Shown here: one piece after another, positions 1 through 64,000 of the stretch
Position numbering within the stretch: position 1 is the stretch's first letter
How the letters are laid out: every line of letters starts with the position of its first letter
NCBI GenBank assembly: GCA_005772855.1
Contig: SXIK01000173.1
Location: 28,895-92,894, forward strand
Direction of reading: 5' to 3'
Length of the DNA stretch: 64,000 nucleotides
Source of the DNA: Planctomycetia bacterium
GTDB taxonomy: Bacteria > Planctomycetota > UBA8108 > SXIK01
Program-made: the position numbers and the translations under genes
The notes under the pieces: generated by a model
Databases searched by the model: none
Seen by the model: only the letters and a program-made list of their open reading frames with translations
What the model was told of the DNA's origin: nothing

Positions 1-2
1 AG

Positions 3-161
3 GCTTCGTTGGCTGATGTCACCGCGGTCCTGGGTGAAGAACTAGCCCGCGTGGTCCTCCAGAAGCTGCGCCCCCCCACCAGTGCAAATTCGGCGGCGCC
101 TGAAGCGTCACCGGCGGAATTGCAAACCCCACCAGGCCCCAAAAAAACTGGGCGGAATTGA
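3..161 (+). CDS. C-terminal fragment of an unidentified protein running in from the left edge
   Basis: Open frame from base 3 (ASLADVTAVLGEELARVVLQKLRPP...KKTGRN*) with stop TGA at 159-161; 5' end outside window. Confidence 0.4.
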   Translation, partial: ASLADVTAVLGEELARVVLQKLRPPTSANSAAPEASPAELQTPPGPKKTGRN

Positions 162-219
162 GCTTCCCGTGCAATCAGCGTCCTCTTCCAGTTTCCCTTT
201 GCCTGATAAAAGCTCAGGC

Positions 220-609
220 TTAGCAATTCTTCTTGTTGGGACCAACGGGCTGGAAGCTATCCGTCGCCTCCTTGACGCTGGCGTGAATTTCGAAGATCTG
301 GGTTAGCTTCATCACATCGAACAGCTCCTGAATCGGCTCGCGTAAGCTGCACAGTTTGAGGGTGCTCCCCTTGCTCTTCGATTTCTTCAAGAGCCCCACG
401 AGGTGGCCCAAGCCTGCACTCGAGAGGTATTCAACGTTGCCAAGGTCAAGGACAAGCTCGAGCCCAGTCTTGGACTCAATGTATCGACCAAGGCTTTCCA
501 GAGTCTTGAGGATCTCGCGCTCATCCCGGATGCGTCCGCGGGCAAAACCGATAACTGCAATGCCATCGATCACCTGCGACAAGAGAATTCCGTCTTTGGT
601 TGGTTCCAT
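220..609 (-). CDS. STAS-domain anti-sigma factor antagonist
   Basis: 129 aa; STAS-like pattern LVLDLGNVEYLSSAGLGHLVGLLKKSK; adjacent to anti-sigma ATPase gene. Confidence 0.85.
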   Translation of the reverse strand: MEPTKDGILLSQVIDGIAVIGFARGRIRDEREILKTLESLGRYIESKTGLELVLDLGNVEYLSSAGLGHLVGLLKKSKSKGSTLKLCSLREPIQELFDVMKLTQIFEIHASVKEATDSFQPVGPNKKNC

Positions 610-651
610 CCTTAAACTCCCGCGATCCTGTTAAAACCCTTCTTGAGATCT

Positions 652-1131
652 TCAGATTGTTCTTGCGAGAACCAGGGTACTCCCGCCGTTGTAGTGCTCG
701 ACCCGATCCATGTAGTGCGACATCAGGTAAAGCCCACGTCCCGATTCGCGCCAAATCCCTTCGGACTTGAGAGGATTTCTCACTTGTTCCGGGTCAAATC
801 CCTGCCCCTCATCCGAAACAACCACGCTCCACTCCGCGTCGCTCAGAAAGATCTGGAAACGAACCTTTTTCTTGAAATCCTTCTTGTTGCCGTGAAGCAC
901 CGCATTTTGAAGAGCTTCCTCAAGGCAGAGCGCGATCTTGGAGTCCTCTCCTGGCCGGATAACCCCTTCACTTCGCAGAAAATCCATTGCTCTCACAACG
1001 AGCGGCGCCACCAACGCAGAGTCACTCGGGATCTCTCGATCCAGGATGACCTGCCCCGGGCTTGTTGGCGGCCCCTTGTGCAAGGCAATGCGGGCCTTCA
1101 TCTCGACAACATCGTCTCCTTTGCTTGCCAT
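652..1131 (-). CDS. Anti-sigma regulatory factor, RsbW-like serine kinase (HATPase_c_2)
   Basis: ALCLEEALQNAVLHGNKKD and VSDEGQGFDPEQV..GRGLYLMSHYMD match N and G boxes of RsbW-like ATPases. The ORF opens at 1185, but that ATG lies inside an intergenic repeat, so M19 (1131) is preferred. Confidence 0.8.
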   Translation of the reverse strand: MASKGDDVVEMKARIALHKGPPTSPGQVILDREIPSDSALVAPLVVRAMDFLRSEGVIRPGEDSKIALCLEEALQNAVLHGNKKDFKKKVRFQIFLSDAEWSVVVSDEGQGFDPEQVRNPLKSEGIWRESGRGLYLMSHYMDRVEHYNGGSTLVLARTI

Positions 1132-1170
1132 CGTCAAAGAATAGGATGGGCTTGCGCTCGAGTCAAATGG

Positions 1171-1203
1171 ACTCCGCGTGACCATGATTGGGACAGCTTG
1201 ACC
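1171..1203 (+). repeat. Dispersed intergenic element, copy 1 (ACTCCGCGTGACCATGATTGGGACAGCTTGACC)
   Basis: Shares core ATGATTGGGACAxCTTGA with 5165-5200 and 29601-29636; flanks on both sides also similar to copy 3. Confidence 0.75.
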
Positions 1204-1565
1204 GAGGGCTCACCCACCCTCGGCGCCGGAGGCGCCCGGCACTGATCAAGGGCCGAGGAGGGGGGCAGGGCGACCAGGGTGGGAACCCTGACACCCGAGG
1301 CCGGCGGGGTGAGGACGACCGATGAGGGAGTCGGAACGGCCGGAGGCGGCGGGAACCGCTAAGCGGTCGCCGCCGAGGCCTGGCCCGGAGCACGTACGTA
1401 GCACGTGACGAAGGGCGCTAAGCGATCGCCGCCGAGGGTCTTGCGGCGAGCTTGCGCAGCCGCAAACGGCTCGGAGGGAGCCTGGCCTGGAGGCGCACGC
1501 GCAACGTGTGACCGGAGGGGGCGCCGCCAGGCGCCTCGGAGCGGGGGAAGACTTACGTCCCCCGC
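1201..1565. other. GC-rich non-coding tract with many inverted repeats (candidate structured RNA or palindromic repeat cluster)
   Basis: Hairpins read directly: CCGAGGG/CCCTCGG (1202-1223), CAGGGT/ACCCTG (1275-1290), GGCGGC..ACCGCT/AGCGGT..GCCGCC (1345-1374), TTGCGGC/GCCGCAA (1441-1465), GGCGCC/GGCGCC (1520-1535), GGGGGA/TCCCCC (1543-1563); no credible ORF. Confidence 0.6.
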
Positions 1566-1704
1566 GAGGCAAATACAAGCAAAGACCACAGGTCCGCTAA
1601 CCATGCGAGTTTGACGCATTCACGGCACAGTGCTACTTTCCTGTGTCAGTATTGCCTGCTCAAACCACGATCTCCGGATCCATGAGCGAGCGTAAGACTA
1701 CTTA

Positions 1705-2361
1705 ATGAGCCCACAGAACCGAACCTCCCGCCGAAGAATCGGAGAAATCCTCGTTAACGACGGGATCGTCTCCCAGGAGCAGATTGAAGATGCCCTTGCG
1801 ATCCAAAAGCGGTCCAGGGAGCCGCTCGGTTCCATCCTGCTGGACATGGGGGTGGTGAACGAAGCTGATATCGCCAAGACGATCTGCGTTCAGTATCAGC
1901 TGCCGTTTATCTGTCTGAATAACTACGAGATCGACGAAACGCTTGCGCAACTCCTCCCCCGAGAGTTGCTCCACCAGCAGAAGATTCTTCCCTTCGACAG
2001 GATTGGCGACATCCTGCTTGCAGCTGTTGCTGAAGTGCCGGAGGAGACCGTGCTTGCCCTCATCGCAAAGCGAACCCAGCTGAGTCTCGCTCTCTACGTT
2101 GGGTATTTCTCCGAAATCACGAAAGAGCTGACCCGCCTGTGCCCTCAAGACGTCACGTCCAGGGCACAACCCACGGCGCAAGAAGAACCTGACATCGAGA
2201 CGGAGAATGATCTCGAGAATGAAGATCCCGAGGACAAGGACTCTCAGGAAGAGTCACCTACGTTGACTTTCGGCTCCGGAAAGGGCTCATTTCTGGCGGA
2301 GCTGGACTCGACTTGGGACTCGATCTTTGACGCTCCCAAGGACGAGGCCGGCAAGAAGTAG
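1705..2361 (+). CDS. MshEN / GspE-PilB N-terminal domain protein
   Basis: IGEILVNDGIVSQEQIEDALAIQKRSREPLGSILLDMGVVNEADIAKTICVQYQLPFI is typical of the GspEII_N/MshEN fold; no ATPase domain follows. Confidence 0.75.
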   Translation: MSPQNRTSRRRIGEILVNDGIVSQEQIEDALAIQKRSREPLGSILLDMGVVNEADIAKTICVQYQLPFICLNNYEIDETLAQLLPRELLHQQKILPFDRIGDILLAAVAEVPEETVLALIAKRTQLSLALYVGYFSEITKELTRLCPQDVTSRAQPTAQEEPDIETENDLENEDPEDKDSQEESPTLTFGSGKGSFLAELDSTWDSIFDAPKDEAGKK

Positions 2362-2443
2362 CTTCACCGCGGCATGTCACAGCCGCCGCCGAAAAGCCCG
2401 CGACTTGCGTTCGTCCACACGTCTTCCTACAATCCGCAGAGGA

Positions 2444-5119
2444 ATGGCCTGTGAGAAGGAAGAGACTGCCCGCGACACGCCCATGATGCGCCAATACTTC
2501 GCCGTGAAGGAGAAGTACTCAAAGGAAATCGTCTTCTTCCGCATGGGCGACTTCTACGAGATGTTCTTCGACGATGCCCGAGTCGCCTCCGAAATCCTCG
2601 GCATAGCGCTCACTTCACGCTCCAAGGAGAAGGACGCGATCCCCATGGCGGGAGTTCCAGTGCGTGCCGTGGACTCTTACCTCCCGAGACTGCTCAAGGC
2701 CGGTAAGCGAGTGGCCATTTGCGAGCAGGTGGGCGATGCACGGGAGCCGAAGGGTCTCGTGGAGCGAGCGGTTGTCCGAATCATCTCTCCTGGAACCATC
2801 ACGGACGAGCGACTCGTCGGCGAGAAGACGAACAACTATATTTGCGCACTCTCCGTGGATCACGGTCTCTACGGATTTGCCTGGCTCGACGTTTCGACTG
2901 GACAATTCCTCATCTGGGAGTCGAGCGATGCAAACGCCATCAGCGCACAGCTATCCAGGCTCGAGCCCGCAGAGTGCCTCCTGCCGGACGGCCTGTCCTT
3001 CTCACTCGACAAGCACACCGAGCTCGAGGATTGCCTGCGCCAGACGGTGAGGACTTTGTACCCCGCCCCCTATTTTGAGAAGGAAACGGCCTACCGAAAC
3101 CTCATCGAGCACTTCCGAACACGCACGCTCGAGGGCTTTGGCTGCGAGCACCTTCATGCGGCGGCACAAGCCGGTGGCGCTTTGATTAGCTACGTGCGTG
3201 AGACGCAAATGAATGCGCTCTCCCACATCACAAAGGTAGGAGCCTACCAGGCAAGCAGACACATCCCGATTGATCGGGCAACCCGGCATGCGCTAGAGTT
3301 GATCAGAACACAGCGTGGCGAGGAAGGGCCCGGCACTCTTCTTGACTCCCTGGATACCACCTTGACCGCGCTCGGCGGGCGCCTCTTGAGAAGTTGGATC
3401 CTCTCCCCTCTATCTGCAGTCGATGCGGTCAACGAGCGTCTGGACGCGGTAGCGGAACTGCACACGAACCCGAATTTGCTTTCCTCCCTGGCCGACACGC
3501 TTCACCAAGTGCACGACATTGAACGGATTGCAACTCGCATAAGCTACAGGAGTGCAAACGCACGCGACCTCATTGCCCTTCGAACAACCCTGGATCTCAT
3601 TCCGAAGATCCGAGGACTTCTTGAGGAGTGCAAATCGGAGCTGTTGCATCGGGCCGTGGAGCGGCTGGTCGTGCCAGCAGGAGTGAAGGAAGAGTTAGCA
3701 AAGGCCATCGTGGATGCTCCCCCGCTGGCGGTATCGGAGGGAGGAATCCTGCGAGATGGCTACGATCCAGCGGTTGATGAGCTGAGAGAGATTGGATCGC
3801 AGGGCACGCGCTGGATCGCCCGATTCCAGGAAGAGGAAATCCAACGGACCGGAATCTCATCGCTCAAGATCGGCTTTCACCAAGTTTTTGGTTACTACAT
3901 CGAAATCACCAACTCACACCGGGACAAGATTCCCGAAAACTATCATCGCAAGCAAACGTTAAAGAACTGCGAACGATACATCACTCCGGACTTGAAGGAC
4001 TACGAAGCGAAAGTCTTGAGTGCCAGAGACCGCGTCATGGCTCTCGAGTTCGAACTTTTCTGCCGGCTAAGAGACATGGCTGCTGCTCACATCCCCCTCT
4101 ACCAATCGGCTGCGCAGGCCATCGCAGAAGTGGACGTACTGACCGCCTTCGCGGCCCTGGCAGTGCAGCGAGGCTACACCCGACCAAGAGTCGACGATTC
4201 GCATCGGCTCTTCATACAAGGCGGACGGCATCCCGTGGTCGAAAACGTTATTGGGAAGGAAGGTTTTGTATCCAACGATGTGGATCTCGATGATGACAGA
4301 CACGTCATGATCATCACGGGTCCCAACATGGCCGGAAAGTCCACCTATATACGGCAGGTGGCCATCCTGACACTGATGGCTCACATCGGCAGCTTTGTCC
4401 CTGCCAATCGTGCCGAAATGGGCGTTGTGGACCGGCTTTTCACCCGTGTTGGGGCGGCAGACGACCTTACTCGCGGGCAGTCGACCTTCATGGTCGAGAT
4501 GAACGAAACAGCAAACATTCTGAATAATGCAACCGAGAAGAGCTTGATCATCCTCGACGAGGTCGGTCGAGGCACGAGCACCTACGACGGGGTGAGCCTC
4601 GCCTGGTCGATCACAGAGCATATTGCTGACAGGATCGGGGCCAGAACTCTCTTCGCGACCCACTACCACGAGCTGACCTCCCTGGCACAGAATTACGCGA
4701 CTGTCCGTAACTTCAACTTCGCCGTCAAGGAGTGGAACGACGAGATCATCTTCCTCAAGAAGATCGTGAACGGCGCCACAGACAAGAGCTACGGGATCCA
4801 CGTTGCCCGGCTTGCGGGCATTCCCCGTGAGGTGCTCGACCGAGCCAAGGAGATCCTCTGCAACCTGGAGTCGCAGGCCATGGACATGCATGACAAGCCC
4901 GCAATGGCTGCTCGTCACCGGGCCGCACCGGTTCGAACCCGCACGACGCAGGATGGTCATCGACCGGAAAACCTGGAAGATGCCGGCCTTTGCCAGCTGG
5001 ACCTGTTCCAGGACCTTAATGCCCGGCTACTCAAAGAGCTCAAGAAACTCGATTTGGACCGAATGACTCCCCTGGAGGCACTTCAGTACCTCGCCGAATT
5101 GCGTAAGCGGATTGTCTAA
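2444..5119 (+). CDS. mutS: DNA mismatch repair protein MutS
   Basis: MRQYFAVKEKYSKEIVFFRMGDFYEMFFDDA; Walker A TGPNMAGKSTYIRQ; LDEVGRGTSTYDG. Start moved to M40 of the supplied ORF. Confidence 0.97.
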   Translation: MACEKEETARDTPMMRQYFAVKEKYSKEIVFFRMGDFYEMFFDDARVASEILGIALTSRSKEKDAIPMAGVPVRAVDSYLPRLLKAGKRVAICEQVGDAREPKGLVERAVVRIISPGTITDERLVGEKTNNYICALSVDHGLYGFAWLDVSTGQFLIWESSDANAISAQLSRLEPAECLLPDGLSFSLDKHTELEDCLRQTVRTLYPAPYFEKETAYRNLIEHFRTRTLEGFGCEHLHAAAQAGGALISYVRETQMNALSHITKVGAYQASRHIPIDRATRHALELIRTQRGEEGPGTLLDSLDTTLTALGGRLLRSWILSPLSAVDAVNERLDAVAELHTNPNLLSSLADTLHQVHDIERIATRISYRSANARDLIALRTTLDLIPKIRGLLEECKSELLHRAVERLVVPAGVKEELAKAIVDAPPLAVSEGGILRDGYDPAVDELREIGSQGTRWIARFQEEEIQRTGISSLKIGFHQVFGYYIEITNSHRDKIPENYHRKQTLKNCERYITPDLKDYEAKVLSARDRVMALEFELFCRLRDMAAAHIPLYQSAAQAIAEVDVLTAFAALAVQRGYTRPRVDDSHRLFIQGGRHPVVENVIGKEGFVSNDVDLDDDRHVMIITGPNMAGKSTYIRQVAILTLMAHIGSFVPANRAEMGVVDRLFTRVGAADDLTRGQSTFMVEMNETANILNNATEKSLIILDEVGRGTSTYDGVSLAWSITEHIADRIGARTLFATHYHELTSLAQNYATVRNFNFAVKEWNDEIIFLKKIVNGATDKSYGIHVARLAGIPREVLDRAKEILCNLESQAMDMHDKPAMAARHRAAPVRTRTTQDGHRPENLEDAGLCQLDLFQDLNARLLKELKKLDLDRMTPLEALQYLAELRKRIV

Positions 5120-5164
5120 TAACCTGTATCAAGATTCGCTCCGGGGCCAGGACGAGACGTTGAT

Positions 5165-5200
5165 ATGCTCCTCGCGGTCATGATTGGGACATCTTGATCG
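5165..5200 (+). repeat. Dispersed intergenic element, copy 2 (TATGCTCCTCGCGGTCATGATTGGGACATCTTGATC)
   Basis: Near-identical to reverse complement of 29601-29636; lies between convergent mutS and kinase gene. Confidence 0.75.
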
Positions 5201-5240
5201 ATGCTCTCCCCCGCGAGGAGGACACTACGATGGAGGGGAG

Positions 5241-8045
5241 TCAATTGCGGCCGCCGCGGCCATGGTCCAATTCGTACTGGAGCTTTACAAGCTCTCGAAC
5301 GACGCGTTTTGCATCCCATCGTTTGCGCGGATCTTTTTCAACCATGCCAAGAAACAACGCTTCCATTCCAATCGGATACCGGTTCAGGACCTCCCGGGGA
5401 AGAGTGATCTTGATCTCTCGGTTGGCCTGGATCGTGTCTCGCCCCCTCAACTCCGGAAATGGAGGAGCTCCGGTCGCCATTTCAAAGGCCATGATTCCCA
5501 GGCTGAAGACGTCGGACTTGAAACCTCCGTATTCATCTTTGCCACGTTCCGGTGCCATGTAGCGAGGCGTCCCCAGTACAGGCAACTTTTCGAGCTGATA
5601 GCCACGGGCATCATCCTTCATCCGAAACGAGATTCCAAAGTCCGCGATCTTTACCGAAGCCACCGGCACCTCACTCGACATTCCACCAAGAATTGCATAC
5701 CAGTTGCCATCCTTCCGAAACCACTCCCTGAGAATCTCCCGGACCTCTTTTCGGACGTCCTCACGCCGCGCAAGTAGGCGATAGATCCTCACAATTTCTT
5801 GCATCATCTCGCAAGCCAAGTCGGCCTGATACTCACAACGTGCGAGGTGGGCTCCTTCTAGCAGCGCCTCAACAGCCTTCGAGTACTCATGGCAGCCAGC
5901 GAGGTGGCGAGCTCGCAATTGCTGAAGCTCCGGCGACTCCAGAACGGGGACGGTCTGAAGCAATCGGGACAGTCTCCGATGCAAATGCGGACGCTCCTGT
6001 TCTGGAATTCTGTCGGCTGCATAGTGCTGAAAGGCGACATTGGTGAACCCGTACCAGGTCCGACCCTCCTCGGTAATAAACCCCTCGGCAAGGAGACTCC
6101 GCACTATAAAAAAAAGAGAGGTCTCATTGATGTCATGCAGTCGGAGGAGGGTGTCAAAGATGAAATGCGGTCCAACGAATGCCGCCATCTCCAATACGTG
6201 CCGCTCCATCTTTCCGCACGACCTGTACTTCTCGTGGAGACTCTTGCCTTCCGCGAGTTCAAACTCCTGCTGGCGCGGACGGTAGGTGATCCGGCCCGAA
6301 ACTCGATCAAGAGAAAGTACCCCACGCTCAAGAAAGCCCCGGATGATCTCAAGCAACTTCGCGAAGTTGCCTCGACTTAGCCGGTACAGGTGCGAAGCCA
6401 GGTCCAATCCAGTCAGTGAGTCCCTGAAGATGAGCTGCAAGTATCGCTGGATCTGATACCCCGTGAGTGGTCGCAGGTAGAGCTCTTTCGTGGCCGGCGT
6501 GACCCGTTCGAGGAACTGTTTCAAGCTGCCGTTGGTGCGAATCTCGCCCAGCACCATGGTGCCGACAAGGAGCAGCCTTTTCGTCTGGAGTAAGGGAGCC
6601 AACTGAGTAAGCAGATCACAGGCGACTGGGATGGCGGCCCCTAGGCTCAAGAGGCGCAAGACGACAGGTCCGGTCGTCGAAGAAAACCATTGCTGAATTT
6701 GCTCAGCAATCTGGCGAAGGGACAGATTACTGGCTGGCTTTGCACCCATGATTTGCTCATGAAGATGCGGAAGCCCCTCGATTCGAGAGCAATCGAATTC
6801 CAGGAGACGTGTGGGCTTGCCACTGGCACCAGACTCGCAATGGACTCCTTGAGCCTCTTTTGTCCGGAGGAACTCGCTCACGAGGCGATTCTTGCCTGTG
6901 CCAGCTTCGCCCTCCACAAGAAGAAAGTAACCACGCCCTTCGCTGATGCGGTCAAAGTAATGGGACAGAAAGTTCCACTCTGACTGTCTTGGAAAGTAGG
7001 GTGGATCAAGCGCTGCCTCGCGGACTGGCTCTCCCGCGCGACGCCGAATCTCCTCGACAAGTCCGGCATCATACCGGGAGCTGTGGCTCGAATCAGCCGA
7101 GGACGCTACCGATGGAAAATCGAACTCCAGGATTCCTTGCGCGGGGTCGAAACCCAAATCGGTGGCGGCTTCGGGGCCAGCAGACTCCCGGGGCAGACAC
7201 CTGCCCCCCACCAACAGCACATTGGCAGGCTTGATGTCACTGTGCACAACCCCCTGGCGGTGTGCAGCCACAAGCCCGCAGGCGACCTGCTTCAAGATCT
7301 CGAGCACCTCCAGCGGCTGGAGCTTCCGCTCCTTCATGATGTGGAAAAGACTACGGCCTTCGACGTACTCCATGCTGATGAAGTGGCGGTCGCCGTCAAC
7401 CCCGTGCTCGAAGACACGAATCACGTTGGGGTGATCGACCTCACGGGCAAGAACGGCTTCGCGATTGTGGAAAAAGTCCATGAAGGCCTCCTTGCGATCC
7501 GTAGTGGACCGGATGAACTTGACGGCCACTTCACGGTTCGAGTCCAGGTCGATCGCGCGGTAGACCGTGCCCATGCCGCCCTGTCCGAGGCGCCTCAGCA
7601 GGTAAAACCTTCCGTGACGCCGTGGAATCTGCTCATGATGTTGGGAAGCGCCGTCAGCGCAGGGCTTGCCCACGCCCGGAGACAAACGCACGTGGCTTTC
7701 GAACGGTGCCGTCTCGAGAGATCCCAGGGTCAGATTGCCCGTGAGAGACGTTGTCGGGGGAACTGCCTCAAACTCAAGCACCTCGTCCCCCAGCTGGACG
7801 CGATCACCCAGGTCGAGTCGAGTCTCTCGTTGAATGCGAACGCCGTTGACCCAGGTACCGTTCGTACTGCCGAGGTCGGCTATGAAGAACTCGTCTCCCC
7901 GCAACTCAATTCTTGCGTGCTTCCGCGACACACTCTTCACGTCGAGTATGCATTCGAGGTTTGGCTCGCGACCCAGCACCGCCATCTTGGCAATCGTGAA
8001 GGTTCTGTCGGAGCCGCCCTGAGTCTTCCAGACCAGCCTCACCAT
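5241..8045 (-). CDS. FHA-Ser/Thr protein kinase with a STAND/AAA-like ATPase module inserted within the kinase domain
   Basis: FHA aa ~20-92 (LGREPN..SRKHARIEL..LGSTNGTWVNG); kinase N-part aa ~146-279 (GQGGMGTVY, VAVK, VVHSDIKPANVLL); insert aa ~280-796 with P-loop GEAGTGKN (379-386) and winged-helix/TPR-like region; kinase C-part aa ~797-925 (VKIADFGIS, GTPRYMAPE, KSDVFSLGIMAFEMATG). Confidence 0.93.
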   Translation of the reverse strand: MVRLVWKTQGGSDRTFTIAKMAVLGREPNLECILDVKSVSRKHARIELRGDEFFIADLGSTNGTWVNGVRIQRETRLDLGDRVQLGDEVLEFEAVPPTTSLTGNLTLGSLETAPFESHVRLSPGVGKPCADGASQHHEQIPRRHGRFYLLRRLGQGGMGTVYRAIDLDSNREVAVKFIRSTTDRKEAFMDFFHNREAVLAREVDHPNVIRVFEHGVDGDRHFISMEYVEGRSLFHIMKERKLQPLEVLEILKQVACGLVAAHRQGVVHSDIKPANVLLVGGRCLPRESAGPEAATDLGFDPAQGILEFDFPSVASSADSSHSSRYDAGLVEEIRRRAGEPVREAALDPPYFPRQSEWNFLSHYFDRISEGRGYFLLVEGEAGTGKNRLVSEFLRTKEAQGVHCESGASGKPTRLLEFDCSRIEGLPHLHEQIMGAKPASNLSLRQIAEQIQQWFSSTTGPVVLRLLSLGAAIPVACDLLTQLAPLLQTKRLLLVGTMVLGEIRTNGSLKQFLERVTPATKELYLRPLTGYQIQRYLQLIFRDSLTGLDLASHLYRLSRGNFAKLLEIIRGFLERGVLSLDRVSGRITYRPRQQEFELAEGKSLHEKYRSCGKMERHVLEMAAFVGPHFIFDTLLRLHDINETSLFFIVRSLLAEGFITEEGRTWYGFTNVAFQHYAADRIPEQERPHLHRRLSRLLQTVPVLESPELQQLRARHLAGCHEYSKAVEALLEGAHLARCEYQADLACEMMQEIVRIYRLLARREDVRKEVREILREWFRKDGNWYAILGGMSSEVPVASVKIADFGISFRMKDDARGYQLEKLPVLGTPRYMAPERGKDEYGGFKSDVFSLGIMAFEMATGAPPFPELRGRDTIQANREIKITLPREVLNRYPIGMEALFLGMVEKDPRKRWDAKRVVRELVKLQYELDHGRGGRN

Positions 8046-8093
8046 ACGTTTGAAATTGTAACACGCGGCAGCGATCCCCGGGCCCGCGCCCCA

Positions 8094-8309
8094 TTAGTCC
8101 GACTTCTCACGCGCGAGATGCTGATCAAGGTTTTCGCGTGTGACAAGCCCCACCTTGCGGGGCGACGGCACGAAGAGCTTCACGCTCGACGGTCGGGACT
8201 CAACCCAGTCGTCCAACTCGGCCATGACAGCACTCAGCCAGGACAGTTTCCGCAGCAAACGCTCAGACCTCTCGGAATAACAATCAGCTTTCATGGCGAA
8301 GAGTAGCAT
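8094..8309 (-). CDS. Small hypothetical protein
   Basis: MLLFAMKADCYSERSERLLRKLSWLSAVMAELDDWVESRPSSVKLFVPSP..; fits the gap between two minus-strand genes; start uncertain. Confidence 0.45.
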   Translation of the reverse strand: MLLFAMKADCYSERSERLLRKLSWLSAVMAELDDWVESRPSSVKLFVPSPRKVGLVTRENLDQHLAREKSD

Positions 8310-8350
8310 CCTTTTCGGAAGATGGCGATAACGCAGCAGGAGCCGCGAAA

Positions 8351-10432
8351 TCAAGCGTTCTGGACAAGGATGGCACTCAACGGGTCGCACTCCGTCACCG
8401 GCGCTTGACAGGCGAAATCTCGGCAGACGTAGACGGTCGATTTGTCATCAACCGGCGTCTTCCCGCCAAGGAGGGGGACCATCTTCGAGGTCTCCCCCAC
8501 GCGTTCAGGGGAGCACCCTGCGATCACCTTGCTCGGAAGGAACCGCCGATGTACCACACGGAGTAGATCCCGCGTCTCGGCCCTGCGCAAGTCGCCCACA
8601 ACGCAGATCTCCACGGGCGGATGAAGGAAAAAGTCGAGGGCGAGCACCGTGTAGTTCATTGCCATGGGCGCCCGCTCCAGGTAACCCCGTACACCCCGCA
8701 ACAATTCCAGCACCCTTTCTCGGTAGACCGCGAGGCCCGTGAGGCGTTCGAGGCGCAAGAGGTTGAGAGCAGCGACGCCGTTTCCCGAGGGAGTGGCGTT
8801 GTCGAGGTTGTCCTTTCGACGCGTAATGAGCGACTCGTGATAAGGCGCCGTGTAGAAGAATCCGCCGCCGACACCGTCCCAGAAGTTCTGGAGCAGCGTA
8901 TCGGTGAGTTCCTTCGCTCGAGCGAGATGGGTAAGCGCAAAGGTCGCCTCAAACAGGTCAAGGAAAGCCTCGGCCGCGTAGGCGTAGTCATCCAGGTAGC
9001 CAGGAAACTGTGTGCGGCCATCCTTGTGCGTGCGATGAAGGCGCCCCGCGGGGCAAAGATTTGCCACAAGGAAGGCCGCCGAACTTTCAGCCGCATCCAG
9101 GTAGCGACGGTCCTCAAGCACCTGAAAGCCCCGGGCAAAGGCCGAAATCATGAGGCCGTTCCACGCCGCCAGTATCTTCTCGTCGCGGAAGGGCTTGACT
9201 CGAAGCGCTCGAGCCGAGTAGAGCGCTTCTCTGCCACGACTCACCGCCCCGGCAAGCACCAGCGCATCTACCCGCAGAAGCCTGGCCACCGTTTCGAGCG
9301 AACGGGGCACGTTGGGAATGCTCATTCCATTCTCGAAGTTGCCCTCCCGCAAGATGTTGAAGTATTCGCAGACAAGCCTGGCGTCATCCTTGCCGAGCAA
9401 GGCCTCCACCTCCGCCGTAGTCCAGACAAAGAACTTTCCCTCCTCACCCTCGCTGTCAGCATCAGTAGCCGAATAGAAGCCCCCTTCAGGACTTGTCATC
9501 TCGCGAAGTACGTAATCAAGAATCTCTCGCGCAATCCGGGCGTAGAATTCCTTGCCCGTCACTTGAAAGGCTTCAAGGTAGGTGCGGGCCAGGAGTGCAT
9601 TGTCGTAGAGCATCTTCTCGAAGTGCGGCACCAACCAACGCTCGTCGGTAGAGTAGCGATGGAAACCGCCGCCAATCTGGTCGTACATGCCGCCAAGGGC
9701 CATGCCTTCTAGCGTCCGCTCGCACATCTCCAGCACGTGAGAATCGCCCGAGCGCAGGTAATGCCGAAGAAGTGTCGAGATTTCGACCGAGCGCGGGAAT
9801 TTCGGCGCCTGCCCAAAACCTCCGTACGTCCGATCGAAGGACCTCCTGGCATACTCGGCTCCTGCCTCGAAGACCTCGGCAGAGGGAAGCTCGCTTCCCG
9901 GGGGTATTGACGGCGACTCAGCCAAGTGCTCCATGACTTGACGAGCCGTCTCCTCAACGCGTTCGCGCCCGGTGCGATAAACTTCGGCGAGTTGAGCAAG
10001 GATGTGACCGAAACCGGGGCGCCCGTGCCGATTCTCCGGCGGAAAGTAGGTACCGCCCCAAAAAGGCTTGAGATCCGGCGTGAGGAACACGCTCAGCGGC
10101 CACCCTCCCGAGCCAGTGAGCATCTGAACCGCGCTCATGTAGATCGCGTCAATGTCGGGCCTTTCCTCACGATCCACCTTGATGCTCACGAAGTACTGGT
10201 TGAGGAGGCTCGCGATCGAATGGTTCTCAAATGATTCCCGTTCCATGACGTGACACCAGTGGCAGGCGGAGTAGCCCACCGACAAAAAAATTGGTCGGTC
10301 GAGGTCTCTCGCCTTCTTGAGCGCCTCATCTCCCCAGGAGTACCAGTCCACCGGGTTCAATGCGTGTTGCTGGAGGTAGGGGCTAGTCTCATCAGCAAGG
10401 CGATTGGGCTTGCACTTTCGATTGGCAGTCAT
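8351..10432 (-). CDS. DUF255 / thioredoxin-like domain protein (YyaL/SPATA20 family)
   Basis: [80 protein letters not shown]. Confidence 0.95.
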
Positions 10433-10463
10433 GGGATCTCGGAGGGAGGACCAGATGGAACAT

Positions 10464-11468
10464 TCACCAGCGACGCAGGTCCCGGATCACATCAGCGATC
10501 CGCTCGACGCTCGGAATTGATGCTGCCTCCAACCCCCTGTGGTAAGGCACGGGATGGTCTGGGTAGGCAATTCGGCGGATGGGACCGTCGAGGAACTCAA
10601 AGGCTTTTTCGCCAATTCTCGCTGCAATCTCGCCGCCAAAACCGCCCGTGAAACAGGCCTCGTGCACGATCACCGCCCTGCCAGTCCGCCGAATGCTTTC
10701 GAGAATGAGCCCTTCGTCCATGGGCGCCAGACTGCGCAGATCCACGACCTCCACGGAGATGCCATCTCGTGAAACAACCTCAGCAGCCTCGAGAGAAGTG
10801 TGCGTCATCCAGCCGTACGCGATGACAGTGACATCCTCTCCACTGCGGACGATCCGGGCGGAACCAATCACTGCCTCCCTGCGAGCAGCCTCGAACGATT
10901 CCGCAGATTGCTTCACCCGGCGGTAAAGGTGCTTGTGCTCGAAGAAAAGAACGGGGTTCGGGTCCCTGATGGCGGCACGAAGGAGCGCGTAGGCATCGGA
11001 TGGCCACGCTGGAGCGACAACCTTGAGGCCCGGCGTGTGAAGAAACCACGCCTCAACGCACTGTGAATGAAACGCGCCGGCTCCAGCGCCTCCGCCTGTT
11101 GGACAGCGGATCACCATCGGGACGGGACGACCCGTGCGCCAGAACATCTTTGCCGCCACGTTCACGACTTGGTTGAAACCACACGAAATGAAATCTGCGA
11201 ACTGCATCTCGACCACTGGACGGCGACCCAGCATTGCGGCGCCGACGGCCATCCCAATCGTTCCCGACTCCGAAATCGGCGTGTTGACCATACGATGTGG
11301 GCCAAACTCCGCCAGGAAGCCCCTCGTCGCCTTGAAGGCGCCGCCGTACTCGGCGATGTCTTGCCCCATGACGAAGACAGAAGGATCGTCCTGAAGTTCA
11401 TCTCGAAGAGCCCGCGTGATCGCATCCAGGTAAGAGATCTCCTTGGTCACCACGGTTTCACTCGGCAT
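10464..11468 (-). CDS. 2-oxoacid dehydrogenase E1 component, beta subunit
   Basis: [78 protein letters not shown]. Confidence 0.93.
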
Positions 11469-12570
11469 AAATGCCTCCGAGTGGGGTCTCTGGGACGGGG
11501 TCGGGAGCTTTCATCGCCGAGTCGACGGTTTCGACGATCAACTCCGCGCAGCATTTTGCGATGTCGTCGAGGTACTTTTGCGTTGCGGCGCCAACCTCGA
11601 GAAGGCTTCGTTCGAAGCGCGCCAGGGGATCTGACCGCTCGTGCCTCTGCCGCTCGGCGGCGTCCAAGAGTTGAATCGAATCATCCCCTTCCGAGTGCCC
11701 GCGCATCCGCCCGACGACAGCCTCGATCAAAGTCGGCCCTTCGCCCCGGCGGGCACGACTCACCGCTCGAGCCACCTCCTCGTGGACCCGCACCACATCG
11801 CACCCATCGACGCGGACGCCCGGGATGCCATACGCGGCACCGCGCTCAGCGAGCGTCTGGGATGCGTACTGCTCCCTGGCCGGCGTCGAGAACGCATATC
11901 CGTTGTTCTCGATGATCAAAATGAAAGGAACCCTGAGCACTGCGGCCATGTTCAGACCTTCGTGGAAGTCTCCCGTTGACGTCCCGCCTTCACCGACAAA
12001 GTTAACGGCGACTCGATCACTGCCGCGCTGCTTGAAGGCGAGCGCAAGCCCCGCCGCGACGGGAATCATTGCCCCGAGGTGACTGATCATCCCAACGTGG
12101 ATAATCCCCGCTCCCTCGTCAAAGTGGGAGTAGTGATAGGAACGCTCGCGTCCAGCAGAGAATCCGTTCGCCTTGCCGAGCATCTGGCAGGCAAGGCGAT
12201 AAAGGATGCCTCGGGGCTCGACTTGCGACGCTCGCCTCTGGCTCACGGCCGGAAAGAGGTCAGGAAAGAGTCTTCCTGCATCGAGGTAGTGGCGCAAGAT
12301 GGCGCCAGAGTCACGGTGGAGCGAGATCAACGCGTCACCCGCCTCGATGGCAGTCGCAGCAGCCACCGTGACACCCTCATTCCCCACTGAGCTGTACCAC
12401 TTGGACACGGCACCCAGGCGAACGAGGCGCTCGAAGCGCAGATCCCATTCGCGTGCCAACCTCAAGAAGAAGTGCATCTCCCGGAGCGCCTCGGGGGTTG
12501 GTGGCTCGACTCTCCTGGACGAGCACTCGGTCGCTGATGAAGAGGCTGCGGTTGCTGTGTTCTCGCGCAT
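11458..12570 (-). CDS. 2-oxoacid dehydrogenase E1 component, alpha subunit
   Basis: ThDP motif GEGGTSTGDFHEGLNMAAVLRVPFILIIENNGYAFSTP; overlaps the beta subunit start by about 11 bp. Confidence 0.92.
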   Translation of the reverse strand: MRENTATAASSSATECSSRRVEPPTPEALREMHFFLRLAREWDLRFERLVRLGAVSKWYSSVGNEGVTVAAATAIEAGDALISLHRDSGAILRHYLDAGRLFPDLFPAVSQRRASQVEPRGILYRLACQMLGKANGFSAGRERSYHYSHFDEGAGIIHVGMISHLGAMIPVAAGLALAFKQRGSDRVAVNFVGEGGTSTGDFHEGLNMAAVLRVPFILIIENNGYAFSTPAREQYASQTLAERGAAYGIPGVRVDGCDVVRVHEEVARAVSRARRGEGPTLIEAVVGRMRGHSEGDDSIQLLDAAERQRHERSDPLARFERSLLEVGAATQKYLDDIAKCCAELIVETVDSAMKAPDPVPETPLGGIYAE

Positions 12571-12764
12571 ATCGAATTTCGTCGCGCCTCTCGGAAGTGC
12601 AGAAATCTACCTGCAGGCGATCTTTAAAGCCATTGGGCTCGGCCAGCCACCCAGTAAAATGACACTAACGAATTCTATCACTTGAAGCAAGTGGAGACTT
12701 CTCCGTCCAATCGAGCCATGAGACGAGATTTGTTCTTCCATTCTGAGGTTAACTCCGGAGCACG

Positions 12765-14024
12765 ATGGAGATGAATGTCCAGTCAAAGGTGCTTTGCTGT
12801 CTTGGTATCCTTGCTGTGCTCGCGTCACTGGGTTGTCGCCACAGCCACCGCCGAAGGGTTATTGTTTCCAACCCCAGCAGCACATTCGCTGGCGATTTCC
12901 AGTCGATTGCCGACTACCTCGAGGATCCAACAGTCAGGGTCCTTCTGAGAAACATGCCACGCAACACAGGCAACCTACCTCCGGACGTCGAGGGCCAGTT
13001 CGAGTCAGAAGGCGAGATTCGCGCAACTTCCATCCCGGGGTCACGACGAGGCGACCTCGTCACGGGCAGCTTTTGTTTCGGCACAGCCTCGGGAAGCCGA
13101 CTCCAGGTTGCCATTGAGGATGCGAGCGTCGTCGATGCCGGCGCGGCTTCTTTTCTTGAAGGCAGCAACGATCGTTTCACCGTCTACACAGCCTTTAAAT
13201 CAGTTCAGACGCAAACCTCAGGCTCCACGTGCGAGATCCATGAAGTCAACGTGTTTTCGGGCATGCGGAACTCCGACGGCAGCTTCTCTGACCTCTACAT
13301 CGGTCAGGGAATCGTGGGACTTGTTGGCGACTGCGGCGCGCTCCTGATCGGCGACGTTCAGGCCTCGAAGGGAATCGCGGACCGCGTCGGCTCGTCGTGT
13401 ACAGATGACCCCGGCGCACAGCCTGGCGATCCTTCGAACGTGCTCGTGACGGTGGAGAACAGCCTCGTCACCGACTTGGCGGTTTTTCTGGGCAACGACA
13501 CCACACCAACACTCTTTGTGCGGCCGCTTTCAACGGGCAGCTTCGAGAGCCGCCCAGGTTTCTCGCTCTATTTCGAGAGTGTTCAGCCGTCGGCGGGCAA
13601 AGACCCACAGGGAAACGACCTCCTCATGGGTGAGATTGTGAGCGGGCAGTTCGCGCCCGACGCCACTGGGACCGGCGGGACCGTGACCTACTCCATCGAG
13701 AATCAGGTGGGTACGGACGTCTTTTTCGCACCCATGCCAGTCAATCGGAGGAGCTTCGACCTTTACGCAGTGACCAATTCGGGCGTCCTGGTTCCGGGCT
13801 ATCCCAATCCTCCGGGATCAGGCCTCGATTGCCTGTGCAGCATGGCCCCGAGCATCGACCCCTATGTCGTCGGATACTATTCCTACAACATTCCCCAGGC
13901 GATCTCTCCGTCCCAGACCAACGTGCTCTTCTTCAACGCAGACACCAACGTGCAGGTGGACGCCTTCACCGGCCCTTTCAACCTCGACGCGGGCTCGGGG
14001 ACTGTCACACTGCTCGTCGACTGA
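12765..14024 (+). CDS. Hypothetical secreted lipoprotein
   Basis: Signal peptide with lipobox-like LASLGC; rest has no family I recognise. Confidence 0.7.
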   Translation: MEMNVQSKVLCCLGILAVLASLGCRHSHRRRVIVSNPSSTFAGDFQSIADYLEDPTVRVLLRNMPRNTGNLPPDVEGQFESEGEIRATSIPGSRRGDLVTGSFCFGTASGSRLQVAIEDASVVDAGAASFLEGSNDRFTVYTAFKSVQTQTSGSTCEIHEVNVFSGMRNSDGSFSDLYIGQGIVGLVGDCGALLIGDVQASKGIADRVGSSCTDDPGAQPGDPSNVLVTVENSLVTDLAVFLGNDTTPTLFVRPLSTGSFESRPGFSLYFESVQPSAGKDPQGNDLLMGEIVSGQFAPDATGTGGTVTYSIENQVGTDVFFAPMPVNRRSFDLYAVTNSGVLVPGYPNPPGSGLDCLCSMAPSIDPYVVGYYSYNIPQAISPSQTNVLFFNADTNVQVDAFTGPFNLDAGSGTVTLLVD

Positions 14025-14046
14025 GAAGCCGCGTGTCGCGGCCGGC

Positions 14047-14071
14047 GTGGGGGAGGCCTTTCCTCCCCCAC
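14047..14071. terminator. Hairpin 1 downstream of lipoprotein gene
   Basis: GTGGGGGAGG-CCTTT-CCTCCCCCAC perfect 10-bp stem; no U-tract. Confidence 0.55.
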
Positions 14072-14080
14072 CAGCAAGGA

Positions 14081-14119
14081 GACTCAGAGCCTGAGCAATT
14101 CTTGCTCAGGCTCTGAGTC
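14081..14119. terminator. Hairpin 2: perfect 18-bp inverted repeat
   Basis: GACTCAGAGCCTGAGCAA-TTC-TTGCTCAGGCTCTGAGTC; 19 bp before ATG at 14139. Confidence 0.6.
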
Positions 14120-14138
14120 CTGGAATCGCGGCAGCTCC

Positions 14139-16109
14139 ATGAACCTCAAGAAATTTCAACGCGGGATGCTTCCGGGAGGGGCATTGGTCCTCCTCTCGGG
14201 AGCCATCCTGTGCTTCGCGCTCCTGCGCAACAGCACACCCGAAGCACCCCGGGCCTCGGCGTTTCCCGTCCCCGAACCACCGGAGTCCTTCCACGCAGTA
14301 TCGGCTCAAACCTCGGCAAGAGACGTCGTCACAACAGGGCCACGAAGGACGTCGCCCGAAATAGCTGAAGCACCGGATGTGGCTGGTCTGCGTTGCCGCC
14401 TCATGGACGCAGGGAGCGGCAGGCCCATCCCAAGGGCTCGCGGCGTTTTCATCATTCGAAGCGAAAAGATGCTCGCGTCGGAGTCAAAGGACTCGGACAG
14501 CTCGGGCTGGGTAACACTCAAGGGCCAAGAGCCTTCGCTCTACTCTTTGCAGGCACGGATCGAGGGCTATGTTCCACAGCAGAAGGCCGCCCTTCTCACA
14601 CTGTCAGCGATCACGGAGGTGACGTTCAACCTCGAGAGGGGTGAGGAACTGCTCGGCGACGTCCTCGACGCCTCTGGAGCGGCCATCACTGTGTCGGAAG
14701 TACGGGCGTTTGTCGCACTTGCGAGCGCTCCAGAAAATGCGCGGGCAGTGACTCACGGCGACGGCAGCTTCCGCTTTCAGGGTCTCCGCCCCGGGACATG
14801 GACCGTCGTCGCTCAAGCCGAAGGCTACCGCACGGCCTCCCGGGTTGCGAAGGTGCCTGCAACGGACCGCCTCCGCATGGAGCTGAGCAAGGACCCTGGT
14901 TTTTCTGTGCTCATCACCGATGACACTGGAGCGCCACTCGAAGACGTACGCGTGGCTGTCCGGCATCCCACCCACGGGATTCGTGCCCTGGCGGCGTCGA
15001 GCTTCACGGACAGGGATGGTAAAGCAAGGCTGCACGGGCTGCCCGAGAACACCGCAGATCTCATCGGCCTGGAGGCGAAAAAGAAAGGATTCCTTGACTG
15101 GGGACAGCCCGTGGCGCCCACGGAGCTTGAAGCCAAACCGTTTCACATTGTGCTGTCGCGAGGGTCCAACGTCTCGGGCCGTGTCGTCGATGAATCGAGT
15201 GAGGGTGTCGCGGGGGCTGAAGTGACCCTCCTGGACCCTGACGAGGCAAAGCCCCAAAGGATCAAGACGAACTCGAGGGGTGAGTTCCACATCCGCAATG
15301 TCACGCCGAAGGTCTACACGATCTTCGCTTGCACCGCCGAGAAGGGCTCGAGCGACTCGACCCTGATCGAGCCAGGCTCTGACAACACCACAGAGGATTT
15401 GACCCTGATTCTAAAGGCCGGGACCGGCGTGATCGCAGGGCGAGTTGTCGACCAGGATGGACGCGCCATCCCCCTTGTCCCGGTCACTCTGAGCACTGGG
15501 TCCCCACCACGGCAAGGGCTGCTCAGAACCGTCACCAACGAGGACGGGCGGTTTCACTTCGCTGGGCTTGTCCCGGAAAACGTCGGCGTACGGAGAACTG
15601 TCATGGTAGGCGGTGGCAGGACTGCCCGCTCGGTGCGTGAGGTGTCACTCGGGGAGGAAAACGTCGAGCTCGTCACGGCCAAGCTCTCGACACTGACGGG
15701 CTTCGTCACAGGAGACTCGGCGCCAGTAGCATTTGAGGTTCATCTCCACATGGAGGCTGCCGAAAAAGGGGCCGACCGCGTCTTCCGGTTCGGCTCCAGC
15801 AGCCACTGGTTCAAGATCGAGGGCGTTGAGCCTGGCCGCTACCGACTCAGCGTTGTTGCACAGGGCGAGGTGCTCGCGACGGTCGATGGTCTCCAGGTGC
15901 TACCTGGAGAAAATATTGGCCCAATTGCGCTGAGGGCCTATTCCAGTGGGCGCTTCGTCGACCCGAGGCCAGGCGAACGGCCGCGCGGCAAGGAGCGAGG
16001 ACGAAGAAGTATTCGGAGTAAACGACGAATCGGAGCGACGCAGCATCGCGGACCCGCAGCCGGCCAAGGCCAGAATGGCCTACTGGGCCAGGGTCCAGCA
16101 GCCCGTTGA
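14139..16109 (+). CDS. Carboxypeptidase-regulatory-like (CarboxypepD_reg) repeat protein; C-terminus possibly frameshifted
   Basis: Repeated G.V.D..G..I..V.V.....G.....T..DG.FRF.GL.PG.Y.. units; N-terminal TM/signal; last ~50 aa are low-complexity R/G-rich. Confidence 0.75.
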   Translation: MNLKKFQRGMLPGGALVLLSGAILCFALLRNSTPEAPRASAFPVPEPPESFHAVSAQTSARDVVTTGPRRTSPEIAEAPDVAGLRCRLMDAGSGRPIPRARGVFIIRSEKMLASESKDSDSSGWVTLKGQEPSLYSLQARIEGYVPQQKAALLTLSAITEVTFNLERGEELLGDVLDASGAAITVSEVRAFVALASAPENARAVTHGDGSFRFQGLRPGTWTVVAQAEGYRTASRVAKVPATDRLRMELSKDPGFSVLITDDTGAPLEDVRVAVRHPTHGIRALAASSFTDRDGKARLHGLPENTADLIGLEAKKKGFLDWGQPVAPTELEAKPFHIVLSRGSNVSGRVVDESSEGVAGAEVTLLDPDEAKPQRIKTNSRGEFHIRNVTPKVYTIFACTAEKGSSDSTLIEPGSDNTTEDLTLILKAGTGVIAGRVVDQDGRAIPLVPVTLSTGSPPRQGLLRTVTNEDGRFHFAGLVPENVGVRRTVMVGGGRTARSVREVSLGEENVELVTAKLSTLTGFVTGDSAPVAFEVHLHMEAAEKGADRVFRFGSSSHWFKIEGVEPGRYRLSVVAQGEVLATVDGLQVLPGENIGPIALRAYSSGRFVDPRPGERPRGKERGRRSIRSKRRIGATQHRGPAAGQGQNGLLGQGPAAR

Positions 16110-16136
16110 CCGGATCCTGCTGATAAAGATCAACGC

Positions 16137-17636
16137 TCAGTTCAGGGGAAGGTTGATCCCAAGCTGAAACGACACGCCAGCGCGCTCGGGAACTTTATTC
16201 GAACTACTGCCAGCAGAAACTTCCGTGAAATCAGGAATGAGGCTTGCAGCAAGATCGAAGCTGAGCACCCAGAGCCGAAATCCGAGGCCAGCGTGAAGCA
16301 GCAGGTCTTCCTCGGACTCGGAGAGATTCTTCGAAACGCCTGCGCGAAGGAAGAGGACGTCACCCAGACCCAGCTCGGCCCCACCTCCCACCAGCTGCGA
16401 CTTGTAGCCTCGCAAGGCCTCCGAGTGATTGCGAAGCACGTCAATGTCGGCTGCCAACGTGAGGCCAAGGAATCCTCCCAGAGACTGAAAGGGCGAGACG
16501 CCAATGCCCGCCCGAACCTGTCGCTCGATCTCGTAGTCCCCTGGGCCCTTGAAATCAAAGTGGGGGTTGTTCAAATTGCGCCCGACAACTCCTAGCGAAA
16601 CCCATGGGACCGGCTGCACAAGCACGCCAACATCCACCCCCCAGTTGAGAGACTCCTCACGATTGGTTTCGTCGAACAAGTCGTCGTGCAAGTCTCCTGG
16701 ATTCTCAATATCTCTCAGCGTGAAGGGCTTGTAGTACGTCCAGCCGTTCAAGACTTTCACGTTAACACCCACCGAGAAAACCTCGAAGAAGGGGTGCGCA
16801 TAGCTAAGAGCATACTCTTGCAGCAGGATTCCGCGAAGGTTGACCCCGGAGGAGTTGTTCGTGAAGTTGGCGCCTGGACTACCGCCGATATTGGCTGCCG
16901 TGGCCTCGAGAATTCTCCGGATGTTCGATTGCACCGTCGAGTTGCCGACATCCACACCGGTCTGCTCGGCCTGGAAAACGATCTCCTCGGCCTGTTCCTG
17001 GGTCGCCACGCCCCCCGCCGCCAAATCGTCGGCAAAGGCCTGCCCTCCGGGACTCAACTGACCCGAACGGTCATTGCCACCACCAATGGCGCCTGTCAGG
17101 CCGTTGTCACCGAGTGAGAGGTTGGTGAAATCAACGTTGGCGAGCCCTCCCGCGTGCGCGACTCCCAGAGCCGAGAAGCCGAACTGGCCGATCCGCGCCA
17201 TGACTCCGCCGGAAGCCTGCGTCACGAGGCCAGTGCCGGGCCTTTGAAGGTCGGGTAACTCCTCAGCGAGCAATTTGATAGCCTTCTGGATCTGCCCTGA
17301 ATCAAGAGGCGTGCCGGCGTCGAGCGCAGCGTCGATGTCGTCGAACCCCAGGTCCTTGACAAGATCTCCAATGTCGTCCACCTCGCCCAGAAAGTCATTT
17401 GCAGCGAAGGCGCTGCCCGAGACGGGGATCTCTACATCCCAGAAGGTGGCTGGAGGAACTCTGGGCGGCGCGAACGAGGCAGGATTCCAATAGGCGCTGA
17501 GGCCGCCTCGCGCAATTGCCACACCGGCTCCTCCCATCCCCATGGCTCGGGGCCCGACAATGCTCCACTCCTCGGCACCCAGTGAGCCAGCCGCGACGAA
17601 CGCCAGTCCAATCCATGGTGAGATCTTTCGATGCAT
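16137..17636 (-). CDS. Outer-membrane beta-barrel-type protein (conj_TraF_2/OmpP1-FadL-like)
   Basis: Signal peptide; WSIVGPRAMGMGGAGVAIARGGLSAYWNPASFA; C-terminal beta-strand-rich region. Confidence 0.65.
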   Translation of the reverse strand: MHRKISPWIGLAFVAAGSLGAEEWSIVGPRAMGMGGAGVAIARGGLSAYWNPASFAPPRVPPATFWDVEIPVSGSAFAANDFLGEVDDIGDLVKDLGFDDIDAALDAGTPLDSGQIQKAIKLLAEELPDLQRPGTGLVTQASGGVMARIGQFGFSALGVAHAGGLANVDFTNLSLGDNGLTGAIGGGNDRSGQLSPGGQAFADDLAAGGVATQEQAEEIVFQAEQTGVDVGNSTVQSNIRRILEATAANIGGSPGANFTNNSSGVNLRGILLQEYALSYAHPFFEVFSVGVNVKVLNGWTYYKPFTLRDIENPGDLHDDLFDETNREESLNWGVDVGVLVQPVPWVSLGVVGRNLNNPHFDFKGPGDYEIERQVRAGIGVSPFQSLGGFLGLTLAADIDVLRNHSEALRGYKSQLVGGGAELGLGDVLFLRAGVSKNLSESEEDLLLHAGLGFRLWVLSFDLAASLIPDFTEVSAGSSSNKVPERAGVSFQLGINLPLN

Positions 17637-17701
17637 ACTCAGTCCTCTTGTTGAAACATTTCCATGCTCTGGTTATTCCTATCGGCTCGACCGTGCGATG
17701 A

Positions 17702-19924
17702 GTGTTCGCGGAAGATGAATTTAAGGCGTTATCGGAAGGAAAGAAGGGAAGAGTGACCCCAACCGGCCTAGCGATATCAAGACCCGCCGTGCTCGTCGAG
17801 GACGTCGCAGCAGCCACCTCGCTGGCCGTAAACAAGGTGCGTGGTGCGATTCAGCTCCTTGAGGAAGGTGCCTCGATCCCGTTCATCGCCAGGTACCGCA
17901 AGGAACGAACAGGCGCTCTTGATGAGACCCAGCTGCGGACTGTCGCAGACATGCTCGCCTACTTCACCGAGCTTGCGGAACGAAAAGGAACCGTGCTGAG
18001 GAGCATCGAGGAGCAGGGCCAGCTCGACGATGCTCTTCGGCGTAAGATCCTCCTCACGAAAAGCCGACAGGAGCTCGAAGACATCTACCTGCCCTTCAAA
18101 CCGCAGCGCCGCACAAGGGCGGCCATTGCACGCGAACGGGGTCTTGGGCCTCTGGCGGCCTACTTGAGCGAGGCGCAGGACAGCGGCACTTCTCGAGAGG
18201 CGCTCATCCAGCCGTTCGTGAACGTCGACAAGGGAGTCTCCAATGCAAATGCGGCTCTGCAGGGAGCCTGCGACATCCTTGCCGAGGAGTGGGCTGAGCA
18301 ACCTGCTGTACGCCAGTGGCTGCGCACGGAGCTAAAGGCCGGCGCTCTGAGCTCCCGGGTGCGCAAGGACTGGAAGGAGAAACCCAGCAAGTTTGAGATG
18401 TACTACGATTTCAAGGAGCCGCTTGAGAAGATGCCCTCTCACCGCTACCTGGCCATGCGTCGTGGTGAGGCAGAAGGGGTACTCTCGATCGGAATCGAGG
18501 TCGACGAGGAGTCACTTCTCGAACGGTTCGCCAGCAAGGTCCTCAAGAATCCACGCTTCTCCTTTCAAAAGGACCTTCTTGAGACGGTCAAGGACTGCTA
18601 CTCAAGGCTCCTTTTCCCCTCGATCGAGGCCGAGGCGCTGATGGAAGCGAAACAGGCCGCCGAGGAAGAGGCCATCAAGGTCTTCGCCAGGACTTTGCGG
18701 GATCTCCTCCTGGCTCCGCCGGCCGGTCCGAAAACCGTCATGGGAATCGACCCGGGTTTCCGCACGGGCTGCAAGGTGGCAGTCGTTGACTCAACGGGCA
18801 AGTTCCTCGAGAAGACCACCATTTACCCCACGCCTCCCGAAAGTCGCTCCGCCGAGGCTTCGAGAGCGCTCGCGAGCCTGATCAAGAAGCACGGGGTCGA
18901 GATCATCGCGATTGGTAACGGCACCGCATCCCGGGAGACCGACGAGTTCGTTGGAAAGTTTCTAAAGGAGGCTGGCCTCAACACCTCGAAGGTCTCTGTC
19001 AACGAGTCGGGTGCTTCAATATACTCTGCAAGCGAGCTCGCCGTGGCGGAGTTCCCCGATCTGGACGTGACGGTGCGAGGCGCGATCTCCATCGCACGGC
19101 GGTTGCAAGACCCGCTGTCGGAGCTGGTCAAGATTGATGCCAAGTCGATCGGCGTGGGTCAGTACCAGCATGACGTCCATCAGACGCAACTTCGGTCGGC
19201 TCTCGACCGGGAGGTGGAGTCCTGTGTGAACCGAGTGGGCGTGGACGTCAACACAGCAAGCACCCAGCTGCTCTCCTATGTCTGTGGTATTGGACCAAGG
19301 CTCGCGGACGCAATCGTACAGTTCCGCAACGAGCGCGGGCCCTTCAAGAGTCGGAGCGAGATTCAATCTGTCCCGCGTTTCGGCTCAAAGGCCTTCGAGC
19401 AGAGCGCTGGGTTCTTGAGAATCCGAGGCGGGGTCGAGCCACTGGACAACTCGGCGGTGCACCCCGAGAGCTACTATGTCGTCGAGAAAATGGCCCACGC
19501 CTTGGGCAAGCGGACTTCTGATCTGATCGGCCATATCGAACCTCTCAAGCGGCTCAAGGCCTCCGATTTCGTCGACGGCAAGGTTGGGCTGCCTACCGTG
19601 GAGGACATCGTCGAGGAGCTCGAGAAGCCCGGCCGCGACCCCCGCAAGGAGTTCAAGGTGGCTCGTTTCAGTGAGACCGTGCACGAGATCTGTGATTTGA
19701 AGCCGGGGATGGCGCTTGAAGGAGTCATCACCAACGTCACGAAGTTCGGTGCGTTCGTCGATATCGGTGTCCACACCGACGGGCTGATCCACGTCTCGGA
19801 GCTGGACAAGAAATTCGTGCGCGATCCCGCCGAGGTGGTGGCCGTTGGCGACATCGTCCGGGTAAAGGTCCTTACGATCGATCCGGAGCGAAAGCGCATC
19901 GGCCTGAGCCGCAAGCAAGCCTGA
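17702..19924 (+). CDS. tex: Tex-like transcription accessory protein with S1 RNA-binding domain
   Basis: GASIPFIARYRKERTGALDETQLR; MGIDPGFRTGCKVAVVD; C-terminal S1 GMALEGVITNVTKFGAFVDIGVHTDGLIHVSEL; GTG start. Confidence 0.96.
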   Translation: MFAEDEFKALSEGKKGRVTPTGLAISRPAVLVEDVAAATSLAVNKVRGAIQLLEEGASIPFIARYRKERTGALDETQLRTVADMLAYFTELAERKGTVLRSIEEQGQLDDALRRKILLTKSRQELEDIYLPFKPQRRTRAAIARERGLGPLAAYLSEAQDSGTSREALIQPFVNVDKGVSNANAALQGACDILAEEWAEQPAVRQWLRTELKAGALSSRVRKDWKEKPSKFEMYYDFKEPLEKMPSHRYLAMRRGEAEGVLSIGIEVDEESLLERFASKVLKNPRFSFQKDLLETVKDCYSRLLFPSIEAEALMEAKQAAEEEAIKVFARTLRDLLLAPPAGPKTVMGIDPGFRTGCKVAVVDSTGKFLEKTTIYPTPPESRSAEASRALASLIKKHGVEIIAIGNGTASRETDEFVGKFLKEAGLNTSKVSVNESGASIYSASELAVAEFPDLDVTVRGAISIARRLQDPLSELVKIDAKSIGVGQYQHDVHQTQLRSALDREVESCVNRVGVDVNTASTQLLSYVCGIGPRLADAIVQFRNERGPFKSRSEIQSVPRFGSKAFEQSAGFLRIRGGVEPLDNSAVHPESYYVVEKMAHALGKRTSDLIGHIEPLKRLKASDFVDGKVGLPTVEDIVEELEKPGRDPRKEFKVARFSETVHEICDLKPGMALEGVITNVTKFGAFVDIGVHTDGLIHVSELDKKFVRDPAEVVAVGDIVRVKVLTIDPERKRIGLSRKQA

Positions 19925-19951
19925 AAGGAGGGAACGTCCCCCTTTCAGGCT
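19918..19951. terminator. Shared hairpin between convergent tex and LarA-like gene
   Basis: AGCCTGAAAG...CTTTCAGGCT 10-bp stem spanning both stop codons. Confidence 0.6.
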
Positions 19952-21249
19952 CATATTTCTTGCCGGTGAAACACTGATTCAAGATTACCGTTCGCGTCGA
20001 GCCTCATGGGCTCGGGCGCCGAGACAACCTGGAGACCCGTCCTTGATTGGACGAGGGGCAGGCACGCCTCGGAGAGACAAACGTTCTCGAGCTCGAGGGT
20101 GTCGTGAATATGGACCAAGAGAGGCCCGCCGGGTCGTCGGGGGCAGGTCTTGATCGCGGTGAGCAAAGCCTCCAGGTCGTTTCTTGCAACCACTGGAGAC
20201 CTGGCATTGTGGGGCGTGCACGCGGTCACTGCATTGATCGTGGTGATCGGGTAGTTAACTTTCTTGATGAAGCGCTCCGGGACAAAATCGACCAGCCCCA
20301 TGCCGACCGCGTTGCCATCGCTTTCATCGCTGAGATCACAGACAATAATTCTGTAAATGGAGGGCATCCAATCCTTCCATGGGACACCCTGAAGGTACCC
20401 GCAAACCCCGCGACCGATGATGTTCGTGTCGAGCCCAGCGCCCGAGATGTTCTTTCCCATACGGTCGCAAAGGAGGACATCGATCTCCTTGAGAGGCAAG
20501 CTTCCCATGAGCTGCCTCGACTCCTCCAGAAGACGCGCCTCATGCTCGAAGAATCCGTCAACCGCCACGCCCTCAACCTTCGCTGTCTCGTGGTAGGCGT
20601 TCTCGAGGATCGCGAGCCCTCCCAGAATCTTTCCAGTCGAGACGATCTTGCGAGCAGCGCCCTCGATCGCGGCACCAAGACCCAGGTCAAAAATGCGGCT
20701 GTGGTATTCCTGCGCCCCGACATACTTCCCGAGACCGATCGCGCAGATCTTCGAGAGGCCGCTCTCGATCCGGCCCTTGTAATCCGTGTGCGGCTTGACT
20801 CGGTTCATGAGAATGATGCCGTCCGAATTCCACGCCGCCTCCGCAATGAAGACCTCGATCCCCTCGCTCGTGCGCCCGAGGCTCCGCGTCTGCATCTGAT
20901 CCCGGATCGGCGCGCCCATCGACTGTTCCGTGACGCCGTAGTGCGCAATCAAGTGCCGCTGCCCTTCCGCCACCGCACCGCCATGGCTTCCCATTGCAGG
21001 GATAACAAAAGGCCGCGCATCACGACTCTTCAAGAACTCGACGGCCGCCTTCGTCATTTCGGCAATGCCGGCGATGCCTCGACTGCCGACCGTGACACCG
21101 ATCTCGGCACCCGGCTGGATCGTGCCCCTCGGGAAGAGCTTCTCGAGCTCGGCTTTCACGGCCTGGCTCAGGTCGATGACGCGTGGACGGGGAAAGCGCT
21201 GACGCGCAAGGAACATTCGGGGGAGGCTGTCGGCGTTTGTTGGCATCAA
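19951..21249 (-). CDS. Lactate racemase-like domain (LarA/DUF2088 family) protein
   Basis: GVTVGSRGIAGI..VIPAMGSHGGAVAEGQRHLIAHYGVTE..NRVKPHTDYKGRIESGLSKICAIGLGK. Confidence 0.8.
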   Translation of the reverse strand: MMPTNADSLPRMFLARQRFPRPRVIDLSQAVKAELEKLFPRGTIQPGAEIGVTVGSRGIAGIAEMTKAAVEFLKSRDARPFVIPAMGSHGGAVAEGQRHLIAHYGVTEQSMGAPIRDQMQTRSLGRTSEGIEVFIAEAAWNSDGIILMNRVKPHTDYKGRIESGLSKICAIGLGKYVGAQEYHSRIFDLGLGAAIEGAARKIVSTGKILGGLAILENAYHETAKVEGVAVDGFFEHEARLLEESRQLMGSLPLKEIDVLLCDRMGKNISGAGLDTNIIGRGVCGYLQGVPWKDWMPSIYRIIVCDLSDESDGNAVGMGLVDFVPERFIKKVNYPITTINAVTACTPHNARSPVVARNDLEALLTAIKTCPRRPGGPLLVHIHDTLELENVCLSEACLPLVQSRTGLQVVSAPEPMRLDANGNLESVFHRQEI

Positions 21250-21546
21250 GTCACCATGCTACGGAGGCTCTTGCGTGCTTTCTATCTATGTATGTCGGCC
21301 CTTGCCGAGGTCTTCCTTGGCAATCTGCTCAAGAGTTGGAGGACGTTCTTTTTCTGACTGTTCGGCACGGTCTTCTCGTCTGAATCAAGCTCCTGAAGCG
21401 CCAGAATGCTTCAATACTACGAAGCTTACCCGCGGGATACCACAGGGTACCCCAACAGCCCTTCCAACCAGCACGCGCAGCACAATTGCGAGTGATTCCC
21501 GCGAATGCAGCAGCAGAGACCTTCCTGCTGCCATCGCCTCGGGCGA

Positions 21547-22203
21547 TTAGCCCGACACCAGCCAAACGACGGGGCGTCGCACCGTGACGCTCTCTATCTC
21601 CGCTGGCACCTGAACTTCGTAGTCAGCGAGGCGCTCGAGGCCCGCCTCGGGCAGGTACGCGCGACCGGGATCTCCCACCAGGACGATGGCGCCACGACGT
21701 GCGGCCTCGCGAACCCACGACGCAACTTGAGCCGACATCGCTCGTGCATAGAAGAGGTCTCCCGCCAGGACGACGTCGATTGGCGGCACCGGTGGCTCGC
21801 TCGTGAGACGGTCCCGCGTCTCAAGCTCGATCACGAGGCCATTGGCCTCGGCGTTGAGACCCGCCATTCGGATCGCCCAGGGGTCGATGTCGTTTGCAAT
21901 CACTTGAAACGCACCCGCGCGAGCGGCCGCAAGCGCCGCAAGCCCGTTTCCACAGCCCAGGTCAAGCGTTCGCTTGCCCGCCACAAGCCCCGCATGATCC
22001 AGAAGATAACGTGCGAGGGCCTGGCTTCCCGCCCAGGTGTAGGCCCAGTAAGGTGGCTCGACCGTGTGTCCCAGGAGCCTCTCGGCATCCTCCCATATCG
22101 GTACAAGTTGGCACGACTCGCGAATCAGGAGCTCGGGGCAAAGCGGCGGATGACACAGGCGGGTATACCTCCGCACCAACTCGCCAAAGGCGTCTTCACT
22201 CAT
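21547..22203 (-). CDS. SAM-dependent methyltransferase (ETFB-lysine MTase/PrmA-like)
   Basis: LDLGCGNGLAALAAARAGAFQVIANDIDPWAI..IDVVLAGDLFY. Confidence 0.85.
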   Translation of the reverse strand: MSEDAFGELVRRYTRLCHPPLCPELLIRESCQLVPIWEDAERLLGHTVEPPYWAYTWAGSQALARYLLDHAGLVAGKRTLDLGCGNGLAALAAARAGAFQVIANDIDPWAIRMAGLNAEANGLVIELETRDRLTSEPPVPPIDVVLAGDLFYARAMSAQVASWVREAARRGAIVLVGDPGRAYLPEAGLERLADYEVQVPAEIESVTVRRPVVWLVSG

Positions 22204-22305
22204 GGGACCGATCGTACCTGCGAAATTCAGAAGGCTCCTGGCTCAAATCGGAATCGCCTCTTTAAGGACCACAGGGCCACGAACTGCGCAGGATCTTGGA
22301 CCTTC

Positions 22306-23292
22306 CTATCGCCCCTCGTCGATTCCCTTGGGATTCTCTTCTGTGATCTCAAGGAGGTAGCCCGATGGATCCTTGGTGACAAAATACCTCCGTCCCTTCG
22401 AGGCAAGCTCGGCATCCACTATCGACGCGTTCATGGCCACGGCATTGTCGTAATGTCGGTCGAAGTCGGAGACATGGAACACAAAAATAGCGCCCCACCC
22501 GAGGCATGACGGCGCCGGCCCGAGAAGGTAAGGATCACTCGCACGAGTCTTGTGGCGGCCATGGATCGCAAAGTGGATCCCATCAAACTCAAACTCTGCA
22601 TAGCCACCACTGACCTGGTTCACGCGGACAGGGTCGACTCCGAGCAGTCCACGATAAAAAGCCTCGGAAGCAGCCGGATCCCGGGAGGCCAGCATGATAA
22701 GCCCCAGGCGAGGCCTGGGCAACGGCACGTGAAGATTCGCTTTCGAGAGTCGGCTCAAGATCTCCGACTGCGTCCGCTCCAGCCGGGCCAGGTTAGTGAA
22801 AAGGTCCCTCTCTCTCAGCCGTTCGTCAAACTCTGCCTCACAGGCCGCCAGAAGGTTACGAGAGAGGTTGATGAATCCGCGCAACTCGGAGCGCACGCTG
22901 GCATCGTTCCATACCTCTCGAAGGAACACTCCCGCATCCGGCCTCGATTGCCACAGCCGGCCATAGCGGGCCACGTATTCACGGGCCGCGAGCGGCTCAC
23001 CGTCAGCGCCTGCGTACCAGATCCGCTGCACATGAAACTCCTCGCCCAGGAGGAGTGGCGCAATGTAGAGGTTCGCGAAGAATCCGGCCCGCAGGAGTGC
23101 GACGGCCCGCGGAATCTGGGACTTCTCGATCGCCTCCAGCGCAGAGTTGAAAAGCTCGTAAGGATTCTGTGTTTCGGATTGCAATTGTGAGACGTACGCC
23201 GCCTTCCCGTGATTTGACCCCGAGCCCACGAGCACAGTATATCTAACATGCTTGAGAAGAAAGAAGGACAAGCCCGCCAAAAGAGAGACCAT
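22306..23292 (-). CDS. VOC (glyoxalase/bleomycin-resistance) domain protein with unassigned N-terminal domain; start uncertain
   Basis: C-terminal VOC: LGLIMLASRDPAASEAFYRGLLGVDPV..YAEFEFDGIHFAIHG..VTKDPSGYLLEITE; 5' end overlaps mutY ORF. Confidence 0.7.
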   Translation of the reverse strand: MVSLLAGLSFFLLKHVRYTVLVGSGSNHGKAAYVSQLQSETQNPYELFNSALEAIEKSQIPRAVALLRAGFFANLYIAPLLLGEEFHVQRIWYAGADGEPLAAREYVARYGRLWQSRPDAGVFLREVWNDASVRSELRGFINLSRNLLAACEAEFDERLRERDLFTNLARLERTQSEILSRLSKANLHVPLPRPRLGLIMLASRDPAASEAFYRGLLGVDPVRVNQVSGGYAEFEFDGIHFAIHGRHKTRASDPYLLGPAPSCLGWGAIFVFHVSDFDRHYDNAVAMNASIVDAELASKGRRYFVTKDPSGYLLEITEENPKGIDEGR

Positions 23293-24367
23293 CGATGCCC
23301 GGGAAACAGGCCAGATCGGGAAGCCGCTCCTGGCCTGGTATGCCAGGAATCGCCGTTGCCTGCCCTGGAGAGATTCTCCAACGCCCTACTCCGTCTGGGT
23401 ATCGGAGGTCATGCTCCAGCAGACTCGGGTGGAGACGGCAATCCCCTTCTACTGCCGATTTCTTGAGCGGTTTCCGCGGATCGAGGATCTCGCCGGGGCA
23501 GACCTTGATGAAGTCCTCACGCTCTGGTCAGGCCTGGGGTACTACCGAAGGGCTCGCTCGCTTCATGAAGGCGCAAAGATCGTGCTCGAAAGACACGGTG
23601 GAAGGTTTCCGCTGGCCGTGGAGGAAGCGCTGGAAGTGCCCGGAGTCGGCCCTTACACCGCCGGCGCAATCCTCAGCATCGCGCACAACTTGCCAGAGCC
23701 CGTTGTGGACGGAAATGTCGAGCGGGTCCTGACCCGACTCTTTCAAATTAGTGGCAATCCAAAGACGGGGCCGATAGCGAAGATGCTCCGTGGCATCGCG
23801 AGGGAATCCATCCCGAAAGGGCGAGCAGCCGACTTCAACCAGGCGCTCATGGAGCTGGGAGCCACAGTCTGTACAGCGCTTCAGCCTGGGTGCGGCAAGT
23901 GCCCGCTCGCAGCGATCTGCCTCGCCAGAGAGCATTCCGTGGTCGACCGCTATCCAACCCCGGCGCCCAGGCCAGTAACCGTGAACGTCTCCCTTCATGC
24001 TGCCGTCGTTCGAAACCAGGACGAATACCTGATCGAGAGAGTCACGCAGGGGCCCTGCCTGCGGGGGCTCTGGCTATTTCCTCTGGCAAGAGGCGAGGCG
24101 GAAGCCAACAAACCTTCAGTATCGCTCCTGGAGAGGCTGCGGCAGTGCCTTGGGGTCTCGCCGCGTTTCACTGGCCCTCTGGGAAGAGTTCGCCACTCGA
24201 TCACGTTCCGCAGAATACAGATCGAGATTTTCTGCTTCGAGTTGAGGGGCTCGAAGGGCAAGTCCTCTTCCGAGCATCTCAAGTGGGCCCGCCTCGACCT
24301 GCTGGGCAAGTCGGTGCCGGTTTCGTCAGTCGCGCTGAAGATGGCCCGGCTGCTCGAGGTGCGTTGA
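23252..24367 (+). CDS. mutY: A/G-specific adenine glycosylase
   Basis: PYSVWVSEVMLQQTRVETAIPFY; LEVPGVGPYTAGAILSIA; Fe-S Cys cluster CTALQPGCGKCPLAAIC; C-terminal NUDIX-like domain; TTG start. Confidence 0.95.
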   Translation: MRRKKDKPAKRETIDARETGQIGKPLLAWYARNRRCLPWRDSPTPYSVWVSEVMLQQTRVETAIPFYCRFLERFPRIEDLAGADLDEVLTLWSGLGYYRRARSLHEGAKIVLERHGGRFPLAVEEALEVPGVGPYTAGAILSIAHNLPEPVVDGNVERVLTRLFQISGNPKTGPIAKMLRGIARESIPKGRAADFNQALMELGATVCTALQPGCGKCPLAAICLAREHSVVDRYPTPAPRPVTVNVSLHAAVVRNQDEYLIERVTQGPCLRGLWLFPLARGEAEANKPSVSLLERLRQCLGVSPRFTGPLGRVRHSITFRRIQIEIFCFELRGSKGKSSSEHLKWARLDLLGKSVPVSSVALKMARLLEVR

Positions 24368-24530
24368 ACAAGTCCTTGTTGCAGTCAACGCAGGCCCCTC
24401 CGTACGCCTGACACCCGGTCCGACGGTACTCGCGACCTTGCCGCGCTGACCTCGTTGAGCAGAAGAGAGCTGATGAGGTGCCGCAAATGGAGCTTGGAAG
24501 GCTGCCGTGGGAACGGAATACATCCGCCGA

Positions 24531-24659
24531 TCAGGAAGACTTGTAAAGGACCAACAGCAGGACCAAGAGGGCCAGGGCGAGCAAGTTCCAGACCAGCATG
24601 CGGTCGAGCTCATGGGGGCCCGGGGTATTGGAGCGAGAGAGTTTGGCCAGGGAGCGCAT
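24531..24659 (-). CDS. Possible small single-TM protein
   Basis: MRSLAKLSRSNTPGPHELDRMLVWNLLALALLVLLLVLYKSS; only plausible ORF in the 24.37-24.88 kb gap. Confidence 0.25.
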   Translation of the reverse strand: MRSLAKLSRSNTPGPHELDRMLVWNLLALALLVLLLVLYKSS

Positions 24660-24881
24660 GAACGGCAAGAAAGCAAAACCGCATCCAATCTTTTGATTAT
24701 GTGTTGTTATTATTTTAGTTGTTTTAATCGCATCTGTCCAGGCCCGCTGTGCGATTTTCGTACGTTTCTTGGCCTGAGAATCTGCCCCCACGCAACGACA
24801 AGGCAATGATCAACTTGCGGCCGGAACAACGGCCCTGGAGGCGCCAGGATCGGGGGAAAGTCCAACGCCATGGCCCCGAGT

Positions 24882-27800
24882 CTATTTTTTCGCTCCGGGC
24901 GGCAGGTCCTTCTCCGCGTCAGGCCGGCGCATATCAGAGGGCAAGGGCGGCGCGTCGGCCCCCTTGCCCGCGTCGATGCCGATCTTGAGGATCCCGCCCG
25001 CCGTTGCGAAAGCCACCCTTGGCTTCGTCAAATCACCCGTGATCCGGACCTGAGCGAGGCCTTTTTTCACAAGAGACAAGACCTGCTCGAGGATCGGAAT
25101 CTTCGTGTCGAAGATGCTCGGTTCAAGCGTCAAGTCGAGATTACCAACGAAGTCCATCTTGCCGCCGCCCTCAAGTTTCAAACCTGGGCTGCGGACGTCG
25201 ATTCCGTCCTTGGGCGCGACAAACTGGCCGTCCTTGATGTTGTACTTGAGACGCACCTCGTTGAAGAAGTGTCGGCTCGAATTATCTCCAAAGATCAAGC
25301 TCAATATTCCAAGAAAAATAGGTAGCTCAACAAGCTCTGCCTTCTCGATCAGCCCTTCGCCCGTTCCCTTGATTTCCATGAAGCTTCCCTGCTGGCCCGT
25401 GAAGGACAACTTCCCCTTTGCGGTCCCTCTCGTACGGGGACTCTGGACGCCAAAGATATCCTCCGCTGCTCTGGCAAGCTCAAACCCGCTTCCCACGAAA
25501 TCAGCGCCCATGTTGCGTTGACCCGAGGTTTCGACAAACATGAATCCATCCACGATTCCTCCGTAGAGGTCTCCCGAGTGGACGAGCATCTGGAACGTGT
25601 CCTCCATCCTCTCCGGGGTCAACGTCCGGGCAATGCTGGCCGGGGGCATGTAATCGCGCCCAGGAATCCGCCCGCCTGTGCGCAAGACCGCCAGCACTGG
25701 GTGCTCGGCACCGAGAGCAAAATCGATCTCCCCTTTTGTCAAGTGCAGACGGTTAAACCAGGCCGATTCGACGTTCACTTCGCCAACAAGCTGGTGCGGC
25801 TGGTCAGCATCCTTGAAACCCACAAAGCTCCCCTTCGCGAGCATGTTATGGATATTGAGGCCAAAATCGACGGAGGCGTCTTCACTGCTCACGTCCTTGC
25901 CACTGTAAGTGATCCTGAACCACTCCGGGTGAGCGCTGTCGAAGGAGTAGGAGCCCGTCAGACGACCCTTGAAGGTGCCGCCTAGCCGCATGTTGGTCAC
26001 AAAGTTCTGAAGGTGCAAGGGCAAGGCCTCGATCAGCCTCTCGTCGAACTTGAGCCTGGCGAGGTCGAAGTCGAACCCGAGAGTACGCTGCCCTCCCCCT
26101 TGAGTCAGCTTGCCGCTGAACACCACTCGCGGCGAGGATTCATCGGTCGTCGATAGATCTTCAAAGACCAGCGTGCTGTCGGCGAGAATCCGGAGCCGGC
26201 CCTTGACGAGCGTGAGAGGGTAAGGAAAGAGCTTGTAGGCCACCGAGGCGTCAAGGACATCGAGCTCTGCAGTCACTTCCACCTCGGAGCGCTCTGTGGA
26301 ATGGATGCTTACCCCGGCTCGAACGTGGCCCTTGAAGTTGAAATCCTCTATGAGACCGCGGCTCTCCTCACTGATGGCATTCACGAGATCGTCGTCAACG
26401 GCAAGGTCGTTGCTTTCGAGCTCAACCTTGAAGATGGTGCCGCTCTGCCCATTTGCACGGGGTTTCTCAAGTTCGACCGCTCCCGCGCCCTGCAGAATTT
26501 GATCCTTGTGCTTGCCCGTAAGCGCCTCGAACGTCAGGAGACCCCGCAAGGTATCGAAGTGCACTTTGCCGGTGATGTTGTTGATCTCGTACGGGAAGTA
26601 GCGGTAACTCATGCGAACGTTCGTTGGAACGGCGTCCACTGTGACTCGGGGCATGAGGGGCTCCGGGAGAGCTCCGTCCGGGCCGGGAGTGACTCCCACT
26701 CGAGCATCGCGGGAGATCGTAATGACCCCGCGGGCGAATCCAACGAGCTGAAAGTCGTCCCAGATGGCGTGGACCTCCCTCGGCAACGCGGCCCGAAATT
26801 TTTCATCCAGGGGGACGTTGTCGGCCTTGATCACAATCTCGATGTCGCCATGGGGCGAAAGTGCCGCGCCTCGACCCGCCACGGAGGCAACGATCGGACC
26901 ATTCTTCCCGACGATCGGGTGCTCGATCGTCACACGCCCTTTTTCAATGAGGACCTCGCCCCGCACATCACTGACGACGTACGGGAATTTTTGGTAAATA
27001 AACTGCACGCCTTCGAAGCGCACGGAAGCCAACACGTCTTCAGGCCGCGGCGGAAACACTCGGCAGTCCTTCACCGCCAAACTCAAGCTGACAGGCCCGT
27101 CGACCCTGTACTCCTCCAGAATTGCACGTACCCTGGGTGGGACAGCTTCGCGAGTGCGATGGTCAAGCTGGAATGAATCGATCTTGAGGCCGAGACTCCA
27201 GACAGCGAGCTTGAAGGATTCCTGGATCGAAAGCCAGGGGCCCATGAACTCGGCCTTGCCGGTCAGCGTGACGCGGCCACCGCCCAGAGAGCCTTCAAGC
27301 TCCTCGATGACGATACCGCGCTCAGTGAGGGTCGCCTTCCCCTGCAATCCGCGCAGAGCGTAAGGTACGAAAGGAGGGCGCAGCTCGGCACGAAGCAGCT
27401 CAACCGTCACGAAGATTGGCACCAGCCCGCCCTTCGTGTCCCACCGGACTCTGCCGGCGACGTCCAAGTAGCCCTGCAAACCCAGTTTCTCGATTTCTCC
27501 CGCCACCTGGGTCGGCAAGTGAGCGGAAAGCGGCGCCGAGAGATCAAGCTTCGATCCGGCGACATCCAGACGCAGCACGGGCCCGTCCTTCTCGAATTCG
27601 GCACTCCCCTGCACCTCAAGCTTGCGGGCAAATGAGGTTCGGAACTGCGCCTTGAGCTTGAGGACTCCGGGACCAGAGCGACGGACATGCGCATAGATTT
27701 CATCAAGACTCTGCTCGACAGGTGGTCCAGTCGCACGCTCGTCCGCGTAAAAAACCCTACCGTCCTCCACGACGATGCTGGGAAAGCCAGGGAAGTCCGT

Positions 27801-28268
27801 GCGTCCCGCGTCCTCCGGAGCTCTTCCGTCCCCGGCCGACAGGGCGCCTGTGGCCAGGAGACCCTCGAAGCTCCAACTGCCATCCCGCCCTCTCCTCACC
27901 CGCACGACAGGCGACGTGATCTCAATCCGACTGACTTCAAAACGGCCTCGAACAAGGCTCGAGAAGCTGGGCACAAACCGCACAGATGGCACCTCGAGGA
28001 TCTCAGTGCCTTCAAGACTCTCTGGTGCGCTTCCCTCCGCCGGCGGTGGATAGACGCGCAAGTTACGGATCTCGGCGCCACGGTCCCAGCTGAGGACAAG
28101 GGAAGAGAAGGCAAAGGGGCCTCGCAGCACCTTCGAGAGCCCCTCGCCAAGGTGGGCCTCGAGCGTCTCGGGTCGGAGGGCCAGGTAAAGATTCACCAGA
28201 AAACCACCCACCGAGATCAACACGATCACAGCGACAGCCCGAAGCACGCGCAGCCTGCGGCGTCTCAT
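24882..28268 (-). CDS. AsmA-like / DUF3971-type large membrane-anchored protein
   Basis: N-terminal TM then long repetitive beta-rich sequence; C-terminal GTAKGKLSFTGQQGSFMEIKGTGEGLIEKAELVELPIFLGILSLIF...VRITGDLTKPRV typical of AsmA C-terminal region. Confidence 0.8.
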   Translation of the reverse strand: MRRRRLRVLRAVAVIVLISVGGFLVNLYLALRPETLEAHLGEGLSKVLRGPFAFSSLVLSWDRGAEIRNLRVYPPPAEGSAPESLEGTEILEVPSVRFVPSFSSLVRGRFEVSRIEITSPVVRVRRGRDGSWSFEGLLATGALSAGDGRAPEDAGRTDFPGFPSIVVEDGRVFYADERATGPPVEQSLDEIYAHVRRSGPGVLKLKAQFRTSFARKLEVQGSAEFEKDGPVLRLDVAGSKLDLSAPLSAHLPTQVAGEIEKLGLQGYLDVAGRVRWDTKGGLVPIFVTVELLRAELRPPFVPYALRGLQGKATLTERGIVIEELEGSLGGGRVTLTGKAEFMGPWLSIQESFKLAVWSLGLKIDSFQLDHRTREAVPPRVRAILEEYRVDGPVSLSLAVKDCRVFPPRPEDVLASVRFEGVQFIYQKFPYVVSDVRGEVLIEKGRVTIEHPIVGKNGPIVASVAGRGAALSPHGDIEIVIKADNVPLDEKFRAALPREVHAIWDDFQLVGFARGVITISRDARVGVTPGPDGALPEPLMPRVTVDAVPTNVRMSYRYFPYEINNITGKVHFDTLRGLLTFEALTGKHKDQILQGAGAVELEKPRANGQSGTIFKVELESNDLAVDDDLVNAISEESRGLIEDFNFKGHVRAGVSIHSTERSEVEVTAELDVLDASVAYKLFPYPLTLVKGRLRILADSTLVFEDLSTTDESSPRVVFSGKLTQGGGQRTLGFDFDLARLKFDERLIEALPLHLQNFVTNMRLGGTFKGRLTGSYSFDSAHPEWFRITYSGKDVSSEDASVDFGLNIHNMLAKGSFVGFKDADQPHQLVGEVNVESAWFNRLHLTKGEIDFALGAEHPVLAVLRTGGRIPGRDYMPPASIARTLTPERMEDTFQMLVHSGDLYGGIVDGFMFVETSGQRNMGADFVGSGFELARAAEDIFGVQSPRTRGTAKGKLSFTGQQGSFMEIKGTGEGLIEKAELVELPIFLGILSLIFGDNSSRHFFNEVRLKYNIKDGQFVAPKDGIDVRSPGLKLEGGGKMDFVGNLDLTLEPSIFDTKIPILEQVLSLVKKGLAQVRITGDLTKPRVAFATAGGILKIGIDAGKGADAPPLPSDMRRPDAEKDLPPGAKK

Positions 28269-29017
28269 GGCTCGCCCCGATCCGCGAGCTTCCGCTCGGC
28301 CTCGGTGGCTCGCAGGTACCTGGGCTCGAGTCGGTGGACAGCCTCGGAATCAAAGCAAGCCGTTGCCGCACGCTCAAGCGCGATCTCGCCAAGGACGCGG
28401 GCTTGGGGGAGATCCCAGCCCGGGTCTCCTCGGTAGAAGGAGCAAGTCTCAATCTTCTCGAGAAACGCAACTGCGCCCTCGCCAATAACGCAGGCATCCG
28501 GGAGAGAGCCAGCGTGGTCCTCTCGAAGAATCCGGAGGATGGCCGAAGGCTCGTCCGCGGCGTCCTCGAATCTTCGTTGCAGAGTATTGAATGGGGATCG
28601 CCCCTGGGAGGGTGTCGAGGGCTCGATCAAGTCGAAGAGCCCCCAAAAAAAAGCCCCCTGCCTTGCATCGAGCACGACAAGGCAGGAATGTGCACGTCCC
28701 TTGCCTGCAACGTTCGCTGCACAGACCAGGAGTGAGGACTCAGTGACCACCGGAATCTCAAGTGCATAGGCCAGGCTCTTCGCGGCCGTGACTCCGACAC
28801 GAATACCGGTGAAGCTTCCCGGGCCAATGCTTACTGCGATGGCCGAGAGTTCCTTGACGCCTCGCCCGGTCTCCCGCAGGAGATGGTCAATGCGAGCGGT
28901 AATCTCCCTGCCATGGATCAAGCCATCGGGGAAAACTTCCTCCCGCAGGCATCCAGTCTCGTCGCAGAGGGCGACGCTGCCCCGACGGCTGGAAGTCTCA
29001 ATGGATAGAAGGAGCAT
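28265..29017 (-). CDS. tsaB: tRNA threonylcarbamoyladenosine biosynthesis protein TsaB
   Basis: LLLSIETSSRRGSVALCDE..ITARIDHLLRETG..SIGPGSFTGIRVGVTAAKSLAYALEIPV; 4-bp overlap with downstream gene. Confidence 0.92.
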   Translation of the reverse strand: MLLLSIETSSRRGSVALCDETGCLREEVFPDGLIHGREITARIDHLLRETGRGVKELSAIAVSIGPGSFTGIRVGVTAAKSLAYALEIPVVTESSLLVCAANVAGKGRAHSCLVVLDARQGAFFWGLFDLIEPSTPSQGRSPFNTLQRRFEDAADEPSAILRILREDHAGSLPDACVIGEGAVAFLEKIETCSFYRGDPGWDLPQARVLGEIALERAATACFDSEAVHRLEPRYLRATEAERKLADRGEP

Positions 29018-29026
29018 ACGTGTCGA

Positions 29027-29512
29027 CTAACGGCTTTGAGAGGGAGCCTTGCGGGCCTCCCGCAGCGACAGGAGACAGTCAGTAAAGAGACGAGCGTCCT
29101 CGGCGTTCAAGAACAAGATCTTGTCCACGCGCTGGTCCCGGGGTCCCCAGATGAAGACGTTGTTATTCTCGTAAATCTCTACCCTGGCCACGTTGGCAAA
29201 ATAGATACGGTTTTCGTTGTGGGCAGTGATGACGTTGTAGAAAGGCCCAAGATAGGACTCGTTCCACGAGTACTGAAGGTAGCTCTCGGTGATGTCCACG
29301 ATCGTGATGGGCCGGTTCGATGCCCGGGTCAAGACCTCGGAGGTCAACCCGCGGACCTCTGCCAGGCCCCGGGCGTCCACCAGTGAGACGTTGGGCTCGT
29401 GGGGAACCACGGCGATACAGCCTCCAGGAAAGAAGGCCGTTAGCGCCAGGAAAAGTCGGACGACACATCGGGCGCAAACAGGTCTCTTCGGCATCCTTTC
29501 AGCTCCTTTCAA
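29027..29512 (-). CDS. Hypothetical lipoprotein
   Basis: Signal peptide/lipobox FFPGGC; unknown family. Confidence 0.65.
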   Translation of the reverse strand: MKGAERMPKRPVCARCVVRLFLALTAFFPGGCIAVVPHEPNVSLVDARGLAEVRGLTSEVLTRASNRPITIVDITESYLQYSWNESYLGPFYNVITAHNENRIYFANVARVEIYENNNVFIWGPRDQRVDKILFLNAEDARLFTDCLLSLREARKAPSQSR

Positions 29513-29539
29513 GAAAGTCGCTCACAGTCCAGACTCCTC

Positions 29540-29563
29540 GCCGGGGAGGTCGACCTCCCCGGC
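29540..29563. repeat. 24-bp perfect palindrome
   Basis: GCCGGGGAGGTCGACCTCCCCGGC, 27 bp upstream of the lipoprotein start. Confidence 0.75.
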
Positions 29564-29600
29564 ACCGGGGCGCCTCCCGCGCCGATGGTTGGGGAGCCTT

Positions 29601-29636
29601 GGTCAAGATGTCCCAATCATGGCCGCGCGGAGTATA
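29601..29636 (-). repeat. Dispersed intergenic element, copy 3
   Basis: Reverse complement TATACTCCGCGCGGCCATGATTGGGACATCTTGACC; homologous to copies at 1171 and 5165. Confidence 0.75.
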
Positions 29637-29692
29637 ACCGAGACCGGCTGTGACTCCAATCGGACCATTGACCCGACGCAAGAGGTCCCGGC

Positions 29693-31147
29693 TCAAATTC
29701 GAAAAAAGCTTCGGATCCTTCCAAGAAGGCTCTGGGCAGCGCTCTTCACCTCGACGCCCTGTGAGGCTTCAAGGGCCGACTCCGCTTGCGCCCGACCGAG
29801 CCCTTGCTTTCGCAGAGTGATGATTTCCGCTATTTTCTCGGCAAACTCCGGGCGGGCGCTGAGGATCGGGAGAAGCGCCCCCTTCGAGACCGCCACCAGA
29901 ATGACTGCGTCCTCGGCCGTCACGCTCGCCGTCCGGGGATCCCCCGTGAGGAGGCTCATCTCTCCGAACACATCTCCGGCTGACAGGCTGGCGACGACCT
30001 TGTCACTACCGTCCTCGGCATGGATCGAGACACGAACGGAGCCCGCAACGATCGTGAACATTGTGTCGCCAGGGTCACCCTGACGGATCACCAGCTCGCC
30101 TCGGCCATACTCCAGCACCCTGGACGCCTGCGCGAGAGAGGAAACATGCTCCTTACCCAGCGTGGCGAAGATGGGCACGGTCCAGAGGATTTTCTCCAGG
30201 TCGACCGATTTGTGCTTCTCCAGAGGGGCCGTGCAGGGAACATGGTACTCGTACACGGTTTGAATCGGGAAGGGTATGCTGATGTTCTCGCGGCGAAACG
30301 CGTACCAGATGCGATGCATGACGTCATCTTCGATCATCGGTCGCCGCTCGTAATCCTCGATGTAGCACTTGACCTCATAGTTGATCGAAAAATCCGCGTA
30401 CGCCCTCAAATGGACGACGGGCTCCGGCTTCTTCAGCACCTTCGAGACGTTGCCAACGACCTCCAGAATGACACGCTTGACCTTGTCAGGGGCATCATCG
30501 TAACTGGTCCCGATGCTCAGGCGGATCGCGTGGACAAGGCTCGGCTGTCGAAAGTTGACAATGATCTCCTTCGCAACGACGCTGTTCGGAAAGATCTGGT
30601 AGTCGCTGTCTCTTGTCCGGATCTTCGTGGCTCGCCACGTCACCTGCTCCACCTCACCCTCGGCTCTGTCACCAATCTTGATCCAGTCCCCGTGCGCGAA
30701 GGGCTGATCAAGAAGCAAGGCAACACCCGCAAAAAAGTTGCTCAGTGTCTCCTGGAGAGCGAAGCCAAGGGCGATACCTCCGATACCCAGAGCGCCAAAA
30801 AGCGGCGTGACGCTCTCACCCCAGACGAAGTGAAGAATCATCGCCACGCAAAAGGCAAGAACACCGTAGCGGATGAGCCCGCGCAGGAGCTCCGGAATCG
30901 CTCTTCGTGAGCGCTTCGCGGCATACTCGGGAGAAAGCAAGTACCCAACGAAGGCCATGAGGAATAAACCAGCGGCGAGGAGGAGGCCCGTCCAACCGAG
31001 GTTCTTCGGAATTTTCTCGTTGGCCACTTCCGGCATGGAAGGCCACAGAGACTTTGCAAAGTCTGGCCACATGGGCGCGAAATAAAGAATCGCGACGGAT
31101 GGGACAAGACAGAAGAGAACGGTCTTGAAGATCAGGCGAGGTTTCAT
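29693..31147 (-). CDS. Mechanosensitive ion channel (MscS) with C-terminal cyclic-nucleotide-binding domain
   Basis: MscS: GGIALGFALQETLSNFFAGVALLLDQPFAHGDWIKIG..RDSDYQIFPNSVV; CNBD: GELVIRQGDPGDTMFTIVAGSVRVS..GDVFGEMSLLTGDPRTASVTA. Confidence 0.93.
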   Translation of the reverse strand: MKPRLIFKTVLFCLVPSVAILYFAPMWPDFAKSLWPSMPEVANEKIPKNLGWTGLLLAAGLFLMAFVGYLLSPEYAAKRSRRAIPELLRGLIRYGVLAFCVAMILHFVWGESVTPLFGALGIGGIALGFALQETLSNFFAGVALLLDQPFAHGDWIKIGDRAEGEVEQVTWRATKIRTRDSDYQIFPNSVVAKEIIVNFRQPSLVHAIRLSIGTSYDDAPDKVKRVILEVVGNVSKVLKKPEPVVHLRAYADFSINYEVKCYIEDYERRPMIEDDVMHRIWYAFRRENISIPFPIQTVYEYHVPCTAPLEKHKSVDLEKILWTVPIFATLGKEHVSSLAQASRVLEYGRGELVIRQGDPGDTMFTIVAGSVRVSIHAEDGSDKVVASLSAGDVFGEMSLLTGDPRTASVTAEDAVILVAVSKGALLPILSARPEFAEKIAEIITLRKQGLGRAQAESALEASQGVEVKSAAQSLLGRIRSFFRI

Positions 31148-31241
31148 ACGCGATGTTTCTTACCCACTCCGTGTTTCCTGGCGACCAGGGCCGTCTTCCG
31201 CAAACAGGTGCTCCGAGAACCCATTGCGAAGCCGGCAGTGA

Positions 31242-32522
31242 CTATTTTTTCCTTCGGATTTCCGACCGACCGCCCAGGTACGGACGCAGCACTTCCGGGA
31301 TCGTGACGCTACCATCTGCCTGCTGGTAGTTCTCGAGAATCGCGATGAGAATCCGGGGGCTGGCGATGGCTGTATTGTTGAGCGTGTGGCAAAAGCGCAC
31401 CTTGCCGTTTGAGTCACGATAGCGGAGATTCAGCCGACGGGCCTGATAGTCGTAAAACCGCGATGCGCTGTGAGTCTCGCCGTAGCCCCCACGCGAAGGC
31501 ATCCAGGTCTCGATATCGAATTTTTGGATCTGTGGAGCCCCAAGATCGCCACCGCAGACGTTGACGACACGGTACGGGAGCTGCAAGCCCTGAAGAATGG
31601 CCTCGGCGTTCGAGAGGATGAACTGGTGCATTCTCCTCGACTCGGCTTCATCCCCCCTGCAAATGACGACTTGCTCCACCTTGTTGAACTGGTGAATTCG
31701 ATAGAGCCCCTTCGTATCCTTGCCCGCGGCGCCGGCCTCGCGCCGGTAGCAGGTAGAGTAACCGGCGTAGAGCTTCGGGAGCTCCGCCTCGTCAAGAATC
31801 TCGTCGGAGTGGAAGGCGGTGACGGGAACCTCGGAGGTGCCGACAAGAAAGAGTTCGTCTTTCTCGCAGGTGTAGGCTTGCTCCTCGCCGCCCGGGAAGT
31901 AGGCGGTGCCAACGAGCGGCTCGCGACGCACGAGAGTTGGAACAATCATCGGCGTGAAGCCCTTCTTCACAACGGCGTCGAGCGTATAGTGCAGCACCGC
32001 CAACTCGAGTAGAGCCCCTTCATTCTTGAGGATGTAAGTGCGAGAACCGGCAAGCTTGGCGGCGCGGGGGAAGTCGACAAGATCCAACGACTCACCAAGT
32101 TGGATGTGATCCTTTGGCTGAAAATCGAATTTCCGCGGCTCCCCGACGCGCAGGATCTCGACGTTGTCCCTGTCCGTCTCACCCTCCGGCACTTCAGGGT
32201 CAGGTACGTTCGGGATCCGCAGCAGGAGCACCTGGATTTCAGTTTCGATGGCGGAGAGCTCGTTTTCCAGGCTCTTCGCGCGAGCGGAGACCTCTGCCAT
32301 CGCCTTGCGCAATTTTTCCCGCTCCTCACCCTGGAGGCGAGCCATGTCCTTGCCGGCGCGGTTCTGCTTCGCCTTCTGTTCGTCGCGCTCGAAGCCCAGC
32401 GCACGGCGTTTCTCGTCAAGCTCGAGGAACCGGTCCACGAGCGTCTCGACAGGGATTCTTTTCTTCCGTGCGCCGGCTTTCACGCCATCAGCATCTTCGC
32501 GAATTCTCTTCGGATCGAGCAT
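31242..32522 (-). CDS. serS: Seryl-tRNA synthetase
   Basis: MLDPKRIREDADGVKAG; class II motifs TCYRREAGAAGKDTKGLYRIHQFNKVE; start set at M24 of the ORF. Confidence 0.97.
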   Translation of the reverse strand: MLDPKRIREDADGVKAGARKKRIPVETLVDRFLELDEKRRALGFERDEQKAKQNRAGKDMARLQGEEREKLRKAMAEVSARAKSLENELSAIETEIQVLLLRIPNVPDPEVPEGETDRDNVEILRVGEPRKFDFQPKDHIQLGESLDLVDFPRAAKLAGSRTYILKNEGALLELAVLHYTLDAVVKKGFTPMIVPTLVRREPLVGTAYFPGGEEQAYTCEKDELFLVGTSEVPVTAFHSDEILDEAELPKLYAGYSTCYRREAGAAGKDTKGLYRIHQFNKVEQVVICRGDEAESRRMHQFILSNAEAILQGLQLPYRVVNVCGGDLGAPQIQKFDIETWMPSRGGYGETHSASRFYDYQARRLNLRYRDSNGKVRFCHTLNNTAIASPRILIAILENYQQADGSVTIPEVLRPYLGGRSEIRRKK

Positions 32523-32797
32523 CAAGGCCTTTCGTTCACGGCTGGGCCAACTGGAGCCCACCCCTTGATTCCGTCCTGGCGTCGGGCCCACGGAACGTAT
32601 CCCGGGATGGCTTCTTGACTGAAGCCGCGCATTCTAAGGCGATCTTCCAGAGTCGGCAACGCAGGCACGGCCAGGGAGCTGGAATGCGCCCCGCGAATGA
32701 AGCCGGCGTGACACCAGGAGACCCTTGAGCAAATCTTTTTGGAGATGCCCGCGAGGCCACCTACAATCACGCGAAAATCTCGGGTCTCAACACCACC

Positions 32798-33796
32798 GTG
32801 GCTTTCAATATCCAAAGGGCGAACTCTGTGACCATGCAGGATGAACGGACAGCGGCCGATGTGCTCCAGTGCTTCCTCACCGGAGACGCGAGGGCTGCCG
32901 ACCTGGATGCGGTCGCCAGAAGGCTCGGCGTGACGAGCCTCAGCGAGCTCTGCGAAAACCTCGCCGCAGCATTTGGAGGCTTGCTGCGGGTCGACCTCCT
33001 TCTCAGCGACGTGGCGCGCAAACTCAGCCTGTTCCTGAACGGCAAGATAGCGCGAGATGAGATGTCACTCTGGGTGAACTGCGCCCATTCGATAGTGACT
33101 TCGGACAGGGTGCACCAGTTCTCGCCCCAGTGGGACAACGATACCCGGGCTTCGGCGGGTTCAGGCCTCGGACCGACCTTGCGGCTGCTCTCATTCCTGT
33201 TCGACCCGCAACACACAGCCCCACAATTCAAGATTCGTAGCACGCTCTTTCGCATCCTGAGGCACCTCAATGCGTCTCAAGCTGTCCCCCTTCGCGGCTT
33301 TCTGCCATCGCTCTTTCGCGACATGGGCATGTTGAGGTTCTTCGTGGTCGCAAACCCACCGCACTTCTCGCTCGAAGCTCCAAACCAGTGGGTCGACGTT
33401 GGACTGGCAGGCACCACCGGCGACGACATTCGCCTCATCCCCCTTTCGATCTTTACTCGGCGCTTTTTCCACGACGAGCTACCGGGGATAGTCTCGGACG
33501 CATCGGCTCGATTGGGCACGGAGCGATGTGCCTGCGACCGCTTCGCCTACCATCCCGAAAACAATCAGGCAATCTCGCTCCTTGAGCGCTATCCAGACTT
33601 GAACAGAATTCCAGTTACTTTTCAGTACTTCATTGATGAAAACGGCCTCGCGGAAATCATCATCCAAGCGCAGGAGATCCGCCGGGAGCATGTTCGGTTC
33701 GCAGTGAAGCTTTTTTGTCTCCAGAACGAGGTAGGGCGGGCCATGCTCGACGACCACCATGTCTCTTGTGCACAAGGAGCTCCATGGGCCCTCTGA
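32798..33796 (+). CDS. Hypothetical protein, unassigned family
   Basis: 332-aa ORF; overlaps start of next gene by 13 bp; no recognised motif. Confidence 0.65.
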   Translation: MAFNIQRANSVTMQDERTAADVLQCFLTGDARAADLDAVARRLGVTSLSELCENLAAAFGGLLRVDLLLSDVARKLSLFLNGKIARDEMSLWVNCAHSIVTSDRVHQFSPQWDNDTRASAGSGLGPTLRLLSFLFDPQHTAPQFKIRSTLFRILRHLNASQAVPLRGFLPSLFRDMGMLRFFVVANPPHFSLEAPNQWVDVGLAGTTGDDIRLIPLSIFTRRFFHDELPGIVSDASARLGTERCACDRFAYHPENNQAISLLERYPDLNRIPVTFQYFIDENGLAEIIIQAQEIRREHVRFAVKLFCLQNEVGRAMLDDHHVSCAQGAPWAL

Positions 33797-35310
33797 CTCT
33801 GTCGGGGCGGAAGCCTCAGCTCATCCTGACTTTTGTCTCCTTGATCGCCGCTCCGGGTAGTTGGACCCTGGCCGAGGAGGCCGCGAGCAGCGATAGAGAC
33901 GAATGGCACAAGCTCTTTCTCGCCGGAGCGCTCGCAGGCCACATGCGAATCGTGGAGCGGCAGCTTGCAGACGGAGGCTTCGTCACGACGATGATGCAGA
34001 AGCTGGTCTTGAAGCGCGACACAACGGTGTTGGAAACTGAGGCAACCTCGTCCGTGGAGGAGGACCGGGAAGGTCGCATCCGAGGTTTTAGTGTTCGCCA
34101 GAGACTTTCAAGTCAGGCATCCGAGGTAGTGGGAAGACTTGTGGGCGCCGACCTCGAGATTACCGAGGACGATGGCGGTCCAGGCCCTGGATCGAAGAAG
34201 ACACCGCGTCGCTCAAGGCTACCATCAGATCCGACGGCTGTTGGACCCCACCGCATGGAGAGGATTCTTGACGAGAAGCTCCGTACCGCCGGTGACTCGG
34301 TCCAGCTCAGGGTCTTCATCCCCGAGCTCCGTAAATTTGGGCTTCAAAAAAGTAGCCTGGAAGCGGAAGAAACTGTCGAGCTCGATGGGACCAGGCAAAA
34401 GCTGCGCAGGATTCGCTCCACGCTCGACCTGTTGGCAGAGATTCCAACCCTTCAGTGGATCGATCCCGCAGGCAACCTCCAAAAGTCCACGATGCCGCTC
34501 CTCGGCACGGAGCTCAAGACCCTTCGCTCGACGATGGCAGAAATCCTCAAGTCCGACTTGACCTCACCCCCTGAGATTTTTCTCGCGACAAGCGTTCCAG
34601 TTGAAGGCCGGGTCGACCCCAGCCGAAACCACATTACTTATAAAATTACCGCGAAGAAGAAGGCGATGCCCTTTGAGGGCAACCGCAAACTCTTCCCCGC
34701 GGCAGGCCAGGAGGAGCTTCGGCCAGGCACCCGTCAGGAGCGGTGGCTCCGCGTGAAGCGAGTGCCTCATGGGAACCCCTTGCAGCTCCCCATTTCGCCA
34801 GCACCGGAGCTAGAAGAATACCTGAGGCCCAACGCATGGATCCAATCGGACGACGAGCTGATCCGAGCCGCAGCCAGAAAAGCGCAGGGCGGCGAAACCG
34901 ATGCTGTGCAGGTTTCGATCAAGCTCGAGAGCTGGGTCCATGACACCATCGCGCGAAAGAACCTTGGCACGGCGTTCGCGTCGGCCAGGGAGGTGCTCCA
35001 CGAAAAGGAAGGCGACTGCACCGAACACGCAGTGCTTCTGGCTGCGCTTCTGCGTGCCATCGGGGTGCCGTCCAGGGTGGTCGCCGGGCTCGTCTATTAC
35101 AATGGCATGTTTGTGGGTCACATGTGGACTGAGGCGTATCTGCGTGACTGGTTCCCGCTGGACGCCACGCAGGCGAGAGGCTTCGTGGGGCCAGATCACA
35201 TCGCACTGTCTGTCTCCTCGCTCGACGCGGCAACCGTGGCCGATATTTTTCTCGATATTGTGCCCGTGATCGGCAGTGTCACGATTGAGGTCGTCGAGAG
35301 TGGTGAATGA
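33784..35310 (+). CDS. Secreted transglutaminase-like (cysteine protease fold) protein
   Basis: Signal peptide; EKEGDCTEHAVLLAALLRAIGVPSRVVAGLVYYNGMFVGHMWTEAYLRDWFPLDAT (Cys/His/Asp triad pattern). Confidence 0.88.
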   Translation: MGPLTLSGRKPQLILTFVSLIAAPGSWTLAEEAASSDRDEWHKLFLAGALAGHMRIVERQLADGGFVTTMMQKLVLKRDTTVLETEATSSVEEDREGRIRGFSVRQRLSSQASEVVGRLVGADLEITEDDGGPGPGSKKTPRRSRLPSDPTAVGPHRMERILDEKLRTAGDSVQLRVFIPELRKFGLQKSSLEAEETVELDGTRQKLRRIRSTLDLLAEIPTLQWIDPAGNLQKSTMPLLGTELKTLRSTMAEILKSDLTSPPEIFLATSVPVEGRVDPSRNHITYKITAKKKAMPFEGNRKLFPAAGQEELRPGTRQERWLRVKRVPHGNPLQLPISPAPELEEYLRPNAWIQSDDELIRAAARKAQGGETDAVQVSIKLESWVHDTIARKNLGTAFASAREVLHEKEGDCTEHAVLLAALLRAIGVPSRVVAGLVYYNGMFVGHMWTEAYLRDWFPLDATQARGFVGPDHIALSVSSLDAATVADIFLDIVPVIGSVTIEVVESGE

Positions 35311-36397
35311 AAACAGCGAGACCCCCAGGCAGGGAGCTCTCGAGGCGTACGACTACGATCTACCCGAGGTTTTGATCGCGCAGGAGCCACCGGCGCGCCG
35401 GGGCGAATCCCGCCTCCTCGTCCTTGATCGTACCACCGGGCAACGCTGGCACCGTCAGTTTGCCGAGGTGACAAAATATTTGTGTCAGGGCGACCTGCTG
35501 GTCCTCAACGAGACAAGGGTCTTTCCGGCTCGTCTGCGAGCGCGCAAAAGAACGGGCGGTCGGGTGGAGATTCTCCTCCTCGAAGAGTGTGAGGGATCCA
35601 TTCAATGGTCCGCCCTCGCGCGGCCGGCTCGTAACTTGCGGCCCGGCGAAGAAGTCGAGATCGAGCCCCACGACCTTGCCCTGGGCGCCCGAGCGCGCAC
35701 AGTTGGCCGAGAGGGAGAGCGCGTCTTGATCGAACTGTGTCGGGAGTCGAAGACACTGTCAAGGCAGGAAGTCCTCGAGCTTTGCGAGGCGGCAGGCGAA
35801 ACACCGCTCCCGCCTTACATCCGCCGCAGCCCCGAGATGGCGAGGAACCCGGATGACCGCGAACGGTACCAAACCGTCTATGCGCGCGACATGGGATCCG
35901 CCGCCGCCCCAACCGCGGGTCTTCACTTCACGAGAGAGATCCTCAATGCTCTACGAAGTGGCGGAGTGGAGATCGCGAACGTGACGCTCCATGTCGGTCT
36001 CGGGACCTTTCAGCCACTCACGGAGGAGGCATTCGCCCGCCCGGCGCTCCACGCAGAGCAAGTGGAGGTGAGCCCGGAAGCAGGGAGCAAGATTTTGAGT
36101 GCTCGGGCGGAGGGCCGCAGGATTGTTGCCGTCGGGACAACCTCTGTCCGGGCCATCGAGAGCTTCCTGACCTCGCCGGAGATCCCATTCCGCTCCCGCA
36201 CAGAGCTCTTCATCAAGCCCGGCCACAAGTTCCACGGCGTCGATGCACTGATCACCAATTTTCATTTGCCTCGCTCAAGCCTCCTCGTTCTTCTGTGCGC
36301 ATTTGCCGGCCGCAAGCTCGTGCTCGACGTATACCGGGAGGCCGTTCAGAAAGGTTATCGTTTCTTCAGTTACGGCGACGCCATGCTTGTGATTTGA
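35300..36397 (+). CDS. queA: S-adenosylmethionine:tRNA ribosyltransferase-isomerase
   Basis: YDYDLPEVLIAQEPPARRGESRLLVLDR; LPPYIRR; YQTVYARDMGSAAAPTAGLHFT; NFHLPRSSLLVLLCAFAG. Confidence 0.96.
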   Translation: MVNENSETPRQGALEAYDYDLPEVLIAQEPPARRGESRLLVLDRTTGQRWHRQFAEVTKYLCQGDLLVLNETRVFPARLRARKRTGGRVEILLLEECEGSIQWSALARPARNLRPGEEVEIEPHDLALGARARTVGREGERVLIELCRESKTLSRQEVLELCEAAGETPLPPYIRRSPEMARNPDDRERYQTVYARDMGSAAAPTAGLHFTREILNALRSGGVEIANVTLHVGLGTFQPLTEEAFARPALHAEQVEVSPEAGSKILSARAEGRRIVAVGTTSVRAIESFLTSPEIPFRSRTELFIKPGHKFHGVDALITNFHLPRSSLLVLLCAFAGRKLVLDVYREAVQKGYRFFSYGDAMLVI

Positions 36398-36403
36398 TAC
36401 CTG

Positions 36404-37126
36404 GTGATGAAGCAGCGCGACGAAATCCATTCGCAGCGACTCTCCTGCTGGTTTTGCGAGCACTGGTTCACCTCGCGTCATGTTCTGCGCGATGGAATTC
36501 TGAGGAGCCGCACTGATCAGGCGGGGGGACCCTATCGGCTCTTCATCTGCCCCTCCTGCGGCAAGGAGAACGTCTGTGAGCGATCACTCAAGGGTCGCTG
36601 GTTTGCGTCGCCGAATTACCGATTTACGTTCCTGGATTACCTCTTTTCGCAGGTGCTCAATCGCGACAGTGCCGAGACGATCCTGGCAGCGCTGACGTGG
36701 TTCAGGGAAAACGAGGACCGTCGACGATACTTCTTCGCACGAGATGGCGATCGGCGTTACTCGGGGCACAGCATTCTTCAACGGCTGTGGCCTCTCGCGC
36801 CCTCGTACGGGCAGGAAAAATCAGGGCATGAACCGCATTCCGGCAGGACACAACCATCACCGGAGGAGGCCGGGCCGAGACGCAGCACGCCTCCCCGGGA
36901 AAGCCCCCGGGGTAGCCGCCTTGTTACACCCTTCGAGGTCCTTGGCCTTGCGCCCACGGCCACCGCCCGCGAGATCCGCGACGCTTTCCACCGTCTTGCC
37001 ATCCACTACCACCCCGACAAGGTCCACCATCTCGGGGAGGAGTTTGAAAGCATGGCCAAGGTCAAGTTCCAGGAGCTGAAAGAAGCCTATGAGATCCTGC
37101 TTGCGCTCCGGGCGCGGCAGAGCTGA
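36404..37126 (+). CDS. J-domain protein with N-terminal zinc-ribbon-like Cys pairs
   Basis: C-x2-C pairs [18 protein letters not shown]-terminal J domain [30 protein letters not shown]. Confidence 0.8.
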
Positions 37127-37230
37127 AGCTTCGAGCTGGCATCAAGGCTTCCTTGACCCTGCCTCCCGCCCCAGCTAACTTGCTCCCTTTTGGCCACGAT
37201 CAAATACCCCAGCCTTCTCAGGAGTTCACC

Positions 37231-38216
<986 letters not shown>

Positions 38217-38220
<4 letters not shown>

Positions 38221-39206
38221 TCCAGTTCTTCGGACTCCACCTTGACGCAGATTCTGCGACAGTCGCAATCATCGGCCGTGACCTGTCGACTTCGGTAGTC
38301 CTCAAGACGAGCATGGTAAACGCGGTACGCGACGCCGTGACCGGGATCATCGAGGTCCCCACGGCCGAGTGGGTACGAGCTGGATGCTACGCACTTCAGG
38401 AGTCTTACTTCAAGCTCCCCGTGCCCGCGCGAAAAGCGTGGGGTCTCGGCCTCGCGGGCCCCTCCGGCTGGATAGCACTCGACGTCGAGTTCGAGCCCCT
38501 GTCCCCACTCCGCCTGACGGGCGATCTACGCATTCAGGATGATTTTCAGAAATGGGCAGAGCAAAACCAGAATCCCGCGCGCAAGGTCGCCATGATCCTG
38601 TCGCCCAAGGACTACTTTCGTTTCGTGATCTCTGGTGGCCTGGCAGCAGACGTTTCGACCGCGTCGCGCTGGGGGCTTCTTCTTTCGGGGCGAACCGACT
38701 GGTGCATCGACAAGGCAACTGAGCAGGGGCTCCGATTGCACTGGTTGCCCCCAGCCTTCGATGCGCACGTGATGACGGGGTTCCTGAGCGAGGACGGGAT
38801 CCGACGCACAAGCCTCCCAGGCGGCTTTCGGCTCGTCGCCGGCGCGCACGAGGTCGAGGCAGCACTTGTGGCGGTGGGTGACTTGCGGGACGGCAGGCTC
38901 TGGGAAGCGGACATCGAGGGCGGACGCAAGCTTTACGCAGTGGCGCTCTCACACACGAACGATGTGGCGCCGCCTCGACCATGGCGGGCGGTGCGCTCCG
39001 CCTGGCAGGGGTTTCAGCTCCTCGAGCGGGAGGCCGAGGTCGATGCCTCGGAAGCCAGGGCGGAGCTCGAGGCCGGCGGATTCCCGGTGACTGGACAGGC
39101 CCGGGGATCCGGGAGTCCAGCCATGGGAGCTGCTGTGCTGACGGCCATCGGCTCCGGACTCATTCGGGGCTGGGAGAACTATTACAGGAACCGAAGGACC
39201 GAGTGA
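38217..39206 (+). CDS. Shortened FGGY (xylulokinase-like) protein, probable pseudokinase
   Basis: [40 protein letters not shown] and [18 protein letters not shown] align with XylB KVLLPKDYLR.RMTGEFASDMSDA..RDW and VVAGGGDNAAGAVGVG; C-terminal [19 protein letters not shown]. Confidence 0.7.
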
Positions 39207-40030
39207 GCCGAGACGAAGAGGCCGCGACGCCGGGAGCAATGCAAGTCCGAGTTGCTTACAACGCGAAACACACGGCTTCGATTCTCCGCGACTCCGATCG
39301 TTTCTACTCGAGCATGGCCGAGAAGATCCTGGCCCGAGTGCGGAAGGAGAGACACGGCCAGGCGCAACTCCTCGACGTCGGCTGCGGCGGCGGATATCTC
39401 CTTCGAGAAGTCGTACGCCACGGATCCAGCGTGCTCAAAGCCACCCATGGGCTCGAAATCTCCGACATGGCTCTTCGCGAAGCTCGTCGGCAAAGCCCCC
39501 AGAGTCGGCTCGTGCTGGGACAGGGCGAGAGGCTCCCCTATCCGCAGGGCCACTTCGACGCCGTGGTATGCCTGGGGAACCTCGAGCACTTCATGGACCC
39601 GGCGGCTGGAGCAAGAGAGTTGGCGCGGGTCTGTCGCCGGGACGGGGTAGCCTGGATCCTTCTGCCCAACAGCTACTACTCGGGCAGTTTGTGGCGTGTG
39701 ATCCTGACGGGCTACGGGCCCAACCACCATCAAGTGATCGACCGATTTGCGACCATCAACGAATGGAGGGACCTCCTTGAAGCCAACCAACTCTGTGTGG
39801 ACTCCATCGAGCCCTACAACCGTTTCAAGTGGTGGAAACGCCTGCTGCCAAGGAATCTTGCTTACCATTTTCTCTACAGCGCCAGCCCGTCGATTGGCAG
39901 CCATCAGGAAAATTGTGCGCTTGACCTGAAGGTTCAAGGCGTGCAAGTGGACTCCACCATCCAGTCAGGCCCCCTTCCTGCCGATCCTCCCTATGGCTTG
40001 CATTGTCTTCCACCATCCGATATTCCATGA
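39203..40030 (+). CDS. SAM-dependent methyltransferase (class I)
   Basis: LLDVGCGGGYLLREVVRHG..GERLPYPQGHFDAVVCLGNLEHFMDPAAGARELARVCRRDGVAWILLPNS; GTGA start/stop overlap with upstream gene. Confidence 0.87.
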   Translation: MSRDEEAATPGAMQVRVAYNAKHTASILRDSDRFYSSMAEKILARVRKERHGQAQLLDVGCGGGYLLREVVRHGSSVLKATHGLEISDMALREARRQSPQSRLVLGQGERLPYPQGHFDAVVCLGNLEHFMDPAAGARELARVCRRDGVAWILLPNSYYSGSLWRVILTGYGPNHHQVIDRFATINEWRDLLEANQLCVDSIEPYNRFKWWKRLLPRNLAYHFLYSASPSIGSHQENCALDLKVQGVQVDSTIQSGPLPADPPYGLHCLPPSDIP

Positions 40031-40087
40031 CAGTTTGAGCCGACCACTCATGCGGTCGAGCGTGGCGCCTCCAAAGGAGACCTCTCG

Positions 40088-41422
40088 ATGAAACTTTCAG
40101 TGATTGGCACGGGTTATGTTGGCCTGGTGACGGGCTCTTGTTTCGCCGACCTGGGCAACGACGTCGTCTGTTACGACATCGACGAGCAGAAAATCGATGG
40201 CCTCCGCAAGGGGAAGGTCCCGATTTACGAGCCCGGACTCGAGGAGCTGATTCAGCGCAATAGCTTGGAAGGCCGACTCGTTTTCACCACGGACCTGCGC
40301 GAGGCCGTGCGAGAGCGAGAGGTCATTTTCATCTGTGTCGGCACCCCCCAGCGATCATCCGGCAAGGCCGACCTCACCCACATTCTCCAGGCGATCGAGA
40401 GCATCGCCAGGATCATGGACCACTTCCTCGTGATCGTGAACAAGAGCACGGTCCCTGTGGGAACAGCCGAGCGCGTGAGCCGCCTCATTCGAGAGACGAC
40501 GCAAGTTGACTTCGAAGTCGTCTCGAACCCCGAGTTCCTCAAGGAAGGCGCGGCCATCAAGGACTTCCAGAATCCGGACCGGATCGTCATCGGCTCCAAC
40601 AGTAACCGGGCACGGGAGATCATGGGGCGCCTCTACTCGCCGATCTCGCGCGTCAATCGCCCGATTCTCTTCATGAATACACAGACGGCCGAGCTCGTAA
40701 AGTACGCCGCCAACGCCATGCTGGCGAGTCGCATCTCCTTCATGAACTCCCTCACGGGCCTCTGCGAGAAAATCGGTGCCGACATCAAGGAAATCTCGAA
40801 GGGCCTTGGCCTCGACACACGCATCGGCCCTCGGTTCCTTCAGGCTTCTCCGGGGTACGGGGGCTCTTGCTTCCCCAAAGATGTTCGCTCGCTCGTCGAT
40901 ACGATGGAGAGCCTGCAGCTCAACGCGAACTTTTTTCGGGCGATCGATCAAGTGAACGAGCTCCACAAGAAGTCTCATCTCCAGAGAATCCAACGATTCA
41001 TCCCTGACCTCCACAACCACACGGTGGGTGTCTGGGGGCTTGCATTCAAGCCCCGCACCGACGACATCCGGGAGTCTCCATCCCTCACGCTCATCGAGCA
41101 GCTCATAGAATCCGGCGCCAGGGTCATTGCCTATGATCCCGAGGCTGCGGAGAATACTCGCAAGATTTATCCAAACATCGAGTACGGCCATACACCCTAC
41201 GACGCAGTCAAGAACGCATCCGCCGTGGTTGTGATGACGGAGTGGGATGTGTTCCGTAACCTCGACTTCGAACGGGTGAAGAGCCTCATGAAGCAACCCG
41301 TAATAGTTGATTGCCGCAATATCTACGATGCGCCGGAAATGAATCGTCTCGGGTTCAGCTACTGCGGTATCGGAAGGTCCGCTGTCGAGGCAAGGCAAGA
41401 GAGTGTCACCCCGACCCGCTGA
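40088..41422 (+). CDS. ugd: UDP-glucose/GDP-mannose 6-dehydrogenase
   Basis: KLSVIGTGYVGLVTGSCFADLGNDVVCYDID..STVPVGTAERV..NPEFLKEGAAIKDF..GYGGSCFPKDV..GLAFKPRTDDIRESPS. Confidence 0.95.
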   Translation: MKLSVIGTGYVGLVTGSCFADLGNDVVCYDIDEQKIDGLRKGKVPIYEPGLEELIQRNSLEGRLVFTTDLREAVREREVIFICVGTPQRSSGKADLTHILQAIESIARIMDHFLVIVNKSTVPVGTAERVSRLIRETTQVDFEVVSNPEFLKEGAAIKDFQNPDRIVIGSNSNRAREIMGRLYSPISRVNRPILFMNTQTAELVKYAANAMLASRISFMNSLTGLCEKIGADIKEISKGLGLDTRIGPRFLQASPGYGGSCFPKDVRSLVDTMESLQLNANFFRAIDQVNELHKKSHLQRIQRFIPDLHNHTVGVWGLAFKPRTDDIRESPSLTLIEQLIESGARVIAYDPEAAENTRKIYPNIEYGHTPYDAVKNASAVVVMTEWDVFRNLDFERVKSLMKQPVIVDCRNIYDAPEMNRLGFSYCGIGRSAVEARQESVTPTR

Positions 41423-41463
41423 GCTCCCCCTGATTGAGAAGTTCCGGCAACTGATCGCCGCCC

Positions 41464-42651
41464 ATGATTGCCAATGAAGCTTTTGACCGCCGCGCCGCCC
41501 TGAGCGGAGCGAAGCGGGTTATCGTGAAGGTGGGCACGAACGTCCTTACTCGAGACGAGGGGGAGATGGCGATCGAGCGAATCCATGCCCTCATAGGCGA
41601 TCTCTCAACCCTCCACAGACGCGGCCTCCAGATTATCGTGGTCACTTCCGGGGCAATCAGCATGGGAATGGACCGACTGGGCTTGAAAAAGAAGCCCGTG
41701 TTCCTACCCGCCAAACAAGCCTGTGCCGCCGTCGGCCAGGTCCGACTGATGAGCGTGTACGAGGAGGCCTTCGGCCACCATGGAATCATTGTCGCGCAAA
41801 TCCTCCTTACCGAGGACGATTTCGCTTCCCGTGTGCGCTACCTGAACCTTCGCAACACCATTGCAAGGCTTCTGGAGCACAAGGCGGTTCCGATCATCAA
41901 CGAAAATGACACGGTCTCCACGAGCGAGATCGAGAGCTCCTCGGAGGCAGGCCGGAAGTCCATATTCGGTGATAACGATCGGCTCTCGGCGCTCGTCATG
42001 GCGAAGCTTGGAGCCGATCTTCTCCTGCTCCTCAGCGACGTCGACGGCCTTTACCCGCTGCGCCCCGGGGCAACAGAGCTGGGTCCAATGGACTCTCGCC
42101 CGGTCGAGCCACTCCGCACCGTAGGTGAGATCACGCTCGAGGTTGAAGCGATGGCGAGAGGCGGCAACTCGAGGGGCCGAGGCGGCATGCTGTCGAAGCT
42201 TCGCTCGATCAAGGTGGCGCTCGAGAGCGGTGGGTACGCGGTCATCGCCAACGGTGCGACACCGGGGATCCTGCAGCGGATCCTTGACGGCGAGGAGGTG
42301 GGCACGATTTTTCTTCCGACACGTAAAGTGCCGAGCCGCAAGCGATGGATCGCTCACGCCAGCGCCCCCACAGGCCGCGTCATTGTGAACGCTGGGGCCC
42401 GCGAGGCGCTCGTCATCCGCCAGTCCAGCCTCCTCTTCGCGGGTGTTGCGGCCATTCAGGGCGATTTCAAGCGTGGGGACGTGATTACAATTGCGGACGA
42501 AAACCATTGCGAGTTTGCCCGCGGAATCGTCAACTACTCCGCACGCGATGCTCTTCCACTCGTCGGGAAACGATCGAGCGAGATCGCGGAGATCGCAGGC
42601 GACGACTACGAGGAGCTCATCACCCGGGACAACATCGTGGTGACTGAGTAG
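41464..42651 (+). CDS. proB: Glutamate 5-kinase with PUA domain
   Basis: VIVKVGTNVLTRDEG..VTSGAISMGMDRLGL..KQACAAVGQVRLM..IINENDTVST..FGDNDRLSALV; C-terminal PUA-like. Confidence 0.95.
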   Translation: MIANEAFDRRAALSGAKRVIVKVGTNVLTRDEGEMAIERIHALIGDLSTLHRRGLQIIVVTSGAISMGMDRLGLKKKPVFLPAKQACAAVGQVRLMSVYEEAFGHHGIIVAQILLTEDDFASRVRYLNLRNTIARLLEHKAVPIINENDTVSTSEIESSSEAGRKSIFGDNDRLSALVMAKLGADLLLLLSDVDGLYPLRPGATELGPMDSRPVEPLRTVGEITLEVEAMARGGNSRGRGGMLSKLRSIKVALESGGYAVIANGATPGILQRILDGEEVGTIFLPTRKVPSRKRWIAHASAPTGRVIVNAGAREALVIRQSSLLFAGVAAIQGDFKRGDVITIADENHCEFARGIVNYSARDALPLVGKRSSEIAEIAGDDYEELITRDNIVVTE

Positions 42652-42771
42652 CGAGAACGGCTCCATCTTCCGGACGCGGGGCGGTCTTGCGCTTGAGTAG
42701 AGCTCTCGTACTCGAACAGTGCGCAATCCCCTGTCGGACACCACGCCAGCTCGGTAGGATACGCCCCGCGT

Positions 42772-45633
42772 ATGAAGAAGACCTTCTACCTGATCGACGG
42801 CCATTCTCAGATCTTTCGAGCCTACTACGCCCCCTTCAATGTGCTCACGTCTCCCTCGGGGGAGCCCGTCAAGGCAACGTACATCTTCACGCAGATGCTC
42901 CTCGCCATCCTCCGCGACAAGAGACCCCATTACCTCGCGATGGCGCTCGACGTGAGCGAGTCAACGCGGAGCCGCCTCGCGGTTTACCCGGAGTACAAGG
43001 CCAACCGTGACGCGACGCCGGAGGACCTTCCGCCACAGGTCGAGCGAATCGTCGAGATCGTCGAGACCCTTGGAATTCCGATCTTCCGCAAGGAAGGATT
43101 CGAGGCCGACGACCTGATAGCAACGATTGCAGAGCGGGTCCCCAGGGAGGACGTGGAACTCTTCATAGTGAGCCGGGACAAGGACCTGAACCAACTCCTC
43201 AGCGACAGCGTAAAACTCTGGGATCCCGTCAAGAATGAAGTCATCGACGTCCAGAGCCTCCAGAGAACGCATGGTTTCACTCCGAAGGAAGCCGTGGAAG
43301 TCCAGACCCTCATGGGCGATCCCACCGACAACGTTCCGGGCATCCCCGGGGTAGGGCCGAAAACGGCCGTGGCACTGGTGAAGAAGTACGGGACCGCCGA
43401 CGAGGTCCTGAATCACCTGGACGAGCTTTCCCCGAAGCAGAGGGAGAACTTCAAGGCCTTCGGCCATCGTCTCAAGATCAGCCGGCAGCTCGTGACACTC
43501 GACCGATCGGCGCCGATCGAGTTCGACCTCGCCAATTGCGTGGTAAGGCCCATTCCTGTTGCCAGACTGCGTTCGATCTTTGAACGGCTCAGCTTCCGTA
43601 GATTAATCGAGCAACTCGGCGAGCCACCGGCGAGCTCAAACCCTGCCCCCCCCACCCAACCAGCCGTCACGCAACCGGTACACCGGACGGGGGAGTTTGA
43701 CTTCCTCGCCGCGCCGCCGACAAATCCTGCGTTGTTGGAAGAGACGACCGAGGCCGAAGGTCCGGGCGCAGCGGAGGCCCAAGTCTCGGCACCAATGACG
43801 CAATACACGGAGTTCACCTCGACGACTCCCGGGCATTACAAGCTAGTGGATGACGAGCCAGCCTTCAACGACTTCCTCGCCCGCCTCGCGCGGACCTCCT
43901 ACTTCGCCATCGATACCGAGACGACCTCGCTCAAACCCGTCGACTGCGACCTGGTCGGGATCAGCATCTCCTGGGAGGCTGGCACGGGCTACTACCTCCC
44001 GCTACGCTCCCGTGTTGGACGCGTCCTCGACCCGACGCTCGCAACAGCCCGACTGAGACCCATCCTTGAGGACCCGAACGTCAAGAAGTGTGGGCAGAAC
44101 ATCAAGTTCGACATCCAGTCGCTGCGCACCGAGGGAATTCACCTCCGGGGCGTCGCTTTCGACAGCATGGTCGCTTCGTACCTCCTGCGCCCGGAAGCTC
44201 GTGCCCACAACATGGATTCACTTGCCATCGAGATCCTGGGCCACCGCACGATTCCAATCACCGAGCTCATCGGCAAGGGTAAGCAACAGGGCTCCATGCT
44301 GGATGTCAACACGCACCGCCTCGCCGATTACGCAGGTGAGGATGCCGACGTGACGTGGCAGTTGTGCCAGAAGCTCGCCGCCGAGATTGATGCCTCCCCC
44401 ATGAAAGCCCTCTTCCATGACGTCGAGCTGCCGCTGGTTGAAGTGCTCGCATCGATGGAATACGAAGGCATCCGGATTGACTGCGGCCTCTTGCAAACGA
44501 TCGCGGCGGGTATGAGAGCTCGAATCGAGGACCTCCGAAAAAAAATCTACCTCGCGGCGGGGCGCGAGTTCTCGATTGATTCCCCGAAACAGCTCGCCGA
44601 GTTGCTCTTCGACGAGCACAAGCTGCGCGTTGTGAAGCGCACCAAGACTTCCCGCAGCACGGACGCCGAAGTGCTCGAGGTGCTGGCCGTCGAGACGGCG
44701 CACCCACTGCCGGCGCTTGTGCTCGACTATCGCGAGCTCACAAAGCTCTGCGGCACCTACGTCGAGCCGCTGCCGGAGATGGTCTCTCCGAGGACGGGCA
44801 GGCTCCACCCGAGCTATAACCAGGCAATCGCCGCCACCGGTCGTCTTTCGAGCTCCGACCCCAATATCCAAAACATCCCGATCCGAAGCGCCGAGGGTCG
44901 GGAGGTGCGCAAGGCCTTCGTGGCCTCGGACTCAAACCATCTGCTTCTCACGGCGGACTACTCACAGATTGAACTACGAATCCTTGCGCACCTCTCCGGA
45001 GACGAGGCGTTGCTGACCGCCTTTCGCGAGGACCATGACGTGCACGCTGCCGTGGCCGCGCAGGTATGGGGCGTCCCGATCGACCGGGTGACCAAGGATC
45101 AGCGCTCAAGAGCGAAGGCCATCAACTTCGGCATCATTTATGGACAGGGCGCGTTTGGACTGGCGCGGTCGCTCGGGATCACTCAACGGGATGCGGCCGA
45201 CTTCATCGCCCAGTACAAGCAGCGCTACGGGGGCATCGTGAGTTTCATGGAGCGCTGCGTGAAGGAGGCGGAGCAAACAGGCAGAGTTTCGACGATGCTC
45301 GGCCGCCAGCGGGCGATCCCCGAGATCCAGTCGGAGAACCGCGTGAGGCGAGCGCTCGGAGAGCGGCTTGCGGTCAATACCGTTGTCCAGGGCACCGCGG
45401 CCGACCTCATCAAGATCGCGATGGTACGGCTCTATCGTCAGCTCGGTGAAGGAACGAGCGGCTCAAAGCTCGTAATTCAGGTGCACGACGAGCTCGTCCT
45501 CGATGTGCCACGCAACTCCGCGGAAACCACAGCCGAGCTGGTGCGCTCGGAGATGTCGAGCGCGCTCGCACTCCAAGTCCCCCTCAAGGTCGACGTCGCC
45601 TGGGGCGACAACTGGCTCGAAGCCAAGGCCTGA
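42772..45633 (+). CDS. polA: DNA polymerase I
   Basis: 5' nuclease YLIDGHSQIFRAYYA; 3'-5' exo FAIDTETTSLKP; pol motifs DYSQIELRILAHLSGD, RSRAKAINFGIIYG, IQVHDELVLDVP. Confidence 0.97.
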   Translation: MKKTFYLIDGHSQIFRAYYAPFNVLTSPSGEPVKATYIFTQMLLAILRDKRPHYLAMALDVSESTRSRLAVYPEYKANRDATPEDLPPQVERIVEIVETLGIPIFRKEGFEADDLIATIAERVPREDVELFIVSRDKDLNQLLSDSVKLWDPVKNEVIDVQSLQRTHGFTPKEAVEVQTLMGDPTDNVPGIPGVGPKTAVALVKKYGTADEVLNHLDELSPKQRENFKAFGHRLKISRQLVTLDRSAPIEFDLANCVVRPIPVARLRSIFERLSFRRLIEQLGEPPASSNPAPPTQPAVTQPVHRTGEFDFLAAPPTNPALLEETTEAEGPGAAEAQVSAPMTQYTEFTSTTPGHYKLVDDEPAFNDFLARLARTSYFAIDTETTSLKPVDCDLVGISISWEAGTGYYLPLRSRVGRVLDPTLATARLRPILEDPNVKKCGQNIKFDIQSLRTEGIHLRGVAFDSMVASYLLRPEARAHNMDSLAIEILGHRTIPITELIGKGKQQGSMLDVNTHRLADYAGEDADVTWQLCQKLAAEIDASPMKALFHDVELPLVEVLASMEYEGIRIDCGLLQTIAAGMRARIEDLRKKIYLAAGREFSIDSPKQLAELLFDEHKLRVVKRTKTSRSTDAEVLEVLAVETAHPLPALVLDYRELTKLCGTYVEPLPEMVSPRTGRLHPSYNQAIAATGRLSSSDPNIQNIPIRSAEGREVRKAFVASDSNHLLLTADYSQIELRILAHLSGDEALLTAFREDHDVHAAVAAQVWGVPIDRVTKDQRSRAKAINFGIIYGQGAFGLARSLGITQRDAADFIAQYKQRYGGIVSFMERCVKEAEQTGRVSTMLGRQRAIPEIQSENRVRRALGERLAVNTVVQGTAADLIKIAMVRLYRQLGEGTSGSKLVIQVHDELVLDVPRNSAETTAELVRSEMSSALALQVPLKVDVAWGDNWLEAKA

Positions 45634-45667
45634 CAGCCCCCTGGGCAACGCCGCGACTGCGTTTCGT

Positions 45668-46678
45668 TCACAAGTCCACCTGCAACTCCACGATGTCCTT
45701 GTCCCGAAGCACGTACGTGCGCTCGACGGCTTGCCCCTCAAATCGAGCAGAACCCCACACACGGGCCTGCCTCATATGGTCGGGGAAGTCGCGATGAATT
45801 TTGGCCGCCAGGTCCACAATCGTCTGGCCTTGCTTGAGCACGAACGGTGAGCGCATGTCCGGCTGTTTCCCGGGCTCCTTTGCGTAGACCCGGATACGGT
45901 CCAGCAGACGAAAGACCTGGCCGGGCAGGGCGTCAAGACCTTCGCCAGTCTCGGCGCTCAAACGCATGGGGTCAAAGCGCCCCTGGAGGAGGTCCTTCAG
46001 GAGCTCGAACCGCACCCGCGCACCAGGCAAGTCACACTTGCTCGCAAGGAGGATCGTGGGGAGTCGAGTCACGAGCATTTCCTCCTCCTCTCCCGTGGGC
46101 CCATGGACTTCGACCCCGGGGTCGAAGAGCTTGATTCGACTCTCCTTGAGAGCGGCAAGGATCGCCTCCAGGTCGTCGAGTACGGAGTCCGAGCCCAGAT
46201 CGGCCAGAAGCAACGCGCCATCGGCCGCCTTGATGAGACCTGCCATGCCGGTGGGGAAGTAATCGGCGGTAATGGGCGGCAAATCGATTAGCTGCACCTG
46301 CGTGTCCTCGAAGGCCGCCATGCCTGGAATCGGGCCCTGCGTCGCGAAGGGGAAAGCAGTCGGTTGTGTTGGAGCGCTGGTGGTCTTCGCAACGACAGCC
46401 GACTTGCCCGCATTGGGCGCCCCCAACAGCACGACCTGGCCCGCTCCACCCTTCTCGATCCGGAACGGATCGAAGGTCTTCCTGCCCTTGGGCTTCGAGT
46501 CCTCGTCGCGAAGCCTCGCGATTCGACGCTTGAGATCGGCCTGAAGATGGTCCGTGCCCTTGTGCTTGGGCATGAGGCGCAGCATCTCCTCCAGGGCGGA
46601 GATCCTCTCCTCGGCGGTCTTCGCCTGCTTGTAGATCTCTTCCGCCTTGTGGTACTGAGGGGTCAGGTTGGCTGGCAT
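45668..46678 (-). CDS. DRG/Obg-like GTPase with TGS domain
   Basis: MPKHKGTDHLQADLKRRIARLRDE; G1 GAPNAGKSAV; G3 IDLPP; SKCD; C-terminal TGS FVLKQGQTIVDLAAKIHRDFPDHMRQARVWG..DIVELQ. Confidence 0.88.
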   Translation of the reverse strand: MPANLTPQYHKAEEIYKQAKTAEERISALEEMLRLMPKHKGTDHLQADLKRRIARLRDEDSKPKGRKTFDPFRIEKGGAGQVVLLGAPNAGKSAVVAKTTSAPTQPTAFPFATQGPIPGMAAFEDTQVQLIDLPPITADYFPTGMAGLIKAADGALLLADLGSDSVLDDLEAILAALKESRIKLFDPGVEVHGPTGEEEEMLVTRLPTILLASKCDLPGARVRFELLKDLLQGRFDPMRLSAETGEGLDALPGQVFRLLDRIRVYAKEPGKQPDMRSPFVLKQGQTIVDLAAKIHRDFPDHMRQARVWGSARFEGQAVERTYVLRDKDIVELQVDL

Positions 46679-46874
46679 GGGATGTTATGAGAACCTCAGT
46701 GAAGCTAGGTGCGATCATTATAGGCGGAATTCATGAACCCGGAACTTGTCGGCATGGATTCTCAAGCATGAGCCCAACGAAGACCGATAGACCTTCGGTC
46801 AAAGGACAAGGACGGGAAGAACCTGTGGTAGCCCGGCCGTTTCCCTCAGTGAATGTTTAGAAGGACTCCATGCC

Positions 46875-47798
46875 ATGAACCGACACATTTCTCCTGCTCG
46901 TCTCGCCTCCATCGCCGCGATGATCCTTTCATTTTTCGGCGGGGCAAGATCCGAGGACGCGCTTCAGTTGAACTTCGGTATCTATACCTCCGACAAGCCC
47001 ACGGACATGTATCGCGCCTTCAAGCCGGTCCTGCTCGAGCTCGAGAATGCCCTGACGAAGGAGCTTTCTCGCACGACGCAAATCAAACTGCGCGTGTTCA
47101 CCACGTACGAGGCAGCCCGTGAGGCCCTCCTCAAGGAGGAGGTCGACTTCGCCCGTCTCGGCCCCTCGTCCTTCATCCTCGCCCTTGAGAAGAATCCCGC
47201 CGTGCGCCTCCTTGTGATCGAGGAGCAAGAAGGCCAACACACCTTCAAGGGCGTAATTTTCACGCGAGAAAATAGCGGCGTGCAGGAGATCAAGGATCTC
47301 AAGGGCAAGTCCTTCGCGTTCGGCGATCCGGATTCAACGATCGGCCGTTACCTTTCGCAGTCCTACCTCGTCAGCGCGGGCATCTACGCCCGGGACCTGA
47401 GCAAGTTTGAGTACCTGGACCGCCATGACAAGGTGGTCGACTCCGTCCTCGCGGGCAAGTTCGACGCCGGCGTGGCGAAGGAGGGCACGGTCGCCAAGTT
47501 CAAGAACAAGGGCGTCAAGGTCCTCGAGACGTTTGAAAACGTCACAAAGCCCTGGGTCGCCCGTAGCAAACTCGAGGCAAAAATTGGCGACACGATCCAG
47601 AAGTGCCTGGGCGCGCTGAAGGACAAGAAGGCGCTCGATTCCATCGGGGAAAAGATCACCGGCTTCGATGTGGAGCACGCAAAGAGCGAAATTTTCGAGC
47701 CAGTGCGTATTGGCATGAAGAAGGCGGAGGAGTTCGCGAAGGGCCCCTCGACGCAACCGGCCCTCGAGAAGGCGACAGGGGTGGAGCCCGCGAACTAG
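46875..47798 (+). CDS. PhnD-like phosphate/phosphonate-type periplasmic binding protein
   Basis: LNFGIYTSDKPTDMYRAFKPVLLELENAL..YEAAREALLKEEVDFARLGPSSFILA..IKDLKGKSFAFGDPDSTIGRYLSQSYL. Confidence 0.88.
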   Translation: MNRHISPARLASIAAMILSFFGGARSEDALQLNFGIYTSDKPTDMYRAFKPVLLELENALTKELSRTTQIKLRVFTTYEAAREALLKEEVDFARLGPSSFILALEKNPAVRLLVIEEQEGQHTFKGVIFTRENSGVQEIKDLKGKSFAFGDPDSTIGRYLSQSYLVSAGIYARDLSKFEYLDRHDKVVDSVLAGKFDAGVAKEGTVAKFKNKGVKVLETFENVTKPWVARSKLEAKIGDTIQKCLGALKDKKALDSIGEKITGFDVEHAKSEIFEPVRIGMKKAEEFAKGPSTQPALEKATGVEPAN

Positions 47799-47834
47799 CG
47801 ACCACGAGAGCCCAGGGCCTCGCTGGCAAACAGC

Positions 47835-50561
47835 ATGAAACGCCTGAACACCAAGCTGACCCTTGTACTCCTGGGGAGTCTCCTCGGCACCTCGATCGTG
47901 ACGGGAATGCTGGTCATCCGGAGCCAGACCGAGGTCCTCACGCGACAGCTCGACTACGATGGCAAGGCACTCTCGAAGACGATGGCCGATATCGCCGTCG
48001 AGATCGCCATCGCGGATGATTGGCTGAGATTCCAGGATCAGGTCGAAAAGGCCGCTCAGGGGAACCGTCAGGTTCGTTTCATCCAGGCTCACGATGAGAA
48101 CGGCAAGCTTCGGGCTTCCTACCCACCCGTGGCTGAGAGAGATGTCTGGCAGGCCTCGCCCAGCCTCAGGGTATTCGAGAGTCCCATCGTGATCGCGATC
48201 GAGGGCCTTCCCCAGGAGGTCCGCGGCCATGTGAAGGTGGGCCTCAACAACGACCGGCTCGGAGAGCTCACGGCACGCAGCCTCTCCGAACTGATCACCG
48301 GCACAGTGATCGGTTTCTCAATTCTGGCCCTGGTGCTCTGGTTGGCCCTCAGAAAGCAGGTCATTCACCCTCTGGGTGAGCTTGACAAGCACGTTGGGAC
48401 AATCTCGAGGGGCGACCTGACGCAAGCCGTCACGACTTCCCGCAAGGACGAGATCGGTCGCCTGGCCATGGGTCTCGAGACCATGCGGGTAAACTTGCGC
48501 GAGTCCCGCCGGAAAATCGAAGAGCAAGTCATCGCGCTAGAGGATCTCGATCGGATGAAGGACGAGTTTCTTGCGAGCACTTCTCATGAGCTCAAGACGC
48601 CGCTCAACGGCATCCTCGGACTCGGCGAGAGCCTGCTGCTTGGGTCCTACGGCGAGATCACGAAGGAGCAGCGGGAGGCTGTCGAGCTGATGGCATCCTG
48701 CGGCACCCGGCTCTGGAAAATGACGGACTCGATCCTCAAGTTCTCACGCCTCCACCACGAGGACCCGCAAGACCAGAGTCCTCCCGAGCCCCACCGCCTC
48801 GCCGAACACCTTCACCAAGGCCTGGCGGACCTGCGCTCGAACGCCGAAAGGTCGGGCGTGCGGATCCTCCAGGCAATCCCGGGAGACCTTGAGGTTGTTT
48901 ACCCGCGCAACGAGCTGGAACAGATTATCCGAATCTTTACCAACAACGCGATCAAGTACGCATCCGGCGGGATGGTACAGATTATCGCTCAGAAGTGGGG
49001 TGACGGGCCACAGCGGGGTTTCCAGATCGCCGTCCGCGATAACGGGCCGGGCATTCCAACCAGCCAGCACTCCAAGATTTTTGAGCCTTTCGTCCAGGCA
49101 GGAACCCACGAGACCCGGGTGCAGGGAGGCGTGGGACTGGGGCTGGCGATCGCAGCCAGGCTCATCAGCCGAATCGGTGCGCAGGTGCTCCTCGAGAGCG
49201 ACGTCGGCAAGGGTGCCTGCTTCACTCTCCTGGTTCCCGATGGCGAGGTCAAAGTTCCTGACCTCAAGACAGCCTTCATCCCATGGCCGGCCTTCTCACA
49301 CTCCCTGCGCATGCACCTGGAGGCAGAGAAGACCGAGGCTCCCATCACGACCTCGGCCCCCCCGGTTCGGGTCTCGACTGATTCTGGCCACATCCTCGTG
49401 GTCGATGATGAGAGCGTGAACCGGGAGGTCGTCTGGCAAGCTCTCAAGGACGGTTTCCAGGTCACCCGCGCCGCCGACGGCATGAGCGCGCTCGAGGTGC
49501 TGCGGAATCAGAGTGTGGACCTCGTGCTGCTCGACATCATGATGCCGGGAATGTCCGGCTATGACGTCCTTCAGTCGATGAGGAGCGAGGGGTTGCTCGA
49601 AAAGGTCCCGGTGATTGTGCTCAGCGCGAAAGCTGCCAAGGAAGCAGTCGTGAAGGGTCTCGAGCAGGGAGCTTCGGACTACCTCGGAAAGCCGTTCCAC
49701 AGGGCCGAGCTGCTCTGCCGGGTACGAGTCCACCTACAGATCAAGAAGCAGCGGGACCAGCTCCGATCCGAGGTGGCCGCAAAAACGAACGCTCTTGAGG
49801 TCGCCGAGCATGCGAGCAAGATCAAGACTCAGTTTCTCGCCAATATGTCGCACGAGATTCGTACACCCCTCAACGGGATCCTGGGCTTCCTCGAGCTTTG
49901 CGCCTCCTCGGACGTGCCAAGCGAGCAAGCGGAGTACCTGGGCCTGATGGAGGAGCGCACGAAGTCACTCCTCACGATCGTGGGCGACATCCTGGACGTT
50001 GCGAAGATCGAGTCCAAGCAGGTGCGTGTGGAGGCGGTCGACGTCGTTCCCGCCGAGCTGGTCCGTGAGCTGGCAGAGGCCTACTCCGCCGAGGCTTCAC
50101 GGAAGGGGCTCACCCTCCGCTGGGAATGCGAACGATCCTGCTACGAAGCCATGAAGGTCGACCTCAGAAAGCTCGAACACATCCTCCGCAACCTGCTCGG
50201 AAATGCCGTGAAGTTCACCCGGGCGGGAACGATCGAGCTGAAAGCCAAATTCAGCACGGGCCCAGAGGGCGACTCGATGCTCCGCTTCGAAATAAAGGAC
50301 ACCGGAATCGGCATCCCGAGGAGCCAGTACGAGGAGATCTTCCAGCCCTTTACGCAAGCGGACAGCTCCAACACGAGGGAGTTTGGTGGAACTGGTCTCG
50401 GCCTCGCGATCGCCAGGTCTTACGCCCGCATGCTGGGCGGCGACATCTCGCTGGAGAGCGAGCCCGGCGTGGGAAGTCTGTTCACGATCACGGTGCGCGC
50501 GCTTGCGGCTTCGGGGACCGCCGCAAACGCCCGGGCTCTTGCCGAATGCGTCCCTGCGTGA
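47835..50561 (+). CDS. Hybrid sensor histidine kinase: TM/sensor-HAMP-HK-REC-HK
   Basis: First H-box STSHELKTPLNGILG; REC HILVVDDESVN..VDLVLLDIMMPGMSGYDVL..LSAKA..GKPF; second H-box NMSHEIRTPLNGILGF; two HATPase G-boxes (GVGLGLAIA, GTGLGLAIA). Confidence 0.94.
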   Translation: MKRLNTKLTLVLLGSLLGTSIVTGMLVIRSQTEVLTRQLDYDGKALSKTMADIAVEIAIADDWLRFQDQVEKAAQGNRQVRFIQAHDENGKLRASYPPVAERDVWQASPSLRVFESPIVIAIEGLPQEVRGHVKVGLNNDRLGELTARSLSELITGTVIGFSILALVLWLALRKQVIHPLGELDKHVGTISRGDLTQAVTTSRKDEIGRLAMGLETMRVNLRESRRKIEEQVIALEDLDRMKDEFLASTSHELKTPLNGILGLGESLLLGSYGEITKEQREAVELMASCGTRLWKMTDSILKFSRLHHEDPQDQSPPEPHRLAEHLHQGLADLRSNAERSGVRILQAIPGDLEVVYPRNELEQIIRIFTNNAIKYASGGMVQIIAQKWGDGPQRGFQIAVRDNGPGIPTSQHSKIFEPFVQAGTHETRVQGGVGLGLAIAARLISRIGAQVLLESDVGKGACFTLLVPDGEVKVPDLKTAFIPWPAFSHSLRMHLEAEKTEAPITTSAPPVRVSTDSGHILVVDDESVNREVVWQALKDGFQVTRAADGMSALEVLRNQSVDLVLLDIMMPGMSGYDVLQSMRSEGLLEKVPVIVLSAKAAKEAVVKGLEQGASDYLGKPFHRAELLCRVRVHLQIKKQRDQLRSEVAAKTNALEVAEHASKIKTQFLANMSHEIRTPLNGILGFLELCASSDVPSEQAEYLGLMEERTKSLLTIVGDILDVAKIESKQVRVEAVDVVPAELVRELAEAYSAEASRKGLTLRWECERSCYEAMKVDLRKLEHILRNLLGNAVKFTRAGTIELKAKFSTGPEGDSMLRFEIKDTGIGIPRSQYEEIFQPFTQADSSNTREFGGTGLGLAIARSYARMLGGDISLESEPGVGSLFTITVRALAASGTAANARALAECVPA

Positions 50562-50775
50562 GCTGAATGGACGGGCTTGCCTTGCCCGCACCATCCGTGC
50601 GCGAGATGTCCGGATTATTCGGTGCGCCAGGGACTTTCCCGCACATTGTCCTTGACCCAAGGGCTGGCCTTCACTCAAAATTCGCGAACTCTTTACTCCT
50701 CGATGGGGAAGAAGACTTCCCCCGCACCGTAGCGAACTTTGTAGGCCAACGGACCAGGGAATAGGGTCAAGAACA

Positions 50776-53700
50776 ATGCCCCGCCGAATCTTGTTTCTTG
50801 TCAACTTCAGGCACCCCATTGACCTCAGGTGGGGCCTTTCGAGCGCGCTGCTGGCGCTCACCCCTTCACCGCTCTGGGCCATTCCCTCCCCGGATCTGGT
50901 CGTCAACTTCGTCGCCAGCGCGGCCCAGGTTCTCGGTCTCCTGACCGTTGTCGCGGGGAGCTTCGCCTACTCCGGCGCGAAGCACTCCCGGGCTCGTGGC
51001 GCGACATCATCCAACCGGCGCTGGCCATTCAGGATCTTGACGACGCTCCTGCTGGTCTCCGTGGTGGCCAACGTCCTCCAGTACTCTTCCGGCATGGACT
51101 CGAGGAACCAGCGGCTCCAGACAAACCTCTGGCGCTCCTCCACCGAGGCGGGCAAGAAGGTCGGCGACGTCAACTTGAAGACACTTTCGATCAGCGACCA
51201 GCAGAAACGCCCCGAAGCCATCACGACGGAAACGCTTGAACGCTGGATGAGTGAAAAGAAGCCTCTGAACTTGATTGACGTCCGCGAGAGCGAGGAGGTC
51301 GAGATGGGCAAAATCGAGGGCGCCTGGCCCCGCCGCTACCCCGACTTGCTCAAGGACCGCACGGGGCTGATCGTGGAGGGAAAAGAGACCCTCCTTCTGT
51401 GCGAGTCCGGCAATCGAAGCGGGGAGCTCTGCGGAAAGTTTCTAGAAGAAAAATTGCCCTGCCGCTTCGTGATCGGTGGCTACGAAAAGTGGGTGGCCGA
51501 GGGACGCCCGATGGTGGACATGCAGGCACGAGCCTCGGGCGAGATCCGTGACATCCCGGAATACCCCAGGAAGGCAGTCCTCCTCGACACTCCGGAGGTA
51601 ATGGCGCTCCTTGAAAGCGAGAACGCTCTCTTCGTCGACGTGCGCTACCCCGGGGACTTTGCGCTGGGTCACTTGCCCGACGCCGTCAATTTGGCTCTGC
51701 GGCCGATGCTCTCGAGCGAGATTGAGCCTGCGCTGAAGGCTCTTCCGAAGCGCCCCATCGTGGCGCCATGCTACGACAAGCGGAGCTCATTTTACGCCAT
51801 GATTCTGGGGCTTCGCCTCCACCGAATGGGCCTCGACTTCCGCGGTCGCTACACGGTACCTCACGAGTTCGCGCAAAAAGTAGAGGACAAGGCCTGGGTG
51901 AGTCAGTGGAAGGAAGCGCAGGCTGGTTCCACCCTGCTCGGGGTGGTGTCGAGGCCTCTCACCTCTTCCCTGAAATGGCTCGAGGCTCGCACCGGGAGCC
52001 TGCTCCTTGGCATCGTCAGCCTCGTCCTCGTCCTGCGACTGCTCGTCCTGCCCTTGACGGCCAAGGCGGACCGCGACCAACTCATCCAGAAGCGTCTCGC
52101 TCCTCAGGTCAAGGAGCTCAAGGCGCGCCTCAAGGGAGATCCCCAGCGGCTCTCTCGAGCGATCCTGGGACTCTATCGCAAGGAGCGCTTGACTCTCGGG
52201 CGTAATCTGCTCGGCACCACCGCGCAGATCTTGTTGTTCATTGTCTTTTTTTCCGTGGTGGGCAACGTCGCTGCCAACTCAAACGAGGCCATTGCCTGGC
52301 TGCCCAGCCTCGCCAATCCCGACCCGCTCCACATTCTCCCTGTCATCGTGGGAATGCTCATCTGCGTCTTCTTGATCTGGAACACCGAACAACGAACGCC
52401 GCTCCGGGTCGCAGGCCACGTCGCTTGCGGGCTCCTCCTCCTGGGAATCACATTCCACCTCAAAGCGGCGGTCAACATTTACCTTGCGACAAATTTAACG
52501 CTGCTCATTACGCAGAGCCGCATCGTACGCTGGGCCCTTCGGTCCCGGAGCGCCCCTGCCCAGGGGAGCCCGGAGACACCCCCGCTCGAGGATCCCGGGA
52601 TCGCGCCCCTGAGACTCGCTCACAGGGTCGCAGGCGCCGGAAACAAGGCGATCCGGCTCGGCCGAATGCTCGAGGAAGGCATTCCCGTTCCGGATGGCTT
52701 CATCGTCACGGACGCTCTACTGGGACGCTCGGCTGACAAACTCGAGCTGACCCCCGGGGAGGAACGTAGGGTCTCGAAGGCGTGGAGGGATATTCGGGCG
52801 GTCCACGTCGCCGTGCGCAGCTCGGGCCTCAACGAAGATGGCGCCCAAAAAAGCTATGCGGGCGTCTTCGAGTCGATCCTGAACGTCCCGAGAGAGCGGT
52901 TCTACCACGCTTTGGCCGAAGTACACGGGTCACTACGGGCCTCCCGGGTACTTGCCTACAGCGGCCTGGCGAAGGAGCGTGGCGGGATCGTGGTGCAGAA
53001 GATGGTTCCCGCCGAGTACGCGGGAGTGCTCTTCACCGAGCATCCCGCGACCCTGGGCTGTATGCTCGTCGAGCTCGTCAAGGGCCTGGGAGATGCGCTG
53101 GTCAGCGGAACCGCGACCCCCACCTCTTTTCGCTACGGGCGCTTCTCGGGCAAGCTGCTTGAAACCAACCCGCCGCCGGTGGATCTTGCCGGGCTCATCG
53201 AGCTGGGTCAAAGAGTGGAAAAGATCTTCAAGAGGCCCCAGGACATCGAGTGGGCCTACGCGGCCGGCAAGTTCATGATCCTTCAAGCTCGGGACATCAC
53301 GACGTCTTCGCGAGCCGGAGCCCACCGAAAGGCTGTCCTTGAGTCGGAACGCCATCGGATACTCGAGCTGGCCGCAAGGAGCCTCCAGGAGGCCGAAGCC
53401 GAGGGGATCGACGTGCTCCCGGCAGCGGACCCGGTGGTCTTTGCACAAAATGAGCTCTCGGAGCTGTTGCCTCGCCCAACTCCGCTCAGTTTGAGCTTCA
53501 TGGAGTCGCTCTGGGCTCCCGGCGGCAGCACGGACCTGGCGTGCCGGTCTCTCGGCATTCCCTATGACGCGGCCGAAAACGCCCCGCCGCTGGTGAACAC
53601 CATCTTTGGAAACCTGTACGTGAGCACCATCGAAACTCGGCGCAGGCTCCGGCGCGGGCCCGGGGCGGCTGCGAGCTTCAAGCTCGCCAGGGCCGGCAAG

Positions 53701-55152
53701 GGACTCGAGGAGGAGATGAGGCACTTCTTCGCCGACTTCTTGAAGGAGGTCCGACTGCGTGAGGCCCTCGACCTGAAACGACTTACGATGGACGAAGTGC
53801 TGGCGCTGTTGCGGGAGTGGAACCATCGCTTTCTGACGGACACTTACGTACAGGCGGAACGTATCAACCTGGCTGCGGACTTTTATCTCAAGGTCGCAAA
53901 GCAAGAGATCGAGAAGCGGGGCCTTGATCCCTCCACGTATCTGGGTCAAGTCCCCGAGACCGTCGTCCATGAGGCGATGTGCCTCCTTTACGCGATCCAG
54001 ATCGGCGAGCGACGGGTGGAGGATTTTCTTGCCTTGTTCGGTCACCGGGCGCCGGCGGATTACGAGCTCTCCAGGCCCCGTTACCAGGAGGATCCCAACC
54101 TCGTGGCCGAAATGGTCTCCAGGGCTCGTGCCAAGAATCACCCCGCGACCGAGCTGAAGCCTCCCGAGGCGCCGACGGATCGAATGTTCGAGTTGGCCGT
54201 CGATCGTGCATGCCGCTTCCAGGTGCTCAAGGAGGAGGCGAAGCACCACAGCCTGCGGGAGCTTGCGCTCATCCGGAGAGTGATTGTGGAGATCGGAACT
54301 CGTGTCGAGCTCGGAGCCGACGTTTTCCTTCTTACGCTCGATGAAACGCTGAAGTTGAACAACTCGGAGTTCTTGAATGATGCCATCGACCTCGTGGAGC
54401 AGAGAAAACATGACGCCATGGCCTTCGAGGGCATTCGCCTGACCACGGAGCTGCGTCTGTCGGAAATTGAGAGTCTGCTCGTGGACGAGGGTGGTATTCG
54501 CGCCGCGCAACCACTCGTGGTTAACGAAGGAAGTCTCCGTGGAACGCGCGTCGCCGGCGCCAAGGACGTCGAGGGCCGTGTTCGGGTAGTCACCGAGCCC
54601 GCCGACATCGATTCCTTTGAACGGGGCGAGATTCTCGTGGCCCGCTTCACCGACCCGACATGGACGCCTCTCTTCCCCCTGGCGGCGGGAGTCATCACCG
54701 AGGTCGGGGGTTGGCTGAGCCACGCCGCAATCGTGGCGAGGGAATACAACGTGACATGCAACGTGGGGGTGAATGGAGCCATCGCAAGCCTGCAATCGGG
54801 CGATCATGTACAGCTCAAAGCAGATGGATCTGTCATCAAGAAAAGGGGTGCAGGGGATCGAGTCAGCCTTGCAAGGCTGCCTTCTTCCGCGCCCGTGGCG
54901 ATGGTCATGCAGGGGCAAATCATCGAGGCTCTGCTCAGAACCTTCTCGTCCACGGAGGCGATCGTCGACGTGCAGGACCAGGAGCTCAAAGTGGGCCAAG
55001 GGCTCTCCATCACGCTCCCAGGCCACAACGGTAAAGTCGTCGAGGCCAGGGTCTTGCGCCGGCACAAGTCGGGCGGCTACGCCATTAGCTTCAAGAAGCC
55101 GCTCGACGATGGCTCCGGCCCCGAAGAAGCCAGGGGGCCCCAGAAGAACTAG
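50776..55152 (+). CDS. Rhodanese-rhodanese-YidC/Oxa1-like-PPDK/PEP-synthase-like (ATP-grasp + swivelling His)-beta-rich tail fusion
   Basis: Rhodanese Cys loops LLCESGNRSGELC (C209) and PCYDKRSSF (C332); YidC-like LVLRLLVLPLTAKADRDQLIQKRLAPQVKELKARLKGDPQRLSRAILGLYRKE (aa ~405-590); PPDK_N AGNKAIRLGRMLEEGIPVPDGFIV..VAVRSSGLNEDGAQKSYAGVFES..PQDIEWA..LQARDIT; swivel GGWLSHAAIVAREYNV (H1316). Confidence 0.92.
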   Translation: MPRRILFLVNFRHPIDLRWGLSSALLALTPSPLWAIPSPDLVVNFVASAAQVLGLLTVVAGSFAYSGAKHSRARGATSSNRRWPFRILTTLLLVSVVANVLQYSSGMDSRNQRLQTNLWRSSTEAGKKVGDVNLKTLSISDQQKRPEAITTETLERWMSEKKPLNLIDVRESEEVEMGKIEGAWPRRYPDLLKDRTGLIVEGKETLLLCESGNRSGELCGKFLEEKLPCRFVIGGYEKWVAEGRPMVDMQARASGEIRDIPEYPRKAVLLDTPEVMALLESENALFVDVRYPGDFALGHLPDAVNLALRPMLSSEIEPALKALPKRPIVAPCYDKRSSFYAMILGLRLHRMGLDFRGRYTVPHEFAQKVEDKAWVSQWKEAQAGSTLLGVVSRPLTSSLKWLEARTGSLLLGIVSLVLVLRLLVLPLTAKADRDQLIQKRLAPQVKELKARLKGDPQRLSRAILGLYRKERLTLGRNLLGTTAQILLFIVFFSVVGNVAANSNEAIAWLPSLANPDPLHILPVIVGMLICVFLIWNTEQRTPLRVAGHVACGLLLLGITFHLKAAVNIYLATNLTLLITQSRIVRWALRSRSAPAQGSPETPPLEDPGIAPLRLAHRVAGAGNKAIRLGRMLEEGIPVPDGFIVTDALLGRSADKLELTPGEERRVSKAWRDIRAVHVAVRSSGLNEDGAQKSYAGVFESILNVPRERFYHALAEVHGSLRASRVLAYSGLAKERGGIVVQKMVPAEYAGVLFTEHPATLGCMLVELVKGLGDALVSGTATPTSFRYGRFSGKLLETNPPPVDLAGLIELGQRVEKIFKRPQDIEWAYAAGKFMILQARDITTSSRAGAHRKAVLESERHRILELAARSLQEAEAEGIDVLPAADPVVFAQNELSELLPRPTPLSLSFMESLWAPGGSTDLACRSLGIPYDAAENAPPLVNTIFGNLYVSTIETRRRLRRGPGAAASFKLARAGKGLEEEMRHFFADFLKEVRLREALDLKRLTMDEVLALLREWNHRFLTDTYVQAERINLAADFYLKVAKQEIEKRGLDPSTYLGQVPETVVHEAMCLLYAIQIGERRVEDFLALFGHRAPADYELSRPRYQEDPNLVAEMVSRARAKNHPATELKPPEAPTDRMFELAVDRACRFQVLKEEAKHHSLRELALIRRVIVEIGTRVELGADVFLLTLDETLKLNNSEFLNDAIDLVEQRKHDAMAFEGIRLTTELRLSEIESLLVDEGGIRAAQPLVVNEGSLRGTRVAGAKDVEGRVRVVTEPADIDSFERGEILVARFTDPTWTPLFPLAAGVITEVGGWLSHAAIVAREYNVTCNVGVNGAIASLQSGDHVQLKADGSVIKKRGAGDRVSLARLPSSAPVAMVMQGQIIEALLRTFSSTEAIVDVQDQELKVGQGLSITLPGHNGKVVEARVLRRHKSGGYAISFKKPLDDGSGPEEARGPQKN

Positions 55153-55253
55153 GTATCGCGCCCTCCGCGGCTCTCTTTCGGGAACGAGCTCGCGCCGGGC
55201 AATACCAAGTACCGCTTGAGCGATTGGGTCCCCGGGGATAGAACCCAGGCCTC

Positions 55254-56234
55254 ATGGACGCTCCTGAACCCCACTCGCTACCGGACCTCCACGACATTCA
55301 GGCCGCCGCCGAGAGGATACGAGACCTCATCCACCGCACCCCGACCCTCTCGAGCCGCTCTCTGGGCGAGCTTCACGGCGGTGAGGTAAGTCTCAAGGCA
55401 GAAAACCTCCAACGCGCAGGCGCTTTCAAGATCCGGGGAGCTCTCAATGCGCTCCTCGTGGCAAGGGAGCGCGCCCAGCTCGGGCCCGGCGGAGTCCTCA
55501 CCTACTCCTCGGGAAATCACGGGCAGGCCGTCGCGCTGGCCGCGAGGCTCCTGGGCTTTACGGCCACGGTGGTCGTTCCGGAGGACATGGCCAGAGTCAA
55601 GCGAGCTGCCGTCGAGGCTTACGGAGCCAGAATCATCGTTTGCGGCACAACCTCCGAGGATCGACGCCTGGGAGCCATGCGCCTTGCCCGGGAGACAGGA
55701 GCGCACCTCATCCCTCCGTATGATCACCCGGATGTTATTGCAGGGCAGGGAACGATTGCCCTGGAGGTGCTAGAAGATGTGCCAGAGCTGGAGGCTGTAG
55801 TCGTCCCGATTGGAGGCGGTGGCCTGATCGCTGGAGTCTCCATTGCCATCAAGATGCTGCGACCCGGTGTCCAGGTCATCGGAGCCGAACCCTCCACGTC
55901 CAACGACACGGCACTCTCGCTCGCCAGAGGCAAGCGTGTGACGATTCCACCTTCGAAGACGATCGCCGATGGCCTGAGGGCCCTCACTCCGGGAGCGCTG
56001 ACCTTCGAGGCGATTCGCCGGCACGTGGATCAAGTTCTCTGTGTTGACGACAACGAGATCCGGCAAGCCCAACGCCTCTTGCTCAATCGCGCAAAGCTCT
56101 TGACCGAGCCCTCGGGCGCCATCAGTGCCGCCGTTTACTGCCGGCACGGCGCGGCCCTCGCGGCGCGCAAGGTTGCTCTCGTCCTGAGCGGAGGAAACGT
56201 CGACTTGCCGCTGTTCGGAGAGACTCCCTCGTGA
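55254..56234 (+). CDS. PLP-dependent threonine/serine dehydratase (no ACT domain)
   Basis: KAENLQRAGAFKIRGALNAL; SSGNHGQAVALAARLLG; PIGGGGLIAGVS. Confidence 0.93.
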   Translation: MDAPEPHSLPDLHDIQAAAERIRDLIHRTPTLSSRSLGELHGGEVSLKAENLQRAGAFKIRGALNALLVARERAQLGPGGVLTYSSGNHGQAVALAARLLGFTATVVVPEDMARVKRAAVEAYGARIIVCGTTSEDRRLGAMRLARETGAHLIPPYDHPDVIAGQGTIALEVLEDVPELEAVVVPIGGGGLIAGVSIAIKMLRPGVQVIGAEPSTSNDTALSLARGKRVTIPPSKTIADGLRALTPGALTFEAIRRHVDQVLCVDDNEIRQAQRLLLNRAKLLTEPSGAISAAVYCRHGAALAARKVALVLSGGNVDLPLFGETPS

Positions 56235-57064
56235 CACCTCTGGACGGTGCTCCCACCAGGCAGAGCCGGCTCGCGAGCGCGCTGACGACCTCCCGCGGGC
56301 TCATGAGCCTCGTGCGAGGGGGCAGCGGCCGCCCGATCGTGATCCTTCACGACCTCGCCTCGAGCCATGAGTCCCTGAACGCGCTTGCCGAGGACTTGAA
56401 GCGCAACTTCCAGGTCATTCAGGTCGACCTTCTGGGGCACGGGGCCTCCGATCTACGCCCGTTGGACCTTTCCATATCAGCCCAATCCGACGCCGTGGTC
56501 GAGGTGCTGCACGACCTGGGCATCTACCGTCCCATCCTTGTTGGCCACTCCCTGGGGGGGGCCGTCGCCGTCCACGTCGCCGCCTACCATCCCGATCTCG
56601 TCGGAAAGCTCGTCCTCATTTCCGCAGGCATTTATGAGTACCGATTCCCGCTCTGCTGGCGACTCTGTCGAAGCCGACTGGGCTGGCATGTCCTCGGGCT
56701 CCTCGGCGGTCCTGGCGCCGTGGAGCGAGCTTTGCGGCTGGCCCGAGTCGTCTCGGGAAACGTGCGAACTTCCGTGAACAGGATCGAGTCGAGCGCCGGC
56801 TGGGCAGCGCTGGGGCGAGCGTTTCGTCAATCGACAAGCGATGCAGCGCTCAGCGAACTCGAGCGCCTCTCAGAGGATGCTCTGACGCATCCAACACTTG
56901 TCATCTGGGGCACCGAGAACCGAATCCTGCCCCTCGCTTCCGCGCGTGTCTTCTTTCAGGGCCGCCACAACGTTCGCTTCGTCGAGGTCGCAGGCACCGC
57001 TCATGCGGTAGCGGAGGAGGCGCCAAGAGTCGTGGCGGACTTGATCCGGGAGTTTCTCGAGTAA
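56231..57064 (+). CDS. Alpha/beta hydrolase
   Basis: VQVDLLGHGASDLRPLD; nucleophile elbow LVGHSLGGAVAVHVA; C-terminal His region VAGTAHAVAEEAP. Confidence 0.9.
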   Translation: MTPLDGAPTRQSRLASALTTSRGLMSLVRGGSGRPIVILHDLASSHESLNALAEDLKRNFQVIQVDLLGHGASDLRPLDLSISAQSDAVVEVLHDLGIYRPILVGHSLGGAVAVHVAAYHPDLVGKLVLISAGIYEYRFPLCWRLCRSRLGWHVLGLLGGPGAVERALRLARVVSGNVRTSVNRIESSAGWAALGRAFRQSTSDAALSELERLSEDALTHPTLVIWGTENRILPLASARVFFQGRHNVRFVEVAGTAHAVAEEAPRVVADLIREFLE

Positions 57065-57152
57065 GGGCTCTATCCGTGGGGAGCTCCCGTGCGCCTGTTG
57101 CCCTCTACCGAGGTCAAAAATCAGCCGCAGCCAGAGCTCCGAATCCGCAATA

Positions 57153-57797
57153 TCACCCGGATGGAATGGCGGCGAGGAGTGTCGTTTTTCGCGGACTCAC
57201 TTTCCAGTTCTCAAGCAGCGGCGCCTCCTGGAGGCATGCGCCTTCCACCTTGAGCAGAAGGGTCTTCAGCTTGAGGCCCGCGGAAAACCCCGTGAGCCGG
57301 CCCTCGCTACCCACAACGCGGTGGCACGGAATCCAGAGCGGGATCGGATTCCGCCCCACAGCTCCTCCCACGGCACGCGCGGCTCCCGGCTTCCCGATTC
57401 GCCTCGCCACCTGCGCGTAGCTCCAGACATCACCGTGGGGAATGGTCAGGAGCACCTCCCAGACTTCTCGATCAAAGGGAGAACCCTGATCGCGCCAGTC
57501 GAGGGGCGCAGTAAAGCGTGTCAGTCGGCCGGCGAAATAGCGTTCAAGATCACTCGCAGCTTTCAACAGACCGCCCGGAATCGAGTAAGCAGCCCCCCGA
57601 GACGTCGGCGTCCCATTCGGTTCCGTCTGCGCACTCTCGAGCCGTTCCCACTGAAATGCCACGGACTGGATGCCAAGGGCTGTCCCTCGTACGCTGACGA
57701 GCAGAGACGGCTGAGCTCGGGGACGAAGTTGAATCACCGAGGACCCCGCCAGCGGCAATTTACTTGCGATGCGCATGTCTTTGAATTTCTCTGACAA
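57153..57797 (-). CDS. ogt: Methylated-DNA--protein-cysteine S-methyltransferase
   Basis: FDREVWEVLLTIPHGDVWSYAQVARRIGKPGAARAVGGAVGRNPIPLWIPCHRVVGSEGRLTGFSAGL. Confidence 0.95.
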   Translation of the reverse strand: MSEKFKDMRIASKLPLAGSSVIQLRPRAQPSLLVSVRGTALGIQSVAFQWERLESAQTEPNGTPTSRGAAYSIPGGLLKAASDLERYFAGRLTRFTAPLDWRDQGSPFDREVWEVLLTIPHGDVWSYAQVARRIGKPGAARAVGGAVGRNPIPLWIPCHRVVGSEGRLTGFSAGLKLKTLLLKVEGACLQEAPLLENWKVSPRKTTLLAAIPSG

Positions 57798-57827
57798 GGT
57801 TCCAATATTTCAGCGACTGGAGCGCTC

Positions 57828-58379
57828 ATGAGTTTACCCCCCCACCCTCCGAACCCCGCCGAAGAAATTGTCGACCTCGTCGATGAGGAAAACCGTGTAA
57901 TAGGGAGCACCACCCGGCGCGAAGTCCGTGCCCGCAATCTGCTTCACAGAGGCGTGGGAATCCTCTGCAGGAACTCGAGCGGAGAGATCTACGTTCACCG
58001 TCGCACAAGCACCAAGGACATCTTTCCCGGCATGTACGACATGCTTGTTGGAGGCGTGGTAGGCGCAAGCGAGAGCTACGAAGCAGCCGCCACGCGTGAA
58101 ATTGCCGAGGAGCTCGGGATCGAAGGCCCTGAACCGGAGCTGCTTTTCCTTCACCTCTACCAGGGACCTCACAATCGGAGCTGGGTGGCCGTCTACGAGG
58201 TAACCTGGGACGGCCCGATCCACCACCAGGAAAGCGAAGTAGCATGGGGCAACTACATGACCGAGAAGGACCTGATGCGGAAACTTGAAGACTGGGACTG
58301 GGTCCCGGACGGCCTTGAGATCTTCCAGCGCTACTTGCAGTCCGGGAGGCAGTCCCCTCCCGCGTCAGAGCCCGCCTGA
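57828..58379 (+). CDS. NUDIX hydrolase (IDI-like subfamily)
   Basis: Nudix box GGVVGASESYEAAATREIAEELGIE; RRTSTKDIFPGMYDM. Confidence 0.92.
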   Translation: MSLPPHPPNPAEEIVDLVDEENRVIGSTTRREVRARNLLHRGVGILCRNSSGEIYVHRRTSTKDIFPGMYDMLVGGVVGASESYEAAATREIAEELGIEGPEPELLFLHLYQGPHNRSWVAVYEVTWDGPIHHQESEVAWGNYMTEKDLMRKLEDWDWVPDGLEIFQRYLQSGRQSPPASEPA

Positions 58380-60121
58380 GGAAACGGGGAGGCTGGAGAG
58401 GACCCACCGCTGAACAGAAAGTTCAAGAGGTAGACCCCATCGGTGAGATTGATCACTGCGTCGTCATTGGTGTCGCAGGCATCAGGACACGCGGGAACGC
58501 CTTTTCCGAGGAAAAGATAGGAAAACACTGTCACTGCGTCAGTAATTTCCAGGGTTCCCGAAGAGGAGTCGCAATCACCCCGGACAAAGAGAACAAGGCT
58601 TTCGTCGCAATGGCCAGGGTACTCGTAGGCGCCAAGGTCAGGCCTGTAGTGGCTCTGGCTCGTGTCACAGACCGTCGACATGCGTCGGCAGTTGCCCGCA
58701 AAATCGGTCTTGATCTCGAGAGCATCCGCCACGATCCCCCTGTCGATCGCGTCCGAAAGAGCGGTGAGACGAAAGTCAAAGGCGGCGGGCGCCTCAACTC
58801 GGGGGTCCCCTGTATGATTCTGCCCCCCCTCGATCGTGGTGAGGGAGGACTTCTCAAGAAGGTTGTGCCTGATGGCTGAGTCAACGGTGGGAAACACAAT
58901 GCTTCGGTCCTCGTGCGTCCTCTTGAAGACCTCATCATAAAACTCAGATTCCCCGCCAATCTGCCAGCAAATGTTGTTGGTAAAACGGTATGGCGTCAAC
59001 CCATTGCCCTCGGCGACAAGCTCCTCCAGGTTATCGCCGTAGATAACATATTGATGGATTCCAACGAAGGTATTGCTCAGGATGCTGATGTTATTCAGGT
59101 GGAACTCTCGAGTGCTGAGATAAAGCCCATTCTCCACCTGCACCTTCAATGGTTCCGCAGGGTCGGGCAGGCCGTTGACGACATTCCCGGAGAAGTTGAA
59201 ATTCAAGGCCCCTCCCTTCACCGGAAAGGCGTCCGAACTCGCGCACTCCGTGACTTGCACTGCCGAGGCCACGCCCCGGAAAATGCACCGTTCGATACGA
59301 ACGGACAACTCGGATTGGAGCTCAAGGTAAAGGTCGATCCCAGCTCCAAGGAGCTTCCGTGGGGAGTAACGCCTCATCTCGTGGAATTGGCAGTCCTCAA
59401 CCGTGAGACTCAAGGCTGCGCTTTCCGGCGAGCTCACATAGATGCCCTCCGACGATCTCCGGAACACGCAGTGTTTCACCTCAATGGTCACAAGCGACCC
59501 CTTCAGGGGCGCAGCCTCCAAACCATGGGCGGATTGTCCCTCGATCCAGCAGTCCTCGATTCTGAGCTTCGCATCCCGGCTAACCGTGTCAAAAACAGTG
59601 AACGCCTGGCGCCCGCCAAATATCTGTAGTCCCGAGAAACTGAAGCGAGGCGCCTTTTCAAACTCCTCGGACCGAATCTTGAAAACCTCGACATTGGGGT
59701 CCACGTTCTCTATCCGAACCGAACCCACCCCCCCCGAGGCAACAAATTCTACAGAGTCGAACCCAACGGGCGGCACGAGTGGAAAGACGTTGAAGGATTC
59801 GCCGCCTTCCAAATTCCGATACTGGCCGCGAAGGAGCTCGAACCGGACCGCCTTGTGATTCTTTCCCTCCAACAGCTTTTCAACCGAGCGAATCGCATAA
59901 TCGATGGTGAGGAAGGGACGATCCTTTCCCCCGGAGCCATCTGCGTCTTCCGCATGGAGCCGATCGGGCCTCACATAAACCACGAGCGGACCGTCAGCTT
60001 CGGCCAGGCACCATGCTCGGCCTCCAAGCAGAAGACTGACACCCAGAAGCGCCCCAAGAGCGGAGCAAACAACGCATCGCAAAGCTCGTGCCTGGCTCAT
60101 TGTGCTCACCTTTTCACTCAA
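58331..60121 (-). CDS. Secreted right-handed beta-helix protein with C-terminal dockerin-like repeats
   Basis: Signal peptide; parallel beta-helix-like repeats; tail FVRGDCDSSSGTLEITDAVTVFSYLFLGKGVPACPDACDTNDDAVINLTDGVYLLNFLFSGG. Confidence 0.82.
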   Translation of the reverse strand: MSEKVSTMSQARALRCVVCSALGALLGVSLLLGGRAWCLAEADGPLVVYVRPDRLHAEDADGSGGKDRPFLTIDYAIRSVEKLLEGKNHKAVRFELLRGQYRNLEGGESFNVFPLVPPVGFDSVEFVASGGVGSVRIENVDPNVEVFKIRSEEFEKAPRFSFSGLQIFGGRQAFTVFDTVSRDAKLRIEDCWIEGQSAHGLEAAPLKGSLVTIEVKHCVFRRSSEGIYVSSPESAALSLTVEDCQFHEMRRYSPRKLLGAGIDLYLELQSELSVRIERCIFRGVASAVQVTECASSDAFPVKGGALNFNFSGNVVNGLPDPAEPLKVQVENGLYLSTREFHLNNISILSNTFVGIHQYVIYGDNLEELVAEGNGLTPYRFTNNICWQIGGESEFYDEVFKRTHEDRSIVFPTVDSAIRHNLLEKSSLTTIEGGQNHTGDPRVEAPAAFDFRLTALSDAIDRGIVADALEIKTDFAGNCRRMSTVCDTSQSHYRPDLGAYEYPGHCDESLVLFVRGDCDSSSGTLEITDAVTVFSYLFLGKGVPACPDACDTNDDAVINLTDGVYLLNFLFSGGSSPASPFPQAGSDAGGDCLPDCK

Positions 60122-60379
60122 GAACGTGAAGCCTGTTGTTTAATGAAGCCATCTTCAAAGAAGCACCTTGAAGCAAGAGTCTTCAAACAAGCATCTTCGA
60201 CCCAGTGGATCGGGCAACCAACCCGGCACCCATGCCTTGCACCAAGACTGAATCGTCAGACTCTTGCAGAGGCGCTCAGGCAGGCTGCGTCGTGCAGACT
60301 AGGAAAAATAGCCTGGGACTTTCCGATCGTCAAGAACTTTATGCAGGCTGCGCCGAGAGGTCTCTGTCCAGCGACGCGA

Positions 60380-62443
60380 CTACTTCTTCCGACCAGGTTT
60401 TCTTGGCTTCGAGCCTTGCCGGGACGCAGAGGGCTTTGGAGCAAGTTTCATATTGGCTTTTCGAGCGGCAGGAATCACGGGGGTAGTGGGAGCGCTCGGC
60501 TTGCCGCTCCCCAGAACCGTCGGTCGCATGGGAGCGCTGAGGCTCTTGCCCAGGCTGACTCCTTCGGTCCTTCGGAGTGCGGCGGCTGCCGGAGACTTCG
60601 AAGCAGCAGCAATGTTCCCCTGAAGCGGGGACTTGGCCCCAGGATTCCCAGGCGCCTGGTGCGAACCGGCGAGCACTGGGGAGGTCGCCGAGCTGCCAGA
60701 GGCGACCGGCAAGAGGCCAGCCTTCTTGAGCTTTCTGAGCTCCTTCTTGCGAGCAACCTCGGCGGCAACCCGCCCGGCCTCCACAGCAGCCTCCAAGGTC
60801 TTGGCCTGAAGTTGAAGTTTGTGAGCGGCAGGCCCCATCTCCTTGCTCTTCGGGTATTTCTTTACCACATGCTCCAGCATGGCCGTGGAGAAGGGCCGCA
60901 TGTCTTCCCCTTCTTCGGAGAAATGGAAACCCAGGTAGAAGAAATCTTCGGAATCCAGATTCTTGTCGTGGACAAGGCGCTTTACGAGGTCGTCGTAGTT
61001 GTCGTAAATGAGGGCCCGAATCACACGCAGGCCAAGGTTCGCTCGCCGGGCTGCGGGGGCCAGATCCTTCGAGCTCGACTTTACGAGCGCCACGGCAAGG
61101 AGGTAGCGTCCTTCTGCCGTGATCAGGTGGTTGTCCCACAAAATCTGGAGTAGCCCCGCCATACGTTCCCAACGGTCCTTTAACTTGCCCTTCTTGAGCA
61201 ATTGCGCTTTTTCGTAAATCCGTTTGCGAAGCGGCTGGGGATCGAGGCTTTTCACAAACTCGAGGAAAGACTTGTAGTGCAGGTCGTTCTCCTCGTAGAG
61301 GGCCAGAAGCTTGGAAGATGCTCGCTCCACATACTTCTGTCGAGTCTCCTGGGGGAAATCCCGGAGGATCGCGTTGATACGCTGCGTAACCTCGAGGTCA
61401 TCCGTCTTCATGAGGAGCGAGAAAAGGCTCTCGATCGACTTTGGCATTTTTCGGAGAGCCGCCTCGGCCGCATCCCGTACGCGAAAGCGTGAATCCGCCA
61501 GGAACGGAAGAATGGCCTCGGCCACTTCGGGCCGATCCGAGCTTTGCAATCGCTCAAATATGTGGATGTGCACCGAGAAATGCGGTGTCTGGTGTAGAAG
61601 AACCACAAGCTTCGGCAGCAATTTCCTGGGGAGCTCAAGCCTCTGAAACGCGAAAAGCCCGTTTTGAGCAACGTTGTGCCAGTCCTCGTCGCAGAGGCTC
61701 TTCCAAAGGAATTGCTCTTCTGCTGTGGAAAGCTTCGTCTTGCCGACTAGCCTGTTGAAGGAGACCATCGCGTGCCGCCTCACCTCGCTTGGATACTTCT
61801 TGTCCGCCAGCAGGCGTAGCTCGTTTCGAGCTCGTGTGGCCACACTCCCTCCACGAAAGTGCCCCAGCAGGATGGCTGCAGTCACAAGAACTTGGGGGTG
61901 CTTCTCTATCTCCTTGGATCGTAGAAGCCGCAACACCATGCCATAGATCGGGCTCTGGAGGGCCGGGGGCATGCGATCAAGCGCCTCGCAGATGCAAAGC
62001 GCAAGGTGCTTCTGAAGCTCGAAAGGCTCTTCGGGCAGAATCTTGAGGAGGAACTGGAGCGCAGGCTTGCCACCGATTCGAGCCAGAGCGGTAATGACAG
62101 CCTTCTTGCCATGGAAGTCGGCCTCGGGGTAAAGGACCCTTAGCTGCCCAATCACGCTCGGTCCCACCGAGGAGATGACCGCCATGGCCTGCTCCCTTAG
62201 CGGACCCGACTCCAGGATCAGCGGAACTACCGTATGCGCCACATCCTTCGCCCCCAATCGAGCAAGAGCCCTGAGGGCACCCAACCGAAGCTCATCGTGC
62301 GGCTCACGCAGACAACGCCCCAGGGAGTGAATCACAGACTTCGAGGATAACCCGATCTCCGCGACGACTCGTACGGAGGCAATACGGAGCTCGATGTCGT
62401 CCGAGTCGAGGAGTCGGGAGAGCTTGCTGAGGAGCGCGTTCAT
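60380..62443 (-). CDS. HEAT-repeat protein with basic, low-complexity C-terminal tail
   Basis: Tandem HEAT units (LRLGALRALARLGAKDVAHTVVPLILESG etc.); Ala/Pro/Ser/Lys-rich tail; start at M45 of ORF. Confidence 0.8.
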   Translation of the reverse strand: MNALLSKLSRLLDSDDIELRIASVRVVAEIGLSSKSVIHSLGRCLREPHDELRLGALRALARLGAKDVAHTVVPLILESGPLREQAMAVISSVGPSVIGQLRVLYPEADFHGKKAVITALARIGGKPALQFLLKILPEEPFELQKHLALCICEALDRMPPALQSPIYGMVLRLLRSKEIEKHPQVLVTAAILLGHFRGGSVATRARNELRLLADKKYPSEVRRHAMVSFNRLVGKTKLSTAEEQFLWKSLCDEDWHNVAQNGLFAFQRLELPRKLLPKLVVLLHQTPHFSVHIHIFERLQSSDRPEVAEAILPFLADSRFRVRDAAEAALRKMPKSIESLFSLLMKTDDLEVTQRINAILRDFPQETRQKYVERASSKLLALYEENDLHYKSFLEFVKSLDPQPLRKRIYEKAQLLKKGKLKDRWERMAGLLQILWDNHLITAEGRYLLAVALVKSSSKDLAPAARRANLGLRVIRALIYDNYDDLVKRLVHDKNLDSEDFFYLGFHFSEEGEDMRPFSTAMLEHVVKKYPKSKEMGPAAHKLQLQAKTLEAAVEAGRVAAEVARKKELRKLKKAGLLPVASGSSATSPVLAGSHQAPGNPGAKSPLQGNIAAASKSPAAAALRRTEGVSLGKSLSAPMRPTVLGSGKPSAPTTPVIPAARKANMKLAPKPSASRQGSKPRKPGRKK

Positions 62444-62645
62444 GGGTCCTGACGTTTTTTTGGTTAAATAGGACAAAATGGAGAGCACAACATAACTTGA
62501 TCCAAACCAAAAGAACAGTTTTTTTGATCCAGGCTCTCCAGTACAGTAAAATCGGCCTAAAGTTTTCTGGTACAACGAATTAGGATATCAAGAGCCTCTT
62601 TCGGGGAAGCGAATCTGCCGAACCTACTGAAAAGGAGTCTGACCC

Positions 62646-64000
62646 ATGCACACTGGCACGTACGCTCGAGGCTGGTTCGCCAACGGACCCACAGGGACTT
62701 CCTGGAACCCAGCGACCGAGGAGCCGCTCGGGGTAATTCGAAGCTCGAGCCTGTCAGACTATCGGCAGGCCCTCGAGGTCGCAGGCAACGAGTATCTCTC
62801 CTGGCGCCTTCTGCCCGCGCCAAGGCGAGGGGAGCTCGTACGGCAGTTGGGCGAGGCCCTGAGACACCAAAAGAAGGCTCTGGCGAGGCTCGTGAGCCAG
62901 GAGAGCGGGAAAATCCTCTCCGAAGGGGAGGGCGAGGTGCAGGAGATGATCGACATCGCCGATTTCGCTGCCGGCCTGTCTCGTCAAGTCGGAGGCCTTA
63001 CGCTCCCCAGTGAGCGCCCGGAGCATCGAATCATCGAGGAGTGGCATCCACTGGGTGTGGTGGGCGTGATCACAGCTTTCAATTTTCCCGTCGCGGTTTG
63101 GGCGTGGAACGCGTTCATTGCCATCGTCTGCGGAAACACCGTGGTTTGGAAACCCTCCGAGAAGACTTCTCTGACCGCAATCGAAGCCACCCGCATCGCG
63201 GCGGGCGTCCTCGAACCGGCGGGATGGGGCGGGGTCCTCAACCTTGTGACCGGAGGCGCGGAGATAGGCGAGAGGATCGCAAGCGAGCCAACCATTCCCC
63301 TGGTAAGCGCAACGGGAAGCTGTCGCATGGGGCGAAAGGTCGCGGAATCCGTCGCAAAGCGGCTCGGCCGCACGCTGCTCGAGCTCGGCGGTAACAACGC
63401 GGTGATCGTACTCAACGACGCGGCAGAAGACCTCGCGCTCAGGGCTGTCGTCTTTGGCGCCGTCGGAACATCCGGGCAGCGCTGCACCACGACCCGCCGC
63501 CTGATTCTTCAGGAAGGGATTGCGAAACGGTTCGAGGAGCGGCTGGTTCAGGCCTACCGCTCGATACAGCCGGGAGATCCACTCACGGAAGGTACTCTGC
63601 TCGGTCCCCTCATCGACGAGGCTGCGGTGAAGTCCTTCGAGGAGGCCGTCGAACAGGCACGCAAAGAAGGCGGGGAGATCCTCTGTGGCGGAAAGCGAGT
63701 CCCACGAAAAGGGCACTATGTGGAGCCCACCCTCATTCGCGCCCACCCTGACATGCCGATCGTCGGTGAGGAGACCTTTGCCCCGATTCTCTACATCTTC
63801 CGGGTGAAGGACCTTGTCGAGGCAATTGGCGTGCAAAACTCGGTTCGCCAGGGGCTCTCATCGGCGATCTTCACGGACTCGCTTCGCTCGGCGGAGACTT
63901 TCCTCGGCCCAGCCGGCAGCGACTGCGGAATCGCAAACGTGAACGTCGGCACCAGCGGCGCCGAAATCGGGGGAGCCTTCGGGGGCGAGAAGGAAACTGG
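62646..64000 (+). CDS. Aldehyde dehydrogenase, ALDH7-like (partial, runs off right edge)
   Basis: GVVGVITAFNFPVAVWAWNAFIAIVCGNTVVWKPSEKT; LELGGNNAVIV; GQRCTTTRRL; GTSGAEIGGAFGGEKETG. Confidence 0.93.
   Translation, partial: MHTGTYARGWFANGPTGTSWNPATEEPLGVIRSSSLSDYRQALEVAGNEYLSWRLLPAPRRGELVRQLGEALRHQKKALARLVSQESGKILSEGEGEVQEMIDIADFAAGLSRQVGGLTLPSERPEHRIIEEWHPLGVVGVITAFNFPVAVWAWNAFIAIVCGNTVVWKPSEKTSLTAIEATRIAAGVLEPAGWGGVLNLVTGGAEIGERIASEPTIPLVSATGSCRMGRKVAESVAKRLGRTLLELGGNNAVIVLNDAAEDLALRAVVFGAVGTSGQRCTTTRRLILQEGIAKRFEERLVQAYRSIQPGDPLTEGTLLGPLIDEAAVKSFEEAVEQARKEGGEILCGGKRVPRKGHYVEPTLIRAHPDMPIVGEETFAPILYIFRVKDLVEAIGVQNSVRQGLSSAIFTDSLRSAETFLGPAGSDCGIANVNVGTSGAEIGGAFGGEKET

Follow-up and report, generated by a model that had tools for sequence, protein, structure and literature searches.

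The window analysed here, a stretch of 64,000 nucleotides, contains an open reading frame that an earlier note had read as a fusion of two rhodaneses, a YidC/Oxa1-like domain and an ATP dikinase, and the question that this locus raises is whether such a protein exists and what it might do. The ORF was single and uninterrupted over its 1,458 codons, and every named Pfam domain scored above its curated cut-off. The domain order was rhodanese, rhodanese, YidC/Oxa1 core, PPDK_N ATP-grasp, rifampin phosphotransferase (RPH)-like middle domain and phosphohistidine swivel (Table 1); all the domain calls made earlier were confirmed. An alignment of 42 homologues, drawn from Planctomycetota, Alpha-, Beta- and Gammaproteobacteria, Myxococcota and Nitrospirota, showed this order throughout, and distance correlations of 0.76 to 0.91 indicated that the domains were co-inherited. 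A sequencing chimera, or a missed stop or frameshift between separate genes, was ruled out by these independent homologues together with complete plasmid genomes. The fusion was also present on 81 plasmids of the Roseobacter group, among them pPGA1_262 of Phaeobacter inhibens DSM 17395, where it is PGA1_RS19240, with the binding protein at PGA1_RS19235 and the kinase at PGA1_RS19230. Zetaproteobacteria carried a split, two-gene version. A literature search of open-licence PMC papers returned no description of the protein, and the passages of Phaeobacter papers retrieved by plasmid locus tags made no mention of the fusion locus. We conclude that the fusion is a real, widely conserved and previously undescribed bacterial protein.

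Table 1. Position and basis of the features of the fusion gene and the two genes upstream of it
Feature	Position	Strand	Basis
Periplasmic binding protein, PtxB/PhnD-like, 307 aa	46875..47798	+	TIGR03431, TIGR01098, family profile
Hybrid sensor histidine kinase, 908 aa	47835..50561	+	Pfam HAMP, HisKA x2, HATPase x2, Response_reg
Rhodanese-rhodanese-YidC-ATP dikinase fusion, 1458 aa	50776..55152	+	Pfam, homologue alignment
Signal peptide, aa 1-35, ending ahead of conserved IPSPDLV	50776..50880	+	Cleavage inferred
TM1 (aa 41-59), basic cytosolic loop, TM2 (aa 83-101)	50896..51078	+	Hydropathy
Rhodanese domain 1, loop CESGNRS, C209 (codon 51400-51402)	51217..51510	+	Pfam
Rhodanese domain 2, loop CYDKRSS, C332 (codon 51769-51771)	51577..51873	+	Pfam
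YidC/Oxa1 core, R421 (52036-52038), Y569 (52480-52482)	51979..52545	+	Pfam PF02096 1.7e-19
PPDK_N ATP-grasp domain	52609..53310	+	Pfam; alignment to 5hv2
RPH-like acceptor domain, GHR (1089-1091), K1152-E1153 (54229-54234)	53443..54405	+	Alignment
Phosphohistidine swivel, H1316 (codon 54721-54723)	54547..54840	+	Pfam PEP-utilizers
C-terminal PilZ-like domain, degenerate in the window protein	54874..55113	+	PilZ 0.0024, scanned alone

Two possible contexts were discarded. The TDA antibiotic cluster of pPGA1_262 sits elsewhere on the plasmid, at PGA1_262p00800-00980 (PMC11974857), the tda transposon positions falling at about 104-107 kb (PMC5421792), and the fusion is not part of it. PADLOC gave no anti-phage defence assignment for the fusion, and such a role was set aside.

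Downstream of the signal peptide, the IPSP motif was invariant or nearly so in the 42 homologues (consensus IPSP[DE]LV). The loop between the first two transmembrane segments contained 5.8 Lys plus Arg against 0.2 Asp plus Glu, and the positive-inside rule agreed in 42/42; the rhodaneses are accordingly predicted to be periplasmic and the dikinase cytosolic. Since the two would lie on opposite sides of the membrane, they are not expected to share a reaction directly unless something is transported across it. The earlier description is extended here by the signal peptide with its motif, the two extra transmembrane segments, the PilZ tail in its degenerate form and both genes upstream.

Both rhodanese domains were recovered by Pfam (two stretches, 2e-17), with an active-site Cys loop in each, and the predicted structure matched 3gk5 with a TMt of 0.88. 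C209 and C332 were each kept in 40 of the 42 homologues. The second domain was the most conserved of the whole fusion (mean identity, 0.545), and its R336 and S337 were present in all.

The YidC fold proposed earlier for aa 405-590 was upheld. 60KD_IMP (PF02096) covered aa 411-584 with 70.8 bits (cut-off, 35), HMM comparison with the solved YidC structure 4utq gave 1.9e-24, and the AlphaFold model (mean pLDDT, 83.6) matched 6al2 at 7e-9 and 3wo6 with a TMt of 0.75. The groove Arg recognized in the earlier note, R421, aligned with E. coli YidC R366, and Y569 with Y517. The model for the insertase proper, TIGR03592, yielded 71.0 bits, below its cut-off of 84.3, and the position of T362, reported as essential in E. 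coli YidC (PMC4124156), was occupied by V417. A separate canonical YidC was present in the genomes tested, the exceptions being a small draft and a genome in which a fragment at the end of a contig was all that appeared, and the fusion was therefore rejected as an ordinary YidC duplicate. It could still be a dedicated insertase, its YidC domain inserting a specific membrane protein such as the partner sensor, with the dikinase powering or gating the process. The retention of the R366 and Y517 equivalents in 42/42 homologues, although mean identity over the domain is no more than about 36%, speaks for this proposal; however, the missing Thr and the separate YidC speak against it, YidC insertion is not known to use ATP, and we hold it to be improbable. 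The fold is known for its role in protein insertion and is not known as a component of metabolic enzymes.

The dikinase had been assigned to the RPH type rather than to the PEP synthases, and residue mapping onto the rifampin phosphotransferase RPH-Lm strengthened that assignment. PPDK_N was detected at 8.3e-36, and K624, R681, S700 and E825 corresponded in the alignment to 5hv2 to RPH-Lm K22, R117, T136 and E297, the change of T136 to Ser being conservative; the ATP-site residues were kept in 42/42 homologues. The PEP-utilizers domain (aa 1281-1349, 1.1e-18) contained H1316, which, as anticipated for the swivel, aligned with RPH-Lm H825, a catalytic His kept in 39/39. RPH-Lm E667 and K670 were likewise kept. 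As had also been noticed, a PEP/pyruvate TIM barrel was missing: none appeared among the Pfam hits, and the architecture ended past the swivel apart from PilZ and other tails. Identity as a PEP synthase was rejected on this ground and because sequence and fold were nearest to RPH: among structures, the model of the dikinase (pLDDT 88) was matched best by RPH-Lm 5hv1 (E value, 4e-30). The NCBIfam profile of rifampin phosphotransferase proper (NF041857) gave 172.8 bits, far under its cut-off of 999, and the RedH and PigC models also matched the fusion. At the acceptor site, K1152-E1153 occupied the place of RPH-Lm R666-E667. The pair was K/E without exception in the fusion family and R/E in other dikinases, so that Lys stands in for the essential R666 in every family member and in the split form, with the Glu retained, which suggests that RPH and the fusion may use different acceptors.

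A lipid or polyprenol could be that acceptor, the YidC fold presenting an alcohol embedded in the membrane to the dikinase on the cytosolic side while the sensor watches the state of the envelope. Acceptor domains of the RPH type take bulky hydrophobic compounds (rifampin, prodigiosin precursors), in keeping with the RedH and PigC matches, and the operons of a distant dikinase lineage (UbiA, a CTP_transf_1-like protein, DUF3419 and an AMP ligase) resemble lipid metabolism. That lineage, however, is only 23-25% identical, lies outside the fusion clade and has R-E instead of K-E, and neither the rhodaneses nor a binding protein of the oxyanion type would be explained; we consider a lipid kinase unlikely, if well short of negligible. 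Of the membrane phosphotransferase with a perhaps lipidic acceptor put forward earlier, the membrane location was supported and the lipidic acceptor was not.

Upstream of the fusion lie a PtxB/PhnD-like binding protein and a hybrid kinase (periplasmic sensor, HAMP, HisKA-HATPase, receiver and second HisKA-HATPase). The former, with the motifs YTSDKPT, FAFGDPDSTIGRYLSQ, YLDRHD and NVTKPW, scored 5e-33 with TIGR03431 (PhnD), below the cut-off, and 4e-32 with TIGR01098, slightly under it; its family profile matched phosphite-binding PtxB (5o2j) at 1e-35. A binding protein of this kind adjoined the fusion in 34/50 loci, mostly with a sensor kinase, and was encoded in trans in three further genomes, where it scored 360-428 bits and other binding proteins <60. 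A PstS-like protein replaced it in loci L022 and L028. Among Rhodobacteraceae it occurred in 4/4 genomes with the fusion and 1/146 without (p = 2.5e-7, the sampled genomes being related and the events hence not independent), and in the window's own order in 7/7 with and 1/3 without. This linkage, which lies outside the ORF first described, was the most informative fact obtained.

While the fusion stayed, the output domain varied among histidine kinase, GGDEF-EAL protein and chemoreceptor. The GGDEF-EAL proteins of L005 and L012 had a sensor of the kinase type in common, and the L022 chemoreceptor and L028 GGDEF-EAL protein shared a different one. This constancy would place the fusion on the input side, where the ligand is made, removed or imported, and would not tie it to one response. 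It also bears on a protein phosphorelay, in which the swivel His, homologous to that of PTS Enzyme I, would phosphorylate a linked signalling protein and not a metabolite. The swivel of the model did match Enzyme I structures, signalling proteins are commonly nearby, and some members have PilZ or GAF tails; yet the outputs vary and the fusion does not, and a complete RPH-type acceptor domain with its catalytic K-E, needless for a protein-only relay, is conserved, making a relay very improbable. As to the tails, that of the window protein reached 18.6 bits with PilZ (cut-off, 22.5), with TFSSTE in place of [D/N]xSxxG, and PilZ domains above the cut-off and with that motif were found in L003 (an orthologue, 2e-12), L027, L020 and L006.

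Thio- or selenophosphate synthesis would account jointly for the rhodaneses, the dikinase and a binding protein of the phosphorus-oxyanion type: the periplasmic rhodaneses would take sulfane sulfur or selenium, which would reach the phosphohistidine via the groove and end up as thiophosphate or selenophosphate, alongside AMP and Pi, while the PtxB/PhnD-like protein sensed a related anion. The Arg-to-Lys change common to family and split form fits, but no recurrent selenium or sulfur-pathway genes were recognized in the neighbourhoods examined and the Ghiorsea split form has a periplasmic part without the rhodanese Cys motif, so that we give this scheme little credence.

The reading that we prefer, at about even chances, is that the fusion is an RPH-type ATP dikinase that spans the membrane and processes the ligand for a sensory module in the periplasm. 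The domain order, the conservation of catalytic positions and the linkage to a binding protein with interchangeable transducer output are features of the sequences themselves. The cytosolic part would move a phosphate from ATP to H1316, yielding AMP and Pi, and the swivel would then travel to phosphorylate an acceptor near K1152/E1153, as in rifampin phosphotransferase. The YidC-type groove may hold the acceptor or pass it between membrane and cytosol, the rhodaneses may carry persulfide on C209 and C332 or otherwise act on a periplasmic form of the substrate, and the binding protein would report the periplasmic level of substrate or product to the transducer. Several genomes count against this reading. 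No such binding protein was found in the genome search of Parachitinimonas caeni (L037) or in the drafts of L014, L020, L024 and L006, G214 and G003 carry binding protein and kinase without the fusion (tblastn found no remnant in G214), and Ghiorsea lacks the Cys motif. The next gene in L014, considered as an alternative binding protein, had no Pfam match and by eye reads as a beta-propeller lipoprotein. A bolder version, which we put forward only tentatively and think unlikely, is that an Oxa1-superfamily fold came to supply the membrane portion of an enzyme for ATP-driven group translocation: after contact with the rhodaneses, a substrate from the periplasm would pass the insertase groove and be trapped in the cytosol by phosphohistidine transfer, or the reverse, and the enzyme's own binding-protein sensor with plug-in outputs would control the process.

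A conserved enzyme in which the YidC groove residues are retained would give the YidC/Oxa1 fold a second use and, if the proposal is true, a new kind of transmembrane phosphotransferase would stand alongside the PTS. The co-inherited binding protein offers a route to the substrate through ligand screening, and the presence of the family on a curable plasmid of P. inhibens DSM 17395, for which a cured strain exists, makes its function directly testable.

Among known systems, three-component sensors of the AioX-AioS-AioR type (PMC5908839) likewise encode a PhnD-superfamily binding protein beside a sensor kinase. With positions matched by eye, AioX Y88, S161 and H192 were kept as Y78, S154 and H184, whereas S163 was Ile, with an invariant Arg nearby; the family alignment contained no conserved Cys that could correspond to AioX Cys106, and arsenite sensing of that kind was therefore rejected. 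Here, moreover, the output is interchangeable, a fusion enzyme is linked and the nearest solved structures are those of phosphite-binding PtxB. With PtxB/PhnD the fold and the S-T...H-D oxyanion motif appear to be shared, but in the loci examined signal transducers, not phosphonate ABC permease genes, are linked. YidC/Oxa1/Alb3 proteins (4utq, 3wo6, OXA1L) share the core fold, the R366/Y517 groove residues and the cytosolic hairpin; in contrast, the fusion has rhodaneses where the periplasmic P1 domain stands, lacks T362, falls below the TIGR03592 cut-off and carries a C-terminal enzyme, and its hosts retain their own YidC. Finally, RPH-Lm (5hv1/5fbs) and the TIM-barrel-less dikinases HpeI (9goj), PigC and RedH arrange their ATP-grasp, acceptor and swivel domains as the fusion does; the fusion differs from RPH-Lm by the family-wide Lys at R666 and by the added membrane core and two rhodaneses of predicted periplasmic location.

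The domain assignments of the earlier note were recovered with Pfam above the curated cutoffs: Rhodanese in two stretches, 60KD_IMP/YidC at aa 411 to 584 (1.7e-19), PPDK_N (8e-36) and, at the phosphohistidine swivel, PEP-utilizers (aa 1281 to 1349, 1e-18). Structure prediction, also called for in that note, was done with AlphaFold on alignments of the fusion protein and its homologues. In Foldseek searches, the model of aa 36 to 860 retrieved RPH, the YidC proteins of E. coli and B. halodurans, and rhodaneses (mean pLDDT, 83.6; pTM, 0.47, so that the mutual placement of the domains is unsure), while that of aa 600 to 1360 (88.2 and 0.84, respectively) retrieved RPH-Lm, a rifampin phosphotransferase lacking the TIM barrel.

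Coordinates of the fusion gene, genes near it, and loci in other genomes
Feature	Coordinates	Strand	Description
PtxB/PhnD-like binding protein	46875-47798		Upstream of fusion in window
Hybrid histidine kinase	47835-50561		Upstream of fusion in window
Fusion	50776-55152	+	Single ORF, as proposed; open through 1458 codons
Beta-helix protein	58331-60121	-	Weak right-handed beta-helix; secreted-looking; C-terminal region reads like dockerin-type repeat
HEAT-repeat protein	60380-62575	-	Basic low-complexity tail
Fusion-less locus (G003:C159)	L125:4367-10245		Binding protein and sensor kinase; two receiver-like ORFs close by
UbiA-dikinase operon	L062:5053-12983		UbiA prenyltransferase, TIM-barrel-less dikinase, DUF3419, CTP_transf_1-like, unknown, AMP-ligase (domain scan: L062 only)
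Poribacteria dikinase locus	L053:4803-9829		Same broad dikinase type, flanked by GFO/IDH/MocA oxidoreductase and quinolinate synthase NadA homologue

A genome scan yielded some 50 loci encoding the fusion; they belong to Planctomycetota, Gammaproteobacteria (among them Granulosicoccus and Methylothermaceae), one betaproteobacterium, Alphaproteobacteria (Rhodobacteraceae and Hyphomicrobiales), Myxococcota and Nitrospirota; scan loci past L052 hold the dikinase part only. The homologues were 33 to 61% identical. The pairwise sequence distances obtained for seven segments of the fusion correlated with one another at 0.76 to 0.91, and thus its domains travel together. The fusion occurs unevenly, in 7 of the 10 genomes from the window's order and in 4 of 150 Rhodobacteraceae. 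At least 80% of the fusion was carried by 81 plasmids, mostly of Phaeobacter and Leisingera, where the annotation, among the matches listed, was solely PEP/pyruvate-binding or rhodanese-like domain protein. The copy of P. inhibens DSM 17395 (PGA1_RS19240) lies on pPGA1_262; this plasmid can be removed by curing, and growth then improves (PMC5421792), so the gene is accessory in that strain.

The N terminus comprises a signal peptide followed by an invariant IPSP[DE]LV motif. A strongly basic loop (mean K+R, 5.8; D+E, 0.2) separates TM1 from TM2 in all 42 full or near full-length sequences of the family alignment, and the YidC loops are oriented as in known YidC. Taken together, these sequence features would make the rhodaneses periplasmic and the dikinase cytosolic. 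The C terminus gave a weak PilZ match, degenerate in the window protein. Intact PilZ tails were observed at L003, L027, L020 and L006 (the last also with GAF), and the Granulosicoccus fusions bear long RR-rich tails instead. Together with the GGDEF-EAL proteins that partner the fusion at other loci, the PilZ tails point to possible cross-talk with c-di-GMP.

The binding protein adjoined the fusion, directly or across the kinase, in 34 of 50 loci, in co-directional or divergent layouts. Three loci without one nearby (L052, L023 and L035) had a cognate copy elsewhere in the genome, scoring 360 to 428 bits versus <60 bits for other binding proteins. Among the 150 Rhodobacteraceae, kinship among genomes being ignored, the cognate protein occurred in 4/4 genomes with the fusion and 1/146 without it; in the window's order the figures were 7/7 and 1/3. 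Two genomes (G214 and G003) contained binding protein and kinase without the fusion. At L022 and L028 a PstS-like protein took the place of the binding protein. The transducer was a hybrid kinase at most loci, a GGDEF-EAL protein at L005, L012 and L028, and a chemoreceptor at L022. The L005 and L012 proteins have a sensor type in common with the kinases (BLAST), and those of L022 and L028 share a second type, a likeness seen on reading the sequences. Since outputs interchange while the fusion is constant and the binding protein is matched to its own sensor, the fusion would lie on the input side. We put at about even the chance that it is an RPH-type transmembrane dikinase at the input of a sensory module, with putative substrate, transport direction and rhodanese role. 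The closest solved relatives of the binding protein bind phosphite, which suggests a phosphorus oxyanion or phosphonate-like ligand.

Two zetaproteobacteria, Ghiorsea (L059) and one other (L097), have a split form, in which a 633- to 639-aa YidC-core gene overlaps a downstream dikinase gene. The YidC core scored over the cutoff in L097 (3e-9) and under it in L059 (4e-5). The L059 protein runs from signal peptide through an ALPTPD motif, two TMs and a periplasmic part, in which no rhodanese Cys motif was read, to the YidC core. The split-form dikinase clustered with the fusions (100/99), but its long branch leaves its precise position uncertain. Among other dikinase loci, the order of the UbiA-dikinase operon, found in Melainabacteria/Gastranaerophilales and Rubritalea, is resembled at L061, L063 to L067 and L069; this conserved operon has the look of a lipid or prenyl pathway not yet described. 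The arrangement of the Poribacteria locus recurs at L056 and L058, judged solely by gene lengths.

Each domain of the fusion is known singly. For their combination, for its conservation across phyla and for the plug-in sensory module, no description was found in the open-access literature searched. In the YidC core, R421 aligned, as proposed, with the groove Arg R366 of E. coli, and Y569 with Y517, residues that maintain groove hydration (PMC8920935); unlike these, T362, whose Ala mutant was inactive in one study (PMC4124156), is not conserved. Both rhodanese cysteines (C209 and C332) were Cys in 40/42 sequences, and R421, Y569, K624, R681, E687, D688, Q741, E766, E825, Q837 and R839 were invariant (42/42). 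The proposed swivel H1316 was kept in 39/39 sequences proper at that site (L013 and L018 are truncated, and L039 is out of frame there) and paired in the HMM alignment with H825 of RPH-Lm (numbered as 5hv2 minus 12). Similarly, K22, R117, T136 and E297 paired with K624, R681, S700 and E825, the first three serving the ATP half-reaction (PMC4844700), and R666, E667 and K670 paired with K1152, E1153 and K1156. The acceptor half requires both R666 and E667 (PMC4844700). The R666 position is Lys throughout the family as well as in the split form, while Arg is retained in the other dikinases examined. The enzyme half most probably acts as an already known enzyme does.
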